From positions 124,001 to 188,000 of the forward strand of contig NZ_FRFA01000003.1 in the NCBI RefSeq assembly GCF_900143535.1: 64,000 nucleotides of DNA. The letters run 5' to 3'. This document shows, in pieces, positions 1 to 64,000 of this stretch. Under the pieces are notes generated by a model. The model did no database searches and was not told the DNA's origin. It saw only the letters and a program-made list of their open reading frames with translations. Source of the DNA: Tateyamaria sp. Alg231-49. Its GTDB lineage: Bacteria > Pseudomonadota > Alphaproteobacteria > Rhodobacterales > Rhodobacteraceae. The position numbers and the translations under genes are program-made. The number at the start of each line of letters is the position of its first letter. Position 1 is the stretch's first letter.

Positions 1-583
1 ATTCGCTCCCCGCGGCCATGTCGCCCATATCAAGTTGCGGCAGGCGATCCCCGCCCCCCATCATCGCCACAAGGCTGCGCAGGATCAGTTCGATGTTCAC
101 GACGAACAGAAGAACCACCCCGACCAGCAGCGACAGCATCATCCAGCTGCGCGGCACGCGGAACCAGCCATCAAAGGTGGGAAGGTAAAGTGAGGCGGTG
201 GCGAAACGCCCGCCAAAGCCTGTGACTTCGCTCCATCCGATTTGCACAGCGACAAAGAGGATCAGAACCGAAACCAGGAGCAGGATCAGGGACAAAACGG
301 CAGCAACCCGGTCCGACATGAATCCTGAGATCATGTCGAGGGCAACGAACCCACCGCGACGGAACGCTGTCGGGGCCATCAGGCCGGTCATCCAAAGCAT
401 GCAAAAGCGCGCAGCCTCGTCAGGCCAAGGGAGCGCGTTGTTGAAAACGTAACGCGCGACGACTTGAATGAGGATGGCCACCACCATCACCGCAATCGCG
501 ACAATACCGATTGCGCGCCCAATCTTGAGCACGAAGCCAATCACAGCCCCCATCGGTGCAAGCACCGCCAGCAGTAAGCCCAT
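1..583 (-). CDS. TRAP transporter small permease (DctQ-like), partial at left edge
   Basis: Integral membrane subunit of a tripartite ATP-independent periplasmic transporter, which with the large permease and a periplasmic receptor imports carboxylates or similar solutes. The visible 194 residues show four hydrophobic segments; the stretch WPDEAARF between the second and third is the DctQ-family signature. It starts at ATG 583 behind a strong AGGGAGGG ribosome site and runs off the window, so the large permease and receptor presumably lie outside. It is 123 bp downstream of the flavin reductase on the same strand, so it may be the transporter for the substrate of that monooxygenase operon. 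The substrate cannot be read from this subunit. Confidence 0.85.
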   Translation of the reverse strand, partial: MGLLLAVLAPMGAVIGFVLKIGRAIGIVAIAVMVVAILIQVVARYVFNNALPWPDEAARFCMLWMTGLMAPTAFRRGGFVALDMISGFMSDRVAAVLSLILLLVSVLILFVAVQIGWSEVTGFGGRFATASLYLPTFDGWFRVPRSWMMLSLLVGVVLLFVVNIELILRSLVAMMGGGDRLPQLDMGDMAAGSE

Positions 584-706
584 GAGGGCCCTCCCTTTTG
601 TCGTGGCCCGCCGGTTTTGATCCGTCAGTGCCGAGTGTGCGCGGTTTTCCCGCGCAATTCTTTCATGTGCCCGCGTTTTTTGGCGGTGCGTTTTTTAGTT
701 CTGGCG

Positions 707-1222
707 TTAGTCTGCCAGTGTTCCAAAGCCTCCACCAAAGAAGGTGAGCGGTGCGCCGTCGCGCATCTGTGTCCGCTGAACTTGCCCCACGACAATCACG
801 TGATCACCCGCATCATGTGCCGCCACCCTGCGGCATTCAAAGCGCGCAAGGCAATGGTCCATCAGCGGAACGCCGTCTGCGTTCACGGCATGTGCGATGT
901 CCTGCAAAGCGTGTGCGTTGCGCGCGACTTGTGTGCACAGATCCTGCTGTTCTGCCGCCAGCACGTGGATGGCGTAGTGATCAGCGGCGTCAAAATATGG
1001 AAAACGGCGTGCGGCGCGGTCCACGGACCAAAGCACAAGGGCCGGGTCGAGCGAGACTGAGGAAAAGCTGTTGGCGACGATTGCCACAGGCCCGTCTGTG
1101 CTGGCCGCAGTGATCACAGTGATCCCGGTTGCGAATTTACCGAAAGCGTCGCGCAGCTGACGCCCGGAGCTTTCGTCGGGCGTGAAATTCGTGGGTTGGT
1201 TGGGGTCTTGCATCGTCATCAT
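707..1222 (-). CDS. Flavin reductase domain protein (FMN-binding split barrel)
   Basis: A 171-residue protein of the flavin reductase-like family (HpaC/DIM6-NTAB type), which uses NAD(P)H to reduce free FMN or FAD for a partner monooxygenase. Visible family features are the N-terminal FGKFATGITVITA segment, the NSFSSVSLDPALVLWSV flavin-contact region, and a late conserved AHDAGDHVIVVGQV strand. Its ATG overlaps the aldo/keto reductase stop as ATGA, so it is translationally coupled. Operon context with an SsuD-like monooxygenase makes it the likely reductase component of a two-component system. Further starts are possible at the second or third Met (MMTM). Confidence 0.85.
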   Translation of the reverse strand: MMTMQDPNQPTNFTPDESSGRQLRDAFGKFATGITVITAASTDGPVAIVANSFSSVSLDPALVLWSVDRAARRFPYFDAADHYAIHVLAAEQQDLCTQVARNAHALQDIAHAVNADGVPLMDHCLARFECRRVAAHDAGDHVIVVGQVQRTQMRDGAPLTFFGGGFGTLAD

Positions 1223-2109
1223 GCCACCTCGTGTCCAAGAGCTGCCTCATAAAGGCGGAACCATGTGGGCCGATCTAGCGTGACTTTGGTCGCGTCACTG
1301 ATCCGCTTGATCCGGTCCAGATTGTTGGTGCCCATAACGGGCAGGATTTTGGCAGGGTGCGCCAGCAGGAATGCAACTGCGATTGCGGCCCGATCAACAC
1401 CGTGCGCTGCGGCCAGTTCATCCATGACGCTGTGCAGTTTGTCAGTGCCCGACATCAGACCACCGCCGCCCAAGGGCGACCATGCCATCAGGTGATGCCC
1501 GTGGCGCTGGTGAAAGGCGAGGTCGCCGTTGGTGAACGGGTTGATTTCTCCCAGGCTCATTTCGATCTGGTTTGTGACCAGCGGCGTTTTCATCGCCGAT
1601 TGCAGCAATTTCCAATCATAGGGGCGGAAGTTCGACACGCCGACTGCGCCGACCTTGCCCGATTTCACCGCCTCATCCAGTGCTGCGCCGGTTTCATGGT
1701 GGTCCATGAACGGGTCTGGTCGGTGGATCAGCAGCACGTCGATATGGTCTATGCTCATGTCCCGCAGCGAGTGATCGATGCTGGACATGATATGCGCCCG
1801 GCTGGTGTCGTAGTATTTGACTGGTGCGTCCGCATAGCGACCAACGGGGGCCACGATATCGCACTTCGTCACGATCTCCATCTTCGCCCGCAGACCGCTG
1901 TCGGCCTTGAGCGCTTGGCCCAGAATGGCCTCGGCGATATAGCCGCCATAGATGTCGGCCTGATCAAAGGTCGTGATCCCTTGATCAAGGCAGGCGTGGA
2001 TTTTGGCCTGCACGTGGGCCGTCGAGGTGTCAGTGTCATCGCCCAAACGCCACATGCCGTAGACGATGCGCGATAGGGTCAGGTTGTTGGTCAGTTGGAC
2101 GCGGTCCAT
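1219..2109 (-). CDS. Aldo/keto reductase, YdhF-like
   Basis: NADP-dependent aldo/keto reductase of 296 residues. The tetrad is visible as the Asp and Tyr of TTFDQADIYGGY, the Lys of EIVTKCDI and the His of LLIHRPDP. The C-terminal WFRLYEAALGHEV and the overall order of motifs resemble E. coli YdhF. The start at 2109 gives a TAATG junction with the upstream monooxygenase, and the ATGA junction with the downstream reductase makes a three-gene coupled operon. Frame extends upstream inside the monooxygenase gene but that part is not AKR-like. The substrate is probably an aldehyde or ketone produced by the monooxygenase; this is inferred from position only. Confidence 0.88.
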   Translation of the reverse strand: MDRVQLTNNLTLSRIVYGMWRLGDDTDTSTAHVQAKIHACLDQGITTFDQADIYGGYIAEAILGQALKADSGLRAKMEIVTKCDIVAPVGRYADAPVKYYDTSRAHIMSSIDHSLRDMSIDHIDVLLIHRPDPFMDHHETGAALDEAVKSGKVGAVGVSNFRPYDWKLLQSAMKTPLVTNQIEMSLGEINPFTNGDLAFHQRHGHHLMAWSPLGGGGLMSGTDKLHSVMDELAAAHGVDRAAIAVAFLLAHPAKILPVMGTNNLDRIKRISDATKVTLDRPTWFRLYEAALGHEVA

Positions 2110-3263
2110 TAGCGGCGCTCTCCTGCGGCGAGGGGTGTTTTGGGTGCACTTGCGGGCACCCTGCCATAAGCATGGGGCAGCGAGCAGGTTTTCAAGTGCG
2201 GCATGACGCGTGCGCCGAAATGTTTTGCTTCTTCGAGGTGTGGGTAGCCCGAGAAGATGAAAGCCCGGATGCCCATTTTCTGGTAGTCTTCGATCTTGGA
2301 CATGACCTGATCGGTGGATCCGACAAGGGCCGCACCGCAGCCCGAGCGTGCCCGTCCTACTCCGGTCCAAAGCCCCGGTTCGACATAGCCAAATTTGTCC
2401 GCCAACTCCCGCGCCTTGGCCTGATGCGCCACGCCGAGAGAGCCAGAGTCGAGCCCGCGTTCACGGATCAGTTGCCCGTATTCATCATCGAGTTTGGACA
2501 CGATGTAATCTGCGTATTCGCGCGCTTCGGCTTCGGTGTCGCGCACGATCATGTGCACGCGCAGGCCGTAATCCAGCGTCCGGTTGTATCTTGCGGCCAC
2601 CGCGTTCACGTCGCGCATCCGCCCGGCAAGGTTTTCCTTGGGTTCGGGCCACATCAGGTAGACGTCGCAATGTTGGCCGCACAGTTCGAGAGCGGAGGGC
2701 GAATACCCCCCAAAGTACAACAGCGGCCCACCCGTTTGGTAGGGGCGCACCGGATCGGTGGTGAGCCCTTTGAAGTTATAGACTTCGCCTTCGTAATTGA
2801 TCTCGTCCCGCGTCCACGCTTGCTTGAGGATCTCAACGACTTCTCGCGAGCGCTGGTAGCGGTAGTCGCTTTCTTCCTTTTCGCCGGGGAAGTCGGACGA
2901 GATGATGTTCACCGTCAGCCGCCCTTCGAGCATATGATCGAGCGTCGCAATGGTGCGCGCCAGCATGATGGGTTGCACCTCGCCGCAGCGCACCGCCGCA
3001 AGCAGGTTGATCTTGGATGTGATCGGCGCGCATCCGGCCACGAAGGACAGCGTGTCCTGCCCGACCTGATAGGACGAGGGGCACAGGATGTTGCGAAACC
3101 CTTGCGCCTCGGCCTCTTTCACGATGTCGGAGCAATGCGCCCAGCTGGACCGAAGATCGCCATCCGGCACCCCAAGAAACTGGTAATCGTCCGAGCAGAG
3201 GGCTGAGAACCATGACACTTCTGCCGCGTCGAGATCGGGGGATGTGATGGGGACGATGGTCAT
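2109..3263 (-). CDS. LLM-class flavin-dependent monooxygenase, SsuD-like
   Basis: Bacterial-luciferase-like TIM barrel enzyme of 384 residues. FMNH2-dependent members such as alkanesulfonate monooxygenase SsuD cleave C-S or related bonds using flavin from a reductase partner. SsuD-like landmarks include PLLYFGGYSPSA, DVYLMWPEP, GVGRARSG followed by AALVGSTDQV, and FSGYPHLEEA near the C-terminus. It is first gene of the minus-strand operon (monooxygenase, aldo/keto reductase, flavin reductase, then TRAP permease) and divergent from a GntR regulator. The true substrate (sulfonate, sulfone or another compound) is not evident. No clear Shine-Dalgarno precedes the ATG. Confidence 0.85.
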   Translation of the reverse strand: MTIVPITSPDLDAAEVSWFSALCSDDYQFLGVPDGDLRSSWAHCSDIVKEAEAQGFRNILCPSSYQVGQDTLSFVAGCAPITSKINLLAAVRCGEVQPIMLARTIATLDHMLEGRLTVNIISSDFPGEKEESDYRYQRSREVVEILKQAWTRDEINYEGEVYNFKGLTTDPVRPYQTGGPLLYFGGYSPSALELCGQHCDVYLMWPEPKENLAGRMRDVNAVAARYNRTLDYGLRVHMIVRDTEAEAREYADYIVSKLDDEYGQLIRERGLDSGSLGVAHQAKARELADKFGYVEPGLWTGVGRARSGCGAALVGSTDQVMSKIEDYQKMGIRAFIFSGYPHLEEAKHFGARVMPHLKTCSLPHAYGRVPASAPKTPLAAGERR

Positions 3264-3313
3264 ATCTCGCGTGGCCTTGCTTGTGGTCTGACTTCCCTCT
3301 TGCTAACACGTGT

Positions 3314-3331
3314 CATTGATGTAGATCAATG
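3314..3331. promoter_or_regulatory. Perfect inverted repeat, candidate GntR operator
   Basis: CATTGAT and ATCAATG are exact reverse complements separated by GTAG. The site sits in the 91-bp divergent region between the SsuD-like operon and the GntR/UTRA regulator, which is where an autoregulatory operator is expected. Assignment to this regulator is by position. Confidence 0.5.
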
Positions 3332-3354
3332 GTGTATCAATTTTCACGTCTGCA

Positions 3355-4080
3355 ATGAGAAAGGTCCCTGTGGCCCAGACCAAAACCTCCCCTCATGCGC
3401 TGCCGATCTATGTGCAGATCGCCGAGCTGTTGACGCGCGATATCGTCGCCGGGCGGCTGATTGACGGCGAGCGTCTGAAACCCGAGCGCGAAATGGCGGC
3501 CGAGTTGGGTGTCAGCGTCGGTACGTTGCGCAAGGCCCTGCGGGACATGGGCGAAAAGGGGTTGATCGAGGCGGTTCAGGGGTCTGGCAACTATGTGCGC
3601 AGCAGTGGGGATACGGGCACCGTCTATGCGATGTTTCGCCTTGAGTTGCTGGAAGGTGGCGGGTTGCCCCGCGCCGAGGTTCTGTCGCTGGATCATATGG
3701 AGAAGCCTCGCGATTTGCCCGGTTTTGGCACTTCGCAACGCGGCACGCGCATCCGCCGTTTGCGCACGTTGAATGACACAATCATCGCCGTGGAAGAGAT
3801 TTGGCTGGATGCGGATGCTGGTGTGATCGAAGAAACAATGATTTCCGAATCGCTCTATGCCACTTATCGCAAGGCGCTGGGTCTGTGGATTTTGCGGGCC
3901 GAGGACCGGGTGAGCCTGAGTGCCGTTCCTGACTGGGCTCCGGACACCTACGCCCCACGCCCGGGCGATACGGTTGGGTATATCGAACGGCTTAGCTGGT
4001 CGGACCGCCCCGATGCCATCGAATTTTCACGCACATGGTTTGACCCCGCGCGGGCGGTCTATGTGCAACGACTGAAGTAA
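3355..4080 (+). CDS. GntR-family regulator with UTRA ligand domain
   Basis: HutC-subfamily regulator of 241 residues. Residues about 15-80 form the winged helix, with the typical ERLKPEREMAAELGVSVGTLRKALRDM recognition region and the QGSGNYV wing. The rest is a UTRA effector domain beginning near TVYAMFRLELLEGG. It is transcribed away from the monooxygenase operon and followed 11 bp later by a Gfo/Idh/MocA gene, so it probably controls both directions in response to the substrate or a pathway intermediate. A perfect inverted repeat lies just upstream. Confidence 0.9.
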   Translation: MRKVPVAQTKTSPHALPIYVQIAELLTRDIVAGRLIDGERLKPEREMAAELGVSVGTLRKALRDMGEKGLIEAVQGSGNYVRSSGDTGTVYAMFRLELLEGGGLPRAEVLSLDHMEKPRDLPGFGTSQRGTRIRRLRTLNDTIIAVEEIWLDADAGVIEETMISESLYATYRKALGLWILRAEDRVSLSAVPDWAPDTYAPRPGDTVGYIERLSWSDRPDAIEFSRTWFDPARAVYVQRLK

Positions 4081-4091
4081 GGAACGGCCCT

Positions 4092-5198
4092 ATGGCACAA
4101 CTTGTGAATTACGGCATCATTGGATGCGGCATGATGGGTCAGGAACACCTGCGCAATATCGCGCTGCTGCCCGACACGGCTGTGGCCGCGATCTTTGAGC
4201 CTGATGCCGACATGGCCGCCAAGGCCCACGCGATTGCGCCGGATGCCATACTGGTCGACAGCGTCGCCGCGTTGCTGGCCGTTGAGGCGTTGGATTGCGT
4301 TCTCATCGTCAGCCCGAACTTTCGCCATGTGGAACAACTGGAAGAGATTGCGGCGACGCGCCCCTTGCCCTTGCTGGTCGAGAAACCGCTGTTCACAGAT
4401 CCAAACGACGTGGCCAAGCTGGCTGCATTCCGCGACGCCTACCCTGCCCCTGTCTGGGTCGCGATGGAATACCGTTACATGCCTGTGATCAGCAGCTTTC
4501 TGTCCCACGCAGCCGAGGCCACGGGCGGGATTAAGCAACTGTCGATCCGCGAGCACCGCTTTCCCTTTCTTGAAAAGGTCGGCGACTGGAACCGGTTCAA
4601 CCGCTACACGGGCGGCACGTTTGTCGAAAAATGCTGCCATTTCTTTGATCTGATGCGCCACACGCTGGGGGCAGATCCGGTACGCGTCATGGCCTCAGCC
4701 GCCCAAGCGGTGAACCATCTGGACGAGACTTATGACGGCGAGACGCCCGACATCATCGACAGTGGCTATGTCATCGTGGATTTCGAGGGCGGCACGCGCG
4801 CGATGTTGGAGTTGTGCATGTTCGCCGAAGGCGCCGCCTATCAGGAGGAACTGTCTGCCGTCGGCCCAGCGGGCAAGATCGAAGCCTTTGTGCCCGGTCC
4901 AGGTCGGTTCTGGCCTGCCCATCTGGGTCCGGCTCCGGTGGCCAAACTGGTGACATCTCCTCGGTCACCGCAGGGGCCGGTTACGCATGACATTCCTGTT
5001 GATCCCGCACTTCTGGATGCGGGGGATCACAATGGATCGACGTTTTATCAGCATCAGCGGTTTGTGGCGTTGGTGAGAGGCGAGGCGGACAAACCCGAGG
5101 TGTCGCTCAGTGATGGTTGGGCCGCGGTCGCTCTTGGGCTTGCCGCTCAGGAAAGCGCGCGAACGGGTGCAGCGGTGGACCCAAGGCGTTGGATGTAG
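4092..5198 (+). CDS. Gfo/Idh/MocA-family oxidoreductase
   Basis: NAD(P)-dependent dehydrogenase of 368 residues. The N-terminal Rossmann fold shows GIIGCGMMGQEH, and the family EKP motif appears in LLVEKPLFTD. The C-terminal half is the GFO/IDH/MocA substrate domain, including FVEKCCHFFDLMRH, where the His-Phe-Phe-Asp region lies in the usual catalytic position. It follows the GntR gene with an AAGGAACG ribosome site and belongs to that transcript. Members oxidise sugars, inositols or related polyols; the substrate here is not determined, and its link to a sulfonate-type pathway is unexplained. Confidence 0.85.
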   Translation: MAQLVNYGIIGCGMMGQEHLRNIALLPDTAVAAIFEPDADMAAKAHAIAPDAILVDSVAALLAVEALDCVLIVSPNFRHVEQLEEIAATRPLPLLVEKPLFTDPNDVAKLAAFRDAYPAPVWVAMEYRYMPVISSFLSHAAEATGGIKQLSIREHRFPFLEKVGDWNRFNRYTGGTFVEKCCHFFDLMRHTLGADPVRVMASAAQAVNHLDETYDGETPDIIDSGYVIVDFEGGTRAMLELCMFAEGAAYQEELSAVGPAGKIEAFVPGPGRFWPAHLGPAPVAKLVTSPRSPQGPVTHDIPVDPALLDAGDHNGSTFYQHQRFVALVRGEADKPEVSLSDGWAAVALGLAAQESARTGAAVDPRRWM

Positions 5199-5250
5199 GG
5201 AACGGATGCGACCCAAAACGCGCTTGGGCGATGTCCCGCGTCGCTCCTCG

Positions 5251-5279
5251 CAAGCTAAGGGGCGCGATATCTTAGCTTG
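5251..5279. repeat. Perfect 9-bp inverted repeat
   Basis: CAAGCTAAG and CTTAGCTTG are exact reverse complements with an 11-base spacer. It lies between the Gfo/Idh/MocA stop and the small lipoprotein gene. There is no T-run, so it could be a Rho-independent-like end without a tract, an operator, or an RNA processing hairpin. Confidence 0.45.
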
Positions 5280-5360
5280 ATCAATCCATTCGCTCTATGC
5301 AGCATGGCTAGGACAGTGTTTGATCAGGGCAAGATCGAACCAATGCAGAAAGGAAAGAGC

Positions 5361-5606
5361 ATGAAGAAGATATACACAGCAAGTGCGCTGTGCTGCGCAG
5401 TTGTTCTGCAAGCCTGCGCGCCAGCGGCGACACCACAACAACAAGCGCAACGCCAGCACAATATTGCGTGCGCCACGGGAACGATTGGTGGTGCCTTGAT
5501 TGGTGGGGCAATTGGCAACCAGTTCGGTGGCGGCACCGGGCGAGACATCTTTACAGCAAGTGGTGCAGGTGCAGGTGCTCTCGCTGGTCAAGCATATGCC
5601 TGCTAA
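5361..5606 (+). CDS. Small glycine-zipper lipoprotein
   Basis: An 81-residue exported protein. The start at 5361 is chosen because AGGAAAG sits directly upstream and gives a normal signal peptide (MKKIYTASALCCAVVLQAC) ending in a lipobox-like LQAC. After a Gln-rich linker comes a glycine-zipper segment (GTIGGALIGGAIGNQFGGG) and a second Gly/Ala-rich helix, as in Rickettsia 17-kDa antigen/2TM-glycine-zipper proteins. These are usually outer-membrane or envelope-associated with poorly known roles. It is 13 bp upstream of the EF-hand gene and probably cotranscribed. Confidence 0.75.
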   Translation: MKKIYTASALCCAVVLQACAPAATPQQQAQRQHNIACATGTIGGALIGGAIGNQFGGGTGRDIFTASGAGAGALAGQAYAC

Positions 5607-5619
5607 GAAGGGGATGATC

Positions 5620-5967
5620 ATGATTTCTAGAACAATAGCGGCGTGTCTGGTTGCATCGTTTGCCACGGCTTCATTCGCGCAACAGTCTGGCCTGAATGAA
5701 AGCCATCTGAATGCTCTGGACAAAGATGGCGACGGCGCGATCTCTCAAAGTGAGTTTTCAGATTTTACCGTATTCGCTTTCAAAAAGATGGATACCGATG
5801 GCGATGGCGCGTTGTCGCCGGATGAAGTCGACGACCATGTGGTCGGCGATGCATTTAAAATTCTGGACGACGACGGAGACGGTTCTGTGTCGGAGGCGGA
5901 ATTTTCTAAACAGATGCAAGAAGACTTCTCTACCGCCGACAAGGATGGTGACGGTCAACTAAACTGA
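5620..5967 (+). CDS. Exported EF-hand calcium-binding protein
   Basis: A 115-residue protein with a signal peptide ending near SFAQQ. Three complete EF-hand loops are visible (DKDGDGAISQSE, DTDGDGALSPDE, DDDGDGSVSEAE), followed by a fourth start, DKDGDGQLN, that stops after nine residues. The ATG at 5620 is preferred over 5614 because AAGGGG is then well spaced. It is probably a periplasmic calcium-binding protein. The open fourth loop lacks the twelfth-position Glu, so it may be weak, or the protein may have been shortened at its C-terminus. Confidence 0.82.
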   Translation: MISRTIAACLVASFATASFAQQSGLNESHLNALDKDGDGAISQSEFSDFTVFAFKKMDTDGDGALSPDEVDDHVVGDAFKILDDDGDGSVSEAEFSKQMQEDFSTADKDGDGQLN

Positions 5968-5972
5968 TTTTT

Positions 5973-6010
5973 AACAGGCGGTCGCTTTGTAAAAGAGGCG
6001 GCCTGTTTTG
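5973..6010 (+). terminator. Probable terminator after EF-hand gene
   Basis: AACAGGC and GCCTGTT pair around a 21-base loop and are followed by TTG TTTT. The long loop makes it a weak to moderate Rho-independent terminator. Confidence 0.45.
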
Positions 6011-6086
6011 TTTTATCCGAGGGGTTTTCAAGCGGCCCAGTTCCATATTGATGCCGCTGAAACCCGTTTGTTGAGCGCGGAAACTG

Positions 6087-6698
6087 TTACTGTGTCGCGC
6101 GCACGCAGCTGTAGCTTTGACCGTTTGGATCGGGGTCTTTGTATGTGGCCTCGTCCCCTTTGGTCCAAATAGACCGGCCAAAGCTGCCTTCGTACGCAGA
6201 ACCCGAAGCTGTTGGGACCAACTGGCCCGTATCGATGGTGTCCCCTCGTTCAAAGCGGACACTGGGGGCTTCGGTATCGAAAAAGTATGTCACGACCTCG
6301 TTGGCTGGATTTCCGTCACAGGTCCAAATAACGATGGCTGACGGTTCTTCAAGCAACCACTGGCCCACCAATTCCCCCTCGCGGCGCAGATAGGACGCGC
6401 GGATGCAGTCGGTTGGGTCGTCGGATTTCCAACATTCGTCTCTGCCCTTGATCCAGCCCCGTTGTGTGGCGCGCAAATCCTTTTCTGCCTGACTGCTGCC
6501 CGTATCGAGTTCCCTGATCGCTTTGACGGCCGCTGCATAGCGCGCGGCGATACGGCGATCCAATTGTGCCAGTTCCGTATTTTCGCAAATCAGCGTCTCT
6601 GCCGAACTTTCGGCTTTGGCGCAATCAAACGAGGGAGCATTTTCGCTCATGGCAGGGCTGGCCAATATAATCACGCTTAGAGTGAGAGATCGAAGCAT
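6087..6698 (-). CDS. LprI-like plus MliC-like lysozyme-inhibitor fusion
   Basis: Predicted periplasmic protein of 203 residues. The ATG at 6698 is preferred to an upstream TTG because AAAGGA is well placed and a signal peptide follows (ending near SPAMSEN). Residues about 25-100 match the LprI N-terminal/DUF1311 pattern: FDCAKAESSAETLIC, then DLRATQRGWIKGRDEC. The C-terminal part resembles MliC c-type lysozyme inhibitors, with ASGSAYEG followed by IWTKGDEATY and paired cysteines. Both families bind or inhibit lysozyme, so a protective envelope role is likely but not shown. It stands alone on the minus strand. Confidence 0.75.
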   Translation of the reverse strand: MLRSLTLSVIILASPAMSENAPSFDCAKAESSAETLICENTELAQLDRRIAARYAAAVKAIRELDTGSSQAEKDLRATQRGWIKGRDECWKSDDPTDCIRASYLRREGELVGQWLLEEPSAIVIWTCDGNPANEVVTYFFDTEAPSVRFERGDTIDTGQLVPTASGSAYEGSFGRSIWTKGDEATYKDPDPNGQSYSCVRATQ

Positions 6699-6726
6699 CG
6701 GCTTATCCTTTGGCAAACGTTAGGTC

Positions 6727-6743
6727 GGGTTGTGCGACAACCC
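6727..6743. repeat. Short perfect hairpin upstream of the lysozyme-inhibitor gene
   Basis: GGGTTGT and ACAACCC pair around GCG. It lies between the GFA gene and the LprI-MliC gene, with no T-run on either strand. It may be an operator or leader hairpin. Confidence 0.35.
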
Positions 6744-6790
6744 TAGCGAATGGGTTGATTTGGGCAACCAACCTGTCCCGGTTCAGGCTA

Positions 6791-7219
6791 TCACTCGGCG
6801 AGGAATTCGCCGCTGCCGCCCCAGTCTTCGGGCATGTCTTTCAGTTTGGGCAAGCCGTCTCGAATGGGGAGCACCGCATTTTCATAGTTGAGATGCACGG
6901 ATGGTTTGAAATCGAGATCAGACAAGAGACCCGCGAATATGTCGAACAACCCGGCGCCAGCCAAATCCACCCCAACCAGGCCGTTGCACACCTCGCATGA
7001 ATAGACGCCCCCTTCGGGCAGATTGTTCTTTGAGTAGCGCCTGAGTTTGTCCTTGCCGGACGTAAAGCGAACTTGGGTTCTGGGCCAAAGAACCGGCGCA
7101 CTTACCGGGCTGCCGGTGCGGCTCCGGCACGAGTTACAATGACAATAACACTGAACCAGAGGCTCGCCCTCTGCCTCTAGCTTTACCGCTCCGCACGAAC
7201 ACTGTGCATGGTAGATCAT
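6791..7219 (-). CDS. GFA-family zinc protein
   Basis: A 142-residue protein of the glutathione-dependent formaldehyde-activating (GFA/CENP-V-like) family. The start at 7219 gives MIYHAQCSCGAVKLEAEG. The zinc ligand clusters CSCG, CYCHCNSCR and SCEVC are all present. Despite the family name, most members have no proven formaldehyde activity and the role here is unknown. No pathway partner is adjacent; the beta-glucosidase gene ends 116 bp upstream on the same strand. Confidence 0.82.
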   Translation of the reverse strand: MIYHAQCSCGAVKLEAEGEPLVQCYCHCNSCRSRTGSPVSAPVLWPRTQVRFTSGKDKLRRYSKNNLPEGGVYSCEVCNGLVGVDLAGAGLFDIFAGLLSDLDFKPSVHLNYENAVLPIRDGLPKLKDMPEDWGGSGEFLAE

Positions 7220-7335
7220 TTGTTTTCTCTTTGTCCTGCAAACGCGTTTTGCACATTGGCACACAAACACGTTTGGACCTAGGGTAGCCCGATACAAGTT
7301 CGGAGCGTTCGACCGCAGGGCTTGCCGTGAGCGCC

Positions 7336-8658
7336 CTACCCCGCCAACATCTGTTTGAACGCATGCCAGCTTGCCTTTGGGATCCGTTCCAGCGTTTCGA
7401 AATCCACGTGCACCATACCGAACCGTTTTTCATAGCCCAGCGCCCATTCGTAATTGTCGAGCAGCGACCACGCCATATAGCCTTTGACAGGAACCCCTTT
7501 GCCGATGGCATTGCGCACGGCTGACAAGTGGCTGTTGAAATAGGCGATGCGGGCGGCATCATCGACCGCGCCATTCACCACCGTATCCGCATTGGACATG
7601 CCATTTTCAGTCACATAGATCGGCAGATCGCCCGTGTACTCGCGCGCTGTGCGCACAAGGAAATCGTGCAGCCCCTTGGGATAGATTTCCCACCCCATCT
7701 GGGTCTTTTCCAGTGGTCCTTCGACCGCGCGAAGGTGCGGCCACGGGCCGTCATCGGCGGCCAGCAGGGATCGCGTGTAATAGTTGATCCCAGCCCAGTC
7801 CAAAGGCGCAGAAATCGTCGCCATGTCGTCCTGCCACCCTTCGGGAAAGTGATCGCCCAGCGCAGTCACTAGCCGGTCGGGATACGTGCCCTTGAATGCG
7901 CCAGACACAAAGAAATGGTTGTAGATATCGTCATAGAGCGCCGCCGCCTCAGCCGCCTCCGGGCTGTCGTCCGCAGGTGCGGCCCATTCCATGTTGAACA
8001 CAGCCCCGAGGTTTTGCACCCCAAGGCCGCGCATCCGTTCGATGGACGTGCCATGGGCCAGCAGCACATGGTGCATCGCACGCGCCGTGGCCCGGATGTC
8101 GCGCAGGCCCGGCGCGTGATGGCCCAGAAAGTGGGACAGCCAAGACACGCACCAGAATTCGTTGATTGTGGCGACAGAATACATCCGATCCCCGAGGCGC
8201 TCCATCACTGCCCCGGTGAAATCCCCGAACCAGCCTGCGATGTCGCGGTTGCGCCACCCGCCTTGGTCAGCAAGAGCCGAGGGCAGTTCCCAATGATAAA
8301 GCGTGGCGCAAGGTTTTAGCCCCCGTTCCAACATTCCGTCTGTGAGCCGGTCATAGAAGTCGAGGCCTTCGGGGTTCACGTTTCGGCCATCCGGCATCAC
8401 CCGCGCCCAACTGGTCGAAAACCGATAGGCGTCAAACCCTGCGTCCTTGAGCAGATCAAGGTCAGCGCCGTAACGGTGATAGTGATCGCAGGCCAAGGCA
8501 CCGTCTTCGGCTCTCACCACGTTGCCCGGCGTGGCGGCGAAATCGTCCCACATGGCGCGCCCGGCGCCGCCGAATTTGTGCCCTTCGATCTGGTAGGCAG
8601 AGGTGGCAGCCCCGAACAGGAACCCGTCGGGAAAATCAGAGCGTTTATGTATCATCAT
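7336..8658 (-). CDS. GH1 beta-glucosidase
   Basis: Glycoside hydrolase family 1 enzyme of 440 residues that hydrolyses beta-linked glucosides or related sugars. The N-terminal signature GFLFGAATSAYQIEG and nucleophile motif YVTENG (Glu) are intact. The acid/base motif, usually T-x-NEP, reads TINEFW; Asn-Glu is kept but the Pro is Phe. It starts 3 bp after the LacI repressor stop, so the two are one transcript, presumably induced with the alpha-glucoside operon. No signal peptide is visible, so it is cytoplasmic and acts on imported oligosaccharides. Confidence 0.92.
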   Translation of the reverse strand: MMIHKRSDFPDGFLFGAATSAYQIEGHKFGGAGRAMWDDFAATPGNVVRAEDGALACDHYHRYGADLDLLKDAGFDAYRFSTSWARVMPDGRNVNPEGLDFYDRLTDGMLERGLKPCATLYHWELPSALADQGGWRNRDIAGWFGDFTGAVMERLGDRMYSVATINEFWCVSWLSHFLGHHAPGLRDIRATARAMHHVLLAHGTSIERMRGLGVQNLGAVFNMEWAAPADDSPEAAEAAALYDDIYNHFFVSGAFKGTYPDRLVTALGDHFPEGWQDDMATISAPLDWAGINYYTRSLLAADDGPWPHLRAVEGPLEKTQMGWEIYPKGLHDFLVRTAREYTGDLPIYVTENGMSNADTVVNGAVDDAARIAYFNSHLSAVRNAIGKGVPVKGYMAWSLLDNYEWALGYEKRFGMVHVDFETLERIPKASWHAFKQMLAG

Positions 8659-8661
8659 GGT

Positions 8662-9702
8662 TTAGTCCTTGATCGGTCCGGTGGAGGCACCGGCGACAAA
8701 TTCGGCTTCCCAAAGGGTATGGGTGTGGGGCGCTGTGGGGTCGTTGATCCGGTCGACCAACATCCGTGCAAGGGTTGCACCGGCCGCACGCACCGACGAT
8801 TGCATCGCCGTAAAGACAGGTTGCGCGGCACTGTTGCGGAAGTAGCTGAGGCAGTCGTCAAAAGTGGCAATCGACACATCTTCGCCGGGCCGCAGGTTTC
8901 GATCATCAAGCGCACGGCGCACGCCTGCGGCACAGATGATTGAAGATACCAGAAACGCTGTGGGCGGTTCGGGCATGTCCAGCATTGTCATGGCATTCTG
9001 GTAGCCATAGTCCTCGGTCATCTCGCCTTGGGTCATCACTGTCGGGTCCACCGGCAGGCCGGCTTCTTCCATTGCCTGTTCGTAGCCCTGTCGGCGGCGT
9101 ATGGCGAAATCCAGCTGCTCCTGCCCGTTGAGCAGGGCAATCCGCCGGTGGCCGAGGGACGTCAGATGTTGCGTGGCTTCGTGAAAGGCGCTGCGATTGT
9201 TCACGTCCAGATATGAATAGGGCGTGCTTGCACCGCTCGAGCGTCCGTGGACCACGAATGGCAGGCCCAGTTCCGTCAGCACGGGCAGGCGCGAATCGTC
9301 AAAGCGCGGCGCGTGCATCACCAGCCCATCCACCGCACCGCGTGCCTTGAGACGGCGATAGATGTCTGCTTCGTCGCCTTGGCCAACGCGGGTGACCATC
9401 ATGTCATAACCGTGCGCTGCATAGGTTTCGCCCGCACCAGCCATGAAATCCCCAAAAATCGGGTTCACCATCTCGCCCGAATCACCCTCGGAAATAACGT
9501 GCCCAATACAGCGACTGTGACCTGTCGCGAGACCTTGGGCGCGGGTATTTGGACTGTAGCCGTGTTCATTGGCCGCAGCGATCACTCGGGCGCGAGTTGC
9601 CTCAGAAACCTCGGGATATCCGTTCAGCGCGCGACTGACTGTCGTCTGGCTGATCCCCAAATGTTTCGAGAGTTCCTTAAGATTCACGGTTTTCCGATCC
9701 AA
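8662..9702 (-). CDS. aglR: LacI-family repressor of the alpha-glucoside locus
   Basis: LacI/GalR regulator of up to 346 residues. The N-terminal helix-turn-helix reads VNLKELSKHLGISQTTVSRALNGYPEVSE; the rest is a periplasmic-binding-like sugar domain. The longest start is a TTG at 9702 that lies inside an AAAGCGCTTT palindrome, so the gene may repress itself. A GTG at 9687 would give the usual MNLKEL beginning; neither has a strong ribosome site. It is divergent from aglE and upstream of the GH1 gene. The symbol follows the rhizobial aglR-aglEFGAK arrangement. Confidence 0.85.
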   Translation of the reverse strand: MDRKTVNLKELSKHLGISQTTVSRALNGYPEVSEATRARVIAAANEHGYSPNTRAQGLATGHSRCIGHVISEGDSGEMVNPIFGDFMAGAGETYAAHGYDMMVTRVGQGDEADIYRRLKARGAVDGLVMHAPRFDDSRLPVLTELGLPFVVHGRSSGASTPYSYLDVNNRSAFHEATQHLTSLGHRRIALLNGQEQLDFAIRRRQGYEQAMEEAGLPVDPTVMTQGEMTEDYGYQNAMTMLDMPEPPTAFLVSSIICAAGVRRALDDRNLRPGEDVSIATFDDCLSYFRNSAAQPVFTAMQSSVRAAGATLARMLVDRINDPTAPHTHTLWEAEFVAGASTGPIKD

Positions 9703-9710
9703 AGCGCTTT
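9701..9710. promoter_or_regulatory. LacI-type operator O1
   Basis: AAAGCGCTTT is a perfect 10-bp palindrome with the central CG typical of LacI-family sites. It overlaps the TTG start codon of the repressor gene. Confidence 0.65.
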
Positions 9711-9848
9711 AAACTCAGGCGACGCTATAGAATGACAGCACCTTCGTCAAAACCTCTCATGTTTCCACCTTCACGTGCTACGATGTCTTCAGTCCCATGA
9801 CGCAGAACGTTTGACAGCCACGCATTTTTCAGCAACGGTCTGCCCATT

Positions 9849-9862
9849 CCAAAGCGCTTTGG
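9849..9862. promoter_or_regulatory. LacI-type operator O2 before aglE
   Basis: CCAAAGCGCTTTGG is a perfect 14-bp palindrome and the best of the three sites. A TTGACA at 9811-9816 could be a -35 element, which would place this operator just downstream of the -10 region. Confidence 0.7.
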
Positions 9863-9934
9863 CAAGCTGTCATTGCGCGGACGGGCCGTTCAACAGACGG
9901 TGCGGCTTGGGTATGAAATGGGAGGATAACCACG

Positions 9935-11293
9935 ATGACCAGAACTCTACTGGCCAGTGCTGCGGCATTGGCAATTACGGCGGCGAGCGTACATGCGGAC
10001 GGCCACATTGCTTTCCCGATTGGCGAAGGCCCCTTTAGCTGGGACAGCTACAATGCATGGGCCGAAAACGCGCCCGACCTGAGCGGACAGACCGTCACAG
10101 TGTTTGGCCCCTGGTTGACACCCGAAGACGGGTTTCTGGACAACGCGCTGGCCTATTTCGAAGAGGCGACAGGTGCGGACGTGATCTACACGGGTTCGGA
10201 TTCCTTCGAACAGCAGATCGTAATTGACGCCGAAGCGGGGTCTGCTCCCAACATTTCCGTCTTCCCCCAACCCGGTCTGGCGGCCGTGATGGCGGGCAAG
10301 GGTCAGTTGACACCACTGGGTGACGACATGGCATCCTGGGTTGCCGACAACTACGCAGCGGGCTCGTCCTGGGTTGATCTCGGTACATACGCGGATGCCG
10401 ATGGCAACGATCAGATGTATGGCTTTTTCTACAACGTGAACGTCAAATCACTGGTCTGGTACAACCCAGAAAACTTCGAAGACGCCGATTACGAAGTGCC
10501 CACGACCATGGAAGACCTCAAGGCTTTGACCGAACAGATCGTGGCCGATGGCGAAGTGCCATGGTGTATTGGTCTGGGAAGTGGTGCCGCCACGGGTTGG
10601 CCAGCGACCGACTGGGTCGAAGACATGATGCTGCGCACAGTTGACCCTTCGGTCTATGACCAGTGGACCACAAACGAGATCCCGTTTGACGATCCACGCG
10701 TGATCGCTGCGATCGAAGAGTTCGGCTATTTCGCACGTGACGATGCCAAAGTGTCCGGCGGTGCCGGTGCGGTGGCTTCCACTGACTTCCGCGACAGCCC
10801 CAAAGGCCTCTTCACCTCACCTCCACAGTGCTACATGCACCGTCAGGCGTCGTTTGTTCCGGCCTTCTTCCCTGAAGATGTAGAGTTTGGTGTCGACACC
10901 AACTTCTTCTACTTCCCGTCCTATGCGGACAAGGATCTGGGCAACCCGGTTTTGGGTGGCGGTACGCTGATGGCGATCACCGATCCGTCCGATGGCGCGT
11001 CAGCGTTGATGGAGTACTTCAAACTGCCCCTCAGCCACGAGATCATGATGGCGCAAACCGGCTTCCTCACACCCCACAAGGGCGTGAACACCGAAGCCTA
11101 CAAGGACGACACGCTGCGCGCGCTGGGTGACGTTCTGTTGGGCGCGACCACGTTCCGCTTTGACGGCTCTGACCTGATGCCCGGTGGCGTTGGTGCAGGC
11201 TCGTTCTGGACCGGCATGGTTGACTACACGGGTGGCAAAGACGCCGCCGCGGTTGCCTCCGACATTCAGGACAGCTGGGACGCGCTGAAGTAA
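9935..11293 (+). CDS. aglE: Alpha-glucoside ABC transporter substrate-binding protein
   Basis: Periplasmic binding protein of 452 residues for alpha-glucosides (trehalose, sucrose, maltose class in rhizobia). The Sec signal peptide ends near SVHADGH. The mature protein is a solute-binding family 1 fold with TVTVFGPWLTPEDGFLD and GGGTLMAITDPSDG regions as in AglE. A GGGAGG site precedes the ATG. It opens the aglEFGAK operon, and the 121-bp gap to aglF carries several stem-loops that probably set its higher expression. A partial operator-like palindrome covers its stop codon. Confidence 0.9.
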   Translation: MTRTLLASAAALAITAASVHADGHIAFPIGEGPFSWDSYNAWAENAPDLSGQTVTVFGPWLTPEDGFLDNALAYFEEATGADVIYTGSDSFEQQIVIDAEAGSAPNISVFPQPGLAAVMAGKGQLTPLGDDMASWVADNYAAGSSWVDLGTYADADGNDQMYGFFYNVNVKSLVWYNPENFEDADYEVPTTMEDLKALTEQIVADGEVPWCIGLGSGAATGWPATDWVEDMMLRTVDPSVYDQWTTNEIPFDDPRVIAAIEEFGYFARDDAKVSGGAGAVASTDFRDSPKGLFTSPPQCYMHRQASFVPAFFPEDVEFGVDTNFFYFPSYADKDLGNPVLGGGTLMAITDPSDGASALMEYFKLPLSHEIMMAQTGFLTPHKGVNTEAYKDDTLRALGDVLLGATTFRFDGSDLMPGGVGAGSFWTGMVDYTGGKDAAAVASDIQDSWDALK

Positions 11294-11300
11294 GCGCTTT
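11291..11300. promoter_or_regulatory. Third LacI-like palindrome at aglE stop
   Basis: TAAGCGCTTT contains the palindrome AAGCGCTT, matching the core of the two upstream operators. The TAA is the aglE stop codon, so the match could be chance or an auxiliary operator. Confidence 0.4.
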
Positions 11301-11316
11301 GACCACTCACGAGATC

Positions 11317-11366
11317 GATCAGTCCGCGCAAGCGGGCTGATCACACAACCGGACACGTGCTGGTTG
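11317..11366 (+). other. Tandem stem-loops between aglE and aglF
   Basis: First hairpin 11317-11342: GATCAGTCCGC with GCGGGCTGATC, 11 bp including one G-T, around the GNRA-type loop GCAA. Second 11346-11366: CAACCGG with CTGGTTG around ACACGTG. A weaker third (CCCC/GGGG) lies near 11374-11392. None has a T-run, so they probably protect upstream mRNA rather than terminate. Confidence 0.6.
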
Positions 11367-11414
11367 CGAGAGACCCCACGCGAAAACGGGGCCTCGCCAT
11401 AGGGAGGATGCCAG

Positions 11415-12650
11415 ATGAACCCCGCAATTTTGGGACTTTTTACAATCGTTGCCGGCGTCGGCGGGTGCTTGTTGTACTTTTGGGGATCGAACCAGTTCCT
11501 CGATAAGGTTGTCTTTCCGGCCAAAGGGCCAAAAGCGGGCGACAACATCAACAAGGCCAATATGGTCCGTCCATGGTTGTTCCTGTTTCCAGCGATGTTC
11601 GCGCTTGGCCTGTACCTCGCCTATCCGGTGTTCGAGACACTGCGGCTGTCGCTGACTGACCACGATCAGGGCGGCGCATTTGTCGGCCTTGCCAATTACA
11701 ACCAGATGTTTGGCGAACCAAAATTCTGGGAGGCGCTGCGCAACAACCTTCTGTGGTTGATCGTCGTACCTGCCGCCTCCACCGCCTTTGGCCTTTTGGC
11801 CGCGCAACTTACTGACCGGATCAAGTGGGGATCGATTGCGAAATCCCTGATCTTTATGCCGATGGCGATCTCCTTCGTTGGTGCTGGCGTTATCTTTAAG
11901 CTGGTTTACGAAACCCGCCCCGCAGATCAGAACCAGATCGGCATCCTGAACGCGGTATGGCTGCAGTTTGACGGCGGCTTTGGGTCATTCCTTATGTTGC
12001 AGGCGCTGCCGACCCTTATCCTTTTGTCCTTTGGGGCCATTGTCGCCTATGTCGGTTGGATATTTGTGCGTCCTATCGCCGAAAGCCGACAGAACGGCGG
12101 CGGTGCAGGCTTTGTGCCGCTGCGCCTTTTTGTTGGGGCTGCTGCGCTGTACCTTGTGTATCTGTCGATTTCCTCGCTGATCGGCGTGTTCACATTCGAT
12201 TATCCATATGGTGAGCCGCAGACATGGCTGACGATCCCCTTCTGGAACAGCTTCCTGCTGATGGTGGTGTTGATCTGGATCCAGACCGGCTTTGCCATGG
12301 TGATCCTGTCCGCTGCCCTGCGTGGCATCCCCGAAGAAACGATCGAGGCCGCTATCGTAGATGGGGCCAACCCGTTTCAAGTCTTCTTCAAGATCAAGGT
12401 GCCGCAGATCATGGGCACCATCGTGGTGGTTTGGACGACGATCACAATTACCGTTCTCAAGGTCTTTGACATCGTGTTTGCGATGACCAACGGGCAGTGG
12501 GAAACGCAGGTTCTGGCCAACTACATGTTCGACAAGCTGTTCCGCGCCAATGACTGGGGCGTGGGGTCGGCTGCGGCCATCGTGATCATGATCATGGTGT
12601 CACCGATCCTCGTCTGGAACGTCTACAACGCCCGTAAGGAGATGAAGTAA
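11415..12650 (+). CDS. aglF: Alpha-glucoside ABC transporter permease AglF
   Basis: Inner-membrane permease of 411 residues of the MalF-like (binding-protein-dependent) type. An N-terminal hydrophobic segment (FTIVAGVGGCLLYFWG) is followed by the core permease, and the EAA loop is visible as EETIEAAIVDGANPFQVFFKIKVP. A long insert with extra hydrophobic segments near residues 180-260 is typical of AglF. GGGAGG precedes the ATG. Its stop overlaps the aglG start (TAATG). Confidence 0.9.
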   Translation: MNPAILGLFTIVAGVGGCLLYFWGSNQFLDKVVFPAKGPKAGDNINKANMVRPWLFLFPAMFALGLYLAYPVFETLRLSLTDHDQGGAFVGLANYNQMFGEPKFWEALRNNLLWLIVVPAASTAFGLLAAQLTDRIKWGSIAKSLIFMPMAISFVGAGVIFKLVYETRPADQNQIGILNAVWLQFDGGFGSFLMLQALPTLILLSFGAIVAYVGWIFVRPIAESRQNGGGAGFVPLRLFVGAAALYLVYLSISSLIGVFTFDYPYGEPQTWLTIPFWNSFLLMVVLIWIQTGFAMVILSAALRGIPEETIEAAIVDGANPFQVFFKIKVPQIMGTIVVVWTTITITVLKVFDIVFAMTNGQWETQVLANYMFDKLFRANDWGVGSAAAIVIMIMVSPILVWNVYNARKEMK

Positions 12651-13804
12651 TGGACAATATCGCAGGTTCCAAATCGTCCCTTGGATGGCTCGTCAATATT
12701 TCAGTTGTTTTGCTTGTGGCGCTGTGGGTGTTCCCGACCTTCGGGCTGCTGGTGTCGTCCTTCCGCACCGCTGACCAGATTTCCGGTTCCGGCTGGTGGG
12801 CGGCGCTGTTCCCTTCGGAACAGACCGAACGCTACCGTGTCGCTGATCCAGACGAAAACCGGATCGAACGGGGTGATCTGTTTGTGGTCGAGGGCAACCT
12901 GTTCGAAGAAGGCAGCGCAATTGGCGAAATCCAAAGCTGGGGCACCTCGTCGCGCGCCGTTGACGCCTATCAGTCTGGCGATGTTGCCGATCTGGGCGAT
13001 GGCGAGACGTTCACATTGGATGCCGCGGGCAACTACGTCTGGTCGGGCAATGACGAACAGATTTCGGGGCGTGGGCAACGGGCCTTTGTCACCGCCGTAT
13101 CGCCGCCCGAATTCACCACGGACAATTACGTGAACATCATGACCAGTGGGGATTCCAACGACAATATGGCCAAGGCGTTCCTTAACACGCTGACGGTCAC
13201 GATCCCGGCGACGATCATTCCCATCGTGGTGGCGGCCTTTGCGGCGTATGCGCTGGCTTGGATGGACTTTCCGGGGCGCGCGATCCTGATTGCCTGTGTC
13301 GTTGGCCTTTTGGTGGTGCCGCTGCAACTGGCGCTGATCCCGCTGCTGAAACTCCATGTGGGGATTGGCATCGGCAAGGGATATCTGGGGGTCTGGCTTG
13401 CCCATACCGGGTTCGGGTTACCGCTCGCGATATATCTGTTGCGCAACTACATGGTCGGATTGCCGCGCGACATCATCGAAAACGCCAAGGTGGACGGGGC
13501 GACGGATTTTCAGATCTTTACCAAGATTATCCTCCCACTTTCGTTCCCAGCCTTGGCGTCCTTTGCGATCTTCCAGTTCCTGTGGACGTGGAATGACCTG
13601 CTTGTGGCCAAAGTGTTCCTGATCGACGCAACCGGACAAACCACGGTGATGACCGATCAGATCGTGAACCTGCTGGGCACGCGCGGAGGCAATTGGGAAA
13701 TCCTCGCGACCGCGGCCTTTGTGTCGATTGCGGTCCCACTGGCCGTCTTCTTTGCCATGCAAAAATACCTCGTCCGCGGCCTGCTGGCCGGGTCGGTGAA
13801 ATAA
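12650..13804 (+). CDS. aglG: Alpha-glucoside ABC transporter permease AglG
   Basis: Second inner-membrane permease, 384 residues, MalG-like. After the first membrane segment there is a large hydrophilic, presumably periplasmic insert (about residues 35-160, rich in Asp/Glu/Gly), a known feature of AglG. The EAA loop reads RDIIENAKVDGATDFQIFTKIILP. Translation is coupled to aglF by a TAATG overlap. It pairs with AglF to form the channel energised by AglK. Confidence 0.9.
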   Translation: MDNIAGSKSSLGWLVNISVVLLVALWVFPTFGLLVSSFRTADQISGSGWWAALFPSEQTERYRVADPDENRIERGDLFVVEGNLFEEGSAIGEIQSWGTSSRAVDAYQSGDVADLGDGETFTLDAAGNYVWSGNDEQISGRGQRAFVTAVSPPEFTTDNYVNIMTSGDSNDNMAKAFLNTLTVTIPATIIPIVVAAFAAYALAWMDFPGRAILIACVVGLLVVPLQLALIPLLKLHVGIGIGKGYLGVWLAHTGFGLPLAIYLLRNYMVGLPRDIIENAKVDGATDFQIFTKIILPLSFPALASFAIFQFLWTWNDLLVAKVFLIDATGQTTVMTDQIVNLLGTRGGNWEILATAAFVSIAVPLAVFFAMQKYLVRGLLAGSVK

Positions 13805-13813
13805 GAGAGTGAT

Positions 13814-15469
13814 ATGAACGACAGGGCTAACATCGATATGAGCAGCGCACTGGTGGTGGACAAAGACTGGTGGCGTGGGGCGGTGATCTATCAGATCTAT
13901 CCGCGCAGCTTTCAAGACAGCAATGGCGATGGGATCGGTGACCTCAACGGGATCACCCAGCGTCTGCCTTACATTGCGTCGCTGGGCGTGGATGCGATCT
14001 GGATTTCGCCGTTCTTTACGTCGCCGATGAAGGACTTTGGCTATGACGTGTCGGACTATCGCGGGGTCGACCCGATGTTTGGCACCATGTCCGACTTTGA
14101 CGTCCTGACCGAGACCGCGCACGCCTTGGGCCTGCGCGTGATGATCGACCTCGTGCTGTCGCACACGTCGGACGAACACCCGTGGTTCATCGAAAGCCGC
14201 GCGGACCGGACCAACCCCAAGGCCAACTGGTTCGTCTGGTCCGAACCCAAAGAGGACGGCACGCCGCCCAACAACTGGCTGTCGATCTTTGGCGGGTCCG
14301 CCTGGCAATGGGACGGACGACGCGAGCAATACTACCTGCACAACTTCCTGACCTCGCAGCCTGATCTGAACTTCCACGAGCCAGAGGTGCAAGATGCCCT
14401 TCTGGACGTGGTGCGGTTCTGGCTGGATCGCGGCGTGGACGGGTTCCGGCTCGACACCATCAACTTCTACTTCCACGACAAGGAATTGCGCAGCAATCCG
14501 GCCCTGCCTAAGGACCAACGCGATGCTTCCATCGCGCCGTCGGTGAACCCCTATAACCACCAGCTTCACCTTTATTCCAAAAACCAGCCCGAAAACCTCG
14601 CCTTTCTTGAACGGTTCCGCGCGGTTCTGGAAGAATACGACGCCGCAGCCGCCGTGGGCGAAGTTGGCGATGCCCAGATGGGGCTTGAGATCATGGGCGA
14701 ATACACGACGGGCGATGACCGGGTGCACATGTGCTACAGCTTCGAATTGTTGTCCCCCACCGTGCCTACAGCGGAACGGGTGGAAAAAGTGATGGGCGAT
14801 GTGGACCGGGTGGCCAGCGACGGCTGGGCCTGCTGGGCGTTTTCCAACCACGACGTGATCCGACACATGACGCGCTGGAACCTGTCACCGGCAGCGGCAC
14901 GGGCCTTTACCACTATGATGATGTGCCTGCGCGGATCGACCTGCATTTATCAGGGCGAAGAGCTGGGGCTGCACGAGGCCGACGTGGCCTTTGAAGACTT
15001 GCAGGACCCATACGGCATCGAATTCTGGCCCGAGTTCAAGGGCCGAGACGGCTGCCGAACGCCAATGGCGTGGGAAGCAAGCAACCGGAACGCAGGGTTC
15101 ACAACAGGCGATCCATGGCTGCCCGTCAGCCCCGAACACGCGCACAATTCGGTCGCGGCCCAAGAGGCTGATCCGGGATCGCTGCTGCATCATTATCGCA
15201 AGGCCATCGGCTTTCGCAAATCACACCACGCGCTGCAAAAGGGCGACCATGACGGCGTGAAGGCGGCAGGCGACGTGGTCTATTTCACGCGCCACCTCGA
15301 CGGCGAAACCATCTTTTGCGCGATCAACCTGAGCGACACAACCGCGGCTCATGACCTGCCACCCGGCAACTGGGCCACCATTGGCGCGGAGCTGGGCAGC
15401 ATCGGCCCGGGCGCGGACAATCAACTGCACCTTGGGCCCTGGCAAGTGGCCTTGGCCTGCAAAACCTAG
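13814..15469 (+). CDS. aglA: GH13 alpha-glucosidase
   Basis: Family 13 glycoside hydrolase of 551 residues that splits imported alpha-glucosides to glucose in the cytoplasm. The opening YQIYPRSFQDSNGDGIGDLNG is the oligo-1,6-glucosidase/alpha-glucosidase type. Catalytic residues are visible: Asp of DGFRLDTIN (nucleophile), Glu of AVGEVGD (acid/base) and Asp of FSNHDV. There is no signal peptide. It lies 9 bp after aglG within the operon. Products feed glucokinase, a copy of which is encoded near 34.5 kb. Confidence 0.92.
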   Translation: MNDRANIDMSSALVVDKDWWRGAVIYQIYPRSFQDSNGDGIGDLNGITQRLPYIASLGVDAIWISPFFTSPMKDFGYDVSDYRGVDPMFGTMSDFDVLTETAHALGLRVMIDLVLSHTSDEHPWFIESRADRTNPKANWFVWSEPKEDGTPPNNWLSIFGGSAWQWDGRREQYYLHNFLTSQPDLNFHEPEVQDALLDVVRFWLDRGVDGFRLDTINFYFHDKELRSNPALPKDQRDASIAPSVNPYNHQLHLYSKNQPENLAFLERFRAVLEEYDAAAAVGEVGDAQMGLEIMGEYTTGDDRVHMCYSFELLSPTVPTAERVEKVMGDVDRVASDGWACWAFSNHDVIRHMTRWNLSPAAARAFTTMMMCLRGSTCIYQGEELGLHEADVAFEDLQDPYGIEFWPEFKGRDGCRTPMAWEASNRNAGFTTGDPWLPVSPEHAHNSVAAQEADPGSLLHHYRKAIGFRKSHHALQKGDHDGVKAAGDVVYFTRHLDGETIFCAINLSDTTAAHDLPPGNWATIGAELGSIGPGADNQLHLGPWQVALACKT

Positions 15470-15523
15470 ACGTATACCAACAAGCGCCCGACCCAGCGGG
15501 CGCATCCAAGGGAGGGGACGACC

Positions 15524-16615
15524 ATGGCTGATTTGAAACTCACGGATATTGCCAAGACATATGGCGGCACGGTCGACGTGCTCAAAGACATCAACCTCGA
15601 CATCGAAAAGGGCGAGCTGATCGTTTTTGTCGGCCCGTCAGGCTGTGGCAAGTCCACGCTTTTGCGGATGATTGCAGGACTTGAGAAGATTTCAGGCGGC
15701 ACGCTTGAGATCGACGGTACCGTGGTCAACGACGTCCCCCCGGCCCAGCGCGGCATCGCGATGGTTTTCCAGTCCTACGCGCTGTATCCACACATGACCG
15801 TGCGCGACAACATGACGTTCGCCCTGAAACTGGCCAAGAAGAGCAACGAAGAGATCAACGCCGCCGTCGAAAAGGCCGCGCGCATTCTGCAACTGGACGA
15901 ATACCTCGATCGCCTGCCCAAGGCGCTGTCCGGAGGGCAACGCCAGCGGGTCGCCATTGGTCGGTCCATCGTGCGCGACCCCAAGGTGTATCTGTTTGAC
16001 GAGCCACTTTCGAATCTGGACGCCGCACTGCGTGTCGCCACACGGATCGAGATTGCGCAGCTCAAAGAATCCATGCCCGACAGCACCATGATCTACGTCA
16101 CCCACGATCAGGTCGAAGCGATGACACTGGCCACCCGCATCGTGGTGCTGGCCAACAAAGGTATCGCGCAAGTTGGCACGCCGCTGGAACTCTATGAGCG
16201 TCCCGAGAACGAGTTTGTGGCCCAGTTTATCGGCTCTCCTGCGATGAACCTGCTGCCCGGCGAGGTGATCGAGACCGGTGTTCAAACCAAGATCAAGATG
16301 GCGACTGGCTACGTCGTAACTTCTGACGTGCCCACCACGGACGCGGACAAGGGTCTCAAGGTCAATATCGGCGTACGGCCAGAGGACATGACAGTGACCA
16401 CGGGCGACGATGCAGTTTACGAAGGTGTCGTGGATTTCACCGAGGCATTGGGAGAGGTCACAATCCTCTACTTCCACAGCGAAGGCGGCGCTGATCCTGT
16501 TTTGGCCAAGATGCCCGGCATCCATCAGGGCCTGCGCGGCACAACTGTCAAAGTGTCGGCGGTTCCATCCAAGGTGCAATTGTTCGCCAATGGCCAGTCC
16601 CTGCACTACCGCTAA
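15524..16615 (+). CDS. aglK: Alpha-glucoside ABC transporter ATPase
   Basis: MalK/UgpC-class ATPase of 363 residues. Walker A GPSGCGKST, Q-loop VFQSYALYPHMTV, signature LSGGQRQRVAIGRSI, Walker B VYLFDEPLSNLDA and the H-loop YVTHDQVEAMTLA are all present, and the last 120 residues form the TOBE/MalK regulatory domain. GGGAGG precedes the ATG. It is the last gene of the agl operon, followed by a strong terminator. Confidence 0.92.
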   Translation: MADLKLTDIAKTYGGTVDVLKDINLDIEKGELIVFVGPSGCGKSTLLRMIAGLEKISGGTLEIDGTVVNDVPPAQRGIAMVFQSYALYPHMTVRDNMTFALKLAKKSNEEINAAVEKAARILQLDEYLDRLPKALSGGQRQRVAIGRSIVRDPKVYLFDEPLSNLDAALRVATRIEIAQLKESMPDSTMIYVTHDQVEAMTLATRIVVLANKGIAQVGTPLELYERPENEFVAQFIGSPAMNLLPGEVIETGVQTKIKMATGYVVTSDVPTTDADKGLKVNIGVRPEDMTVTTGDDAVYEGVVDFTEALGEVTILYFHSEGGADPVLAKMPGIHQGLRGTTVKVSAVPSKVQLFANGQSLHYR

Positions 16616-16618
16616 GAA

Positions 16619-16645
16619 CCGGGCGGGCGACCCGCCCGGCTTTGC
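16619..16645 (+). terminator. Terminator of the agl operon
   Basis: CCGGGCGGG and CCCGCCCGG form a perfect 9-bp stem around CGA, followed by CTTTG. It lies between two convergent genes and may act in both directions. Confidence 0.75.
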
Positions 16646-17847
16646 TATCCGTGACCAAGCATCGCCGCTGACCGGTCGAGCATCAACTGACTGATGATTG
16701 GCCCTGCCGCTGCACCAATGCCACGCGCGTTTGCGCCGATTTGTCCTTCGACCGTGACGGGTGCGATCAACCCACGCATGTCCTTGGTCGCAAGGTGCAT
16801 GCGCGTGAGGTAGGTCAGCCGTTTGCGCACAGCGGCCGGCATCGCGCCATCAATGACCATTGCCTCAAAGTCGATGATCGCACAGGCCGCCGTCATGGCC
16901 GTAGCCAGTGCAAGCGCTGCCTGATCCAGCCATGGTTCAACGTAATGATCCAGATGCGTCCAATCGTGCGGTTGCTGCCAAAGCTGGCGGGGGTCCTCAC
17001 CCGCGTCGACAAGGCGCGATTCGAGGGTGCTGATCGAAGCAAGTTCGATCAACTGCCGCTCAACCCCATTTATGTCGGCAACAGGCAACGGGCCAAAGGC
17101 CCCTGCATTGCGCTGATTGCCCTCGAACACCGCATGATCCAGCACGATACCGCCACCGATGAATGCACCGACAAAGAAATAGACATAGTCGCGAAACTCG
17201 CGGCCGATTCCCAAAACATGTTCGGCCCGGCAGGCCGCGGTTGCGTCGTTGACCATGTAGACCGGCAGCCCGGTGATCTGCGCTGCTTCGGCGGTAAAAT
17301 CTGCGTCATGCCATGCGGCAAAGTCGGCTTCTGGTGCGCCGACCAATTCGTTCCAGTTCCACATCTCGAACGGAGCCGCGACACCAATGCCGCATAGCCG
17401 GTTGCTCATCTCTTCGGGCATCTCCTTGATAAGGCTGGAATATCCGTCGCGCAGGAACCCGAATACAGTATCCGGCAACGGGTAGTCATAGGTTTCGCGC
17501 AACTGGTGGCGTACGACACCTTCCAGATCCAGAACCAACAGATCGGCACTGCGCCGCCCCACCTTGAGCCCAAGGGAAAACACACCATCCGGGTTCAGCG
17601 TAAACGGGACGGAGGGCTTGCCGACCTTGCCTTTGACCGAGGTCCCTTTGCGCAACAAACCGTCTTGTTCCAGCTTGCGCAGGATCACCGACGCGGTTTG
17701 CGGCGACAGGCCGGTACGGCGCGCCAACTCGCTGCCAGGCAACGCCCCGTTGCGCTGCAAAATCGACAGCAACAGTCGCTCGTTGTAGGCGCGCACGCCG
17801 GTCTGGTTGATCCCGCCAGACAGACTGCGCACGTGATCCAAAGTCAT
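16645..17847 (-). CDS. ROK-family regulator of the fructose operon
   Basis: ROK protein of 400 residues with an N-terminal winged helix (LARRTGLSPQTASVILRKLEQDGLL). The C-terminal ROK domain keeps FVGAFIGGGIVLD but lacks the usual zinc motif CxCGxxGC and the clear sugar-kinase signature. It is therefore probably a pure regulator that senses sugar without phosphorylating it. It is divergent from frcB, like frcR in rhizobia, and an AT-rich inverted repeat lies between the two genes. The missing zinc motif is seen directly; regulation of frc is inferred. Confidence 0.85.
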   Translation of the reverse strand: MTLDHVRSLSGGINQTGVRAYNERLLLSILQRNGALPGSELARRTGLSPQTASVILRKLEQDGLLRKGTSVKGKVGKPSVPFTLNPDGVFSLGLKVGRRSADLLVLDLEGVVRHQLRETYDYPLPDTVFGFLRDGYSSLIKEMPEEMSNRLCGIGVAAPFEMWNWNELVGAPEADFAAWHDADFTAEAAQITGLPVYMVNDATAACRAEHVLGIGREFRDYVYFFVGAFIGGGIVLDHAVFEGNQRNAGAFGPLPVADINGVERQLIELASISTLESRLVDAGEDPRQLWQQPHDWTHLDHYVEPWLDQAALALATAMTAACAIIDFEAMVIDGAMPAAVRKRLTYLTRMHLATKDMRGLIAPVTVEGQIGANARGIGAAAGPIISQLMLDRSAAMLGHG

Positions 17848-17887
17848 GACACATCTTCTCCCTGCACAATATTCAGACTCATGCGAG

Positions 17888-17918
17888 TTATTAAATCAAG
17901 TTTATTTATTAATTGACA
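17888..17918. promoter_or_regulatory. Candidate ROK operator and -35 box before frcB
   Basis: TTATTAAAT and ATTTATTAA form an inverted repeat (one mismatch) with a 7-base spacer, similar to AT-rich ROK/NagC-type operators. The right half abuts TTGACA at 17913-17918, a consensus -35. No good -10 is visible. Confidence 0.5.
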
Positions 17919-17997
17919 CGCAGCGAGAATCGCGTTTCCCTTAGGTCAGTCAATGTTGGGCGGAAGTCCGGCGTGACATATCATCTGGGAGGATATC

Positions 17998-19017
17998 ATG
18001 AAGAAACTTTTACTGGGCACAGTCTGTGCCATGACCGCTATGGCGGGTGCCGCCTTTGCTGACGGCCACGGCATCTCTGCTTGCCTCATCACCAAAACGG
18101 ACACGAACCCGTTCTTTGTCAAAATGCGCGAAGGTGCGACTGCCAAAGCCGAAGAGCTGGGCATCACGCTGAATTCCTATGCCGGTAAAGTGGACGGCGA
18201 CCACGAGACCCAAGTGCAGGCGATTGAAACCTGCATCGCGAACGGCGCAAAGGGCATCCTGCTGACCGCGTCCGACACGTCCTCGATCACGCCGGTTGTA
18301 CAGCAAGCACGCGACGCGGGCCTTCTGGTCATCGCACTCGACACCCCGCTCGAGCCGATTGATGCAGCCGACATGACCTTCGCGACGGACAACTTCCTTG
18401 CGGGTGAGCTGATCGGTGCATGGGCTGCGGCCACACTGGGCGATGCAGCTGCAGATGCCAAGATCGGCATGCTCGACCTGGCCATCAGCCAGCCAACTGT
18501 GGGCGTTCTGCGCGATCAGGGCTTCCTTACCGGCTTTGGTATCGACGTCAAAGACCCCAACAAATGGGGTGATGAGGATGATGCGCGCATCGTCGGCAAC
18601 GACGTGACTTCGGGCAACGAAGAAGGTGGCCGTCGCGCGATGGAGAACCTGCTGGCCAAAGATCCGTCCATCAACGTGGTCTATACCATCAACGAACCTG
18701 CCGCGGCGGGGGCCTATGAGGCACTCAAGGCCATTGGTCGTGAAAACGACGTGCTGATCGTGTCCGTCGATGGCGGCTGCCCCGGCGTGCAAAACGTGGC
18801 CGATGGCGTGATCGGAGCGACATCACAGCAATACCCACTGCTGATGGCATCGCTCGGGATCGAGGCGATTGCTCAATGGGCTAAGGACGGCACCAAGCCT
18901 GCAGCGACAGAAGGTAAAGCGTTCTTTGACACAGGTGTTTCACTGGTCACTGACAAACCTGCTGATGGCGTAGACAGCATCTCGGTTGCCGAAGGCACCG
19001 ACCGCTGCTGGGGATAG
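17998..19017 (+). CDS. frcB: Fructose ABC transporter substrate-binding protein
   Basis: Periplasmic binding protein of 339 residues, ribose/fructose class (peripla_BP_4). The signal peptide ends at AAFADGH. The ligand-domain landmarks [28 protein letters not shown], and VSVDGGCPG are those of FrcB. A GGGAGG site precedes the ATG. It starts the frcBCAK operon, and three strong hairpins follow it before frcC, which should favour excess binding protein. Confidence 0.9.
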
Positions 19018-19026
19018 AATCCTGCA

Positions 19027-19161
19027 CCCGGGGCTAACGGCCCCGGGCAAACGCTCCACAGGAGCGTTTGAGGGTTTTACGGACAAAGCCGCTGAGGTCA
19101 TACTCTGAGGCGCAAAACATACCCCAAACACCGTGATCGGGGCAGGCCCCACGCCTGCCCC
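19027..19161 (+). other. Three perfect hairpins between frcB and frcC
   Basis: 19027-19047: CCCGGGGC/GCCCCGGG, loop TAACG. 19048-19070: CAAACGCTCC/GGAGCGTTTG, loop ACA. 19139-19161: GGGGCAGGC/GCCTGCCCC, loop CCCAC. All stems are perfect and none is followed by a T-run. This suggests mRNA stabilisation of frcB, or pausing, rather than full termination. Confidence 0.7.
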
Positions 19162-19194
19162 CATTCCTGCACCACCCAGAGCAAAGGGAAAGCG

Positions 19195-20262
19195 ATGTCA
19201 CCTTCTGACAATCACGAGTCCGCCATCAGCGGCGCCGACGACACCATCGCCCAGTTCGAAGACACCCGCACCGGCTTTGTCGGTCGTGTGCAAAACAGGC
19301 TGCACCAGACGCCATCGCTCGTACCGCTCATTGTCCTTCTCTTTTCAGTGATCCTGTTCGGGATCCTGCTGGGATCACGCTTTTTCTCGCCATTCGCCCT
19401 GACGCTCATCCTGCAACAGGTGCAGATCGTCGGCGTTCTGGCCGCCGCGCAAACTCTGATTATCCTGACCGCAGGCATCGACCTCAGCGTCGGGGCCATC
19501 GCAGTCCTGTGCACCGTCGTCATGGGCAAGGCCACGTTCAGCTATGGGATACCGCCAGCCATCTCGGTGGCCATCGGCATCACCGTGGGCACGGCCCTCG
19601 GGGCCATCAGCGGTTGGTTGGTCAGCCGCATGAAACTGCCGCCCTTCATCGTCACTCTTGGTATGTGGCAGATCGTGCTGGCGGCCAATTACCTCTACTC
19701 GTCCAATGAAACGATCCGGTCTCAGGACATCGAGGCCGAGGCCGCATTTCTGCAATTCCTTGGAACCAAGCTGCAGCTCGGCGGGGCGACCTTTACGCTC
19801 GGCGTTGTGCTGATGATCGTCCTGTTTATCGGACTGGCTTATGCGTTGCGCTCCACCGCCTGGGGGCGGCACGTCTATGCTGTCGGGGACGACCCGGAAG
19901 CCGCGCAGCTGTCAGGTGTCGATGTGCACAAGACCTACATGTCCGTCTACATGGCAGCCGGATGCATTTGCGGTCTGGCAGGCTGGGTGATGATCGGGCG
20001 GTTCGGCTCAATCTCCCCATCCGCGACAACCGGCGTGATCGGGAACATTCAGGCCATCACCGCCGTGGTGATCGGGGGCATATCGCTCTTTGGCGGGCGT
20101 GGCTCGATTGCCGGGGCACTGTTCGGAGCGCTCATCGTGGGTGTATTCGAACTGGGCCTGCGCATGGCAGGCGCTGACCCGCAGTGGACGTTCATGCTCA
20201 TCGGATTGCTGATCATCGCAGCCGTTGCAGTTGACCAATGGATCCGGGAGGTCGCAGCATAA
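19195..20262 (+). CDS. frcC: Fructose ABC transporter permease
   Basis: RbsC-like inner-membrane permease of 355 residues with a hydrophilic N-terminal extension of about 45 residues. The family stretch TLIILTAGIDLSVGAI and the later VIGGISLFGGRGSIAGALFGAL loop are clear. It is preceded by AAAGGGAAAG and ends overlapping the frcA start (TAATG). It forms the channel for fructose, possibly also ribose or mannose as known for FrcC of Sinorhizobium. Confidence 0.9.
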   Translation: MSPSDNHESAISGADDTIAQFEDTRTGFVGRVQNRLHQTPSLVPLIVLLFSVILFGILLGSRFFSPFALTLILQQVQIVGVLAAAQTLIILTAGIDLSVGAIAVLCTVVMGKATFSYGIPPAISVAIGITVGTALGAISGWLVSRMKLPPFIVTLGMWQIVLAANYLYSSNETIRSQDIEAEAAFLQFLGTKLQLGGATFTLGVVLMIVLFIGLAYALRSTAWGRHVYAVGDDPEAAQLSGVDVHKTYMSVYMAAGCICGLAGWVMIGRFGSISPSATTGVIGNIQAITAVVIGGISLFGGRGSIAGALFGALIVGVFELGLRMAGADPQWTFMLIGLLIIAAVAVDQWIREVAA

Positions 20263-21029
20263 TGGAACCCATTCTCAAAGCACGCGGGCTGGTCAAACGA
20301 TATGGCAAAGTCACCGCACTGGATCACGCCGACTTTGACCTGATGCCCGGCGAAATCCTTGCAGTCATCGGCGACAACGGTGCTGGCAAATCTTCGATGA
20401 TCAAGGCCGTGTCGGGGGCGACCATTCCGGACGAAGGTCAGGTCTGGCTGGAGGGGCGCGAGATCAACTTCCGCACGCCCATCGAGGCACGCGAAGAGGG
20501 CATCGAGACCGTCTATCAGCAACTGGCCATGTCTCCGGCCCTTTCTATCGCCGACAACATGTTCATGGGACGCGAATTGCGCAAACCGGGGATCATGGGG
20601 TCACTCTTTCGCCAACTGGACAAACCAGCGATGGAAAAGTTCGCCCGTGAAAAGCTGTCTGAACTGGGGCTGGCCACAATTCAGAACATCAATCAGGCTG
20701 TGGAATCTCTGTCGGGTGGGCAACGTCAAGGCGTGGCCGTGGCCCGTGCGGCCGCCTTTGGGTCCAAAGTTGTCATCCTCGATGAACCCACCGCTGCGCT
20801 GGGGGTCAAGGAAAGCCGCAAGGTGCTGGAACTGATTCAGGACGTGCGCGCGCGCGGCATCCCAATCATTTTGATCAGCCACAACATGCCCCACGTCTTT
20901 GAGATCGCGGATCGCATTCACGTGCACCGGCTGGGGCGCAGGCTTTGTGTCATCGACCCCAAGGATCATTCGATGTCAGACGCTGTGGCCTACATGACAG
21001 GTGCCGCCGAACCCGAGATTGCAGCCTAA
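20262..21029 (+). CDS. frcA: Fructose ABC transporter ATPase (single domain)
   Basis: ATPase of 255 residues with one nucleotide-binding domain, unlike the double-domain RbsA. Walker A GDNGAGKSS, signature LSGGQRQGVAVARAA, Walker B VVILDEPTAALG and switch His in LISHNMPH are present. The start at 20262 couples it to frcC through TAATG. It presumably works as a homodimer under FrcC. Confidence 0.92.
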   Translation: MEPILKARGLVKRYGKVTALDHADFDLMPGEILAVIGDNGAGKSSMIKAVSGATIPDEGQVWLEGREINFRTPIEAREEGIETVYQQLAMSPALSIADNMFMGRELRKPGIMGSLFRQLDKPAMEKFAREKLSELGLATIQNINQAVESLSGGQRQGVAVARAAAFGSKVVILDEPTAALGVKESRKVLELIQDVRARGIPIILISHNMPHVFEIADRIHVHRLGRRLCVIDPKDHSMSDAVAYMTGAAEPEIAA

Positions 21030-21030
21030 G

Positions 21031-21648
21031 ATGACACTCGACGAGGTTTGCGCACAGGTTCTTGCGCGCGCGCCCTCCCCATATCGGCGCCTCGTTGCCG
21101 TTGCCGGTCCGCCTGCAAGTGGCAAAAGCACTGTGGCCCAAGCACTGTCCGCGCGCCTGACAGCACAAGGTGAAGAGAGTGCGGTCGTGCCTATGGACGG
21201 CTTTCACCTCGACGACCGGCTGTTGCACGCGGACGGAACGCAAAACCGCAAAGGGGCACCCAACACTTTCGACGCAGACGGATTCGTGCGGATGATCAAG
21301 GCGCTGCAATCCCCTGACCCGGTTATCTACCCGATTTTTGACCGCAGCCGCGAAATTGCGATCGCTGGTGCGGGTCGGGTTCCGGCCACGTGCAGAACCG
21401 TTGTCGTGGAAGGCAACTACCTTCTGTTGCAGCAGCACCCATGGACCCAACTGCACGACCTTTGGACCCTGTCCATCGCGTTGAACCCTCCGATGGATCT
21501 GTTGATCGAACGGCTAAAAGCCCGCTGGGTCGAACATAGCAAACCAGATGCGCAAGCATGGATTGACACCAACGACGTACCGAATATCACGACGGTAAGG
21601 ACCAAGTCGGCCCCGGCTGACATTATCTGGACGGAGACATCCACATGA
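21031..21648 (+). CDS. frcK: FrcK-like P-loop kinase
   Basis: P-loop kinase of 205 residues related to uridine kinase/pantothenate kinase. Walker A is AGPPASGKST, followed by VPMDGFHLDDRLL, the nucleoside-kinase-type motif. In Sinorhizobium a homologous gene lies at the same position (frcK), but its substrate is unproven. It begins one base after the frcA stop and overlaps the fructokinase start by ATGA. Possible substrates are the imported sugar or a nucleoside. Confidence 0.8.
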   Translation: MTLDEVCAQVLARAPSPYRRLVAVAGPPASGKSTVAQALSARLTAQGEESAVVPMDGFHLDDRLLHADGTQNRKGAPNTFDADGFVRMIKALQSPDPVIYPIFDRSREIAIAGAGRVPATCRTVVVEGNYLLLQQHPWTQLHDLWTLSIALNPPMDLLIERLKARWVEHSKPDAQAWIDTNDVPNITTVRTKSAPADIIWTETST

Positions 21649-22568
21649 TCCTCTGCTGCGGCGAAGCCTTAATCGACATGATCCCGAACGAGGCCGGGGC
21701 CTATGTGCCTCACGTGGGTGGCGCCGTTCTGAACACGGCCGTGGCGCTGGGGCGTTTGGGCGTCACAACGGGGCTGATCACTGGCCTGTCGTCGGACCCG
21801 TTCGGCGCAATGATCGCCGAACATATGTCGGCCAGCCACGTCTCGACCGCCTACGCAGTGCGCAGTGCGCGCAACACGACGCTGGCCTTTGTGCATCTGG
21901 ACGAGGGGCAGGCCACTTACACATTCTATGACGAAGACACCGCGACCCGCGAGATTCAGCCTGACGATATCGACCCGGTGCCTTCTGACATCGAGGCAAT
22001 GTTCTTTGGCGGCATCAGCTTGTGCAACCCGCCTGTGGCCGACAGCCTGCTGACCCTCGCGCTTGCCCAGCCCGAGCGGCGGCTGGTGATGGCAGACCCG
22101 AATATTCGCCCCAGCTTTGTCTCGGATCATGAAGGGTACCGCACGCGTCTGAACGCTCTGATCGCGAGGGCAGACATCATCAAATTGTCCGATGACGATC
22201 TGAACTGGGTGATCCCGGGCGAGGCGTCGCTAGAAGACAAAGCCAAAGAGATTTTGACCCGCGGTCCCAAGATGTTCCTGCTGACCGAAGGGGGCGACGG
22301 AGCCACCGCCTATCTGCAAAGTGGTCGGCATTTGCATGTGCCTGCGCAAAAGGCGACTGTCGTGGACACAGTCGGCGCAGGCGACACGTTCAATGCCGGA
22401 TGCCTCGCCGCCCTGCGCAGCGAAGGTGCATTGCACCCCAGCGCCATCCCCGATCTGTCGGAATCCACTTTGCACCATATGCTGACAGTCGCCGCGCGCG
22501 CCGCTGCGATCACCGTGTCACGTGCGGGCGCAAATCCACCGTGGACGATGGAACTGAGCGACGACTAA
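21645..22568 (+). CDS. PfkB-family fructokinase
   Basis: Sugar kinase of 307 residues. The N-terminal GEALIDMIP and GGAVLNTAVALGRLG and the C-terminal DTVGAGDTFNAG (anion hole and catalytic Asp) are the two ribokinase/PfkB signatures. It closes the frc operon through an ATGA overlap and most likely makes fructose 6-phosphate. A 2-keto-3-deoxygluconate kinase cannot be excluded on motifs, but the context favours fructose. Confidence 0.88.
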   Translation: MILCCGEALIDMIPNEAGAYVPHVGGAVLNTAVALGRLGVTTGLITGLSSDPFGAMIAEHMSASHVSTAYAVRSARNTTLAFVHLDEGQATYTFYDEDTATREIQPDDIDPVPSDIEAMFFGGISLCNPPVADSLLTLALAQPERRLVMADPNIRPSFVSDHEGYRTRLNALIARADIIKLSDDDLNWVIPGEASLEDKAKEILTRGPKMFLLTEGGDGATAYLQSGRHLHVPAQKATVVDTVGAGDTFNAGCLAALRSEGALHPSAIPDLSESTLHHMLTVAARAAAITVSRAGANPPWTMELSDD

Positions 22569-22627
22569 GGCGTACCCGTTGCCAGAGGCACCCGCCCGGC
22601 GAACGATGCGCTAACAAACCCCTTTGG

Positions 22628-22675
22628 TACACGTCCGGTGCACAGATTGTGCGTAGTCTGTGCACGCAATGTGAT
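22628..22675. repeat. Iteron-like TGTGCAC element, copy 1
   Basis: GTGCACAGA (22638-22646) and TCTGTGCAC (22657-22665) are exact inverted repeats. Read on the minus strand, CACAGACT, GCACAA and CTGTGCACCG occur in the same order and about 11-bp spacing as in the element at 41512-41548. It lies between two convergent clusters. Confidence 0.6.
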
Positions 22676-22734
22676 ACCCCGATGAGATCGTAAGCTTTTA
22701 TGAATACAGGCTAAATCTCGCCGAACCTGACGTT

Positions 22735-24003
22735 TCAGACAAAAGGCAAATAGTAGTCACGCACCTCGTCCACGGATTTGTCCTGCAACCGCTTCCATTC
22801 GTCCTGTTTCAGGAAGATGAGGGCATCACAAATCTCCTCACCCACGGCCATCCGCAAAGGCTTGTCTGCATCAAGCGCGTCCAGCGCGCGATCCAGCGCC
22901 GAGGGCACATGCCGCGTCGCCCGGACGTTTTCCAACCCATCCAGATCTTCGGCGTCCGGGATGGCATACCCGTTCTCAACCCCCAGCAGTGAGGCCTGCA
23001 AAACGGCAGCTACAGCCAGATATGGATTGGTCGCACAGTCGGCCATCCGATGTTCCAACCGGGCCGATTTGGGCGACGTCACGCAGGATCGTACCGTGAC
23101 AAGGCGGTGGTCATCCGCCCAGTTCGCCCAATACCCCGCCATAGATGCAGGCCCCAGCCGATCATAGCTGTTCACAGTGGTTGCAAGCAGTCCGGCAAGC
23201 CCCTCGTGGTGGTGGATCATGCCTGCGATGCAGCCCTTGGCCACGTCCGACAGCTCTCCATCGGGGGCGATCACATTGGCACCACTTTCGTCCGAGAAGC
23301 TGAAGTTGATGTGCATCCCCGACCCACCCCGATCCGGGATCGGCTTGGGCAGGAAGGTCAGCAATAGACCCAAGCCAGCGGCCACCTCGCGCGCCATGGT
23401 CTTGAACAGAAATGCCGCGTCACAGGCGGCCACCGCATCATCGAACTGCAACGTCAATTCGAACTGCCCGTTGTCATATTCTCCGTTCAATGAATCGATG
23501 CGCAGACCCGCCGCGGCCGCAGTGCTCCATAGCGCATCCATCAATCCCGCCGGATCGTTCTGTGGGCCCGTACCGTAGACAAATGCACCCGGCGTGTCAT
23601 AGGGCCCCCAAACCCCGTCAGCATCCTGCTGAAAGACGTAAGCCTCTAACTCCAAACCGACTTTTGGAGAGAGCCCCCGCGCTTGCCACGCCGCCACAGC
23701 CGCCTGCAAGCGCCCCCGCCCACACAGGCCAAAGGGGGCGTCATGGGTTTGCAGCGTGCCCAGCGCGATCTCGGTATCGGCTTGCCAACCCGAATGACGT
23801 GCGCCGTCCAGCGCCAATTCCATATCTGGGAGGCCGTCAAAAACCCCTGCCCCCGGCACTGGGATAAGATCGCGGTCAAATGTGGTGCCAAACACGCCCC
23901 GGGCAAAGCCAACCTTGCCTCCGGCCGCAATGTCCGTGGGGATGTATTTGCCACGCGGCAGGTTCAAAAGATCACAAAACAGAACACGGGTGCGATGGGT
24001 CAT
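22735..24003 (-). CDS. Glutamine-synthetase-family ligase (gamma-glutamylamide synthetase-like)
   Basis: ATP-dependent ligase of 422 residues belonging to the glutamine synthetase family. ATP/Glu-site motifs include GEYDNGQFELTLQ, GGSGMHINFSF, NSYDRLGP and KSARLEHRMADCATNPYLAVAAVL. It is shorter than housekeeping GlnA (about 470) and lacks an adenylylation Tyr segment. It therefore resembles the amine-using branch (PuuA, IpuC and the aniline TdnQ/AtdA1 proteins) that makes gamma-glutamylamides. The start at 24003 (MTHRTRVLF) is the first that leaves GS sequence only. It is the last gene after a P450 and a class I GATase, which supports amine rather than ammonia as acceptor. Confidence 0.8.
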   Translation of the reverse strand: MTHRTRVLFCDLLNLPRGKYIPTDIAAGGKVGFARGVFGTTFDRDLIPVPGAGVFDGLPDMELALDGARHSGWQADTEIALGTLQTHDAPFGLCGRGRLQAAVAAWQARGLSPKVGLELEAYVFQQDADGVWGPYDTPGAFVYGTGPQNDPAGLMDALWSTAAAAGLRIDSLNGEYDNGQFELTLQFDDAVAACDAAFLFKTMAREVAAGLGLLLTFLPKPIPDRGGSGMHINFSFSDESGANVIAPDGELSDVAKGCIAGMIHHHEGLAGLLATTVNSYDRLGPASMAGYWANWADDHRLVTVRSCVTSPKSARLEHRMADCATNPYLAVAAVLQASLLGVENGYAIPDAEDLDGLENVRATRHVPSALDRALDALDADKPLRMAVGEEICDALIFLKQDEWKRLQDKSVDEVRDYYLPFV

Positions 24004-24008
24004 GGGCG

Positions 24009-25229
24009 TCACTTTAATGTTGGGCGCAAGGTCAGCGATTTGACCCCGCAGATGAAATTCGAACGGGTCCAAGTGGGGGCGGCAGTGGCCTCCAGCCCGG
24101 TGATGCGGCCTGCCAACTCTTGCAGGACAACTTTCAGTTCCAGCTTGGCCAGCCACATGCCCAGACAGACATGCGGACCGCCCTGACCAAAGGCCATATG
24201 GCGGTTTGGGCTGCGGTCCAGATGGGCCGTGTGAGGATCTTTGAACATGGCCGCGTCCCGATTGCCGGACACAAACCACATTAGCACCTTGTCACCTTCC
24301 TTGATGGTCTCTCCGTGCATCTCGATGTCGCGCGTGGCGGTGCGGCGAAAATGCAAGGTGGGCGAGGCAAGGCGAATGAATTCATCCGCACAAGTGTCCC
24401 ATACGGCGCCCGATTGAAGCTGACCCAGAAGATCCTTTTGCTGTGTCAGCAGCCACAGCGCCATCGCAATGGAATAGCGTGTCGTGTCATTGCCTGCCGC
24501 CACAAGCAGACAAAAGAAATTCTTGAAATCCTGCCCCTGAACCGCTCCGCCTTCGGCACGCAGAACGCGGGCCAGAATACCCTCATCGTCAACACTGCGT
24601 GCGCCTTTTAGGATCTCTTCAGCATAATCATATAGCTCTACGCCCGCCGGAGAGCGGAAAGGCATCATGGCGTAGGCATCCGTGTTCACCTTGTCGATCA
24701 CGGTTTCGGTGAAATCCGGATCCGTATTGCCGATCAGCGCGTCGCCCCGTTCCACCAGCCAATCAAGGTCAGCGTCCGGCACCCCAAGGATGCGGCCCAG
24801 CATCAGCATCGGCAGGCGCTTGGCGATCAGGTCGATCCCGTCAAATTCGTCGTGTTGCAGCGCCTGATCCACAATGTCGCGGGCAAGCTCTCGGATTACA
24901 GGTTCAAACCCCGCCATCACTGGCTTTGCAAATGCCGGATTGACCACGCGTCTGGTGGTCGAATGCTCAGGCGGATCGGTTTCCTGAAACGTACGGCGGG
25001 CCATGTATTCGGCGTGGCTCTGATCTTCGATCCGGATGCCTTGGGCGCTGGAAAAGGTGGTTGGTTCTTTTTGCGCGGCCATAATATCGGCGTAACGGGT
25101 CAGCGACCAAAAGCCCTTGTCGGCCCCAAATTCCGGCGTCCAATGCACCGGGGCCTCACTGCGCATCTGCGCAAAGGTTTCATGGGGCACCCCGTCGACA
25201 AAGCTGTCGTGATCGGCCAGATTTTTCAT
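24009..25229 (-). CDS. Cytochrome P450
   Basis: Soluble haem monooxygenase of 406 residues. The start at 25229 has an ideal GGAGGT site and overlaps the GATase stop (ATGA). The I-helix proton-relay motif is AAGNDTTR, the ExxR motif is EFIR, and the haem-thiolate motif is FGQGGPHVCLG, the spacing variant seen in the CYP124/125/142-like bacterial group. No ferredoxin or reductase gene is nearby, so electrons must come from elsewhere. Position between ligase-like and amidotransferase-like genes suggests it oxidises a gamma-glutamylated amine; this is inference. Confidence 0.88.
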   Translation of the reverse strand: MKNLADHDSFVDGVPHETFAQMRSEAPVHWTPEFGADKGFWSLTRYADIMAAQKEPTTFSSAQGIRIEDQSHAEYMARRTFQETDPPEHSTTRRVVNPAFAKPVMAGFEPVIRELARDIVDQALQHDEFDGIDLIAKRLPMLMLGRILGVPDADLDWLVERGDALIGNTDPDFTETVIDKVNTDAYAMMPFRSPAGVELYDYAEEILKGARSVDDEGILARVLRAEGGAVQGQDFKNFFCLLVAAGNDTTRYSIAMALWLLTQQKDLLGQLQSGAVWDTCADEFIRLASPTLHFRRTATRDIEMHGETIKEGDKVLMWFVSGNRDAAMFKDPHTAHLDRSPNRHMAFGQGGPHVCLGMWLAKLELKVVLQELAGRITGLEATAAPTWTRSNFICGVKSLTLRPTLK

Positions 25230-25939
25230 GGGGTACCTCCGAAAAAGCGGGTGGCCCATTGTCCAAAGACCGGGCCATCGTTGCGCTTGTCCAGCGTGGC
25301 CTCTGTTTCGGCGATCTGGGTCGGTGACAAGATCGGGCGGGTGTAGTCCAGCACACAGCGCATGAACGGGTCAGTGAATTCCGGGTGCGTTTGGGTGGTG
25401 AAGATGTGACTGCCCTTGGTGAATCCAGCGACCGCGCATTTGGCTGAATGCGCATAAGGAACGGTGCCGTCAGGCAGTTGGGTCACCGCATCATGATGAA
25501 ACTGATAGAGGTTCAGTATGGACGCGTCCGGGGTCATCCATGGCAGCGATTGCGTGATATCGACCTGATCGATCCCGATGTTCCAGTCCTGACGCGTCAC
25601 TTGACCGCCAAGGGCAACAGCGATGGCCTGATGGCCAAAACAGGCCCCCAGAAGTGGCTTTTGCGCCGTATCACAGGCGCGGATAAAGTCATAAAGGGCA
25701 GGCAAAAACGCCAGATCGTCCAGCACGCTTAGCGGCGAACCGGTGATCAGAAACGCATCCTGTTCATCCACACTCGCGGGCACTTCGCCGCCAATGGTCA
25801 TGTAGACGCGGTAGTTAAATCTTTGATCTTGCGCATCAAACAGATCGCGAAAGCGATGTGCATCATCCGGGAACGCATCGCCGACCTCGACAGAGCGGTC
25901 GTGGTTCACCTGCAAGATGCCGAGTTTCAGACGGGTCAT
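25226..25939 (-). CDS. Class I glutamine amidotransferase-like protein
   Basis: Stand-alone GATase domain of 237 residues (GuaA-type fold). The catalytic Cys is in LLGACFGHQAIA and the His-x-Glu pair in THPEFTDP; all three residues are present. In aniline catabolism a similar protein (TdnT/AtdA2) accompanies the gamma-glutamylanilide synthetase; PuuD plays a hydrolase role in putrescine use. Here it is coupled by ATGA to the P450. It probably hydrolyses a gamma-glutamyl amide or supplies the glutamyl step. A terminator-like hairpin separates it from tctC upstream. Confidence 0.82.
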   Translation of the reverse strand: MTRLKLGILQVNHDRSVEVGDAFPDDAHRFRDLFDAQDQRFNYRVYMTIGGEVPASVDEQDAFLITGSPLSVLDDLAFLPALYDFIRACDTAQKPLLGACFGHQAIAVALGGQVTRQDWNIGIDQVDITQSLPWMTPDASILNLYQFHHDAVTQLPDGTVPYAHSAKCAVAGFTKGSHIFTTQTHPEFTDPFMRCVLDYTRPILSPTQIAETEATLDKRNDGPVFGQWATRFFGGTP

Positions 25940-25952
25940 GTCATTCCTTTTG

Positions 25953-25985
25953 TCAAAAGGGGCGACGCTACGCGCCGCCCCCTTG
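25953..25985 (-). terminator. Terminator-like hairpin after tctC
   Basis: On the minus strand AAGGGG-G-CGGCGC pairs with GCGTCGCCCCTT (one bulge, one G-T) around GTA and runs into TTTT. It lies 3 bases after the tctC stop and upstream of the GATase gene, so it should lower expression of GATase-P450-ligase relative to the transporter. Confidence 0.65.
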
Positions 25986-25987
25986 TT

Positions 25988-26920
25988 TTAACGGCCCAAG
26001 ATCTCGTTGATCTCTGCCGATTTGGCGCGGTCTGCGGTGATCCGCGCCTCGGCTTCGGCCTGACCCTGCCAGTAAACGGCGGCCCCGGTTTCAGCCATCA
26101 GCGTCTGCGCGGCCTCGGACGCCATCGTCTTGGCGGCGACTGCGGCGATGGTGTCGATCACCTCTTGGGGCGTGCCCTTGGTGACGAACAACCCGTTCCA
26201 CAACTCGACGTCATTGACGCCGGATTGCGCAGCGATCGTTTCGACCCCGTCCAGTTTGGCGATTGGGTTTTCGCCAATGTTCGCCAGCACGTTGATTTCA
26301 CCCAGACAGGGTTCGATCAGCGCAAGCGTGGTGTTGATCACATCCGCATCGCCCGAAGACAGCGTGTTGCAATCCAAGAGATCAAAGGCACTGTCGTCGG
26401 CGAACTCAAAGTCCATCTTTATGGCCGCTGCCATGGAGACCGCTGTCGGCGTCAGACCAGCGCCAAAGTGGCCCAGCACGACGTCATTACCTTTCGCGTA
26501 TTCCGCCAATTCCGCCATGTTGGAATAGGGCGCATCGCCGGATGCGGCCAACACAAACGGGTAGGTCAGAAAGATGCCGACGGGGACAAAGCTGTCTTCT
26601 TCAATGCCGATGTCGATCTTGGGGCCGACAATCGGAACACCGATCACAAAGGACCCGATGACCGATCCATCATTGGGCGCCTCAAGCACTTCAAGCGCGC
26701 CGGGGAACGGGCCATCGCCGCCACCGGGGCGGTTCACAACCGATGCAGGTTGCCCTGTCGCTTCGGCCATATCGGCGGCGATCATGCGTGTCAGGATGTC
26801 CTCAAAATCACCGGGAGGCCACGGCACGATGAACTGCACGGGGCCGGTTGGGTACTCTGCCAGCGCGGGGCTGGCCAAGGTTGCGACCGCAAAGGCCGCC
26901 GTAGTCAAAAGCTTTTTCAT
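25988..26920 (-). CDS. tctC: TTT transporter receptor, TctC family
   Basis: Periplasmic solute receptor of 310 residues for a tripartite tricarboxylate transporter. The start at 26920 follows GGGAGAG and gives a clean signal peptide (MKKLLTTAAFAVATLASPALA). The Bug/TctC fold is evident from YPTGPVQFIVPWPPGDFEDILTR, PASVVNRPGGGDG and the later NGLFVTKGTPQEV. Such receptors bind carboxylates or other small organic acids. It lies 32 bp after tctA. Confidence 0.88.
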   Translation of the reverse strand: MKKLLTTAAFAVATLASPALAEYPTGPVQFIVPWPPGDFEDILTRMIAADMAEATGQPASVVNRPGGGDGPFPGALEVLEAPNDGSVIGSFVIGVPIVGPKIDIGIEEDSFVPVGIFLTYPFVLAASGDAPYSNMAELAEYAKGNDVVLGHFGAGLTPTAVSMAAAIKMDFEFADDSAFDLLDCNTLSSGDADVINTTLALIEPCLGEINVLANIGENPIAKLDGVETIAAQSGVNDVELWNGLFVTKGTPQEVIDTIAAVAAKTMASEAAQTLMAETGAAVYWQGQAEAEARITADRAKSAEINEILGR

Positions 26921-26952
26921 TTTTACTCTCCCTGAGTTTGTTTTGCTTTTGG

Positions 26953-28443
26953 TTAATGTTCGAACCTTCGGGTGCGAAGGCTGGTGAAGATCGTGACACC
27001 GATCACGATCAGGATGACGACAAAAAGAGTGCCCGACACAGGCCGGTTGACCAGATCGACCACGGTTTTGATCTGCCCCGACCCGGCTGTCAGTTTTTCG
27101 ATCATGATTGATCCCAAAACGAGCCCAAGAACGATAGGCACCAGCGGCCAGTCCAGACGGCGCAGAATGAAGCCAAGGAAACCGAACCCGGCGGCAAACA
27201 TGCAATCGGTAAACGAGTTGCGGATCGAAAAGACTCCGACAAAGGCGAGGATCAGGATAAATGCACCCAGCAGGCGGTTGGGAATATAGATGATCCGCGC
27301 GATATGGCGGGTCGAGATCAACAGCGTGATGACGACAAGCACGTTGATGATCAGCAGCGCAAAGAACAGCGAGAACAAGAAGTCGGGATTGTTGTCAAAG
27401 ATGTCCGGACCCGGTTTGATACCCGCATCAAAGAAGACGACCATCATCATGGCTGTGAGCGCCTCGCCCGGAACACCAAGCGCGAGCAATGGCACCATAG
27501 CCGCCGCAGGCACAGCGTTGTTAGAGGCCTCCGAGGCGATCAGACCATCCGGCGCACCACGCCCGAACTTGCCCGGATCGCGCGACATGGCCCGCGCGGT
27601 TGAGTAGCTGAAGAACTGCGCGACAAACTCGCCCACGCCGGGAATGATCCCCATTATGGTGCCATAGCCGGCGCTGATCAGGGCCACCGGTTTGAACCGG
27701 TTCAACTCACCAAACCCGCGCAGCAACCCACCCTTCAGGCGCGCGTGGGGCGGGTCTGTGTCCTTGCCCGTTAGCAGGAACAGCGCTTGGGAAATCGCAA
27801 AGATGCCCACAATGACGACGATCAAGTTGAAACCCGGATAGAGGTATTCGATGTCAAAGGTATAGCGGTCGATCTGGCGCGTGGTCTGCCGCCCGATGAT
27901 CGCAATGAGAAAGCCAAGGCCAAAGAGCAGCGCCGCGATGCCCATGGTCTTGCGGTGCGCAGCCACCAACAGAACAGCGCCAAGGGCTGCGGCCATAAAG
28001 ATATCGCGTTGCCCAAACAGCGCCCCAAGATCACGCAGATAAGGGCCAAACAGCATCAGCGCGGACAGGCCCAGAATGATCGAAAAACAGCCCCCAAAAA
28101 ACGAGGCCGCATAGGCGAGCGACAAGGCGCGCGCGGCCTCTCCTCGTCGGGTCATGGCGTATCCGTCATAGGTGGTCAGCGCATTGACCGGCGTGCCGGG
28201 CGTGTTGATCAGGATCGCGGGGATTGCACCGCCATACATGGATGAGCCGTAAACGCCGAGCAACAGCACAAGACTGACCAGATCGTCGAGGAACACGGTC
28301 GCAGGCAGCAGGATCGCAATGGCGATGGCGGGGCCAATCCCGGGCACGGCACCGATGGCCAGCCCTCCCACCGACCCGATCAGGATCGCGGCCAAAACGG
28401 GCCAGCTGGCAAGATTGTCGATACCTGCCCAAAGTGCCTCCAT
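26953..28443 (-). CDS. tctA: TTT transporter large permease, TctA family
   Basis: Membrane protein of 496 residues with about 11-12 hydrophobic segments. The family motifs AVPGIGPAIAIAILLPAT, YGSSMYGGAIPAILINTPGTP and GIIPGVGEFVAQF are clear. The ATG at 28443 lies one base after the tctB stop. It is the transport channel of the operon and presumably co-transports protons or sodium. Confidence 0.92.
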   Translation of the reverse strand: MEALWAGIDNLASWPVLAAILIGSVGGLAIGAVPGIGPAIAIAILLPATVFLDDLVSLVLLLGVYGSSMYGGAIPAILINTPGTPVNALTTYDGYAMTRRGEAARALSLAYAASFFGGCFSIILGLSALMLFGPYLRDLGALFGQRDIFMAAALGAVLLVAAHRKTMGIAALLFGLGFLIAIIGRQTTRQIDRYTFDIEYLYPGFNLIVVIVGIFAISQALFLLTGKDTDPPHARLKGGLLRGFGELNRFKPVALISAGYGTIMGIIPGVGEFVAQFFSYSTARAMSRDPGKFGRGAPDGLIASEASNNAVPAAAMVPLLALGVPGEALTAMMMVVFFDAGIKPGPDIFDNNPDFLFSLFFALLIINVLVVITLLISTRHIARIIYIPNRLLGAFILILAFVGVFSIRNSFTDCMFAAGFGFLGFILRRLDWPLVPIVLGLVLGSIMIEKLTAGSGQIKTVVDLVNRPVSGTLFVVILIVIGVTIFTSLRTRRFEH

Positions 28444-28444
28444 C

Positions 28445-29185
28445 TCAGAACCAGACCTGCATAAAGGTTTCCAACCCTTGAGGCAGTTGGTCATAAAGCC
28501 AGATGTTCACCGGCGTGCGGATTTGCAGGCCCGAGCGGAACACGAGCACGATGGCAAAGCTGGCCGCAAAGCAAATGCCGAACCATCGCAGACCGCGATA
28601 CCCCAGCCGCCATGGCAGGGCCGTCCCCAAGATCAGTGTGGCCACCAAGTAGCCCAGCACCGGCACCAGCAGTGTGTAGGCCACGAACCAGGCGACAAAT
28701 TCCAACGCGCGCAGCCATTGCAGCAATTCATGCCCAACGGCAGTGGGTTGTTTGAATCGCGCACGCCACGCGTGGGCACGCCACGCCCCTTGCAGGTTCC
28801 AAAGGGCGGCGGGCACAAGGATGCACACACACACCAGTGGCGCAAACCACCCCTGTTTGATGATACGGCCCAGACGCGACAACCGCCCTTCAGGGGCCGT
28901 CACCCCGAACTGATCCATCCAGTAGCGGGCCATATTGGCGGGCAGCTTGCGATCCTCCCAGCCTGTCTGGGTGAAGAAAAAAGCGAAGAAAAACAGCACG
29001 ACACAGACCATGAAGATCGAAAACACCAAGTCTCCGCGCGTGCGGCGAAAATCGTTCACATCCTCGACATTGATCCGCCGCGCCGGTGGGCAGGCGCTGA
29101 CAAAGGGAGGCGTGGCGACTCCTGTCCGCATCGGGGCGTCCCGCACCGCACTCTTAAGTGCTTTGGCGGACGCCCTGCTTTTCAT
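28445..29185 (-). CDS. tctB: TTT transporter small permease, TctB family
   Basis: Membrane protein of 246 residues with an N-terminal hydrophilic stretch of about 50 residues and four hydrophobic segments (first FSIFMVCVVLFFFAFFF). It is longer than most TctB proteins (about 150-170) because of the N-terminal extension and the loop after the first segment. TGATG overlap links it to the aminotransferase, so enzyme and transporter are one message. Confidence 0.75.
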   Translation of the reverse strand: MKSRASAKALKSAVRDAPMRTGVATPPFVSACPPARRINVEDVNDFRRTRGDLVFSIFMVCVVLFFFAFFFTQTGWEDRKLPANMARYWMDQFGVTAPEGRLSRLGRIIKQGWFAPLVCVCILVPAALWNLQGAWRAHAWRARFKQPTAVGHELLQWLRALEFVAWFVAYTLLVPVLGYLVATLILGTALPWRLGYRGLRWFGICFAASFAIVLVFRSGLQIRTPVNIWLYDQLPQGLETFMQVWF

Positions 29186-30540
29186 CAGGCGCTGACCGCT
29201 TTCAGGCCTGTCTCAACGGCGGACAGGATTTTGTCCACGTGATCTGCCTCCAGTATCAAGGGCGGCGACATGATCGCGTTGTTGGCCGAAACCCTTATCA
29301 TCACGCCGTCCTCATAGGCCGCTTTCTGAAAGTCGAGGGGCACCGATTTGCCCACCGGCGCTTTGGTGGCCCGGTCACTGACAAGCTCGATGGCGCACAT
29401 CAGCCCCTCACCGCGCACATCGCCAATCACGTCATATCGGGTGGCAAGCTCTTCTAATCCCGCCTTGAGTTTTGGACCCAAGAGCGCCGCGTTTTCCCAA
29501 GGTCGGATGCGCATCGTCTCGGTCATGCACGCAACAGCAGCAGCCGCACCAACGGGATGCCCGGAATAAGTATAGCCCATATCGACTGACGCCATCCCGG
29601 TCTCGTCGTCCTCAAATACGGAGACCACCCGCTCAGAAATCATCACGGCTCCAAACGGGAAATAGCCATTGGTGATGGCCTTGGCGGTGCACATCAGATC
29701 GGGCTGCACCCCCCAATGACGTGAACCCGTGGCCGATCCGGCGCGCCCAAACCCAGTGATCACCTCATCCGCGATCAGCAGGACGCCGTGTTTGTCGCAA
29801 ATGTCGCGCACCATCGGCATGAACGACGGATGCGGCGGCAGCACGCCACCTGCGCCCAAAACAGGCTCCATGATGAAAGCCGCCACGGTGTTGGCCCCCT
29901 GAAACGCAATCTCGCGCTCCAGCATCGCAGCAGACAGCTTGGCCAGTTCTTCGTCGGTCTCGGCCCCAAACGGGTTGCGATAAAGGTAGGGGCCCGGAAT
30001 GTGGTAGCAGCCCGGCAAAAGCGGTTCATAACTGTTTCGGAACTTGGAATTCCCGTTGATCGAAGCGCCGCCAAAGTGCGTACCATGATACCCTTTTTCG
30101 AGGCTGATGTACTTGGTCCGCGTGCCCTCGCCCCGGATGCGGTGATATTGGCGCGCGAATTTCAGCGCCACTTCGATGCTGTCAGACCCACCAGATGTGA
30201 AAAAGCTCCGCGTCATTCCGTCTTGCGCGAAAAGGTCGGCGAGCAGATATCCCAGCTCGATCGCCTTATCGTTCGTGGTGCCCCGGAAGAGCGAATAGTA
30301 AGGCAGCGCCTCAAGCTGTTCTGAGATGGCGGCCTTGATCGGGTCGCAGGAGTAGCCAAGGTTGACGTTCCACAGCCCACCGACAGCGTCGATGGTACGG
30401 TGGCCGTCCACATCGGTGATATACACGCCCTCACCTTCCGTGAGGATTGTTGGTGGATTGGCGGCGCTGTCTGCGGGGTGGGCCATAGGTTGCCAGACTT
30501 GGCGGGCATTGTTTTCCTTCAGGAAATTGCTGTCTTTCAT
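29185..30540 (-). CDS. Class III PLP aminotransferase (omega-amino acid type)
   Basis: Aminotransferase of 451 residues resembling beta-alanine:pyruvate or amine:pyruvate transaminases. PLP contacts are FTSGGSDSIEVALKFA, EKGYHGTHFGGASINGN, the Asp of LIADEVITGFGR and the Schiff-base Lys in CTAKAITNGYFPFGA. It overlaps IclR upstream by ATGA and tctB downstream by TGATG. It probably converts an amine or omega-amino acid to an aldehyde or oxo-acid that the divergent aldehyde dehydrogenase could oxidise. Confidence 0.9.
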   Translation of the reverse strand: MKDSNFLKENNARQVWQPMAHPADSAANPPTILTEGEGVYITDVDGHRTIDAVGGLWNVNLGYSCDPIKAAISEQLEALPYYSLFRGTTNDKAIELGYLLADLFAQDGMTRSFFTSGGSDSIEVALKFARQYHRIRGEGTRTKYISLEKGYHGTHFGGASINGNSKFRNSYEPLLPGCYHIPGPYLYRNPFGAETDEELAKLSAAMLEREIAFQGANTVAAFIMEPVLGAGGVLPPHPSFMPMVRDICDKHGVLLIADEVITGFGRAGSATGSRHWGVQPDLMCTAKAITNGYFPFGAVMISERVVSVFEDDETGMASVDMGYTYSGHPVGAAAAVACMTETMRIRPWENAALLGPKLKAGLEELATRYDVIGDVRGEGLMCAIELVSDRATKAPVGKSVPLDFQKAAYEDGVMIRVSANNAIMSPPLILEADHVDKILSAVETGLKAVSA

Positions 30541-31337
30541 GACGCGGCCCTTTCACGGCTCGGAGTCCAGATGGATTGAACATCGGGCGGCACGGCACCG
30601 CCCATCGCTTCGGTAATGTCGCACCCATGGGACATGAGCAGGCGGGCAAGGCGCGTTTCCGCCGCATTGCCACCCCGGCTTGTGGGATAGGCGATGGAAC
30701 AGGTGGCTGTTGCCCGCGCCGCCGCATCAAACACCGGGATGGCAACCGACGACACGCCAAGACGCAATGCATCGCGGTTGCGGGCATACCCCCGCCGCGC
30801 AATAGATTTGAGTTCTGTGAGCAACGCACCCTTGTCTGGCGCCTCTGCGCCCGGCAGCCATGTGCGCGGATCAGCCAGCGCAAGGTCCAGCACACCACCG
30901 GGGGAATAGGCGAGGTAGGCTTTGCCCGATGACGTCGCAAACAGAGGGGGCAGGCCATAGGCATCAAAGCTGACGCGCACCGGATGATCGTGCTGTTCGG
31001 CGTGATAGACATCAACCAGATCAAAGCCTTGCAAGCGGCTGACATGTACCAACTCACCCGCCGTGCGGCTGAGCGTATCCACGACCGTACGCACCATTTC
31101 GACCTCGGGCACTGTGCGCGCGCGCATCCCAGCCAGCCGCGTCAAAGCAGGTCCAAGACGGTAGGCGCGTGTCGAGGCGTCCTGTTCTAGGAACCCGGCC
31201 TCTTCCAGTGCGCTGAGGTGACGATGAACGGTGGCCTTGTCTCGGCCCGTCAGACGTTGCGCATCTGACAGACCCATTTGCGGTTGCGAATCCGAGAACA
31301 GGTCCAAGAGTTGAAGCGCTTTTGCAATCGTCGACAT
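30537..31337 (-). CDS. IclR-family regulator
   Basis: Regulator of 266 residues. The winged helix starts at once (MSTIAKALQLLDLF) with recognition region RLTGRDKATVHRHLSALEEAGFL; the rest is the IclR effector domain (ATSSGKAYLAYS and RNRDALRLGVSSVAIPVFD). An upstream ATG at 31397 would add 20 residues and leave only 29 bp to the divergent gene; I prefer 31337 because it matches family starts. It heads the aminotransferase-tctBAC operon and is divergent from the aldehyde dehydrogenase, so it likely controls both sides. Confidence 0.85.
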   Translation of the reverse strand: MSTIAKALQLLDLFSDSQPQMGLSDAQRLTGRDKATVHRHLSALEEAGFLEQDASTRAYRLGPALTRLAGMRARTVPEVEMVRTVVDTLSRTAGELVHVSRLQGFDLVDVYHAEQHDHPVRVSFDAYGLPPLFATSSGKAYLAYSPGGVLDLALADPRTWLPGAEAPDKGALLTELKSIARRGYARNRDALRLGVSSVAIPVFDAAARATATCSIAYPTSRGGNAAETRLARLLMSHGCDITEAMGGAVPPDVQSIWTPSRERAAS

Positions 31338-31426
31338 TTGCAAAGCTTGACGCACCTCGCTTCGGCTTGCAATATATTTTTGCGTCCATCGGTTCATTAT
31401 TTGAACTCTGTTTGAGTTTTAAGCAC

Positions 31427-32938
31427 ATGTCTGAACTAGACCACAACCTTGCTGCACTTGCTCCGTATCTGGCGGACGTTGGACGCTATGGCATCCTTAA
31501 CCACATTGGCGGCCAAGCCGTGCCGGCAGCAAGTGGTGCGTGGTTCGATACAACGTCGCCCGTTGATGACAGCGTTATTGCACAGGTCGCCCGCAGTAAC
31601 GCCGCGGATGTGGATGCCGCAGCCCAAGCGGCCAAAGCAGCCTTTCCGGCGTGGCGCGATATGGCCGCAACTGACCGCAAGGCGATCCTACACGCCATCG
31701 CGGATGGGATTGAGGCGAGAGCCGAGGAAATTGCACTCTGTGAATGTTGGGACACGGGCCAAGCGTTGCGGTTCATGTCCAAGGCCGCCTTGCGCGGTGC
31801 CGACAACTTCCGCTTTTTCGCTGATAGGGCACCCGGCGCACGCGACGGCCAATCGCTGCCCTCACCCACATTGATGAACATCACAACCCGAGTACCGCTG
31901 GGACCTGTCGGCGTCATTACGCCGTGGAACACGCCCTTTATGTTGTCTACGTGGAAAATCGCGCCAGCGCTGGCGGCGGGCTGCACCGTGGTACACAAAC
32001 CAGCCGAGTTCAGCCCGTGGACCGCCCGCATCCTGATGGACATCGCCGAAGAGGCCGGACTGCCCCCCGGTGTCTGGAACCTGATAAACGGGCTGGGTGA
32101 AGAGGCGGGAAAGGCCCTTACCCAACATCCCGCGATCCGGGCAATCGCCTTTGTCGGCGAGTCCGCCACGGGGTCAGCCATCATGGCGCAGGGTGCGCCA
32201 ACACTGAAGCGGGTGCATTTTGAACTGGGCGGCAAGAACCCCATCATCGTGTTTGACGACGCCGACCTGGAAGCCGCGCTCGATGCCGTGATTTTCATGA
32301 TCTACTCGCTCAATGGTGAGCGATGCACATCGTCCTCACGCCTATTGGTTCAAAACACCATCGCGGATGAATTCGAACGCAAATTGGCGACCCGCGCCAA
32401 TGCCATAAAGGTCGGGCACCCGCTGGACCCGGCGACTGAAGTCGGCCCGCTGATCCACGAGGTGCACCGCGCCAAGGTTATGGCCAGTTTTGATGCCGCA
32501 CGCGCCGAAGGGGCCAAGATTGCCGCGGGTGGTGTGCGCATCGGCGACACCGGCCAGTTTGTGGCCCCTACCCTATTCACGGGTGCCACAAATGAGATGA
32601 CAATCGCCCAGGATGAGATTTTTGGCCCTGTCCTGACATCCATCCGTTTTGCAACCGAAGACGACGCGCTGAAAATCGCGAATGATACGCCCTACGGGCT
32701 GACAGGCTATGTCTGGACTTCGGATATTGCGCGCGCCATGCGTTTTACCGAAGAGCTTGAGGCCGGGATGATCTGGGTGAATTCGGCCAATGTTCGGCAC
32801 TTACCCACCCCCTTTGGCGGCATGAAAGCCAGCGGGATTGGACGAGATGGCGGGGATTGGTCGTTCGAGTTCTACATGGAACAAAAACATATAGGCATCG
32901 CAACCGGGGACCCAAAAATCCCACGACTGGGGGTGTGA
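31427..32938 (+). CDS. Aldehyde dehydrogenase (HpaE/hydroxymuconic semialdehyde-like)
   Basis: NAD-dependent aldehyde dehydrogenase of 503 residues. The oxyanion Asn lies in ITPWNTPFMLSTWK, the general base Glu in HFELGGKNPIIVFDD and the nucleophile Cys in NGERCTSSSR. The overall style (PLGPVGVITPWNTPFML, GGMKASGIGRDGG) resembles 5-carboxymethyl-2-hydroxymuconate semialdehyde dehydrogenases. The start at 31427 puts 89 bp between it and the IclR start. It may oxidise the aldehyde made by the aminotransferase. The aromatic-pathway resemblance is by motif only. Confidence 0.88.
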   Translation: MSELDHNLAALAPYLADVGRYGILNHIGGQAVPAASGAWFDTTSPVDDSVIAQVARSNAADVDAAAQAAKAAFPAWRDMAATDRKAILHAIADGIEARAEEIALCECWDTGQALRFMSKAALRGADNFRFFADRAPGARDGQSLPSPTLMNITTRVPLGPVGVITPWNTPFMLSTWKIAPALAAGCTVVHKPAEFSPWTARILMDIAEEAGLPPGVWNLINGLGEEAGKALTQHPAIRAIAFVGESATGSAIMAQGAPTLKRVHFELGGKNPIIVFDDADLEAALDAVIFMIYSLNGERCTSSSRLLVQNTIADEFERKLATRANAIKVGHPLDPATEVGPLIHEVHRAKVMASFDAARAEGAKIAAGGVRIGDTGQFVAPTLFTGATNEMTIAQDEIFGPVLTSIRFATEDDALKIANDTPYGLTGYVWTSDIARAMRFTEELEAGMIWVNSANVRHLPTPFGGMKASGIGRDGGDWSFEFYMEQKHIGIATGDPKIPRLGV

Positions 32939-32991
32939 CAATGCCAGTTCGGCCAAACGCCTTCCCCGATCATCTGCAGACCATTTCCCAA

Positions 32992-33075
32992 TGCCACAGA
33001 AACTGTGGCACTCTATCAGCGGCAGAGGACACCTCTGCCTGACAAATATCTGCGTAAGGCGCACTGTGGTGCGCC
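32992..33075 (+). other. Three perfect hairpins between aldehyde dehydrogenase and decarboxylase
   Basis: 32992-33010: TGCCACAG/CTGTGGCA, loop AAA. 33021-33039: GGCAGAGG/CCTCTGCC, loop ACA. 33058-33075: GGCGCAC/GTGCGCC, loop TGTG. They occupy most of the 157-bp gap, end 20 bases before the decarboxylase start and have no T-runs. An RNA-level role (processing, stability or pausing) is likely. Confidence 0.65.
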
Positions 33076-33095
33076 GCCCGCCAGAAAGGACGCCC

Positions 33096-34493
33096 ATGAG
33101 CTGGAATGATTTCGCCAAACACGCCAAAGACGCCGCAGACTGGGGCGCCGCCTATCATACAACCTTGCGCGACCGGCCCGTGCGCGCCCAGACTGCTCCG
33201 GGAGACACTGCGCGCCAACTGGACGACACCCCGCCAGAAGACGGATGCGATCTTGGCGCGATCATGGCGGATTTTGAGAAGGTCGTGATGCCCGGCATCA
33301 CCCATTGGCAGCACCCCCGTTTCTTTGCCTATTTCAGCTCCAATGCAGCACCCGCCTCGGTGCTTGCCGAATTCCTCGCATCGATCATCGCGCCACAATG
33401 CATGCTGTGGCAGACGTCTCCGGCAGCGACAGAGATGGAAACGCGCATGATGGAGTGGCTGTGCCATGGACTTGGCCTGCCGGACATCTATCAGGGCGTT
33501 ATTCAGGACAGCGCGTCTTCGGCCACACTTGCCGCTGTGCTGACCATGCGCGAGCGGGCGTTGAATTTCCGTGGCAACATCGAAGGGCTGCACGGCGCCC
33601 CCCAGCTGCGCATCTATTGTTCGGATCAGGTACATTCCTCAATCGACCGCGCCATCTGGGTCGCGGGCATCGGCTCGGACAATCTGGTCAAAATCCGCAC
33701 CACGGGCGATTTGCGCAGCATGGATCCGCTGGACCTTGAGACAGCCATAGCCGAGGACAAGGCGGCGGGTCGGATTCCCGCAGGTATCATCGCGGCGACC
33801 GGGGCCACCGGCATGGGCGCCTGCGATGATCTGGAGGCCGTCGCCGCAATCGCCAAAGAGCATGACCTCTATACCCATCTGGATGCCGCTTGGGCGGGTT
33901 CGGCCATGATCTGCCCTGAATTCCGGGCCCTGTGGACAGGTGCGGACCAGTTCGACAGTATCGTCTTTAACCCGCACAAGTGGTTGGGTGCACAGTTTGA
34001 CTGTGCTGCCCATTTCCTGCGTGATCCGGACGTGCTGCGCCAAACACTTGCCATTCGTCCCGAATACCTGAAAACCCATGGGACAGAGGACGTCACTGAC
34101 TATTCGGAATGGTCGATCCCTTTGGGCCGCCGCTTTCGTGCGCTGAAACTCTGGTTCCTGATGCGGCACTACGGCATGGAAGGTCTGCGCACCCGCATCC
34201 GAAATCATGTAAAGTGGTCGCAAGCCCTATGCGAGCGGCTCAGAGCAGAGGCGGACTTTGTAATTGTGACCGAACCGATCCTGTCACTTTGGACATTCAA
34301 GGCAGCAGGCGCTTCAGATGATCAAACGCAGGCGCTTGTCGACGCGATCAACGATGATGGGCGCATCTACCTCACTCAAACGCTTGTGGACGGGCAAAAG
34401 GTGATCCGGTTCACCGCTGGTCAGTTTGATTGCGAGGAACGGGATTTCAACACGGCCTTTGACACGATCACAGAACTTGCCCGCGCCATGTGA
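33096..34493 (+). CDS. PLP-dependent amino-acid decarboxylase (aromatic/DDC family)
   Basis: Group II decarboxylase of 465 residues, the family of aromatic-L-amino-acid, tyrosine and histidine decarboxylases. The HWQHPRFFAYFSSNAAPAS opening, the PLP Asp in HLDAAWAGSA and the Schiff-base Lys in NPHKWLG are typical. AGAAAGGA precedes the ATG at 33096. The enzyme would make a primary amine, a plausible substrate for the ligase-like protein or the aminotransferase in the divergent operon. The substrate amino acid is not determinable here. Confidence 0.88.
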   Translation: MSWNDFAKHAKDAADWGAAYHTTLRDRPVRAQTAPGDTARQLDDTPPEDGCDLGAIMADFEKVVMPGITHWQHPRFFAYFSSNAAPASVLAEFLASIIAPQCMLWQTSPAATEMETRMMEWLCHGLGLPDIYQGVIQDSASSATLAAVLTMRERALNFRGNIEGLHGAPQLRIYCSDQVHSSIDRAIWVAGIGSDNLVKIRTTGDLRSMDPLDLETAIAEDKAAGRIPAGIIAATGATGMGACDDLEAVAAIAKEHDLYTHLDAAWAGSAMICPEFRALWTGADQFDSIVFNPHKWLGAQFDCAAHFLRDPDVLRQTLAIRPEYLKTHGTEDVTDYSEWSIPLGRRFRALKLWFLMRHYGMEGLRTRIRNHVKWSQALCERLRAEADFVIVTEPILSLWTFKAAGASDDQTQALVDAINDDGRIYLTQTLVDGQKVIRFTAGQFDCEERDFNTAFDTITELARAM

Positions 34494-34506
34494 GGGGCCT
34501 TCGGTT

Positions 34507-35424
34507 CTAGGTCGTGCCCACCGCCAAAAACCGTGCGCACCCATGCAAGGCCGACGCATCGTCATTGAGCAAATAGGTCGGAATGCGCGCCATCCGCCCG
34601 TCAAACGCGTCTTCGCCCTGCAAAGGCTCTAACGCCAAGGCCCGCGTTTCACTGCCAAGCAATGTGCGCGCCAGACTGCCGTTGAAGTAAATGCCGCCCT
34701 CTGGCAGGTAGATATAGGCAATCTCACGCACCAAAGCGCCAAGAGCACGTGCCGCAACCGCCAGCGTTTCACACCCGCCTTCGGACGCTTCCACATGTTC
34801 GGGGTCACAACTGTGCCCCGTGCGCGCCATGTGCAATTTGGCAAGGCCTCGGCCTGCCAGCAAATGCTCAACCGTGTCGAAAACGTCAGCATCGCCAACG
34901 GCCTCCGCGACAATCGCTTCGACCGAATGGGGCAGACGCGCATGCCCCATCTCGGCCGAAAAGACGATGCCAGACGGGCGATGCGTCAATGCAACGTTAA
35001 AGCCCGTGCCAAGCCCCACGACGAGCGCTTGCGGTTCGTCCGGCGTTGGCGTGCCACCTAAATGCGTCAACGATGCGTCAGGTAAAACACAGATCGCGTG
35101 TCCCAAGGCTTCGAGGTCATTTAGCAGATGCACACGAGGCAGAGACAACTCTGTCTCAAGGCCAACCGCATCAAAGTGCCAATCCCGGTTCGTCAGCCGT
35201 CCTTCGCCCTTGCCCACGGGTCCAGCGATGGCAATCGCCGCCGAAGCCAGCGGCGGCTGGTCCGCGATGTAGCCACGTGCGAGGTCCGCAAAGCTGGCAA
35301 AGTTGTCGTTTCGAAACCGTCGGACGGTATCTGCGCGCACTCCGCTTTCGTCCGCCAACGCCAAGCGGCAATTTGTGCCCCCGACGTCAGCAACGAGGCT
35401 TGGAGCGCTTGCGTCTTCACGCAT
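34507..35424 (-). CDS. glk: Glucokinase
   Basis: Non-ROK glucokinase (Glk family) of 305 residues. ATP-phosphate motif DVGGTNCRLAL, LLNDLEALGHA and GLGTGFNVAL are visible. Its start overlaps the xylG stop by 8 bp, so glucose phosphorylation is expressed with the xylose transporter. It would also serve the glucose released by AglA and the GH1 enzyme. It ends 13 bp from the convergent decarboxylase. Confidence 0.88.
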   Translation of the reverse strand: MREDASAPSLVADVGGTNCRLALADESGVRADTVRRFRNDNFASFADLARGYIADQPPLASAAIAIAGPVGKGEGRLTNRDWHFDAVGLETELSLPRVHLLNDLEALGHAICVLPDASLTHLGGTPTPDEPQALVVGLGTGFNVALTHRPSGIVFSAEMGHARLPHSVEAIVAEAVGDADVFDTVEHLLAGRGLAKLHMARTGHSCDPEHVEASEGGCETLAVAARALGALVREIAYIYLPEGGIYFNGSLARTLLGSETRALALEPLQGEDAFDGRMARIPTYLLNDDASALHGCARFLAVGTT

Positions 35425-36172
35425 CGACGGTCTCTCCGGGTTTCTTGCCCATGATGATCATCGACAGCACATCGTCTTCGGTCACATCTTCGACCCGTTC
35501 AGTGCCAATGAGTTGTCCGTTTTTCATCACAGACACACGGTCGCACAACTCCATCATTTCACGGGTGTCGTGGCTGATCAGGAAGATGCCGAGGCCCTGG
35601 GCTTTCAGCTCTTTGATCAGGTCCGCAACCATGGCCGTCTCATGCACCCCGAGCGCCGCCGTGGGTTCGTCCATGATCAGGATGCGGGCGTTGAAATAGA
35701 CCGCCCGCGCGATGGCGACCGACTGGCGTTGGCCACCCGACAGCGACCGCACCGGTTCTGAGAACCGTTGAAAGTTGGGGTTGAGCCGCGCCATGATCTT
35801 GCGGCTTTCGGCCTCCATCTTGGTGTCATCCACCAACCCGAACGCAGTCGTGATTTCGCGCCCCAAAAACAGGTTGGAAGCTGCATCCAGATTGTCGGAC
35901 AACGCGAGCGTCTGATAGATCGTCTCGATGTTCAGATCGCGTGCATCACGGGGGTTGTTGATTTCAACCTTTTTGCCATCCACATAAATTTCGCCGCTGT
36001 CTTTGGCGTAGGCGCCGGCAAGAATTTTGATCAGTGTGGATTTTCCCGCACCGTTGTGACCCAGAAGGCCCACAACTTCGCCCGGCATCACGTCGATGGA
36101 CACGTCGTCCACGGCCTTGATCCCACCAAAGTGGATGGAGATATTGCGCATTTCAAGAAGTGGGGTGCTCAT
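35417..36172 (-). CDS. xylG: Xylose-type ABC transporter ATPase (single domain)
   Basis: ATPase of 251 residues with Walker A GHNGAGKST, signature LSGGQRQSVAIARAV, Walker B ILIMDEPTAALG and LISHDTRE. Classical XylG has two such domains (about 510 residues); here there is one, so the ATPase should be a homodimer. TAATG overlap couples it to xylH. Xylose specificity is from the xylF/xylAB context. Confidence 0.88.
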   Translation of the reverse strand: MSTPLLEMRNISIHFGGIKAVDDVSIDVMPGEVVGLLGHNGAGKSTLIKILAGAYAKDSGEIYVDGKKVEINNPRDARDLNIETIYQTLALSDNLDAASNLFLGREITTAFGLVDDTKMEAESRKIMARLNPNFQRFSEPVRSLSGGQRQSVAIARAVYFNARILIMDEPTAALGVHETAMVADLIKELKAQGLGIFLISHDTREMMELCDRVSVMKNGQLIGTERVEDVTEDDVLSMIIMGKKPGETVDA

Positions 36173-37437
36173 TAGCTGTCTCCCGTTCTGCGACGATAAA
36201 GAATGTCGATCCAGACGGCGAGAATGAGAACGCCCCCCACGATCATGTTCTGCAACGGCGAGTCCACGCCCACCATACCCATGCCAGAGACAAGGGCCTG
36301 CATGATAAAGGCGCCAAGGATTGCGCCGTAAATCGTACCGACACCCCCCGCAAGGGCCGTGCCACCGATCACAGCGGCCGCGATCACCCGCAATTCGTCC
36401 AACTCACCCAGCGAACTGCCGGCCGAACCCAAACGGGCCGAGGCAATCACACCGGCAATAGCCGTCAGCGCACCCATCAGGGCAAACACTTTGACGGTCA
36501 GCAAGCGCGTGTTGATGCCAGACAATTCTGCCGCATCCGGGTTGCCACCCATTGCAAAGATGTAGCGACCAAAGCGGGTCTTCTTAGCTACGATGGTCAT
36601 CGTTATGGCAACGAACAGCACGATCAGAACCGAAATCGGGAAACCGTAGGCTTCTGTGTAACCCTCGGGCATTTCCAGCCCTTCGCGCTCGAAGCGGCGT
36701 TGCAGAATGCGCGTAGGCACCAGATAGGCGTTCATGATTGCGGTGATCCCGCAGATCGCACCGACAAGGATCGCGCCCAATGCATATTCCGCCCAGACGG
36801 GTTTAACCGCAAAACCATGGCCAATGTGCTTGCGCCGCGTGTTGATCAGGAACCAGACAGTGAGGGCGGAACCGACCAGCGCCAGTATCCAACTCGCTGT
36901 GACCCCAATAGTACCGGTTGCGCCTCCGAGCATTACAAAGTTCGGATCAAGCGGAGAAATTGTCGTACCGCGCGACACCCACCAAGCGCCACCGCGCCAG
37001 ATCAGCAGACCGCCCAATGTGACGATAAAGGACGGGATCGCAAGATAGCCGATCAACCAGCCTTGAAAGCCACCAATCGCGGCCCCCATCAGAATACCGA
37101 TGGTTACGGTAATTATCCAGATCGCAGGGCTACCAAAGCCTACGATGTCAGGCAGGATTTGCACCTGAATGACGCCCATCACCATACCAATGATGCCCAG
37201 CAACGAGCCGATCGACAGATCGATGTTGCGGGTGACGATGACAAACACCATGCCCGTCGCCATCACGGCAACCGATGCGGTCTGCAACGTCAGTGTAAAT
37301 AGGTTGCGAGGTGTCAGGAACGTCCCACCCGTCGCAATGTGAAAGACCAACGCGATCAGCACAAAGGCACCAACCATGCCCAAAAGCCGCGTATCGATCT
37401 GTAGTGTTTTGATTAGATTCCCAAGTCCGCCAGACAT
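36172..37437 (-). CDS. xylH: Xylose-type ABC transporter permease
   Basis: RbsC/XylH-like permease of 421 residues with many hydrophobic segments. FVIVTRNIDLSIGSLLGI and IGGTALAGGVGTIYGAILGAF are the two conserved permease stretches. It is longer than FrcC (355) as is usual for XylH. It lies 96 bp after xylF, with a strong terminator-like hairpin in between, and overlaps xylG. Confidence 0.88.
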   Translation of the reverse strand: MSGGLGNLIKTLQIDTRLLGMVGAFVLIALVFHIATGGTFLTPRNLFTLTLQTASVAVMATGMVFVIVTRNIDLSIGSLLGIIGMVMGVIQVQILPDIVGFGSPAIWIITVTIGILMGAAIGGFQGWLIGYLAIPSFIVTLGGLLIWRGGAWWVSRGTTISPLDPNFVMLGGATGTIGVTASWILALVGSALTVWFLINTRRKHIGHGFAVKPVWAEYALGAILVGAICGITAIMNAYLVPTRILQRRFEREGLEMPEGYTEAYGFPISVLIVLFVAITMTIVAKKTRFGRYIFAMGGNPDAAELSGINTRLLTVKVFALMGALTAIAGVIASARLGSAGSSLGELDELRVIAAAVIGGTALAGGVGTIYGAILGAFIMQALVSGMGMVGVDSPLQNMIVGGVLILAVWIDILYRRRTGDS

Positions 37438-37480
37438 GAGTGCCCCCTCCCCGTCACACCTGACATCAGGTGCGGTGATG

Positions 37481-37511
37481 AAAAAAGCCCCACCCGCGCA
37501 TGGCGGATGGG
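37481..37511 (-). terminator. Intra-operon terminator between xylF and xylH
   Basis: On the minus strand CCCATCCGC pairs with GCGGGTGGG (9 bp, one G-T) around CATGC and is followed directly by GCTTTTTT. This is the best Rho-independent terminator in the window, yet it precedes xylH-xylG-glk, so read-through must feed them. Confidence 0.85.
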
Positions 37512-37533
37512 ACTATTGGTCGTTCAGGTCAGC

Positions 37534-38562
37534 TTATTCGCAGACTGCAAGGCCCGAGACGCCTTGGCACAGAACGTCTTTGGGGATCCACTTGGCATCA
37601 ACCACGATATTCAGGTTCTCCTGAGTGATCGGCTGAGGTGCCAGCAGCAACGAGTTGACTGTGACGTCACCGGATTTGAACGGACGCTGGCCTTCGATTT
37701 CATCCATCGAAGTTCCATTCGCCAGAGCGACGGCAATCCGGCCGGCGTTGATACCCAGGTCACGGCTGTCTTTCCAGACAGACACAGTTTGGGTGCCAAG
37801 TGCCACGCGGTTCAGAGCGGCATGGTCACCGTCCTGGCCGGACACCGGAATACCGTCCATACCTTGAGCGGCAAGTGCTGCGACAACGCCGCCCGCCATG
37901 CCGTCGTTGGACACGATCACAGCATCAACTTCGTTGTTGGTCTGTGTCAGGATCTGTTCCATGTTGCGCTGCGCGTTCGCAGGCTGCCAACCATCGGTGT
38001 ATGTTTCACCCACGATGGTGATATCACCGGCTTTGATCGCGCCCGCGATAATTTCTTGCTGGCCGCCACGCAGGAAGTCAGAGTTAGGATCCGTGGGCGA
38101 ACCCTTGATCATAACATAGTTGCCTGATGGCTTCGCTTTGAACACTTCGCGCGCCTGCATGCGACCCACTTCGACGTTGTCGAATGTGAGGTAAAAAGCA
38201 CGAGGGTCTGCGATGAGGCGGTCATAACCGATGACCGGAATACCCGCCGCTTCGGCTGCATCAAGGGCTGGGCCAATGGCGCTGCCGTCTTGGGCGAGAA
38301 TGATCAGGGCGTCGACGCCTTGTGTGATCAGGCTTTCAACATCAGCAAGCTGCTTTGTCGCCGAAGACTGTGCATCCGCAGACAGATATTTCGCGCCTTC
38401 CGCTTCAAGTGCGGCAAGCATTGCAGCTTCGTCTGTTTTCCAGCGCTCTTCCTGAAAGTCGGACCAGCTGACACCAACCGTTACGGAGTGTCCGTCGGCG
38501 AATGCAGGCGTGGTGAGCATCGTGGCAGCCGCGAGGGCGCCAAGTAGATTACGTCGTTTCAT
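37534..38562 (-). CDS. xylF: Xylose-type ABC substrate-binding protein
   Basis: Periplasmic sugar-binding protein of 342 residues. The start at 38562 follows GGGAGG and gives a signal peptide ending at TPAFADGH. XylF-like landmarks are [31 protein letters not shown] and the [13 protein letters not shown] ligand region. It heads the operon, divergent from the ROK regulator, and is followed by a terminator, which should give excess binding protein. Confidence 0.9.
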
Positions 38563-38630
38563 TAAGTGTCCTCCCAAAGACATTAACCGCCCATCATGCG
38601 TTTGCGTGGCCGGTGGTGCATTGTTAGCGG

Positions 38631-38655
38631 TTTAAATTCGAAAAGCAAATTAAAT
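38631..38655. promoter_or_regulatory. Candidate ROK operator before xylF and its regulator
   Basis: TTTAAATT and AAATTAAA form an imperfect inverted repeat (7 of 8) with an 8-base spacer. The right half contains CAAATTAAAT (38646-38655), which recurs exactly upstream of xylB at 45777-45786. Confidence 0.6.
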
Positions 38656-38741
38656 TGGACAGTCTCGTAAAAACCGGCCATCATCCCATCCGAGGGGCCT
38701 GTGGTTTTTCCATGGGCGGGAGGAAAAAAGGGCGTGTTTTC

Positions 38742-39944
38742 ATGGTCTTCCGGTACCAAAAAGTGGAGAGCAGGCGGCTGCTTCTGCGCGAGATTTCCCA
38801 GCGCGGCCCACTGCCACGCATCGATCTGGCACACCGAACGGGAATCAGTCGGGCCACTGTAACCTCCATAACGGCCGAACTTTTGCGCGGTGGATTGATC
38901 GAAGAAGTCCCGCGTGATTCGAGCGGGGATGAGGCCACGCGCGGACGGCCACGGATTGATTTGAAAATCTCTGGACAGGCCCATCTGATCGCAGGGTTGA
39001 AGGTATCGGACACCTCGATCTCGATGGTGCTGATGGACTTTGAAGGGGCAGACGTGGCTTTGCATGAGCACGAAATTGCACCGCGCCACTATACGCCCGA
39101 AGCGCTAGCACTAGAGGTCTTTGACGGGCTGACCCGACTGGCCGAAAAGGCAGGTCGTACCCTGTGCGACATCTCGGGTGTGGGCGTTGGTCTGGCCGGT
39201 ATCGTCGATGCTGGCAACGGGTTGGTCTATTGGTCCCCCTCGCTGGATCGGCGCAACGTTCCCTTTGCAACGGTCCTGAGTGAGCGTCTGGGCATCGCAG
39301 CATATGTGGACAACGATGCAAACCTGGTCGCCATGGCCGAGATGACATTTGGCATCGGCAAAAACCATTCGGATTTCATCGTCATCACCATTGAAAGCGG
39401 TGTTGGCATGGGCATGGTTCTGGGCGGCCAGCTTTACCGGGGGACACGCGGATGCGGGGCCGAATTTGGCCATACCAAAGTACATCTGGACGGCGCCCTG
39501 TGTCGCTGTGGCCAACGTGGGTGCCTTGAAGCCTACGTGGCGGATTACGCGCTGGTGCGCGAGGCCAATAGTGTCGGCAATGTCGCGCAGATGGCACAAA
39601 CCTCCAAGGCTGTGACCGCCGTGCTTACTGCTGCCAAAGAAGGTGATCCGATGGCACGCACGGTGCTGGAACGCGCACGCAAGATGTTTGCCCTTGGGCT
39701 CGCAAACCTCGTCAATATCTTTGATCCAGAGCTTGTGATCCTTGCAGGTGAGCAATTGCAGTTTGACCATCTCTATGCCGACAGCGTCATTGAAGAAATG
39801 CGCAAGAGTATCGTCGATGTGGACAAACTCCCGCCAGAGGTTGTGGTGCACCAATGGGATGCCTTCATGTGGGCGCGGGGTGGTGCGGCATATGCCCTTG
39901 AATTTGTGCAGGATACGGCCGTTGAGGCGTTGCAGGATGCATAA
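38742..39944 (+). CDS. xylR: ROK-family xylose regulator
   Basis: ROK repressor of 400 residues. The winged helix includes RIDLAHRTGISRATVTSITAELLRGGLI. Unlike the regulator near 17 kb, it keeps the zinc site: GAEFGHTKVH followed by CRCGQRGCLE. The start at 38742 (MVFRYQKVESRRLLL) is chosen for its AAGGG site; an ATG at 38712 would add ten residues. It is divergent from xylF and overlaps the next gene by 8 bp. The name rests on location; the ligand is probably xylose. Confidence 0.85.
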   Translation: MVFRYQKVESRRLLLREISQRGPLPRIDLAHRTGISRATVTSITAELLRGGLIEEVPRDSSGDEATRGRPRIDLKISGQAHLIAGLKVSDTSISMVLMDFEGADVALHEHEIAPRHYTPEALALEVFDGLTRLAEKAGRTLCDISGVGVGLAGIVDAGNGLVYWSPSLDRRNVPFATVLSERLGIAAYVDNDANLVAMAEMTFGIGKNHSDFIVITIESGVGMGMVLGGQLYRGTRGCGAEFGHTKVHLDGALCRCGQRGCLEAYVADYALVREANSVGNVAQMAQTSKAVTAVLTAAKEGDPMARTVLERARKMFALGLANLVNIFDPELVILAGEQLQFDHLYADSVIEEMRKSIVDVDKLPPEVVVHQWDAFMWARGGAAYALEFVQDTAVEALQDA

Positions 39945-41436
39945 GCCGCTTTTGTGTGCCATCGTGCTGATGGGCCAATCTGCCTTGGCGGATACTCCAC
40001 TTTTTCAACCCGTCAAAGTCCCCCATCACGTTTATGATGGCGGATGGGAACATTTTGTCGGCGGTGGTCTTGCCGTGTTCGACTGTGACGACGATACGCG
40101 CCCGGAACTGGTGGCGGCAGGGGGCAGCAACCGACCGATCTTGCTGCGCAATACGTCGACGCCCTCAGGTGCCGTGCAGTTTGAAGAGGCCACGCCGCAA
40201 GCTTTCGATCTGACTGGATCGGTTGGGGTTTATCCTATCGATATGGACAATGACGGCCTGCTTGATCTGGTTGTTTTGCGCGTAGGTCCTGACGCCGTTC
40301 TGAAGGGTTTGGGGAATTGCGATTTTGAACCCATGGCGTTTGAGACAGGCGATCATTGGTCCACCGCCTTTTCGGCCACTTGGGAAGAGGGGCAATCTCT
40401 GCCCACTCTTGCCTTTGGTCACTACGTAGACCGTTCGGACCCGGATGGACCGTTTGAGGCTTGCGATGTGAACCACCTCTGGCGGCCCACAGCCTCCGAC
40501 TATGTCCGCCAAGACCTTGCCCCTGGTCATTGTGCGCTATCAATCCTTTTTACAGATTGGGATCGCACGGGACGCGCCGACCTTCGGGTGTCCAACGACC
40601 GCCACTACTATGTGCGCGACGGCGAGGAACAGCTTTGGGCAATGGAACCAATACCTAGGTTGTACACCGAAGATGAAGGTTGGGCGCGCCACATGCTTTG
40701 GGGCATGGGTATCGCCACGCGCGATCTGGATCGGGATGGACGGGACGAGGTGTTTCTGAGTTCAATGGGCGATCAACGCCTGATGCGCAGAACCGGGGAC
40801 GGGCCCGCCTTTTCTGACGTACCTTTCGCAACCGGAACCGCTGCCCAACGCCCGTATATAGGCGATGATGGCCGCCCATCGACCGGGTGGCATATCGCCT
40901 TTGGCGACGTGAACAATGACAGGCGCGATGATGTGTTCATCGCCAAGGGCAATGTGCAGCAGATGCCCGGTAATGCGATGGAGGACCCCAATAATCTGTT
41001 GATGTCGCAAGACGACGGACGCTTTGTCGAAGCGGGTGATGTGGCCGGTATCGCCTCGGTGCATCGCGGGCGCGGGGCAGCGCTGGTGGATCTGAATGCG
41101 GATGGATTGCTGGACCTTGTGGTGGTCAATCGCCGCGCCCCGCTCGAGGTTTGGCAGAACGCGAGCACTGGCACGGGCCATTGGTTGAGCGTTGATTTGC
41201 GCCGCGCAGGGGCGAATACGCACGGCGTCGGTGCATGGGTTGAGGTCGATGACGGCACGTCCGTGCAGGCCCGGGAGATCACGGTTGGTGGCGGGCATGC
41301 CGGTGGCGTGGCAGGGCCGCAGCACTTTGGGCTGGGCGATGTTGAGACGGTGCGCCTGCGCGTGCGCTGGCCCCACGCAGACTGGTCGGACTGGCGCGAC
41401 GTGGGCGTCGATCAGGTGGTGGTTGTTAATGAATAG
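39937..41436 (+). CDS. CRTAC1-like FG-GAP/VCBS repeat protein with ASPIC/UnbV end
   Basis: Exported protein of 499 residues; the signal peptide ends at SALADTP. Several calcium-binding-type beta-propeller repeats can be read (IDMDNDGLLDLVV, RDLDRDGRDEVFL, GDVNNDRRDDVFI, VDLNADGLLDLVV). The C-terminal part (AGANTHGVGAWVEVDDG, then GPQHFGLGD and VRWPHADW) is an ASPIC/UnbV domain. Function in bacteria is poorly known. Its ATG lies within the regulator's last codons, so it is translationally coupled to xylR. It is convergent with a di-haem peroxidase gene. Confidence 0.8.
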   Translation: MHKPLLCAIVLMGQSALADTPLFQPVKVPHHVYDGGWEHFVGGGLAVFDCDDDTRPELVAAGGSNRPILLRNTSTPSGAVQFEEATPQAFDLTGSVGVYPIDMDNDGLLDLVVLRVGPDAVLKGLGNCDFEPMAFETGDHWSTAFSATWEEGQSLPTLAFGHYVDRSDPDGPFEACDVNHLWRPTASDYVRQDLAPGHCALSILFTDWDRTGRADLRVSNDRHYYVRDGEEQLWAMEPIPRLYTEDEGWARHMLWGMGIATRDLDRDGRDEVFLSSMGDQRLMRRTGDGPAFSDVPFATGTAAQRPYIGDDGRPSTGWHIAFGDVNNDRRDDVFIAKGNVQQMPGNAMEDPNNLLMSQDDGRFVEAGDVAGIASVHRGRGAALVDLNADGLLDLVVVNRRAPLEVWQNASTGTGHWLSVDLRRAGANTHGVGAWVEVDDGTSVQAREITVGGGHAGGVAGPQHFGLGDVETVRLRVRWPHADWSDWRDVGVDQVVVVNE

Positions 41437-41458
41437 ATGATCTGGATCCCGGCGCCGC

Positions 41459-41485
41459 GTTAACCCCTATTTTATAGAGGTTAAC
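41459..41485. repeat. AT-rich inverted repeat
   Basis: GTTAACCCCTA and TAGAGGTTAAC (one mismatch) flank TTTTA. It follows the CRTAC1-like gene and contains two TTAACC-type half-sites, resembling but not proven to be CtrA-type sites. Confidence 0.45.
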
Positions 41486-41511
41486 GGCGTGAAACGGGGA
41501 TGCACGGGGCC

Positions 41512-41548
41512 TACACAGACTGTGCACAACCTGTGCACCGTTCATACA
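41512..41548 (+). repeat. Iteron-like TGTGCAC element, copy 2
   Basis: Successive units CTACACAGA, CTGTGCACAAC, CTGTGCACCGTT and CATACACCGAT recur every 10-12 bases, and GTGCACA/TGTGCAC form a perfect inverted repeat around ACC. It matches copy 1 (22628-22675, opposite strand) at most positions of the core. Confidence 0.6.
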
Positions 41549-41620
41549 CCGATTGCTAAATATGAACGCGGCGTACGGCGCCTTTGCATGATCCTGCGGA
41601 CGCCTTGAGGCGATATCATC

Positions 41621-41676
41621 TTTTGGGGGCTTTGCCCCGTCCTTCGGACTCCCCAGGGTTTTTTTCAATCAGAGAA
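41621..41676 (+). terminator. Dispersed terminator-like element, copy 1
   Basis: GGGGC/GCCCC with loop TTT, then GTCC/GGAC with loop TTC, then CCCCAGGG and seven to eight T, ending in CAATCAGAGAA. It terminates the CRTAC1-like gene. Related copies are at 45837-45875 and 51087-51146. Confidence 0.65.
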
Positions 41677-41691
41677 GAAAGCCGCGATTGT

Positions 41692-42996
41692 CTAACGATC
41701 TATCGGTAGCCCGCTAGGCACCGTGTCTGGAACGCCGAGTGCACCACGCACGCTTTGCGGATCGGTAAGCGCATTGAGGAAAGCGATGATGTCCATCACT
41801 TCGCCGTCGCTGAGCGACTGAGGCGCCAGCACATTGGCAGAGGCGATTGCGGCCAGTTCTGCGGGATCGGTCAAAACACGCAGATCATCGGCTTTTAATC
41901 CCGGCAGGATCGCCTCGTTGATATCGTAGGATCTGAGGCTCGCCACCGGATCAAGATGATGGCGCACCACCCCTTCAAGCGTGGCATAGGCCCCCGTGTG
42001 TCCGTACGGTGCCGTTTGCTCCACGTTGCGCAATGGCGGCGTGCGAAATGCATAGGCATCCGCCGGATCACCTGTCACCCGCATCCGGCCGGTGTCCCGC
42101 GCATGGCTTTCAAACCGTGCGGCCTTGCCCGGCCCGATCTGCGGCATCGCGATAGCGTGAAAATCGTGATCCGTCTGGAACCTGCCGGAATGGCAGGCCG
42201 CGCAGTCGGCCTTGCCATAAAACAGGTCCATCCCGCGCATCGCGGCGGGCTCCATTTCAGTGCCATTGCGCAGGTAGAGGTCAAAAGGGCTGGCCACGCC
42301 GCGCCATTCGAAATCGAGGAATGCCGCAAGCGCATCGGAGATGTCGGTGAAGGCAATTGCCTCTGTCCCGATCACCGCGTCAAAGCGCGTGCGGTACTCC
42401 GGGATCACCTCGACCCGTTTGGACAGGATATCCCATGCGCCGCCTTCACCCGTGAGCAACCCCTGCCGCACGGCCTGAGCGACATCGTTTTCCGCGTAAT
42501 GCCCGGCCATTTCGTCCGGAGACAGGACCGGAAACATGGATTGCGCAGACAAAGCAGAGGCAAAGCCTGCCTCCATTTCTGAGCCAAGCGGTGTGCGGAT
42601 GCCGGAAGGGCGGTTGGCGTCTTCTTCCAACCGTCCGTCGTGGAAAAAGACGGTGAATTCCGCAGCGCCAAGGTTGAACAAGGGTGGTGCGTTCCGTGGA
42701 ATGCGTTGTTCGGGCAGGTTGTCCGCATCCACAGTGCGGTCTGGGCCAAGCCCGCTGCCGCCATCGCCCAAGCCCAAGGACACCCCATCGCCTGTGGCGT
42801 GCTTGGGGTGGTGGCAGGTGGCGCAGCTGACCGTTTTTGATCCCGACAGAATGGGATCGTAAAACAGCAGTTGTCCCAACTCGATCTGCGCACTGGGATG
42901 GTCAGGAAAGACAGGCTCTTCATAAGGCAAATCAGCCGCCCAAAGCGGGCCGGTGATCAGGCCGAACGCGACTGCCTTAAACGAAACGCGAGACAT
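41692..42996 (-). CDS. Di-haem cytochrome c peroxidase/MauG-family protein
   Basis: Periplasmic protein of 434 residues with signal peptide ending near GPLWAAD. Two haem c motifs are present: CATCHHPKH and CAACHSG. The segments FHDGRLEED and [27 protein letters not shown] are typical of the bacterial CcpA/MauG superfamily. It could reduce peroxide or modify a partner protein; I cannot assign the distal haem ligand from sequence alone. Its start overlaps the last 20 bases of xylA, so it is probably cotranscribed with the xylose genes, an odd pairing. Confidence 0.85.
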
Positions 42997-44284
42997 AGTT
43001 CTCCAATATCTCCTGCCGTCCAGAGCGTGGCTGCGGCTCAATCCCGCCGCCCAGCACCCGTTCGGAGATCGAGGCAAGATCGCTTTTCAGCATCGCTTGC
43101 GCCTCGGCTCCGTCCCAGCCTGCGTAACGTTCAGAAAGTGCATCCTCTAGCCCACCATCTTCGATCATTGCAGCCGCAGCTTTGAGGCCGCGCGCGCAGA
43201 TGTCCATGCCGCCCACGTGGGCTGCTATCAAATCCTCGGCATCCAAAGACTGGCGGCGCAGTTTGGCGTCAAAGTTTGTGCCCCCAAGGCCCAGACCGCC
43301 TGCTTTCAGGATATGGTAGTAGCACAAGGCCACCTCCGGCACATTGTTGGGGAACTGATCTGTATCCCAACCAGACTGGTAGTCGTTGCGGTTCATATCG
43401 ATAGAGCCGAGCATACCTTCGGACGTGGCGACAGCGATTTCATGTTCAAAGCTGTGACCAGCAAGGATCGCGTGGCCCTGTTCGAGGTTCAGCTTCACCT
43501 CGTTTTCCAACCCGTACTTGCGCAGGAAACCGATGCAAGTGGCCGCATCGTAGTCATACTGGTGCTTGGACGGTTCCTGCGGCTTGGGCTCGACCAGGAT
43601 CTGTCCCTTGAACCCAATCTTGTGCTTGTACTCGACCACCATGTTCAGGAACGCGCCCATATGGTCCAGCTCGCGGCCCATGTCGGTGTTCAGCAGGGTT
43701 TCGTACCCTTCGCGCCCACCCCAGAGGACGTAGTTTTCGCCGCCTAACTTTTGCGTGGCGTCCATGCAGGATTTGACCGTCGCGGCGGCATAGGCAAACA
43801 CATCCGGGTCCGGGTTGGTCGAGGCGCCGGACATCCAGCGTCGGTGGCTGAACATGTTGGCGGTGCCCCAGAGGCAGCCCACTTTGGCCCCTTCCATCTT
43901 TTCCGCAAAGTAGTCGGTGATTTCGTTCAACCGATCGATGGACTCTGACAGGTTCGCGCCTTCGGGACGCACATCCGCGTCGTGCCAGCAGAAATAAGGG
44001 GCCCCGAGGCGTTCGAACATCTCAAAGGCCACGTCCGCCTTCATCTTTGCGCGGCCCATGTCGTCTTGGGGGTGCCAGGGGCGAATGAACGTCTGGTCGC
44101 CAAACGGGTCGCCCCCTTCCCACGCGAAGGAATGCCAATAGGCAACGGCAAAACGCAGATGATCTTCCATCCGTTTGCCCATCACCATCTCATCAGGGTT
44201 GTAGTGGCGAAACGCCATTGGGTTGGTGCTGTCTGGCCCTTCAAATGTGGCGGGGGCAACGGCGTCAAAAAATCCTGAGGTCAT
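42977..44284 (-). CDS. xylA: Xylose isomerase
   Basis: Converts D-xylose to D-xylulose. 435 residues, the long class II type. Metal and substrate residues are visible in [15 protein letters not shown] (catalytic His and Asp), [44 protein letters not shown] and WDTDQFP. It overlaps xylB by ATGA and the following peroxidase gene by 20 bp. Confidence 0.97.
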
Positions 44285-45729
44285 GGCATGGCTTTCAAAG
44301 TTGGATAGGCAGCAGCGAAGGCGCGGTATGCGTCATCATAGGCCGCAATGAGGTCAAGGTTTGGGGAAACAACATCCGCGATGGGCGGTTTTGTCATGAT
44401 CTGGTCCGGGTCGGCGCCGGTGATCCCGCACATGGCGAGGCGCGCCGCGCCCAAGGCGGCGCCAAATGCGCCCTCTTGGGGCCGCTCAAGCGGGATGTTC
44501 AGGGTTGTGGCCAGCATGCTGCACCACAAGTCTGACCGGCTGCCGCCCCCGATGGCGAGCGCAGACGGAAGATTGGCCCCGGTGGCTTTGAGCGCTTCAA
44601 AACTGTCGCGCAAGGCAAAGGTCACACCTGCCATAACCGCTTGGGTAAGGTCGGCAGGGCCAGTGGCCACGTCCAGTCCAGTCAGCCCGCCACGCACATG
44701 GGCGTCATTGTGCGGCGTGCGTTCGCCGGACAGGTAGGGATAGAATTTGACCGCGCCTGGGGCGAGCAGAACGTCGCCCGCACCCTCTGACAGGGCCTGC
44801 GCCGATTGTCCTGTGACGCGAGACAGCCAGTTGAGGCTGTCCGTGGCTGCCAGCACAACGCCGATCTGGTACCAGCGCGCAGGAACGGCATGGCAAAACG
44901 TGTGTACGGCGCTGGCAGGCAAAGGGGCATAAGTATCGCGCCCGGCCAGAACGACACCCGATGTTCCAAGAGAGACAAAGCCCTGCCCTTCGCCCAACGC
45001 GCCAACGCCACAGGCCGCAACTGCATTGTCGGCCCCGCCTGCGATCACTTTACAAGTCTTGGGCAGGCCAAGGTCCGCGCGTGCAGATTGCACCTCTCCG
45101 ACCACGTCGCTGCCTTCTAACAGATCCGGCATCTGATCGCGGCGCATCCCGCCTAGGGCAATCATGTCCTCCGACCAACCGCGCGCCCCAACATCCAGCC
45201 ATGCTGTGCCTGCCGCGTCAGACATCTCGGTGACATAGCGCCCGGTCAACCACCACACCACGTAATCCTTGGGCAGCATGACGCGGGCGACTTTGGCAAA
45301 AACATCTGGTTCGTGCGCCGCAACCCACGCCAATTTGGGCGCAGTAAAACCGGGAAAGACAATGTTGCCACTGATGGTCCGCGCCTGCGGATTGGAATCG
45401 ATATCTGCGGCCTGCTCAAAACTGCGGGTGTCGTTCCACAGGATACAGGGGCGCAACACATCGCCCGCAGTATCCACCAGAACCGCACCATGCATGTGCC
45501 CGGACAAGGCCAGACCCTGCACTGCGCCAAAGGCATCAGGATGTGCGGATTTCAGTTCTGAAAGCGCCGCGCTGACGCCAGCCGTCCAATCTGCGGGGTC
45601 CTGCTCGCTCCAGCCTTGAGCGGGGTTGGAGACGTCATAAGACGCATCAGCACTGCCAATCGCACGGCCCTCGCCATCCACCAGCAACGCCTTGACACCC
45701 GAGGTGCCCAGATCAAGCCCCAGAAACAT
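44281..45729 (-). CDS. xylB: Xylulokinase
   Basis: FGGY-family kinase of 482 residues. The start at 45729 follows GGAGGAATTTC and gives [18 protein letters not shown]. Other landmarks are [34 protein letters not shown] and the C-terminal [18 protein letters not shown]. It makes xylulose 5-phosphate, which Rpe (encoded divergently) interconverts with ribulose 5-phosphate. The promoter region carries an inverted repeat shared with the xylF promoter. Confidence 0.95.
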
Positions 45730-45763
45730 GAAATTCCTCCCTGAGCACACACAGTCGTTCTCA

Positions 45764-45786
45764 TTAATTCAAATGTCAAATTAAAT
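45764..45786. promoter_or_regulatory. Candidate ROK operator before xylB
   Basis: TTAATT (45764-45769) and AATTAA (45779-45784) are perfect inverted repeats with a 9-base spacer. CAAATTAAAT at 45777-45786 is identical to a 10-mer in the xylF/xylR region. Confidence 0.6.
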
Positions 45787-45836
45787 GTGCAACTCAGGAA
45801 AGCGCCCATCTTTGATGCCCATGGCACCTGTCCGAA

Positions 45837-45875
45837 TTCTCTGATTTGAAAAAATCCTCCCCGAAGGGCCCCTTT
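45837..45875 (-). repeat. Dispersed terminator-like element, copy 2 (partial)
   Basis: Read on the minus strand: GGGGCCCTTCGGGG, AGGATTTTTT, then CAAATCAGAGAA. It shares the T-run and the ATCAGAGAA tail with the copies at 41621-41676 and 51087-51146. It lies between the divergent xylB and rpe genes, where a terminator is not expected. Confidence 0.55.
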
Positions 45876-45929
45876 CCACACAAGCATCGGGCAGATATAG
45901 CGCGCCCAAGTTATCACGGAGCCTGCCCC

Positions 45930-46619
45930 ATGACCTTTGATCGCACCATCAAGATCGCCCCCTCAATCCTCGCCGCCGATTTCGCCAACTTCGGGGCCGA
46001 ATGCGCCGCCGTTGAAGCACAGGGCGCTGACTGGATCCATGTTGATGTGATGGACGGGCATTTCGTGCCCAACATTACCTTTGGGCCCGCGACCTGCGCC
46101 GCCATCCGCCCCCACATCAAGGGTGTGATGGACGTGCATCTGATGATCGCACCAGTTGATCCCTACATCGACGCCTTTGCACAGGCGGGAGCCGACGTTC
46201 TGACGGCACACGTCGAGGCTGGTCCGCACATCCATCGCACGCTTCAGGCGATCCGAGCCGCAGGCATGAAGGCGGGTGTCGCGCTCAACCCTGGCACACC
46301 GGCAGAGGCTGTCTCGGAACTGATGGACATGGTTGATCTGATCTGCGTGATGACGGTCAACCCCGGTTTTGGCGGGCAGAAATTCATCGACATGAGCACC
46401 AAGATCACCGCTTTGCGGCGTATGATCGGCGACCGGCCTGTCCATATCGAAATTGATGGCGGCGTTGATCCGAACACGGCCCCGATTGTCGCAAAAGCGG
46501 GCGCAGATGTTCTGGTTGCAGGCTCGGCCGTGTTCCGCGGCGGGTCTGTCAGCGACCCTGCACCTTACGGAGACAACATCCGCGCCATTCGTGCCGCAGC
46601 CGAAGGCGTCTGGGCCTGA
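45930..46619 (+). CDS. rpe: Ribulose-phosphate 3-epimerase
   Basis: Interconverts ribulose 5-phosphate and xylulose 5-phosphate. 229 residues, full length. The barrel motifs are IAPSILAADFANFG, WIHVDVMDGHFVPN, DVHLMIAPVDPYI, VMTVNPGFGGQ and IDGGVDPNTAP, with the metal His/Asp residues present. The start at 45930 leaves a normal N-terminus. It is divergent from xylB and forms the exit from the xylose pathway into the pentose phosphate cycle. Confidence 0.96.
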   Translation: MTFDRTIKIAPSILAADFANFGAECAAVEAQGADWIHVDVMDGHFVPNITFGPATCAAIRPHIKGVMDVHLMIAPVDPYIDAFAQAGADVLTAHVEAGPHIHRTLQAIRAAGMKAGVALNPGTPAEAVSELMDMVDLICVMTVNPGFGGQKFIDMSTKITALRRMIGDRPVHIEIDGGVDPNTAPIVAKAGADVLVAGSAVFRGGSVSDPAPYGDNIRAIRAAAEGVWA

Positions 46620-46621
46620 GA

Positions 46622-47692
46622 TCAGGCCGCAGAGAGGGCGATAAACCGCTCCAGATGATAGTCCGTGTCGCCAAACCGGTGGTCAGCCATGATGATCCGC
46701 TTGGCGATATGCGCGAGTTCATATTCTTGCGTCATCGCGATACCGCCATGCATTTGGATCGCTTCTTCGGCGACGAGCCGACCTGCACGGCCAATCAGGT
46801 TTTTTGTCGCTGACAGGTGCAAGTCTCGATCAGATGCGTCGAGGTTCCCGGCAGCATTGATCACCGCACTGCGTACCTGTTCCAGTTCGATCAGCACATC
46901 GGACATGCGATGCGCAAGCGCTTGGAACGTCCCAATGGGCCGCCCGAACTGCTTGCGTGTCATCAGGTAATCCTTGGTCAGCGCCGTGGCACTTTCCATC
47001 GCCCCCAGCGCCTCTGCACTGATGGCCACAAGGGCAAGCGCATTGATCCGCTCGTATTCTGCCAGACCCAGGCCAAGTGGAATTCCAGGCGCCTTGTCCA
47101 GGGTCACCTCCGCCGCGCGTCCGCCCGCCAACAAGGGATAGCCCTGAATATCAACACCGGGCGCATCGCGGGCCACGAGGTAGAACGCGATACCATCCCC
47201 ATTGCGCGCTGAGACAATGAGGTGGTTCGCGCTTTCCGCGTTCATCACAACGGCCTTGCGCCCTGTAAGCGCATCGCCATCCGCCTGCGTCAGCACATAG
47301 TCCAGATCATAGCGCCCGCCGGGTTCGCCATGCGCCACGGCCAGTTGCAGGGTGCCCGCAATAACGTCTTCGACCATGTCTGCCTTGCCAGCCGCGGCCA
47401 GCAGGCGCCCACCCATCAATGCGCTGTCGAGCACAGGTTCCACTACGCCCGCGCGCCCCAGTTCCTTAAACACCACCGCGATATCGAAACCATCGCCGCC
47501 ATATCCGCCCTGATCTTCGGTAAAGAGTGCGCCTAGCACGCCAAGCTCGGCCAGTTCCGCCCAGATGTCAGCCGACATACCCATTTCGGAATTCAAAATG
47601 TCGTTGCGCACTGACGTGGTGTATTTGTCCCGGAGATACCGGCGCAGAGTATCCTGCAGCATTTTCCGTTCTTCGGTGAGGACAAAATTCAT
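46622..47692 (-). CDS. Acyl-CoA dehydrogenase, small partner of a heteromeric pair
   Basis: FAD-dependent acyl-CoA dehydrogenase of 356 residues. FAD-binding/C-terminal domain motifs include KQFGRPIGTFQALAHRMSD and AIQMHGGIAMTQEYELAHIAKR. I do not see the C-terminal catalytic-base Glu motif of MCAD-type enzymes; the end reads GDTDYHLERFIAL. It overlaps the next dehydrogenase (ATGA), suggesting a two-subunit enzyme of the PimD/PimC kind. The substrate is unknown, perhaps a branched or dicarboxylic acyl-CoA. Confidence 0.85.
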   Translation of the reverse strand: MNFVLTEERKMLQDTLRRYLRDKYTTSVRNDILNSEMGMSADIWAELAELGVLGALFTEDQGGYGGDGFDIAVVFKELGRAGVVEPVLDSALMGGRLLAAAGKADMVEDVIAGTLQLAVAHGEPGGRYDLDYVLTQADGDALTGRKAVVMNAESANHLIVSARNGDGIAFYLVARDAPGVDIQGYPLLAGGRAAEVTLDKAPGIPLGLGLAEYERINALALVAISAEALGAMESATALTKDYLMTRKQFGRPIGTFQALAHRMSDVLIELEQVRSAVINAAGNLDASDRDLHLSATKNLIGRAGRLVAEEAIQMHGGIAMTQEYELAHIAKRIIMADHRFGDTDYHLERFIALSAA

Positions 47693-48888
47693 GCGCCACC
47701 TCCCAGTGTAACCTTAGCGATAATACCACGCTGAATTTCGTTGGACCCGCCAAAGATCGAAAGTTTGCGATTGTTGAAATACTGCGCCGCCACCGGGCCA
47801 GCGCCCAATGGGTCGGGGATCAGATCATTGGCACCTTCCACCGCTTCTGAGGCGAATGGCATGGCGTATGGGCCCACTGCGCGGCGCGCCAAGTCATTGA
47901 TTTCCTGACGGATCACCGATCCTTTGACTTTTAGCATGGATGCTTCCAGCCCCGGTGCGCCTCCGGCTGCGGCCTGCGATACGATGCGTAGGTTCGATGT
48001 TGCCATAGCCCGCATATCGATTTCCACCTGTGCGACACGCGCGGCAAAATGCGGGTTCTGCATCAGTGGCTTGCCGTTGTGAGTTTCTGCCCGTGCAACC
48101 CGTTTGACTGCCGCAAGCGCGGCCTGACTGGCACCGATCCCGCCAAGGCCGGTGCGTTCGTGGGTCAGCAGATACTTCGCGTAGGTCCAGCCCTTGTTCT
48201 CTTCGCCGACGAGGTTTTCTGCCGGCACGCGCACATCCGTGAACCAGACCTCGTTCACCTCGGGGCTACCATCCAGCAGGATGATCGGGCGCACTTCAAC
48301 GCCGGGCGTGTTCATGTCGATCAACAGAAAAGATATCCCTTCCTGTTGCTTTACCTCCGGGTCCGTCCGCACGAGGCAGAAGATCATGTTGGCGTGTTGG
48401 CCAAGCGTCGTCCACGTCTTTTGCCCGTTGACAATATAGTGGTCCCCGTCCCGCACAGCGCGGGTTTTCAGAGAGGCCAAATCAGACCCGGCACCCGGTT
48501 CGGAATAGCCCTGACACCACCAGTCCGACCCATCCAGAATGCGCGGCAGCCAATGGTCCTGCTGCGCCTTGGAGCCGAATTTTTGCAATACAGGTCCCAG
48601 CATCGACAGACCAAAGGGCACAATGCGTGGCGCCCCGGCCGCGGCAGCCTCCACGTCGTAGATGTGGCGCTGCACAGCACTCCATTCAGCGCCGCCAAAG
48701 GCGCGTGGCCAATTCTGGGCCAGCCACCCGCGGGCGTTCAGAATCGCATGCCAGCGCTCCATGTCCGCCTTTTCCAACTCGCGCCCCTGACGCACTTTCT
48801 CTGCGATTTCCGCCGGCAGTTCGTCGCGCAAAAAGCGACGCAACTCATCCTGAAAAGCCAATTCTTCGGGGGAATAACTCAGGTCCAT
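47689..48888 (-). CDS. Acyl-CoA dehydrogenase, large partner of a heteromeric pair
   Basis: Acyl-CoA dehydrogenase of 399 residues, similar to the large subunit of pimeloyl-CoA dehydrogenase (PimC). The FAD-loop motif is CQGYSEPGAGSDLASLKTRA, followed by YIVNGQKTWTTLGQHA, and the C-terminus ends GGSNEIQRGIIAKVTLG. It lies 3 bp after the bifunctional dehydrogenase gene and overlaps the small subunit by ATGA, so the three genes form a beta-oxidation operon without a thiolase. Confidence 0.9.
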   Translation of the reverse strand: MDLSYSPEELAFQDELRRFLRDELPAEIAEKVRQGRELEKADMERWHAILNARGWLAQNWPRAFGGAEWSAVQRHIYDVEAAAAGAPRIVPFGLSMLGPVLQKFGSKAQQDHWLPRILDGSDWWCQGYSEPGAGSDLASLKTRAVRDGDHYIVNGQKTWTTLGQHANMIFCLVRTDPEVKQQEGISFLLIDMNTPGVEVRPIILLDGSPEVNEVWFTDVRVPAENLVGEENKGWTYAKYLLTHERTGLGGIGASQAALAAVKRVARAETHNGKPLMQNPHFAARVAQVEIDMRAMATSNLRIVSQAAAGGAPGLEASMLKVKGSVIRQEINDLARRAVGPYAMPFASEAVEGANDLIPDPLGAGPVAAQYFNNRKLSIFGGSNEIQRGIIAKVTLGGGA

Positions 48889-48891
48889 CTC

Positions 48892-50988
48892 TTAACCCTC
48901 CTCCTTGTTCAGGTCGTCAAATGTCCGGCCCTCGGCCACCAGCTTCTCTAAAAGTGGCGCGGGCGCCCAAAAATACGGATCAGCCTCTGCGTAGCCTTTG
49001 ATATCGCTCAGCAAACCGTCAAGCCCGACGATGTCTGCCCATTTCAACGGCCCGCCGCGATAGCGCGGAAAACCATAGCCAAACAGCAGTGTCATATCCA
49101 CGTCCAGCGGGCGCCGCGCGATCCCCTCGCCCACAACCTTGGCCGCCTCATTGACCATCGAGGCCATGTAACGGCGCACGATCTCTTCGTCATCAAAGTC
49201 GCGCGGTGTGATCCCTTGCGCGGCCCTCTCCGCCTCAATCAAAGGCATCACATCCGGGTTCGGCACGCGGGCTTTGGGACCGGCGGCATAGTCGTAATAG
49301 CCTTTGCCGGTCTTTTGTCCGAAATGCCCGTCTTCACACAACTTGTCCGCATAAGCGGCGTCGCGTGCACGTGGATCGATCCCCTCGGCCCGTTTGCGCT
49401 TGCGCACAGCCCAGCCGATATCAAGCCCGGCAAGGTCGGCCACGGCAAACGGCCCCATGGCAAATCCAAACGCCTCAAGAGCTGCGTCAATCTGATAGGG
49501 TGAGGCGCCGTCCAAAATCATGTGGTCGGCGCAGGTGCGATAGGTCGACAGGATGCGGTTCCCGATGAACCCGTCACACACACCCGCACGCACCGATGTC
49601 TTGCCCAGCGCCTTGCCCAAGGCAAAGCCTGTTGCCGCAACGTCTGGCGCCGTCGCATCGGCCACCACCACTTCGAGCAGCTTCATGACATGCGCCGGAG
49701 AAAAGAAGTGCAGTCCCAGCACATCGCCGGGCCGCGACGTCGTCGCCGCAATCTCGTTGATATCAAGGTATGAGGTGTTGGAGGCCAGCACCGCGCCCGG
49801 TTTGCAGACCCGGTCCAGTTCGGCAAAAACCACCTTTTTCACGGCCATGTCTTCGAACACAGCTTCGATCACCAGATCAGCCTCGGCCAGAGCGTCGTAA
49901 TCCGTTACCACCTGCAAGGCGTCGCCAAGGATCTTGCTATGCTGGTCGGGGCTGATCTTGCCGCGCCTCAACGCCCCCGACAGGTTGCTTTCAATACGAC
50001 CACGCGCAGCTTCTCCAGCCTCAGGCGACATCTCGAGCAGATGCACATTCAGCCCGGATAGAAGGGCAGCCGTGGCAATGCCCGCCCCCATTGTGCCGCC
50101 TCCGATCACACCGATCCGGCTCACCTCACGGGGCGCAACCCCCTTCAGTTCTGGCAAATTGCCCACCGCACGTTCCGAGAAAAAAGCGTGAATCATGCCT
50201 TTGCGCTGATCGGTCTGCATGAGGTCAAAGAAAATTTTGCGCTCGGCTTTCATCCCGGCATCGAAATCGCCGGCATAGGCGGCCTCAATCGCTCTGACAC
50301 ACCACGCGGGCGAAATCTGGCCCTTGGAGCGGGCAAGTGTGGCACCAAACGTTGCATCCCAGTCGATGGGCGCGGGCAAAGGCAGTTCGCTCACCGCGCG
50401 CCGCGTTGCCCCGGCGTCCAACAATTCCCGTGCGTAGGCCAACCCGTTTTCCGCCGGATCGCCATCCTTGATGACATCGATGATGCCCAGATCATGGGCC
50501 TGCGCTGCCCCGATCTGGCGGCCGGTCGTCATCACATCCAGCGCCGCATCCACCCCGGCAAGACGGGGCAGACGTTGCGTGCCTCCAGCACCCGGAATCA
50601 AACCCAAATGCACTTCGGGCAGACCCACCCGGGCCGACGGCACCGCAATGCGGTAGTGACAGCCCAAAGCGACCTCAAGCCCGCCACCAAGGGACACACC
50701 ATGCATAGACGCCACAACAATCAGGGGCGATGCCTCTATCCGGCGGATCAGGTCGGGCAGGTGCGGGTCCAGCGGAGGCTTGCCAAACTCCTTAATGTCG
50801 GCACCTGCGAAAAACGCGCGCCCCTCGCCCACGATCAGGACTGCGCGCACGCCGGTGTCGGCTTCGGCCTTGTTGATGCCATCCCACAGACCCTGACGTA
50901 CGGCCTGGCTCAGCGCATTTACGGGTGGGTTCTTTACGGTAAGCACAGCGATATCGCCGTGCCGTGCATAGGCAATCTTGTCGCTCAT
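48892..50988 (-). CDS. Enoyl-CoA hydratase / 3-hydroxyacyl-CoA dehydrogenase fusion
   Basis: Bifunctional beta-oxidation enzyme of 698 residues. Residues about 1-190 are crotonase fold (GRAFFAGADIKEF, HGVSLGGGLEVALGCHYRIA, GLIPGAGGTQRLPRL with catalytic Glu region). From about 295 the NAD-binding domain starts (SRIGVIGGGTMGAGIATAAL), followed by two C-terminal dehydrogenase domains (GFIGNRILSTYR and FPRYRGGPLKWAD). GGGAGAAATTC precedes the ATG at 50988. It resembles FadJ-type enzymes of alphaproteobacteria and heads the operon with the two dehydrogenases. Confidence 0.92.
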   Translation of the reverse strand: MSDKIAYARHGDIAVLTVKNPPVNALSQAVRQGLWDGINKAEADTGVRAVLIVGEGRAFFAGADIKEFGKPPLDPHLPDLIRRIEASPLIVVASMHGVSLGGGLEVALGCHYRIAVPSARVGLPEVHLGLIPGAGGTQRLPRLAGVDAALDVMTTGRQIGAAQAHDLGIIDVIKDGDPAENGLAYARELLDAGATRRAVSELPLPAPIDWDATFGATLARSKGQISPAWCVRAIEAAYAGDFDAGMKAERKIFFDLMQTDQRKGMIHAFFSERAVGNLPELKGVAPREVSRIGVIGGGTMGAGIATAALLSGLNVHLLEMSPEAGEAARGRIESNLSGALRRGKISPDQHSKILGDALQVVTDYDALAEADLVIEAVFEDMAVKKVVFAELDRVCKPGAVLASNTSYLDINEIAATTSRPGDVLGLHFFSPAHVMKLLEVVVADATAPDVAATGFALGKALGKTSVRAGVCDGFIGNRILSTYRTCADHMILDGASPYQIDAALEAFGFAMGPFAVADLAGLDIGWAVRKRKRAEGIDPRARDAAYADKLCEDGHFGQKTGKGYYDYAAGPKARVPNPDVMPLIEAERAAQGITPRDFDDEEIVRRYMASMVNEAAKVVGEGIARRPLDVDMTLLFGYGFPRYRGGPLKWADIVGLDGLLSDIKGYAEADPYFWAPAPLLEKLVAEGRTFDDLNKEEG

Positions 50989-51086
50989 GAATTTCTCCCT
51001 TGGCCCATAGCCTAGGCGCGTCACGCAAAAGGGCAAGCGTTTCTCAAAAGGCCGCCGCGTCATCATACAGCGCGCAAGTCCAGCCC

Positions 51087-51146
51087 TTCTCTGATTTCAA
51101 AAAATCCCGGGGAGTCGCGCCAGCGACGGGGCAGAGCCCCTAAAAC
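51087..51146 (-). terminator. Dispersed terminator-like element, copy 3
   Basis: On the minus strand: GGGGC/GCCCC with loop TCT, then GTCGC/GCGAC with loop TGGC, then CCCCGGGA, six T, and GAAATCAGAGAA. It has the same layout as copy 1, but the middle stem differs on both sides in a compensatory way. It follows the methyltransferase gene. Confidence 0.65.
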
Positions 51147-51176
51147 ATGTCGTCGCGCATCAGCGCGTCCACCGGA

Positions 51177-51674
51177 TCACGCCACGCGCTTGTAGATAAA
51201 ACACCGCCCCAAAACAGCGCCTTCAGGCAATGGCTGTTCCACCAGCCCTTCAAAATACATCAGATCCGACGCCACCATCAGCCCGCCGACCGCCAAGAGC
51301 GGTTCAACCAAAGGCGACACGTTGCGCGCAAAGATATCGTTCTTGACCCGATCATGGCCACCAAGATCCGCGTGGATCAGCGCAGCCGACGGCCCAAAGC
51401 GCTCCAATGCCTGAGGCAAAGTGTCATATACATCGCCAAGCAGGACCTGACCCTCGGGCGGTGTGCTGTCAGGGTGGGACGCAATTGCGCGTTCGAAGAC
51501 GAAAATATCGCGGGTCGGTATGATATGGCACATGTGGTGATAGGTGCGCCCATTGCCCAAGCCCAACTCAAACACAGGGCCCGGCACATCCGCAATTGCG
51601 GCGGCGGCATAATCCAGACAGGCACGTTGGGAAACCATACGGTCGACAAACAGATCAAGACGGCTTTGGCTCAT
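51177..51674 (-). CDS. Small class I SAM-dependent methyltransferase
   Basis: A 165-residue protein with a Rossmann-like methyltransferase core: GPVFELGLGNGRTYHHM (motif I), IFVFERAIA (motif II acidic turn), LIHADLGGHD and GGLMVASDLMYF. It resembles a small family annotated as SAM-dependent methyltransferase with no known substrate. It stands alone upstream of the divergent Yej transporter and downstream has a strong terminator-like repeat. Confidence 0.75.
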   Translation of the reverse strand: MSQSRLDLFVDRMVSQRACLDYAAAAIADVPGPVFELGLGNGRTYHHMCHIIPTRDIFVFERAIASHPDSTPPEGQVLLGDVYDTLPQALERFGPSAALIHADLGGHDRVKNDIFARNVSPLVEPLLAVGGLMVASDLMYFEGLVEQPLPEGAVLGRCFIYKRVA

Positions 51675-51818
51675 GCGCGCATTCCTTTGGCTTTTCCTCT
51701 AGATGCGCCAGAACGACAAAAATGTGTAGCAACAATTCCGGCATAACCAGTGTATGGACCTGAGTGTCGGAATCGGGTTGACTGACTTCTGGCACGCACG
51801 CGCAACAAAGGACGCCCT

Positions 51819-53588
51819 ATGGCCCCCCTGCTGGACGTAAAAAACCTCTCTATCGGCTTTGGCGAAGCACCGCCTGTCGTGGCAGGTGTAAATTTTTCCG
51901 TTCATGCGGGTGAAACGCTGGCCCTTGTCGGGGAAAGTGGTTCAGGCAAAACGCTCACTTGCCGTTCAGTCCTGCGCATCCTGCCGGGCGCTGCGCAACT
52001 GCGCAGCGGGTCTATTGAATTTGGGACCGGCGCGTCGCGCGCTGACCTGCTCGGCCTCAGCAATTCAGAGATCAGAGCCGTTCGTGGCGATGCCATTTCG
52101 ATGATTTTTCAAGAGCCCATGCGCTCTCTTTCCCCGCTCCACCGCATCGGCAATCAGGTAAGCGAGGTGCTGACACTGCACCGTGACATGAGCCTTTCAG
52201 AGGCCAAGCGCGATGTGCTGGCCACCTTTGAGAGGGTCGGGTTTGCCGATGCCGAACGCGCCTACCGCGCCTATCCGTTCGAGATGTCCGGTGGCATGCG
52301 CCAACGCGCGATGATCGCTATGGCGATGGTGGCCAAACCGGAATTACTGATCGCCGACGAACCGACCACTGCGTTGGATGTGACCACGCAGGCGCAGGTT
52401 CTTGGCCTGATGAAAAACCTGCAACGCGACACTGGCATGGCAATGATCCTTGTCACCCACGATCTGGGAGTCGTCGCCAATATGGCCGACAGCGTCGTGG
52501 TGATGAACAAAGGCCACATAATGGAAAGCGGCCCGGCTGCGGCTGTCCTTGGCGCACCGGGTCACGGTTATACCAAGAAACTGTTCGCCGCCGCGCCGAT
52601 GATCCCGGAGGTTGCCGAGCCTTCGCCGCCGGTGGTCGAGGATGATCTGATCCTCGAACTTAAATCCGTCTCCAAAACCTACTCCGTCCGCGCAGGCGGA
52701 TGGCGCGAACGCAAGCTGGTGCATGCGTGCAGCGACGTCTCTCTCAAACTGCCGCGCGGCAAAACACTGGCTGTGGTGGGCGAAAGCGGGTCGGGCAAGA
52801 CCACCTGCGCCCGGATCGCACTCGGGGCCGAAGTGCCGGATGAAGGGTCGCAGGTTCTGTTTCGCCCCGAAGCAGGTGCCGAGCCAATTAACATCGGCGC
52901 ACTGACCCGCGCACAAAAGGTCGCCTTCCAGCGCCAGGCGCAAATGGTGTTTCAGGACCCCTACTCGTCTCTGTCCCCCCGTATGCGGGTGCAAGAGGCG
53001 CTGACCGAGCCGATGGAAATCCACAAGATCGGGTCCAAGCAGGAGCGGCGTGACAAGGCCGCCGAAATGCTGCGCTGGGTGGGTCTCAATCCCGATATGC
53101 TCAAACGCTATCCGCATGCTTTTTCAGGCGGACAACGCCAGCGACTGTCCATTGCACGCGCGCTCACGCTTGATCCGGTTCTGCTGGTCTGTGACGAACC
53201 GACCTCGGCGCTCGATGTGTCCGTTCAGGAACAGATACTTACGCTGCTAGAACGCATACAGGATGGTATGGGCCTGAGTTATCTGTTCATCAGTCACGAT
53301 CTGGCCGTTGTCGCGCGCATCGCGGACGAAGTCGCAGTGATGCGTCAGGGCGTTGTGGTCGAACAGGCCCCGCCGGACACGCTGTTTTACAACCCACGCC
53401 ACCCCTACACCAAGGCACTGATCGCGGCGCAGCCCGAACCAGACCTGAACCGTCCCATCGACCTTGAAGAAGTGGCGCGTGGGGCGGGGTCACCTGACGG
53501 GTGGTCTGAAGAATTTCGTTTTGAGGGGATCGATGCCCCTGACCTCATTCAAGTCCAACCCGGACACAAGGTACGTTGCCATGTTTAA
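51819..53588 (+). CDS. yejF: Peptide/opine-type ABC transporter ATPase (double domain)
   Basis: Fused double ATPase of 589 residues (OppD+OppF layout). Domain 1 has GESGSGKTLTCRSVL, SGGMRQRAMIAMA and LLIADEPTTALD; domain 2 has GESGSGKTTCARIALG, FSGGQRQRLSIARA and LLVCDEPTSALD. AAAGGACGCCCT precedes the ATG. It is the first gene of the operon, which is less common than the binding-protein-first order, and its last 8 bases overlap the next gene. Confidence 0.9.
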   Translation: MAPLLDVKNLSIGFGEAPPVVAGVNFSVHAGETLALVGESGSGKTLTCRSVLRILPGAAQLRSGSIEFGTGASRADLLGLSNSEIRAVRGDAISMIFQEPMRSLSPLHRIGNQVSEVLTLHRDMSLSEAKRDVLATFERVGFADAERAYRAYPFEMSGGMRQRAMIAMAMVAKPELLIADEPTTALDVTTQAQVLGLMKNLQRDTGMAMILVTHDLGVVANMADSVVVMNKGHIMESGPAAAVLGAPGHGYTKKLFAAAPMIPEVAEPSPPVVEDDLILELKSVSKTYSVRAGGWRERKLVHACSDVSLKLPRGKTLAVVGESGSGKTTCARIALGAEVPDEGSQVLFRPEAGAEPINIGALTRAQKVAFQRQAQMVFQDPYSSLSPRMRVQEALTEPMEIHKIGSKQERRDKAAEMLRWVGLNPDMLKRYPHAFSGGQRQRLSIARALTLDPVLLVCDEPTSALDVSVQEQILTLLERIQDGMGLSYLFISHDLAVVARIADEVAVMRQGVVVEQAPPDTLFYNPRHPYTKALIAAQPEPDLNRPIDLEEVARGAGSPDGWSEEFRFEGIDAPDLIQVQPGHKVRCHV

Positions 53589-55503
53589 CCGTTTTGCCGC
53601 CCTCATCCTTGCCGCTTGCGTCGCCCTGCCCGCCACGGCGCAAACCCTCATCAAGGAAAGCGCATTCTGGGAAAGCGAAGTCGCCAAAGGCCAGATGGAC
53701 CCCGCTGCACAGCGCATTCCTGAAACCCCGCTGATCGTCGATCTCGAGGCCAAGGGGCGTACTTTTGGGACTCAGGGCGGCACATTGCGCACCATGGTCA
53801 CGCGGTCCAAGGACGTCCGCCAGATGGTTGTCTACGGGTACGCTCGTCTTGTCGGCTACGACGAAAAGTACCGCCTCAAACCTGATATTCTGCGCGACTA
53901 CGAGGTCGAAGACCGGCGCATCTTTACCCTTCACCTGCGCCCCGGCCACCGCTGGTCAGATGGGGCGCTCTTCACCTCTGCCGACTTTGAATACTGGTGG
54001 GAACACGTCGCCCAAAACCCCGAACTCAGCCCCAATGGCCCGCCCGAGGTCATGCGTGTGGGCGAAGAATTTGGGACCATGTCCTTTCCCGACCCTTACA
54101 CGGTTGTCGTCAGTTTCCCGCGCCCCAATCCAAACTTCCTGCAAATGCTGGCGCAGGCCGCACCGCCTTTCATCTTTCGCCCGTCCCATTACCTCAAACA
54201 GTTCCATGTGAACTTCAACACCGTCGAAGAGATGGAGGCGATGATCGACGCCAAGCGCGTGCGCAGCTGGGCGCCGCTGCACAATAAAATGGACAACATG
54301 TACCAGTTTGACAACGCCGCCCTGCCCACGTTGCAGCCGTGGGTGGTAGCAAGCGGAACTTCGTCGCGCCAATTGTTCATCCGCAATCCATACTTTCACC
54401 GCGTAGACGCGCGCGGCACGCAACTGCCCTACATTGACGTGGTAGAAATGGGCATCGTCGGCTCAGGCCTCGTGGCCGCAAAATCCAACGCCGGCGAATC
54501 CGATCTGCAAGCACGCGGCCTTGATTTCCGCGACGTATCGATCCTCAAAAAAGGCGAACAGGATGGCGCGCCCTACCGCACGTTCCTGTGGTCCAACGGT
54601 GCAGCCAGCCAGATCGCGATCTATCCCAATCTCAACTTTACCGATCCGGTTTGGAGCGAGGTGATCCGCGATGCACGCTTCCGTCGCGCCCTGTCCTTGG
54701 GCATTGATCGACGCATGATCAACCGCGCGCTTTACTTTGGGCTAGGGAAAGAGGGCGGCATGACCGCACTGGCCGCCAGCCCGTTCTTTGAGCCTGACAA
54801 CCTCACCAAATGGGCCATCTATAACCCCGAACTTGCCAACAACATGCTCGATGAAATGGGGCTGACCGAACGCACGGCGTCCGGTATCCGCCTGCTGCCA
54901 GATGGGCGGCCGATGGAGTTCGTGATCGAGACTGCGGGCGAGCGCCAAGAAGTCGAAAATGCGCTGGCCATCATCACCGACACATGGCGCGATCTGGGTA
55001 TCAAGCTGATCATGCGCCCGCTGGATCGTGACATCCTGCGCAACCGGGTCTTTTCCGGGGTGACCATGGCCGCGGTTTGGTTCGGATGGGACAATGGTAT
55101 CCCCCAACCCTTCACGCCACCAAGCTACTTGGCGCCCACCGATCAGGTGTTCTTTGCATGGCCCAAATGGGGGCAGCATTACCAAACGCACGGCGCGGCA
55201 GGCGAACCAATCGACTTGCCAGCGGCCCAACGCCTGATGGATCTCAGCAAGGCATGGCAGGGCACGAGCATCGAAGAGGAACGCACCAAAATCTGGCGCG
55301 AAATGTTGGATATTCACGCCGACCAGCAGTTTGGCATCGGCATCCTGTCCGAGGCCCCGCAACCGGTCGTCGTATCTGACCGGCTGCGCAATGTGCCCGA
55401 GAAGGGCAAATGGGCATGGGACCCCGGCGCCCATTTCGGTGTGCACCGGGTCGACGAATTCTACTTTTCGGATGATGAACAAATCGCGCAGGTCAGCAAA
55501 TGA
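53581..55503 (+). CDS. yejA: ABC transporter substrate-binding protein, family 5 (YejA-like)
   Basis: Large periplasmic binding protein of 640 residues. The start at 53581 gives a signal peptide (MFNRFAALILAACVALPATA). Family 5 features are TLRTMVTRSKDVRQMVVYGY, FTLHLRPGHRWSDGALFTSADFEYWW, RDARFRRALSLGIDRRMIN and LLPDGRPMEF. Such proteins bind oligopeptides or related compounds. It overlaps yejF by 8 bp and yejB by ATGA. Confidence 0.88.
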   Translation: MFNRFAALILAACVALPATAQTLIKESAFWESEVAKGQMDPAAQRIPETPLIVDLEAKGRTFGTQGGTLRTMVTRSKDVRQMVVYGYARLVGYDEKYRLKPDILRDYEVEDRRIFTLHLRPGHRWSDGALFTSADFEYWWEHVAQNPELSPNGPPEVMRVGEEFGTMSFPDPYTVVVSFPRPNPNFLQMLAQAAPPFIFRPSHYLKQFHVNFNTVEEMEAMIDAKRVRSWAPLHNKMDNMYQFDNAALPTLQPWVVASGTSSRQLFIRNPYFHRVDARGTQLPYIDVVEMGIVGSGLVAAKSNAGESDLQARGLDFRDVSILKKGEQDGAPYRTFLWSNGAASQIAIYPNLNFTDPVWSEVIRDARFRRALSLGIDRRMINRALYFGLGKEGGMTALAASPFFEPDNLTKWAIYNPELANNMLDEMGLTERTASGIRLLPDGRPMEFVIETAGERQEVENALAIITDTWRDLGIKLIMRPLDRDILRNRVFSGVTMAAVWFGWDNGIPQPFTPPSYLAPTDQVFFAWPKWGQHYQTHGAAGEPIDLPAAQRLMDLSKAWQGTSIEEERTKIWREMLDIHADQQFGIGILSEAPQPVVVSDRLRNVPEKGKWAWDPGAHFGVHRVDEFYFSDDEQIAQVSK

Positions 55504-56528
55504 TGTTTGTACGCTACGCGGCGTGGCGACTGGTCACGATGTTGCTGACGCTGGCCGTTGTGTCGGTGCTGGTGTTCATCATCATCAACCTGCCCCCCGG
55601 TGACTACCTGTCCAACCAGATCGCCGAACTGCGCGCCACGGGGCAGGCCGAAGGGGTGGCAAAAGCCGAGTTTCTGCGCACCGAATACGCGCTCGACCGA
55701 CCATTGTGGGAACAATATCTGATCTGGGTTGGCGTCTGGGACGGCCCCAATGGGTTTTCTGGCCTGTTGCAGGGTGATTTCGGCTGGTCCTTTGAATTTG
55801 ACGCGCCGGTTGCGGACATCGTGGGTGACGCGCTTTGGCTGACGGTTTTGGTGAACCTTGCGGCGGTTCTGTTTGTCTACCTCGTCGCCCTGCCCCTTGG
55901 TGTTCTGGCGGCGGCCCGTTCGGCCACTTGGGTCGATTACACCACTGCCTTTGTCGGTTATCTGGGCCTTGCGACACCGAACTTTCTACTGGCGCTGATG
56001 CTGTTCTATTACGGACACAAATACCTTGGACTGCCCATTGGCGGGTTGATGAGCCCGGAGTTCGAAGGCGAACCGATGTCGCTGGCCAAGGTACAGTCCA
56101 TCCTTGTACACCTGATCGTTCCGACCTTTGTGATCGGCACCTCTGGCGCGGCTGGGATGATGCAACGCCTGCGCGCAAATATGCTGGACGAGCTGAGCAA
56201 ACCTTACGTTGAAACCGCGCAAGCCAAGGGGCTTGGCCCCACCAAGTTGTTGACGAAGTACCCGCTGCGCATGGCCTTCAACCCCTTCGTGGCCGATATC
56301 GGTAACCTGCTGCCCGCCATGGTGTCTGGTTCGGTTCTGGTGTCGGTGGTGTTGGGCCTGCAAACCATCGGGCCTGCGCTGCTGACCGCGCTCAAATCGC
56401 AGGATCAGTTCCTTGCCGCGTTCGTTTTGATGTTTGTCGCCCTGCTGACCCTGATCGGCACCATGATTTCCGACCTCTTGCTGGTGCTGCTTGATCCACG
56501 CATCCGCTACGGCGCCCGAGAAGGATAA
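55500..56528 (+). CDS. yejB: Peptide ABC transporter permease (YejB/DppB-like)
   Basis: Inner-membrane permease of 342 residues with six hydrophobic segments; opening VRYAAWRLVTMLLTLAVVSVLVF is DppB-like. The EAA loop is KPYVETAQAKGLGPTKLLTKYPLRMAFNP. ATGATG gives two adjacent starts; 55500 overlaps the binding-protein stop. It forms the channel with the next permease. Confidence 0.9.
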   Translation: MMFVRYAAWRLVTMLLTLAVVSVLVFIIINLPPGDYLSNQIAELRATGQAEGVAKAEFLRTEYALDRPLWEQYLIWVGVWDGPNGFSGLLQGDFGWSFEFDAPVADIVGDALWLTVLVNLAAVLFVYLVALPLGVLAAARSATWVDYTTAFVGYLGLATPNFLLALMLFYYGHKYLGLPIGGLMSPEFEGEPMSLAKVQSILVHLIVPTFVIGTSGAAGMMQRLRANMLDELSKPYVETAQAKGLGPTKLLTKYPLRMAFNPFVADIGNLLPAMVSGSVLVSVVLGLQTIGPALLTALKSQDQFLAAFVLMFVALLTLIGTMISDLLLVLLDPRIRYGAREG

Positions 56529-56534
56529 CAGACA

Positions 56535-57689
56535 ATGAGCACCCTTCCCGACGGCCGCTTTATCGACGACGCCCCATATGATCCCAATGTGGATCTGTCT
56601 GCCCTTGATCGGACGGACATGGACGCCCCCAACTGGGTACTGGTCTGGCGCAAGTTCAAAAAACACCGGCTGGGGCTGCTGTCCGGCATCTTCCTGTTTC
56701 TGGCCTATATGGCGATCCCTTTCGCGGGCTTCTTTTCGCCCTACACCCCGAACGAACGCAGTGCCGAGTACCTTTACCACCCGCCGCAGGCGATCCGGTT
56801 CTGGCATGAGGACGAGTTTGTAGGCCCCTTTGTCTATCCAACACAGGCGGTGGCAGACCTAGAAAACTACCGCTGGACCTACATCACCGACAAAACACGG
56901 CCCATGCCGCTCAAGTTCTTCTGTGAAAAGTCGGAATACAATCTGTTTGGGTTCATCCCCAGCACAACACACTTGTTCTGTGCGCCCGAAGGGGCGACTG
57001 TGTTCATCTTTGGCTCGGACCGGCTGGGCCGGGACGTGTTCTCACGCATCTCTTACGGAGCGCAACTGTCGCTGACCGTGGGTCTGATCGGGATTACAGT
57101 ATCGTTCATCCTCGGCATCGGGTTTGGCGCAATTGCGGGCTATTTCGGCGGCTGGGTCGACTGGGTGGTGAACCGTGCCATCGAGATCCTGCGAAGTCTG
57201 CCAGAACTGCCGCTCTGGCTGGCCCTGTCAGCGGCGGTACCGTCGAATTGGGGGCCGGTGTCGGTCTTCTTCATCATCAGTATCATCCTTGGACTCTTAG
57301 ACTGGCCCGGCCTTGCCCGGGCGGTCCGAAGTAAGTTCCTCTCGTTGAGAGAGGAGGAATATGTGCGTGCCGCAGAGATGATGGGAGCCAAGCCGGGGCG
57401 GGTCATCCGGCGACACCTGTTGCCGAACTTCATGTCACACCTGATCGCATCCGCCACGCTATCGATCCCAGCTATGATCCTTGGTGAGACGGCACTGAGC
57501 TTCTTGGGCCTTGGACTGCGCGCACCCGCCGTATCATGGGGTGTGATGCTGAACGACGCGCAAAACCTTGCAAGCATCGAAATCTATCCATGGACGGCGA
57601 TCCCGATGCTGCCCATCATCATCGTGGTGCTGGCATTCAACTTCCTTGGTGACGGTCTGCGCGACAGTCTGGACCCTTACACCAGCTAA
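56535..57689 (+). CDS. yejE: Peptide ABC transporter permease (YejE/DppC-like)
   Basis: Second permease of 384 residues. After the first membrane segment (LGLLSGIFLFLAYMAIPFAGF) there is a hydrophilic insert of about 120 residues before GAQLSLTVGLIGITVSF, typical of YejE. The EAA loop reads EEYVRAAEMMGAKPGRVIRRHLLPN. It ends the operon 25 bp from the convergent helicase gene, with no terminator visible between them. Confidence 0.9.
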   Translation: MSTLPDGRFIDDAPYDPNVDLSALDRTDMDAPNWVLVWRKFKKHRLGLLSGIFLFLAYMAIPFAGFFSPYTPNERSAEYLYHPPQAIRFWHEDEFVGPFVYPTQAVADLENYRWTYITDKTRPMPLKFFCEKSEYNLFGFIPSTTHLFCAPEGATVFIFGSDRLGRDVFSRISYGAQLSLTVGLIGITVSFILGIGFGAIAGYFGGWVDWVVNRAIEILRSLPELPLWLALSAAVPSNWGPVSVFFIISIILGLLDWPGLARAVRSKFLSLREEEYVRAAEMMGAKPGRVIRRHLLPNFMSHLIASATLSIPAMILGETALSFLGLGLRAPAVSWGVMLNDAQNLASIEIYPWTAIPMLPIIIVVLAFNFLGDGLRDSLDPYTS

Positions 57690-57714
57690 AGCGCAGAGCT
57701 TAGAAAACCCCGCC

Positions 57715-59826
57715 CTACCCTTTGCGTTTGGGGGGCTGCGCACCACCTTGGCCGGCAGCCGCGCGGCGGGCCTGGTTTTTCTTGCTGTTCCATTTCGCCT
57801 TTTTTGGCGCGCCCGGCGCACTATCTAGTTTGTGGCGCGGCTTTTTCGGCGCGCTGACGCTGCCGTCCTGCATGGCTTTTTCAAGCGTGCTGGGGGCTTT
57901 TGCGAACGGCTTTTTCCCGCCCGGTTTGCCCTTGGGCTTGGCGCCCGGTTTGGGCTTGCGCGGTTTGGGGGTCGATGTGTCGTTCCAGTCGATGGGGGCC
58001 GCATCGTTACGCGGTTTGGGTGCTGGCGCGGTGTCAGGGTCCCAAACTTTTTTGGCCGAAGGTTTGCCCGCCGGTTTCGGCGCATCGGCAAACCCGCGTT
58101 TGGGTTTGTCGCCAAAGTCCCGCTTGGGTTTGTCACCATAGTCTCGTTTGGGCTTGTCACCATAATCGCGCTTGGGCTTATCGCCATAGTCGCGTTTGGG
58201 CTTGCCGCCCGGTTTACCTTCAAAGCGAGGCTTGGGCTGGTTGGCGGCATCCGGCACACCGTCGAGTTGCGTCATCTTGGCACCACCCTCGATCTGCATC
58301 GCATCACCGATGTTCTGCAAAAAGCCTGCAACCGCTTCGGTTTTCAGTTCCACGTAGGACATGTCGCCAACAATACGGATTGCACCAATGTCGTCCTTGG
58401 TGATGTCGCCAGCGTTGCACACAATGGGCAGCAGACGGCGCACTTCGACGCCCTGATCGCGCCCTCCGGTGACGGAAAACCATGTGCTCGGCCCAAAGGG
58501 TACAAAGGTCTTTGGAGCCTTTTCGCTGCTCTTCACGTCAGACAGATGCTCGGGCGAGGTGTGGCGCAGCCCGTGAATGCGCAGCAATGCGGCGGCAAGT
58601 TGGTCTGCGCTGAACTCTTTGGCCAGCTTGGCGACCATGTCACCTTCGCCTTCGGTGATTGGATCGGTCCACATCGGGTCATCCATCAGGCGGGCCTCGT
58701 CCTGCATACGGACATCGTCCGCGGACGGCGCATCGATCCATTCGGCATCGACCTGCGCGCCCTTCAGTATGCGGTTGGCCTTGCCGCGCACTTTGGCTGT
58801 GACGATCAGCGCGGATGTGCCTTTGCGACCCGCGCGGCCCGTCCGGCCCGAACGGTGCAGCAGCGTTTCATGGTTGGACGGCAATTCGGCGTGCACCACC
58901 AGATCAAGGTTGGGCAAGTCGATCCCGCGTGCGGCCACGTCCGTCGCCACACAGACGCGCGCGCGCCCATCGCGCATCGCTTGCAACGCATTGGTACGTT
59001 CGGATTGGGTCAATTCTCCCGACAGTGCCACGACGGGAAAGCCCCGGTTGGACAGTCGCGTGGTGACCCGGTTCACCATCGCACGTGTGTTACAGAACAC
59101 GATGGCATTGGGGGCCTCGTGAAACCGCAGGATATTGATGATCGCGTTTTCGGCGTCATGATTGGCCACGGTCATGGCCTGATAGGTTATGTCGGCGTGC
59201 TGTTTTTCACCGCTGGTTGTCGCGATGCGGATCGCATCCTTTTGATAGGTCTTGGCCAGTTTCGCGATTTGCGCAGGAACCGTGGCCGAAAACATGAGCG
59301 TGCGGCGCGACTCGGGACAGTTGCCGAGGATGAATTCGAGATCCTCTCGAAACCCGAGGTCCAGCATCTCGTCCGCTTCATCCAGCACAACGCCGCGGAT
59401 CGCCGTCAGATCAATCGATCCGCGCATGATGTGGTCGCGCAACCGGCCCGGCGTGGCGACAACGATATGCGCACCCCGGCTCAAAGCACGCCGTTCGTCG
59501 CGCATGTCCATGCCGCCGACGCAAGAGGCCATAACAACGCCGGTCTCGCCATAAAGCCAGCCCAACTCGCGCTTGACCTGCATCGCCAGTTCGCGGGTCG
59601 GCGCGATCACCAACGCCAATGGCGCATCCGCGATCTGAAACAGCGGTTCATCGCCCAACAGTGTCGGACCCAGCGCCAGACCAAAGCCGACTGTCTTACC
59701 CGATCCGGTCTGTGCGGAAACCAGCAGGTCAGCACCGACCAGTTCCGGGTCAGTGACTGCCTCTTGCACAGGTGTCAGGTCTGTATATCCACGGGCGGTT
59801 AATGCGGTCTGGAGGGGCGTAATCAC
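57715..59826 (-). CDS. DEAD-box RNA helicase with DbpA-type domain and repeat-rich tail
   Basis: RNA helicase of about 703 residues. The GTG at 59826 is preferred because TAGGA lies nine bases upstream; an upstream TTG at 59844 would add six residues. Helicase motifs: AQTGSGKT, PTRELA, TPGR, DEAD, SAT, and HRSGRTGRAGRKG. A DbpA-like RNA-binding domain follows (FSVTGGRDQGVEVRRLLPIVCNAGDITKDDIGAIRI region). The last 170 residues are basic and low-complexity, with five tandem octapeptides (KPKRDYGD type). It resembles DeaD/CsdA helicases acting in ribosome assembly or cold response. Confidence 0.92.
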   Translation of the reverse strand: MITPLQTALTARGYTDLTPVQEAVTDPELVGADLLVSAQTGSGKTVGFGLALGPTLLGDEPLFQIADAPLALVIAPTRELAMQVKRELGWLYGETGVVMASCVGGMDMRDERRALSRGAHIVVATPGRLRDHIMRGSIDLTAIRGVVLDEADEMLDLGFREDLEFILGNCPESRRTLMFSATVPAQIAKLAKTYQKDAIRIATTSGEKQHADITYQAMTVANHDAENAIINILRFHEAPNAIVFCNTRAMVNRVTTRLSNRGFPVVALSGELTQSERTNALQAMRDGRARVCVATDVAARGIDLPNLDLVVHAELPSNHETLLHRSGRTGRAGRKGTSALIVTAKVRGKANRILKGAQVDAEWIDAPSADDVRMQDEARLMDDPMWTDPITEGEGDMVAKLAKEFSADQLAAALLRIHGLRHTSPEHLSDVKSSEKAPKTFVPFGPSTWFSVTGGRDQGVEVRRLLPIVCNAGDITKDDIGAIRIVGDMSYVELKTEAVAGFLQNIGDAMQIEGGAKMTQLDGVPDAANQPKPRFEGKPGGKPKRDYGDKPKRDYGDKPKRDYGDKPKRDFGDKPKRGFADAPKPAGKPSAKKVWDPDTAPAPKPRNDAAPIDWNDTSTPKPRKPKPGAKPKGKPGGKKPFAKAPSTLEKAMQDGSVSAPKKPRHKLDSAPGAPKKAKWNSKKNQARRAAAGQGGAQPPKRKG
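58096..58204 (-). repeat. Tandem 24-bp coding repeat in the helicase tail
   Basis: About four and a half units of 24 bp encode KPKRDYGD three times, KPKRDFGD once and KPKRGFAD once. Units differ mostly at third positions, so the array is not a very recent expansion. Copy number could vary between strains. Confidence 0.8.
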
Positions 59827-59841
59827 GGGGTTCGGTCCTAT

Positions 59842-59870
59842 CAAAGCAAAGGGGCCGGGCGATCCCGGCC
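59842..59870 (-). terminator. Probable terminator after the MscS-family gene
   Basis: GGCCGGG and CCCGGCC form a perfect 7-bp stem with a 4-base loop; on the minus strand it is followed by CCTTTGCTTTG. It lies between the channel gene and the helicase start. Confidence 0.55.
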
Positions 59871-59918
59871 ACCAAGCGTTGAGCGCCTATGCCCTTTCAG
59901 GCCCCATGTCGAGAGGGA

Positions 59919-62255
59919 TTATCGGTCGTCCCCATCCGTGACACCACCCTCAAGCATGTCTTCTTCAATGGAAGCCTGCGCCGCAGCGGTGATCGCCTTG
60001 CGATCCTCGTCTGACAATTCTTCGACTTTCTTTTCGCCATCGGCGAGCCGAACAGTGACCTCGCGATGGGCAAACCGAATACCCTCCCGTGCGAACAACT
60101 CGCGGATTTCTTCGTAGACCTTCTTGCGCACCAGCCACTGATCGCCGGGTTTTGTCATGAATTTGACCCGGATGATCATCGCTGAATCCTGCATTTCGAT
60201 CACACCTTGTGATTTCAGCGGCTGGATAAAGTTGTCGCCGATGACAGGATCATCCAGCAATTCCACACCCAGCTTCTTGATCAGTTTTCTGACCTTTTCG
60301 ACATCCGTGTCGTAGGTCACGCGCAAGGGCAGCTTCATGATCACCCAGTCACGCGAATAGTTGGTCAGCACCTGAATTTCGCCAAAGGGCATGGTGTGCA
60401 GCGCGCCCAGGTGGTGACGCAACTGGAACGAACGAACTGAGATTTTCTCAACCGTTCCTTTGACGCCTCCCACATCGATATATTCACCGCGCCGGAACGC
60501 ATCGTCGAACAGAAAGAACGCCCCGGAAAAGATGTCACGCACGAGGCTTTGGCTGCCAAAACCGATAGCGACGCCAAGAATACCAGCACCGGCAAACAGC
60601 GGGCCAACGTTCACCCCAACCTCCATCAGAATGATCAGACCGATGGTCAGGACAATCAGGATCAGTATGAAATTGCGGAACAACGGCAAAAGGGTCGCAA
60701 GTCGTGACGCGCTGGTGCCACCGCCTTCATCGCCCAACTCGCCCTCGCCCATGTCGCCCTGTTCGTCCGCGATCTTGCGGTCGATCCAGATGCGAAAGGC
60801 ATAATAGCCAATATAGCCCAGAAAAATGATGACGATGACGTCCAGCAGACGGGCGGAGACACTGCCCCCGACGAACCCAGCGCCCGGGCTCCACATGCCC
60901 AGAAATGCATAGCTGCCCGCGACAAAGGCGATTATACCGGCGATCCGGCGGGCAAGACCTTCAAAAGATGTCAGGGCCGCGCCGCGGGGCGGACCGGAGA
61001 GGACCTTGTCCTCCGAGTTATCATCGCGATCATCCTGAGCATGCTCGCGCAGATAGCGGCGGCGCGCAAAACCACGCTCAATATAGAAATTCAGCACACC
61101 ATAGACGACGATGATGGTGGTCAGGATAAACCAGCCTCCGACCAGAAGCGGGAAACTGTTGGGATCGCCCAGAACAAGGCGGAAGGTCTGCTCGCCCCAT
61201 GCGAACATAAAGAACAAGATGCTGATCGGGGCCCACGCGCGCGACAGCATGCGCAGGATCCAGCTCGCAGCGATGGGGGGCGTTCCGTTCAGAATGGCAT
61301 TGGTCACCGCGCGCCAGTTAAACACAACAGCCATTATGCTCAGCACCATCACCAGCAGCGACAGGAGCGAATAGAGGAACACGAACACATCCATGTTCAG
61401 GCCTAACTCGCGAATCCATACGCCGAACAGAATGGTGGAAATGCCCATGATCGTGCCCACGCACAGCCAGTAGTAAAGCTTCTTTGCGTCCCGGTCAGAC
61501 AAGAGTGGGATACGGTATTGGGACAGAAACGGGGACAGGATCATCCGCCAGATGCTGGTCACGACGCGGATCACAAAATAGCCAACGTTGATCAGGGTTG
61601 CGGTGAACTGCAGGGCCGAGTTTTCCAGTTGGCCAAAAATTATCGCTCCCAGAATCCACGCCACAAGCATCGAAATCACGATACCGATCAGGCCCATAAA
61701 GAAGCGGAACATAAGGAACGGCATCTTTTGCCCGTAGCCCACCGGATTTTCCAGAATCCGCCCGACGACAAAGTTCTTTACGATCCGTTTGCCGTAGATC
61801 TCGTTCTGGAACAGGATACCAAAGCCCAGAAACACAAGGCTCCAAAACAGCACTTCGACATAAGCGAATATGGTGCCATTGGGGCTTGTTGCCCTAAGAA
61901 TATACAGCACTTCGTTGAACGAGGCAGGCAGGTTCAGCAACCCTTCGGACAGCGCTGTGCGAAAAGCCGCCGCGTTGTCCTGCATCGACATCAGCGTGCC
62001 GCCCATGTCCTGACCTTCGTCGGTTTGAGCCGGGCCTTCTATATCCGTCAGAATGCGTCCGTTGGTGTCGATCACAATGACGCTGACGCCATTTTCAGCC
62101 GCTGCGGCCATCACCGCGTCAATATCAGACGGAGTTTCGGTCTCGGTCGCCGACAGCAAACTGCTCAGCCCTTGGGCGGCCGCGGGCATTGGAAACAGGC
62201 TGGCAACCCAAACAAAGGCAAGCGCCACCACCATCGAGATCACATTGGTTTTCAT
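59919..62255 (-). CDS. Mechanosensitive ion channel, MscS family (large)
   Basis: Inner-membrane channel protein of 778 residues, much longer than MscS (286). A signal peptide (ending PMPAAAQG) and a periplasmic stretch of about 100 residues precede roughly ten hydrophobic segments. The pore helix and MscS beta domain are visible near residues 570-640: FAGAGILGVAIGFGSQSLVRDIFSGAFFLFDDAFRRGEYIDVG. The C-terminus is an acidic cytoplasmic tail. It likely releases solutes on osmotic downshift. It is a single gene with its own terminator. Confidence 0.9.
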   Translation of the reverse strand: MKTNVISMVVALAFVWVASLFPMPAAAQGLSSLLSATETETPSDIDAVMAAAAENGVSVIVIDTNGRILTDIEGPAQTDEGQDMGGTLMSMQDNAAAFRTALSEGLLNLPASFNEVLYILRATSPNGTIFAYVEVLFWSLVFLGFGILFQNEIYGKRIVKNFVVGRILENPVGYGQKMPFLMFRFFMGLIGIVISMLVAWILGAIIFGQLENSALQFTATLINVGYFVIRVVTSIWRMILSPFLSQYRIPLLSDRDAKKLYYWLCVGTIMGISTILFGVWIRELGLNMDVFVFLYSLLSLLVMVLSIMAVVFNWRAVTNAILNGTPPIAASWILRMLSRAWAPISILFFMFAWGEQTFRLVLGDPNSFPLLVGGWFILTTIIVVYGVLNFYIERGFARRRYLREHAQDDRDDNSEDKVLSGPPRGAALTSFEGLARRIAGIIAFVAGSYAFLGMWSPGAGFVGGSVSARLLDVIVIIFLGYIGYYAFRIWIDRKIADEQGDMGEGELGDEGGGTSASRLATLLPLFRNFILILIVLTIGLIILMEVGVNVGPLFAGAGILGVAIGFGSQSLVRDIFSGAFFLFDDAFRRGEYIDVGGVKGTVEKISVRSFQLRHHLGALHTMPFGEIQVLTNYSRDWVIMKLPLRVTYDTDVEKVRKLIKKLGVELLDDPVIGDNFIQPLKSQGVIEMQDSAMIIRVKFMTKPGDQWLVRKKVYEEIRELFAREGIRFAHREVTVRLADGEKKVEELSDEDRKAITAAAQASIEEDMLEGGVTDGDDR

Positions 62256-62538
62256 CGCAAGCCTATCCTATCCACAGCAGACAGCACGCTAGTGTTGCAC
62301 ACCGGCAAAAACAATTCCCCATCGGCGTTTTGTGACGCCGCTTGTTTTGCAATAGGGATATTTCCATGCCATAGCACTACATCGGGACATCTCTGTCGGG
62401 TGGCAGGATTGTGGCTCGCGCGTTGGGTGAGAATACGCAACAGCTTGAAACGGCTGGGCTGCTTGCCTACCAGAGGGAACAAGGGGTCTGATCAGCGCGT
62501 ACGTGCTGGCAGAACAGTACGGCAAAAAGAAGAGCACG

Positions 62539-63762
62539 ATGGTCACTTCGAAACCTGAAACGCTGACCCAGCCCGGTTCACGCCCCCGACGTGTGATTTT
62601 TTATAGTCATGACACTTTTGGCCTTGGGCATCTGCGACGCAGCCGGGCGCTGGCCTCGGCGCTGACCCAGTCCGGCACTGCCGGTTCCGCAATCATCCTC
62701 ACCGGTAGCCCGGTGGCAGGGCGATTTACCTTTCCGCGCGCCGTGGATCACGTGCGCCTGCCGGGGGTCAAGAAGCTGGCCGATGGCAGCTATGTCAGCC
62801 AGAACTCGGGCATGGACCTTGAAGCCACAACTTCACTGCGCGAAGGGCTGATCAATTCCACCATCGCACAGTACGACCCGGACCTGCTGATCGTGGATAA
62901 GGAGCCGACCGGCTTTCGCGGTGAGTTGTTGCCCACGCTCGAAACACTGACCAACTCTGGGCGCACCCGCATCGTGCTGGGGCTGCGCGACGTTCTGGAC
63001 GAACCCGAAGTCCTCGCCTCTGAATGGGAGCGCAAGGGCGCGTTGGATGCCGCCGAAGCGTATTACGACGAATTCTGGGTCTATGGACCCAAGTCCGTCT
63101 ATGACCCGACCAAGGGCCTGCCCCTGTCAGACTCAGTGCGTGCGCGGACCCATTGGACAGGCTATTTGCGCCGGTCCGTGATTGATCCCGCCGAAGTGCC
63201 GGAAACACCCTACATCCTCGTCACGCCCGGGGGTGGCGGCGATGGTGAGGCAATGGTCGATCTGGTTCTGCAAGCCTACGAGCAGGACCCCGATCTGGCC
63301 CCTCATGCGGTGCTGGTCTATGGGCCGTTCCTGTCCGGTGATCGACGCGAGGCATTCGAATCCCGCGTCGCAGCCCTTGATGGGCGGGTGACAACGACCG
63401 GGTTCGACAGCCGCATTGAATCCCTCTTTGCCAATGCTGAAGGCGTGATCTGCATGGGCGGGTACAATACCTTCTGCGAGGTTCTGTCATTTGACCAACG
63501 CGCGGTCATCGTACCGCGCACCAAACCCCGGCTTGAACAGTGGATCCGGGCCAACCGGGCCGAGGAGCTTGGGCTTGTCCGCAACCTGGATGAATTCCGC
63601 GATGGCCTCACCACCGCCTCCATGATCTCGGCCATCCGCGGATTGCCCCACCAACAACGCCCGTCCAAGGCCGGGGCCGACGGTTTGCTGGATGGTCTGG
63701 ATAGGGTGATCGAACGCGCCAGTGCATTGATGCGCTCGACAATGGTCGACGCAGCCGAATGA
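62539..63762 (+). CDS. GT-B glycosyltransferase (MurG/GT28-like)
   Basis: Glycosyltransferase of 407 residues. The N-terminal donor/acceptor loop reads YSHDTFGLGHLRRSRALASAL, and the C-terminal domain has LVTPGGGGDGEAMVDLV and ICMGGYNTFCEVLSF, the nucleotide-sugar pocket of GT28-like enzymes. The start at 62539 has an AAGAAGAG site; a GTG at 62503 would add 12 residues. It overlaps the next glycosyltransferase by ATGA, so this is the beginning of a polysaccharide or glycolipid operon continuing past the window. Confidence 0.82.
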   Translation: MVTSKPETLTQPGSRPRRVIFYSHDTFGLGHLRRSRALASALTQSGTAGSAIILTGSPVAGRFTFPRAVDHVRLPGVKKLADGSYVSQNSGMDLEATTSLREGLINSTIAQYDPDLLIVDKEPTGFRGELLPTLETLTNSGRTRIVLGLRDVLDEPEVLASEWERKGALDAAEAYYDEFWVYGPKSVYDPTKGLPLSDSVRARTHWTGYLRRSVIDPAEVPETPYILVTPGGGGDGEAMVDLVLQAYEQDPDLAPHAVLVYGPFLSGDRREAFESRVAALDGRVTTTGFDSRIESLFANAEGVICMGGYNTFCEVLSFDQRAVIVPRTKPRLEQWIRANRAEELGLVRNLDEFRDGLTTASMISAIRGLPHQQRPSKAGADGLLDGLDRVIERASALMRSTMVDAAE

Positions 63763-64000
63763 GCGATGCCAAGCCGCGTCTTGCCGTCGCCGTCAAGGGC
63801 TGGCCGCGCCTCTCAGAAACGTTCATCGCGCAAGAGCTGTTGGCGCTGGAGCGCGCCGGGATTGATTTCGAAATCTGGTCGCTGCGCCACCCGACAGACA
63901 CCAAAACGCATCCCTTGCATGACCAGTTGCGCGCTTCCGTCCACTACTTGCCCGAATACCTGCATGATGAACCTTTGCGAGTGCTGCGCGGCCTGTTTGC
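63759..64000 (+). CDS. Glycosyltransferase family 4-like, partial at right edge
   Basis: The first 80 residues of a gene that runs off the window. AVAVKGWPRLSETFIAQELLALERAGIDFEIWSLR is the N-terminal acceptor domain of colanic-acid/exopolysaccharide-type GT4 enzymes. The ATG overlaps the previous stop (ATGA). The catalytic C-terminal half is outside, so the assignment is tentative in detail. Confidence 0.75.
   Translation, partial: MSDAKPRLAVAVKGWPRLSETFIAQELLALERAGIDFEIWSLRHPTDTKTHPLHDQLRASVHYLPEYLHDEPLRVLRGLF

Follow-up and report, generated by a model that had tools for sequence, protein, structure and literature searches.

Two intergenic sequences in the window, as the whole 64,000-nucleotide stretch of DNA analysed here is termed, raise the question of whether they are copies of a single element and, if so, what recognises that element. 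The features concerned are as follows.

22633..22675, minus strand: copy 1, a four-unit array with CAC at 22673, 22662, 22651 and 22640; matrix score 49.4
41500..41542, plus strand: copy 2, a four-unit array with CAC at 41503, 41514, 41525 and 41536 and a fifth at 41547; matrix score 58.4
21645..22568, plus strand: PfkB-family carbohydrate kinase gene left of copy 1, context outside the element
22735..24072, minus strand: glutamine-synthetase-like gene right of copy 1, context; its earliest-start open reading frame reaches 24279
39937..41436, plus strand: predicted gene left of copy 2, context
41692..42996, minus strand: predicted gene right of copy 2, context, with CATCH and CAACH haem-binding-like motifs in its translation
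41459..41464, plus strand: GTTAAC word 41 bp ahead of the copy 2 array, read in the sequence; similar words lie beside many arrays of the genus
41480..41485, plus strand: second GTTAAC word ahead of the copy 2 array, read in the sequence

Each copy lies in a convergent gap, and the likeness of copy 1 to copy 2 reaches ∼56 nt in an ungapped alignment. The 27-mer CACAGACTRYGCACAAYCTGTGCACCG is present without mismatch in copy 1 (22636-22662, minus strand) and copy 2 (41514-41540, plus strand), by construction, because the pattern was composed from both copies; the real test is provided by the shuffle control and by the whole-genome and genus searches. If up to 3 mismatches are tolerated, the window still holds these two places alone, 100 dinucleotide shuffles gave none, and the whole genome of the window (G000, 39 contigs) contains 3 places. 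The two matching sites of the preliminary description are therefore confirmed by the shared 27-mer, the control and the searches, its spacing of 10–12 bases being narrowed to a CAC period of exactly 11 bp in both copies. Its TGTGCAC-type unit is corrected in one respect, the units being directional, with GTACAC beside GTGCAC; a plain TGTGCACA palindrome was rejected on this ground. An orthologue of copy 1 is found at G014:C2:253477 with flanking genes and orientation kept, and orthologues of copy 2 in G002, G007 and G014. The sequence GTTAACCCCTATTTTATAGAGGTTAAC at window positions 41459-41485 forms an inverted repeat directly ahead of copy 2.

Judged by sequence comparison, the two window copies are members of a dispersed family of 11-base-phased arrays across Rhodobacteraceae genomes. 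Family arrays consist of four to five direct units, YGTRCACAnCC, with the consensus (A)TGCACAnCCCGTRCACAnCCTGTGCACAnCCYGTGCACCG. The core pattern with up to 3 mismatches was detected in 7 of 20 genomes of the genus, with a maximum of 14 in one, the reversed control giving 0 in all 20. A profile of 75 positions, built from 28 aligned of 30 genus sites with training sites drawn from 6 of the 20 genomes, matched 17 of the 20 (E≤0.05, both strands counted), including 11 of the 14 genomes not used in training; G008 and G012 gave one weak match each, at chance level, and G006, G009 and G010 gave none at this threshold. In G000 this profile yielded 22 matches at E≤0.05, several being one site on both strands, and 6 sites reach a matrix score of at least 35. 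Among 149 family genomes, which we assume to be G000, G010 and G020-G166 in agreement with their handles, 21 were matched at E≤0.001 with stricter filters, G125 being counted through an unrelated array. The exact two-unit pattern occurs in 20 of 394 family genomes, its reversed control being 0 throughout, and 5 of these 20 owe their match to that unrelated conserved array. A scan of named genomes with one exact 20-mer returned 17 stretches, from Tateyamaria (5), Roseobacter (2) and Paracoccus (2), from Yoonia, Loktanella, Maritimibacter, Sulfitobacter, Leisingera and one further member of the Rhodobacteraceae, and from actinobacteria, the two actinobacterial matches having low matrix scores and looking like chance.

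The unrelated GTGCAC array, observed with conserved flanks (∼AGCTCCGATTCCGGGGCAT...TGCCCTCC) in five genomes (G066, G338, G090, G125 and G348), has matrix scores of -2.7 to -8.0 (loci L041, L050, L054, L055 and L058) and is hence a different element.

Context was examined at 123 loci, of which 12 scoring below 35 were removed, leaving 111 sites. Between genomes of the genus, 150 site pairs sharing one or both flanking genes have the same orientation and 0 are flipped. Between genera, shared flanks mostly agree in orientation, with one flank flipped in Maritimibacter L100 and at G310 L063. In 64 orthologous pairs with both flanks shared and both scores at least 40, the CAC and GT positions are 0.94–1.00 identical, the exceptions being the variable R (0.56–0.92) and the leading T and G of the first unit; spacer columns are 0.34–0.78 identical and flank means lie at 0.43–0.52. 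This confinement of orthologue conservation to positions at the 11-bp repeat suggests that the arrays are protein sites. The earlier reading, in which the element is dispersed, bound by a protein and not part of a gene, is thus supported, since only 5 of the 111 strong sites fall within predicted genes and constraint is seen only at the 11-bp positions; the motif also proved to be enriched in intergenic DNA of related genomes. An element acting at the RNA level, such as a terminator, a rut site or a structured RNA at gene ends, might be supposed from the many sites that come after stop codons and from one strand being C-rich with an 11-nt phase. However, ten loci gave no match in Rfam, one fold had a z of +0.5, the covariation term in 8 aligned repeats was unfavourable (+0.38), and orientation is independent of gene direction (25 same and 29 opposite in tandem gaps of the genus), so that we regard this explanation as highly improbable.

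The partner of the arrays is, very probably, a small, fast-evolving, solitary ribbon-helix-helix (RHH) protein resembling the BrnA antitoxin. A top-scoring, widely shared site lies upstream of the small gene encoding it in G002, G007, G014, G017 and Roseobacter 34-3Z, and homologues of the gene adjoin sites in G403 and G066. Within the genus the best conserved site is the one upstream of the RHH gene, present at 11 of 12 loci with a gene or remnant, the remnant locus of G019 having no site upstream; in other genera, profile matches lie directly upstream of the gene in G030, G037, G066, G092 and G403. The protein is ∼115–140 residues long, with a predicted beta strand K-T-R-V-T-L-R-M-D in G017, and three proteins score 45.6, 47.5 and 46.3 bits in their RHH segment against Pfam BrnA_antitoxin (PF14384; cut-off 26.1). 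A weak single-sequence structure model (mean pLDDT 64) places a strand (51-55) before two helices (59-68 and 70-91) and adds further N- and C-terminal helices. A fold search with this model gave no match at E≤0.001, and a sequence search of solved structures with the RHH protein gave none. While the RHH segment is thus like BrnA, the loci are unlike a BrnT/BrnA module in the extra terminal helices of the weak model, in the dispersed sites and in the missing toxin, BrnT being absent among 8 neighbour proteins at 5 RHH loci and not recognised by eye at 24 loci. At 12 of the 24 loci (for example L303, L307 and L313) the divergent neighbour resembles prfC (release factor 3), a likeness checked with Pfam at L295 and by eye at the other loci.

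An upstream survey of 70 family RHH genes comprised the 30 best-ranked, the next 37, and those of G037, G084 and G113, added for their profile matches; G230, with a stop in the gene, was left out. An 11-bp three-unit repeat lies within 260 bp upstream of 46 of the 70 (shuffle p≤0.01), or 45 of 67 without the three added genes, the other 24 of the 70 being without a significant array. In the first 30 genes, period 11 was significant in 20, and each of the periods 7–10 and 12–16 in 0–2. Presence of the gene corresponds with presence of dispersed matches. The RHH protein has a match in 13 of the 20 genus genomes, that of G018 being only a 32% relative, and the frame is intact in 8 of 12 (G001, G003, G004, G005, G011, G014, G016 and G017). 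Profile matches number 6–59 in the 12 genomes with a gene or remnant and 0–9 in the 8 without (p 4e-4, or 0.005 without the six profile-building genomes); the ranges are 9–59 with an intact gene, 6–58 with a broken gene and 0–9 with no gene. In the family, where a relative at E≤1e-8 was found in 125 of 394 genomes, a set that will include other BrnA-like proteins too, the gene is found in 14 of 17 genomes with at least 2 matches compared to 43 of 132 others (p 1e-4 with G125 excluded, 4e-5 with its unrelated array counted). Against the pairing, array matches occur in G069, G158 (26 matches) and G166, where the RHH search found nothing at E≤1e-8; two of these genomes, G158 and G166, are fragmented drafts. 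If the pairing is true, a toxin-less antitoxin-type protein has come to bind DNA across whole genomes of a large marine family; we know of no such role for BrnA-like proteins. Nothing on the arrays or on a solitary BrnA in Rhodobacteraceae was recognised in the open-access PMC literature, judged by title or abstract.

The words of the upstream arrays vary between lineages, taking in GTRCAC, ATGCAC, CGTATGG, GTATGAC, GTCTGG, GGCTGC, GTCTTGC and others. From the upstream word, dispersed CGTATGG arrays were predicted in G068, G124 and G086, the prediction being recorded before the search. CGTATGG-N4-CGTATGG (up to 1 mismatch, both strands) gave 35, 23 and 205 matches in these genomes, respectively, the number of arrays being smaller because each match is a unit pair; nine other genomes gave 0 in seven and 1 in two, and reversed controls 0–2. 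The word also varies with the protein. Among 78 genes (70 family and 8 genus), the DNA allowed 53 to be assigned to a class, TGG (10), ATRCA (10), GGCTG (3) or GTRCA (30), and 25 were not classable. Strand position 3 is Lys in 10 of 10 genes with TGG (TATGG/TCTGG) arrays and Arg in 43 of 43 of the other classes (p 5e-11); at position 7, Arg is missing with ATRCA arrays in 10 of 10 and present with GTRCA in 30 of 30 (p 1e-9), or 29 of 29 without the tie G227, otherwise counted as GTRCA. These p-values are too small, because the classes were drawn after seeing both arrays and residues and shared ancestry is ignored. In the 25 unclassed genes, position 3 is Lys in 10 and Arg in 10. Array word and two strand residues thus covary, with 0 exceptions in the 53 classed genes, and the two positions are presumably two of the three base-contacting positions, by analogy with Arc. 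If the pairing holds, this natural series of words and strand residues would serve as a ready-made recognition code of RHH proteins, and would show a protein changing its specificity in step with tens of sites, a kind of evolution usually considered difficult.

The same variation bears on a reading of the arrays as clusters of low-affinity DnaA boxes in 11-bp steps that titrate the replication initiator. Weak boxes do occur in 11-bp direct arrays at oriC of E. coli, and the array units have CACA in common with the box TTWTNCACA. The consensus unit YGTRCACA nevertheless has no TT/A part, ordinary boxes such as TTTTCCACA are seen around the likely oriC of G002, array matches are lacking from 3 of 20 genus genomes though DnaA is taken as universal, and other lineages carry unrelated words that covary with the RHH protein. 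Titration of DnaA is accordingly scarcely credible as an explanation.

From the arrays with their phase and constraint, the upstream array, the co-occurrence, the predicted second motif and the covariation, we infer a mechanism in which RHH dimers would bind cooperatively as neighbours along a single face of the helix, each dimer occupying an 11-bp unit, which its beta strand would read in the major groove. The array upstream of the RHH gene would probably mediate autoregulation of that gene. At the remaining arrays, a few to several tens per genome and intergenic beside unrelated genes, the protein may mark or compact the chromosome in the manner of MatP or SegB, a role as organiser that we put forward tentatively as the likeliest, with global regulation close behind. 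Such a role is favoured by the position of the sites beside unrelated genes, by their enrichment in convergent gaps and by the likeness to SegB.

Gene context weighs this role against a second one, in which the same RHH binder would be an ordinary global transcription regulator controlling the genes adjoining the arrays, with sites at convergent ends accidental or acting on antisense or read-through transcription. Gene calls came from a simple purpose-built codon model, so that context labels are approximate. Both neighbours could be called for 105 genus sites, which divide into 33 convergent, 54 tandem and 18 divergent; the background, 78 gaps no shorter than 50 bp from 20 randomly chosen stretches of G002, divides into 8, 47 and 23, respectively. 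The convergent enrichment (odds ratio 4.0, p 6e-4) involves sites that are not independent, as the 111 sites represent 48 orthology groups, of which 16 are convergent. Regulation is consistent with the array upstream of the protein's own gene, with the divergent and tandem gaps, and with G086, where 14 of 19 arrays are tandem, several of them 13–35 bp before the next start codon; it is this mostly tandem placement that favours regulation. In contrast, no promoter is expected in the convergent gaps, which are in four-fold excess over background, tandem-gap arrays lie closer to the upstream stop (median 65.5 bp) than to the downstream start (106.5 bp), orientation in the genus takes no account of gene direction, and the neighbours, inspected by eye, are unrelated housekeeping genes, for example lepA, valS, dnaJ and radC. 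We consider a regulator a possibility to be taken seriously, if a somewhat doubtful one. The suggestion that copies mark convergent gene ends therefore stands as an enrichment in the genus and fails as a rule, 2 of the 19 arrays in G086 being convergent. In the latter genome (L391-L410), CGTATGG arrays are opposed to gene direction in 11 of 14 tandem gaps, compared to 29 of 54 in the window's genus.

Comparison with known systems provides partial parallels for the chromosome-marking role. In the ParR/parC plasmid centromere an RHH protein binds ∼11-bp tandem direct repeats beside the ParM gene; here a similar pairing is predicted, with many chromosomal arrays instead of one centromere per plasmid and no ParM-like neighbour seen. 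MatP has an RHH fold and ∼23 matS sites, single short palindromes confined to the terminus. The common feature is an RHH-type protein for which some tens of sites are known or, here, predicted at separate places on the chromosome; unlike matS, four- to five-unit arrays here extend over the entire G002 chromosome. The role of MatP/matS in the Escherichia coli chromosome is treated in PMC7858052, which also describes how ZapT of Caulobacter binds chromosomal DNA and organises the terminus; ZapT is likewise alphaproteobacterial but, according to the same text, belongs to the MerR family, unrelated to the RHH protein, and was rejected as array binder on this basis (PMC7858052). There is likeness, too, to SegB of archaeal SegAB, an RHH protein whose sites lie both ahead of the cassette encoding it and at tens of further places around the chromosome, S. 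solfataricus having 46 motif sites (PMC12284271); here the RHH protein likewise has predicted sites upstream of its own gene and tens more on the chromosome. According to the same source, most SegB sites lie within genes and cluster near segAB, and SegB pairs with the ATPase SegA (PMC12284271); the arrays here are intergenic and tandem at 11 bp, and no partner ATPase was seen among the neighbours of the RHH gene.

Along a 3.86-Mb contig of G002 the sites are spread between 72 kb and 3.74 Mb and are thus not confined to one macrodomain. All listed G002 matches are on this contig, C1, which is weak evidence for restriction to the chromosome because C1 constitutes ∼90% of the genome. As to replication strand, the other check proposed in the preliminary description, co-directional sites are in excess in G002 (21/29, p 0.024) and G017:C1 (17/19, p 0.0007), and G014:C2 gave 6/11, counted by eye; with many sites shared by descent, polarity along the replichores is only suggestive. 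In G068, GC skew is too weak for placing an origin. A gap at G002:C1:3300682-3301092 with the DnaA-box-like words TTTTCCACA and TAATCCACA, ∼3.5 kb from parS, is likely oriC.

Many arrays have further words beside them. GTTAA/TTAAC words lie beside them on the left at 59, on the right at 65 and on both sides at 50 of the 111 sites, compared to 3 of 70 control windows. Both words are in range at 38 sites; there the left word is 31 bp ahead of the core in 32 and the right word 16 bp past the core in 20 and 26–27 bp in 13. TTAA-N7-TTAA (up to 1 mismatch), which we take to be the CtrA consensus, occurs in 33 of 111 right windows, 9 of 111 left windows and 1 of 70 controls. A layout of ∼180 bp is common to 20 of the 111 sites, with information dropping sharply beyond its edges. 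The arrays could accordingly be, for the most part, the conserved central section of an intergenic repeat, mobile or MITE-like, that spread by duplication, with the RHH protein as its tamed or parasitic companion. The fixed layout with sharp edges, in ∼8 orthology groups by our own reading, the constant spacing of the GTTAAC boxes, and their absence from 160 kb of random G002 sequence, bar one match with 3 mismatches, are in keeping with this. However, the full layout is missing from 91 of the 111 sites, only the GTRCA units are conserved across genera, and orthologous sites hold place and orientation between species and so give no sign of recent movement, making a mobile origin unlikely. REP/BIME and MITE are dispersed intergenic repeats, some composite, whereas the core here is a phased array with a word covarying with a protein, not a hairpin. 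An extrachromosomal source was likewise rejected. The exact 25-base array pattern has 0 matches in viral contigs, a plasmid search with 61 bases around copy 2 found nothing at E≤10, and the RHH protein gave 1 weak match among 72,556 plasmid records; 8 viral RHH relatives, with no 11-bp array upstream, looked like ordinary BrnA behind another ORF.

Combined, these observations lead us to propose, with some reserve, that a domesticated antitoxin gave rise to a chromosome-marking system in Rhodobacteraceae, in which the RHH protein would coat scattered arrays, partly set in the ∼180-bp repeat with its GTTAAC and CtrA-like words, and help to organise or segregate the chromosome, its specificity having switched repeatedly with the sites of each genome following, and lineages being found in active, recently broken and eroding states. 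The gene is broken differently in four genomes of the window's genus.

G000:C25:53157-53384 (L301): RHH remnant with two stops, in the window's own genome
G002:C1:2929007-2929360 (L291): broken RHH gene, one TAG
G007:C6:136014-136355 (L292): broken RHH gene, stop in the first third
G019:C1:228375-228641 (L300): broken RHH gene, two TAG

Strong arrays remain in G002 and G007, which speaks against the pairing, and the four differently broken genes, with these lasting arrays, are a natural loss series. If the pairing is true, genomes with intact, freshly broken and long-lost genes permit direct tests of site function. In the window's genome the sites are evidently eroding, as in 11 of 12 groups they score lower than the orthologues from G014/G017 (p 0.0015). 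Because the RHH gene is broken in their own genome, the two window copies are probably relics of a recently lost system, and with scores of 58.4 and 49.4 they rank among the better preserved.
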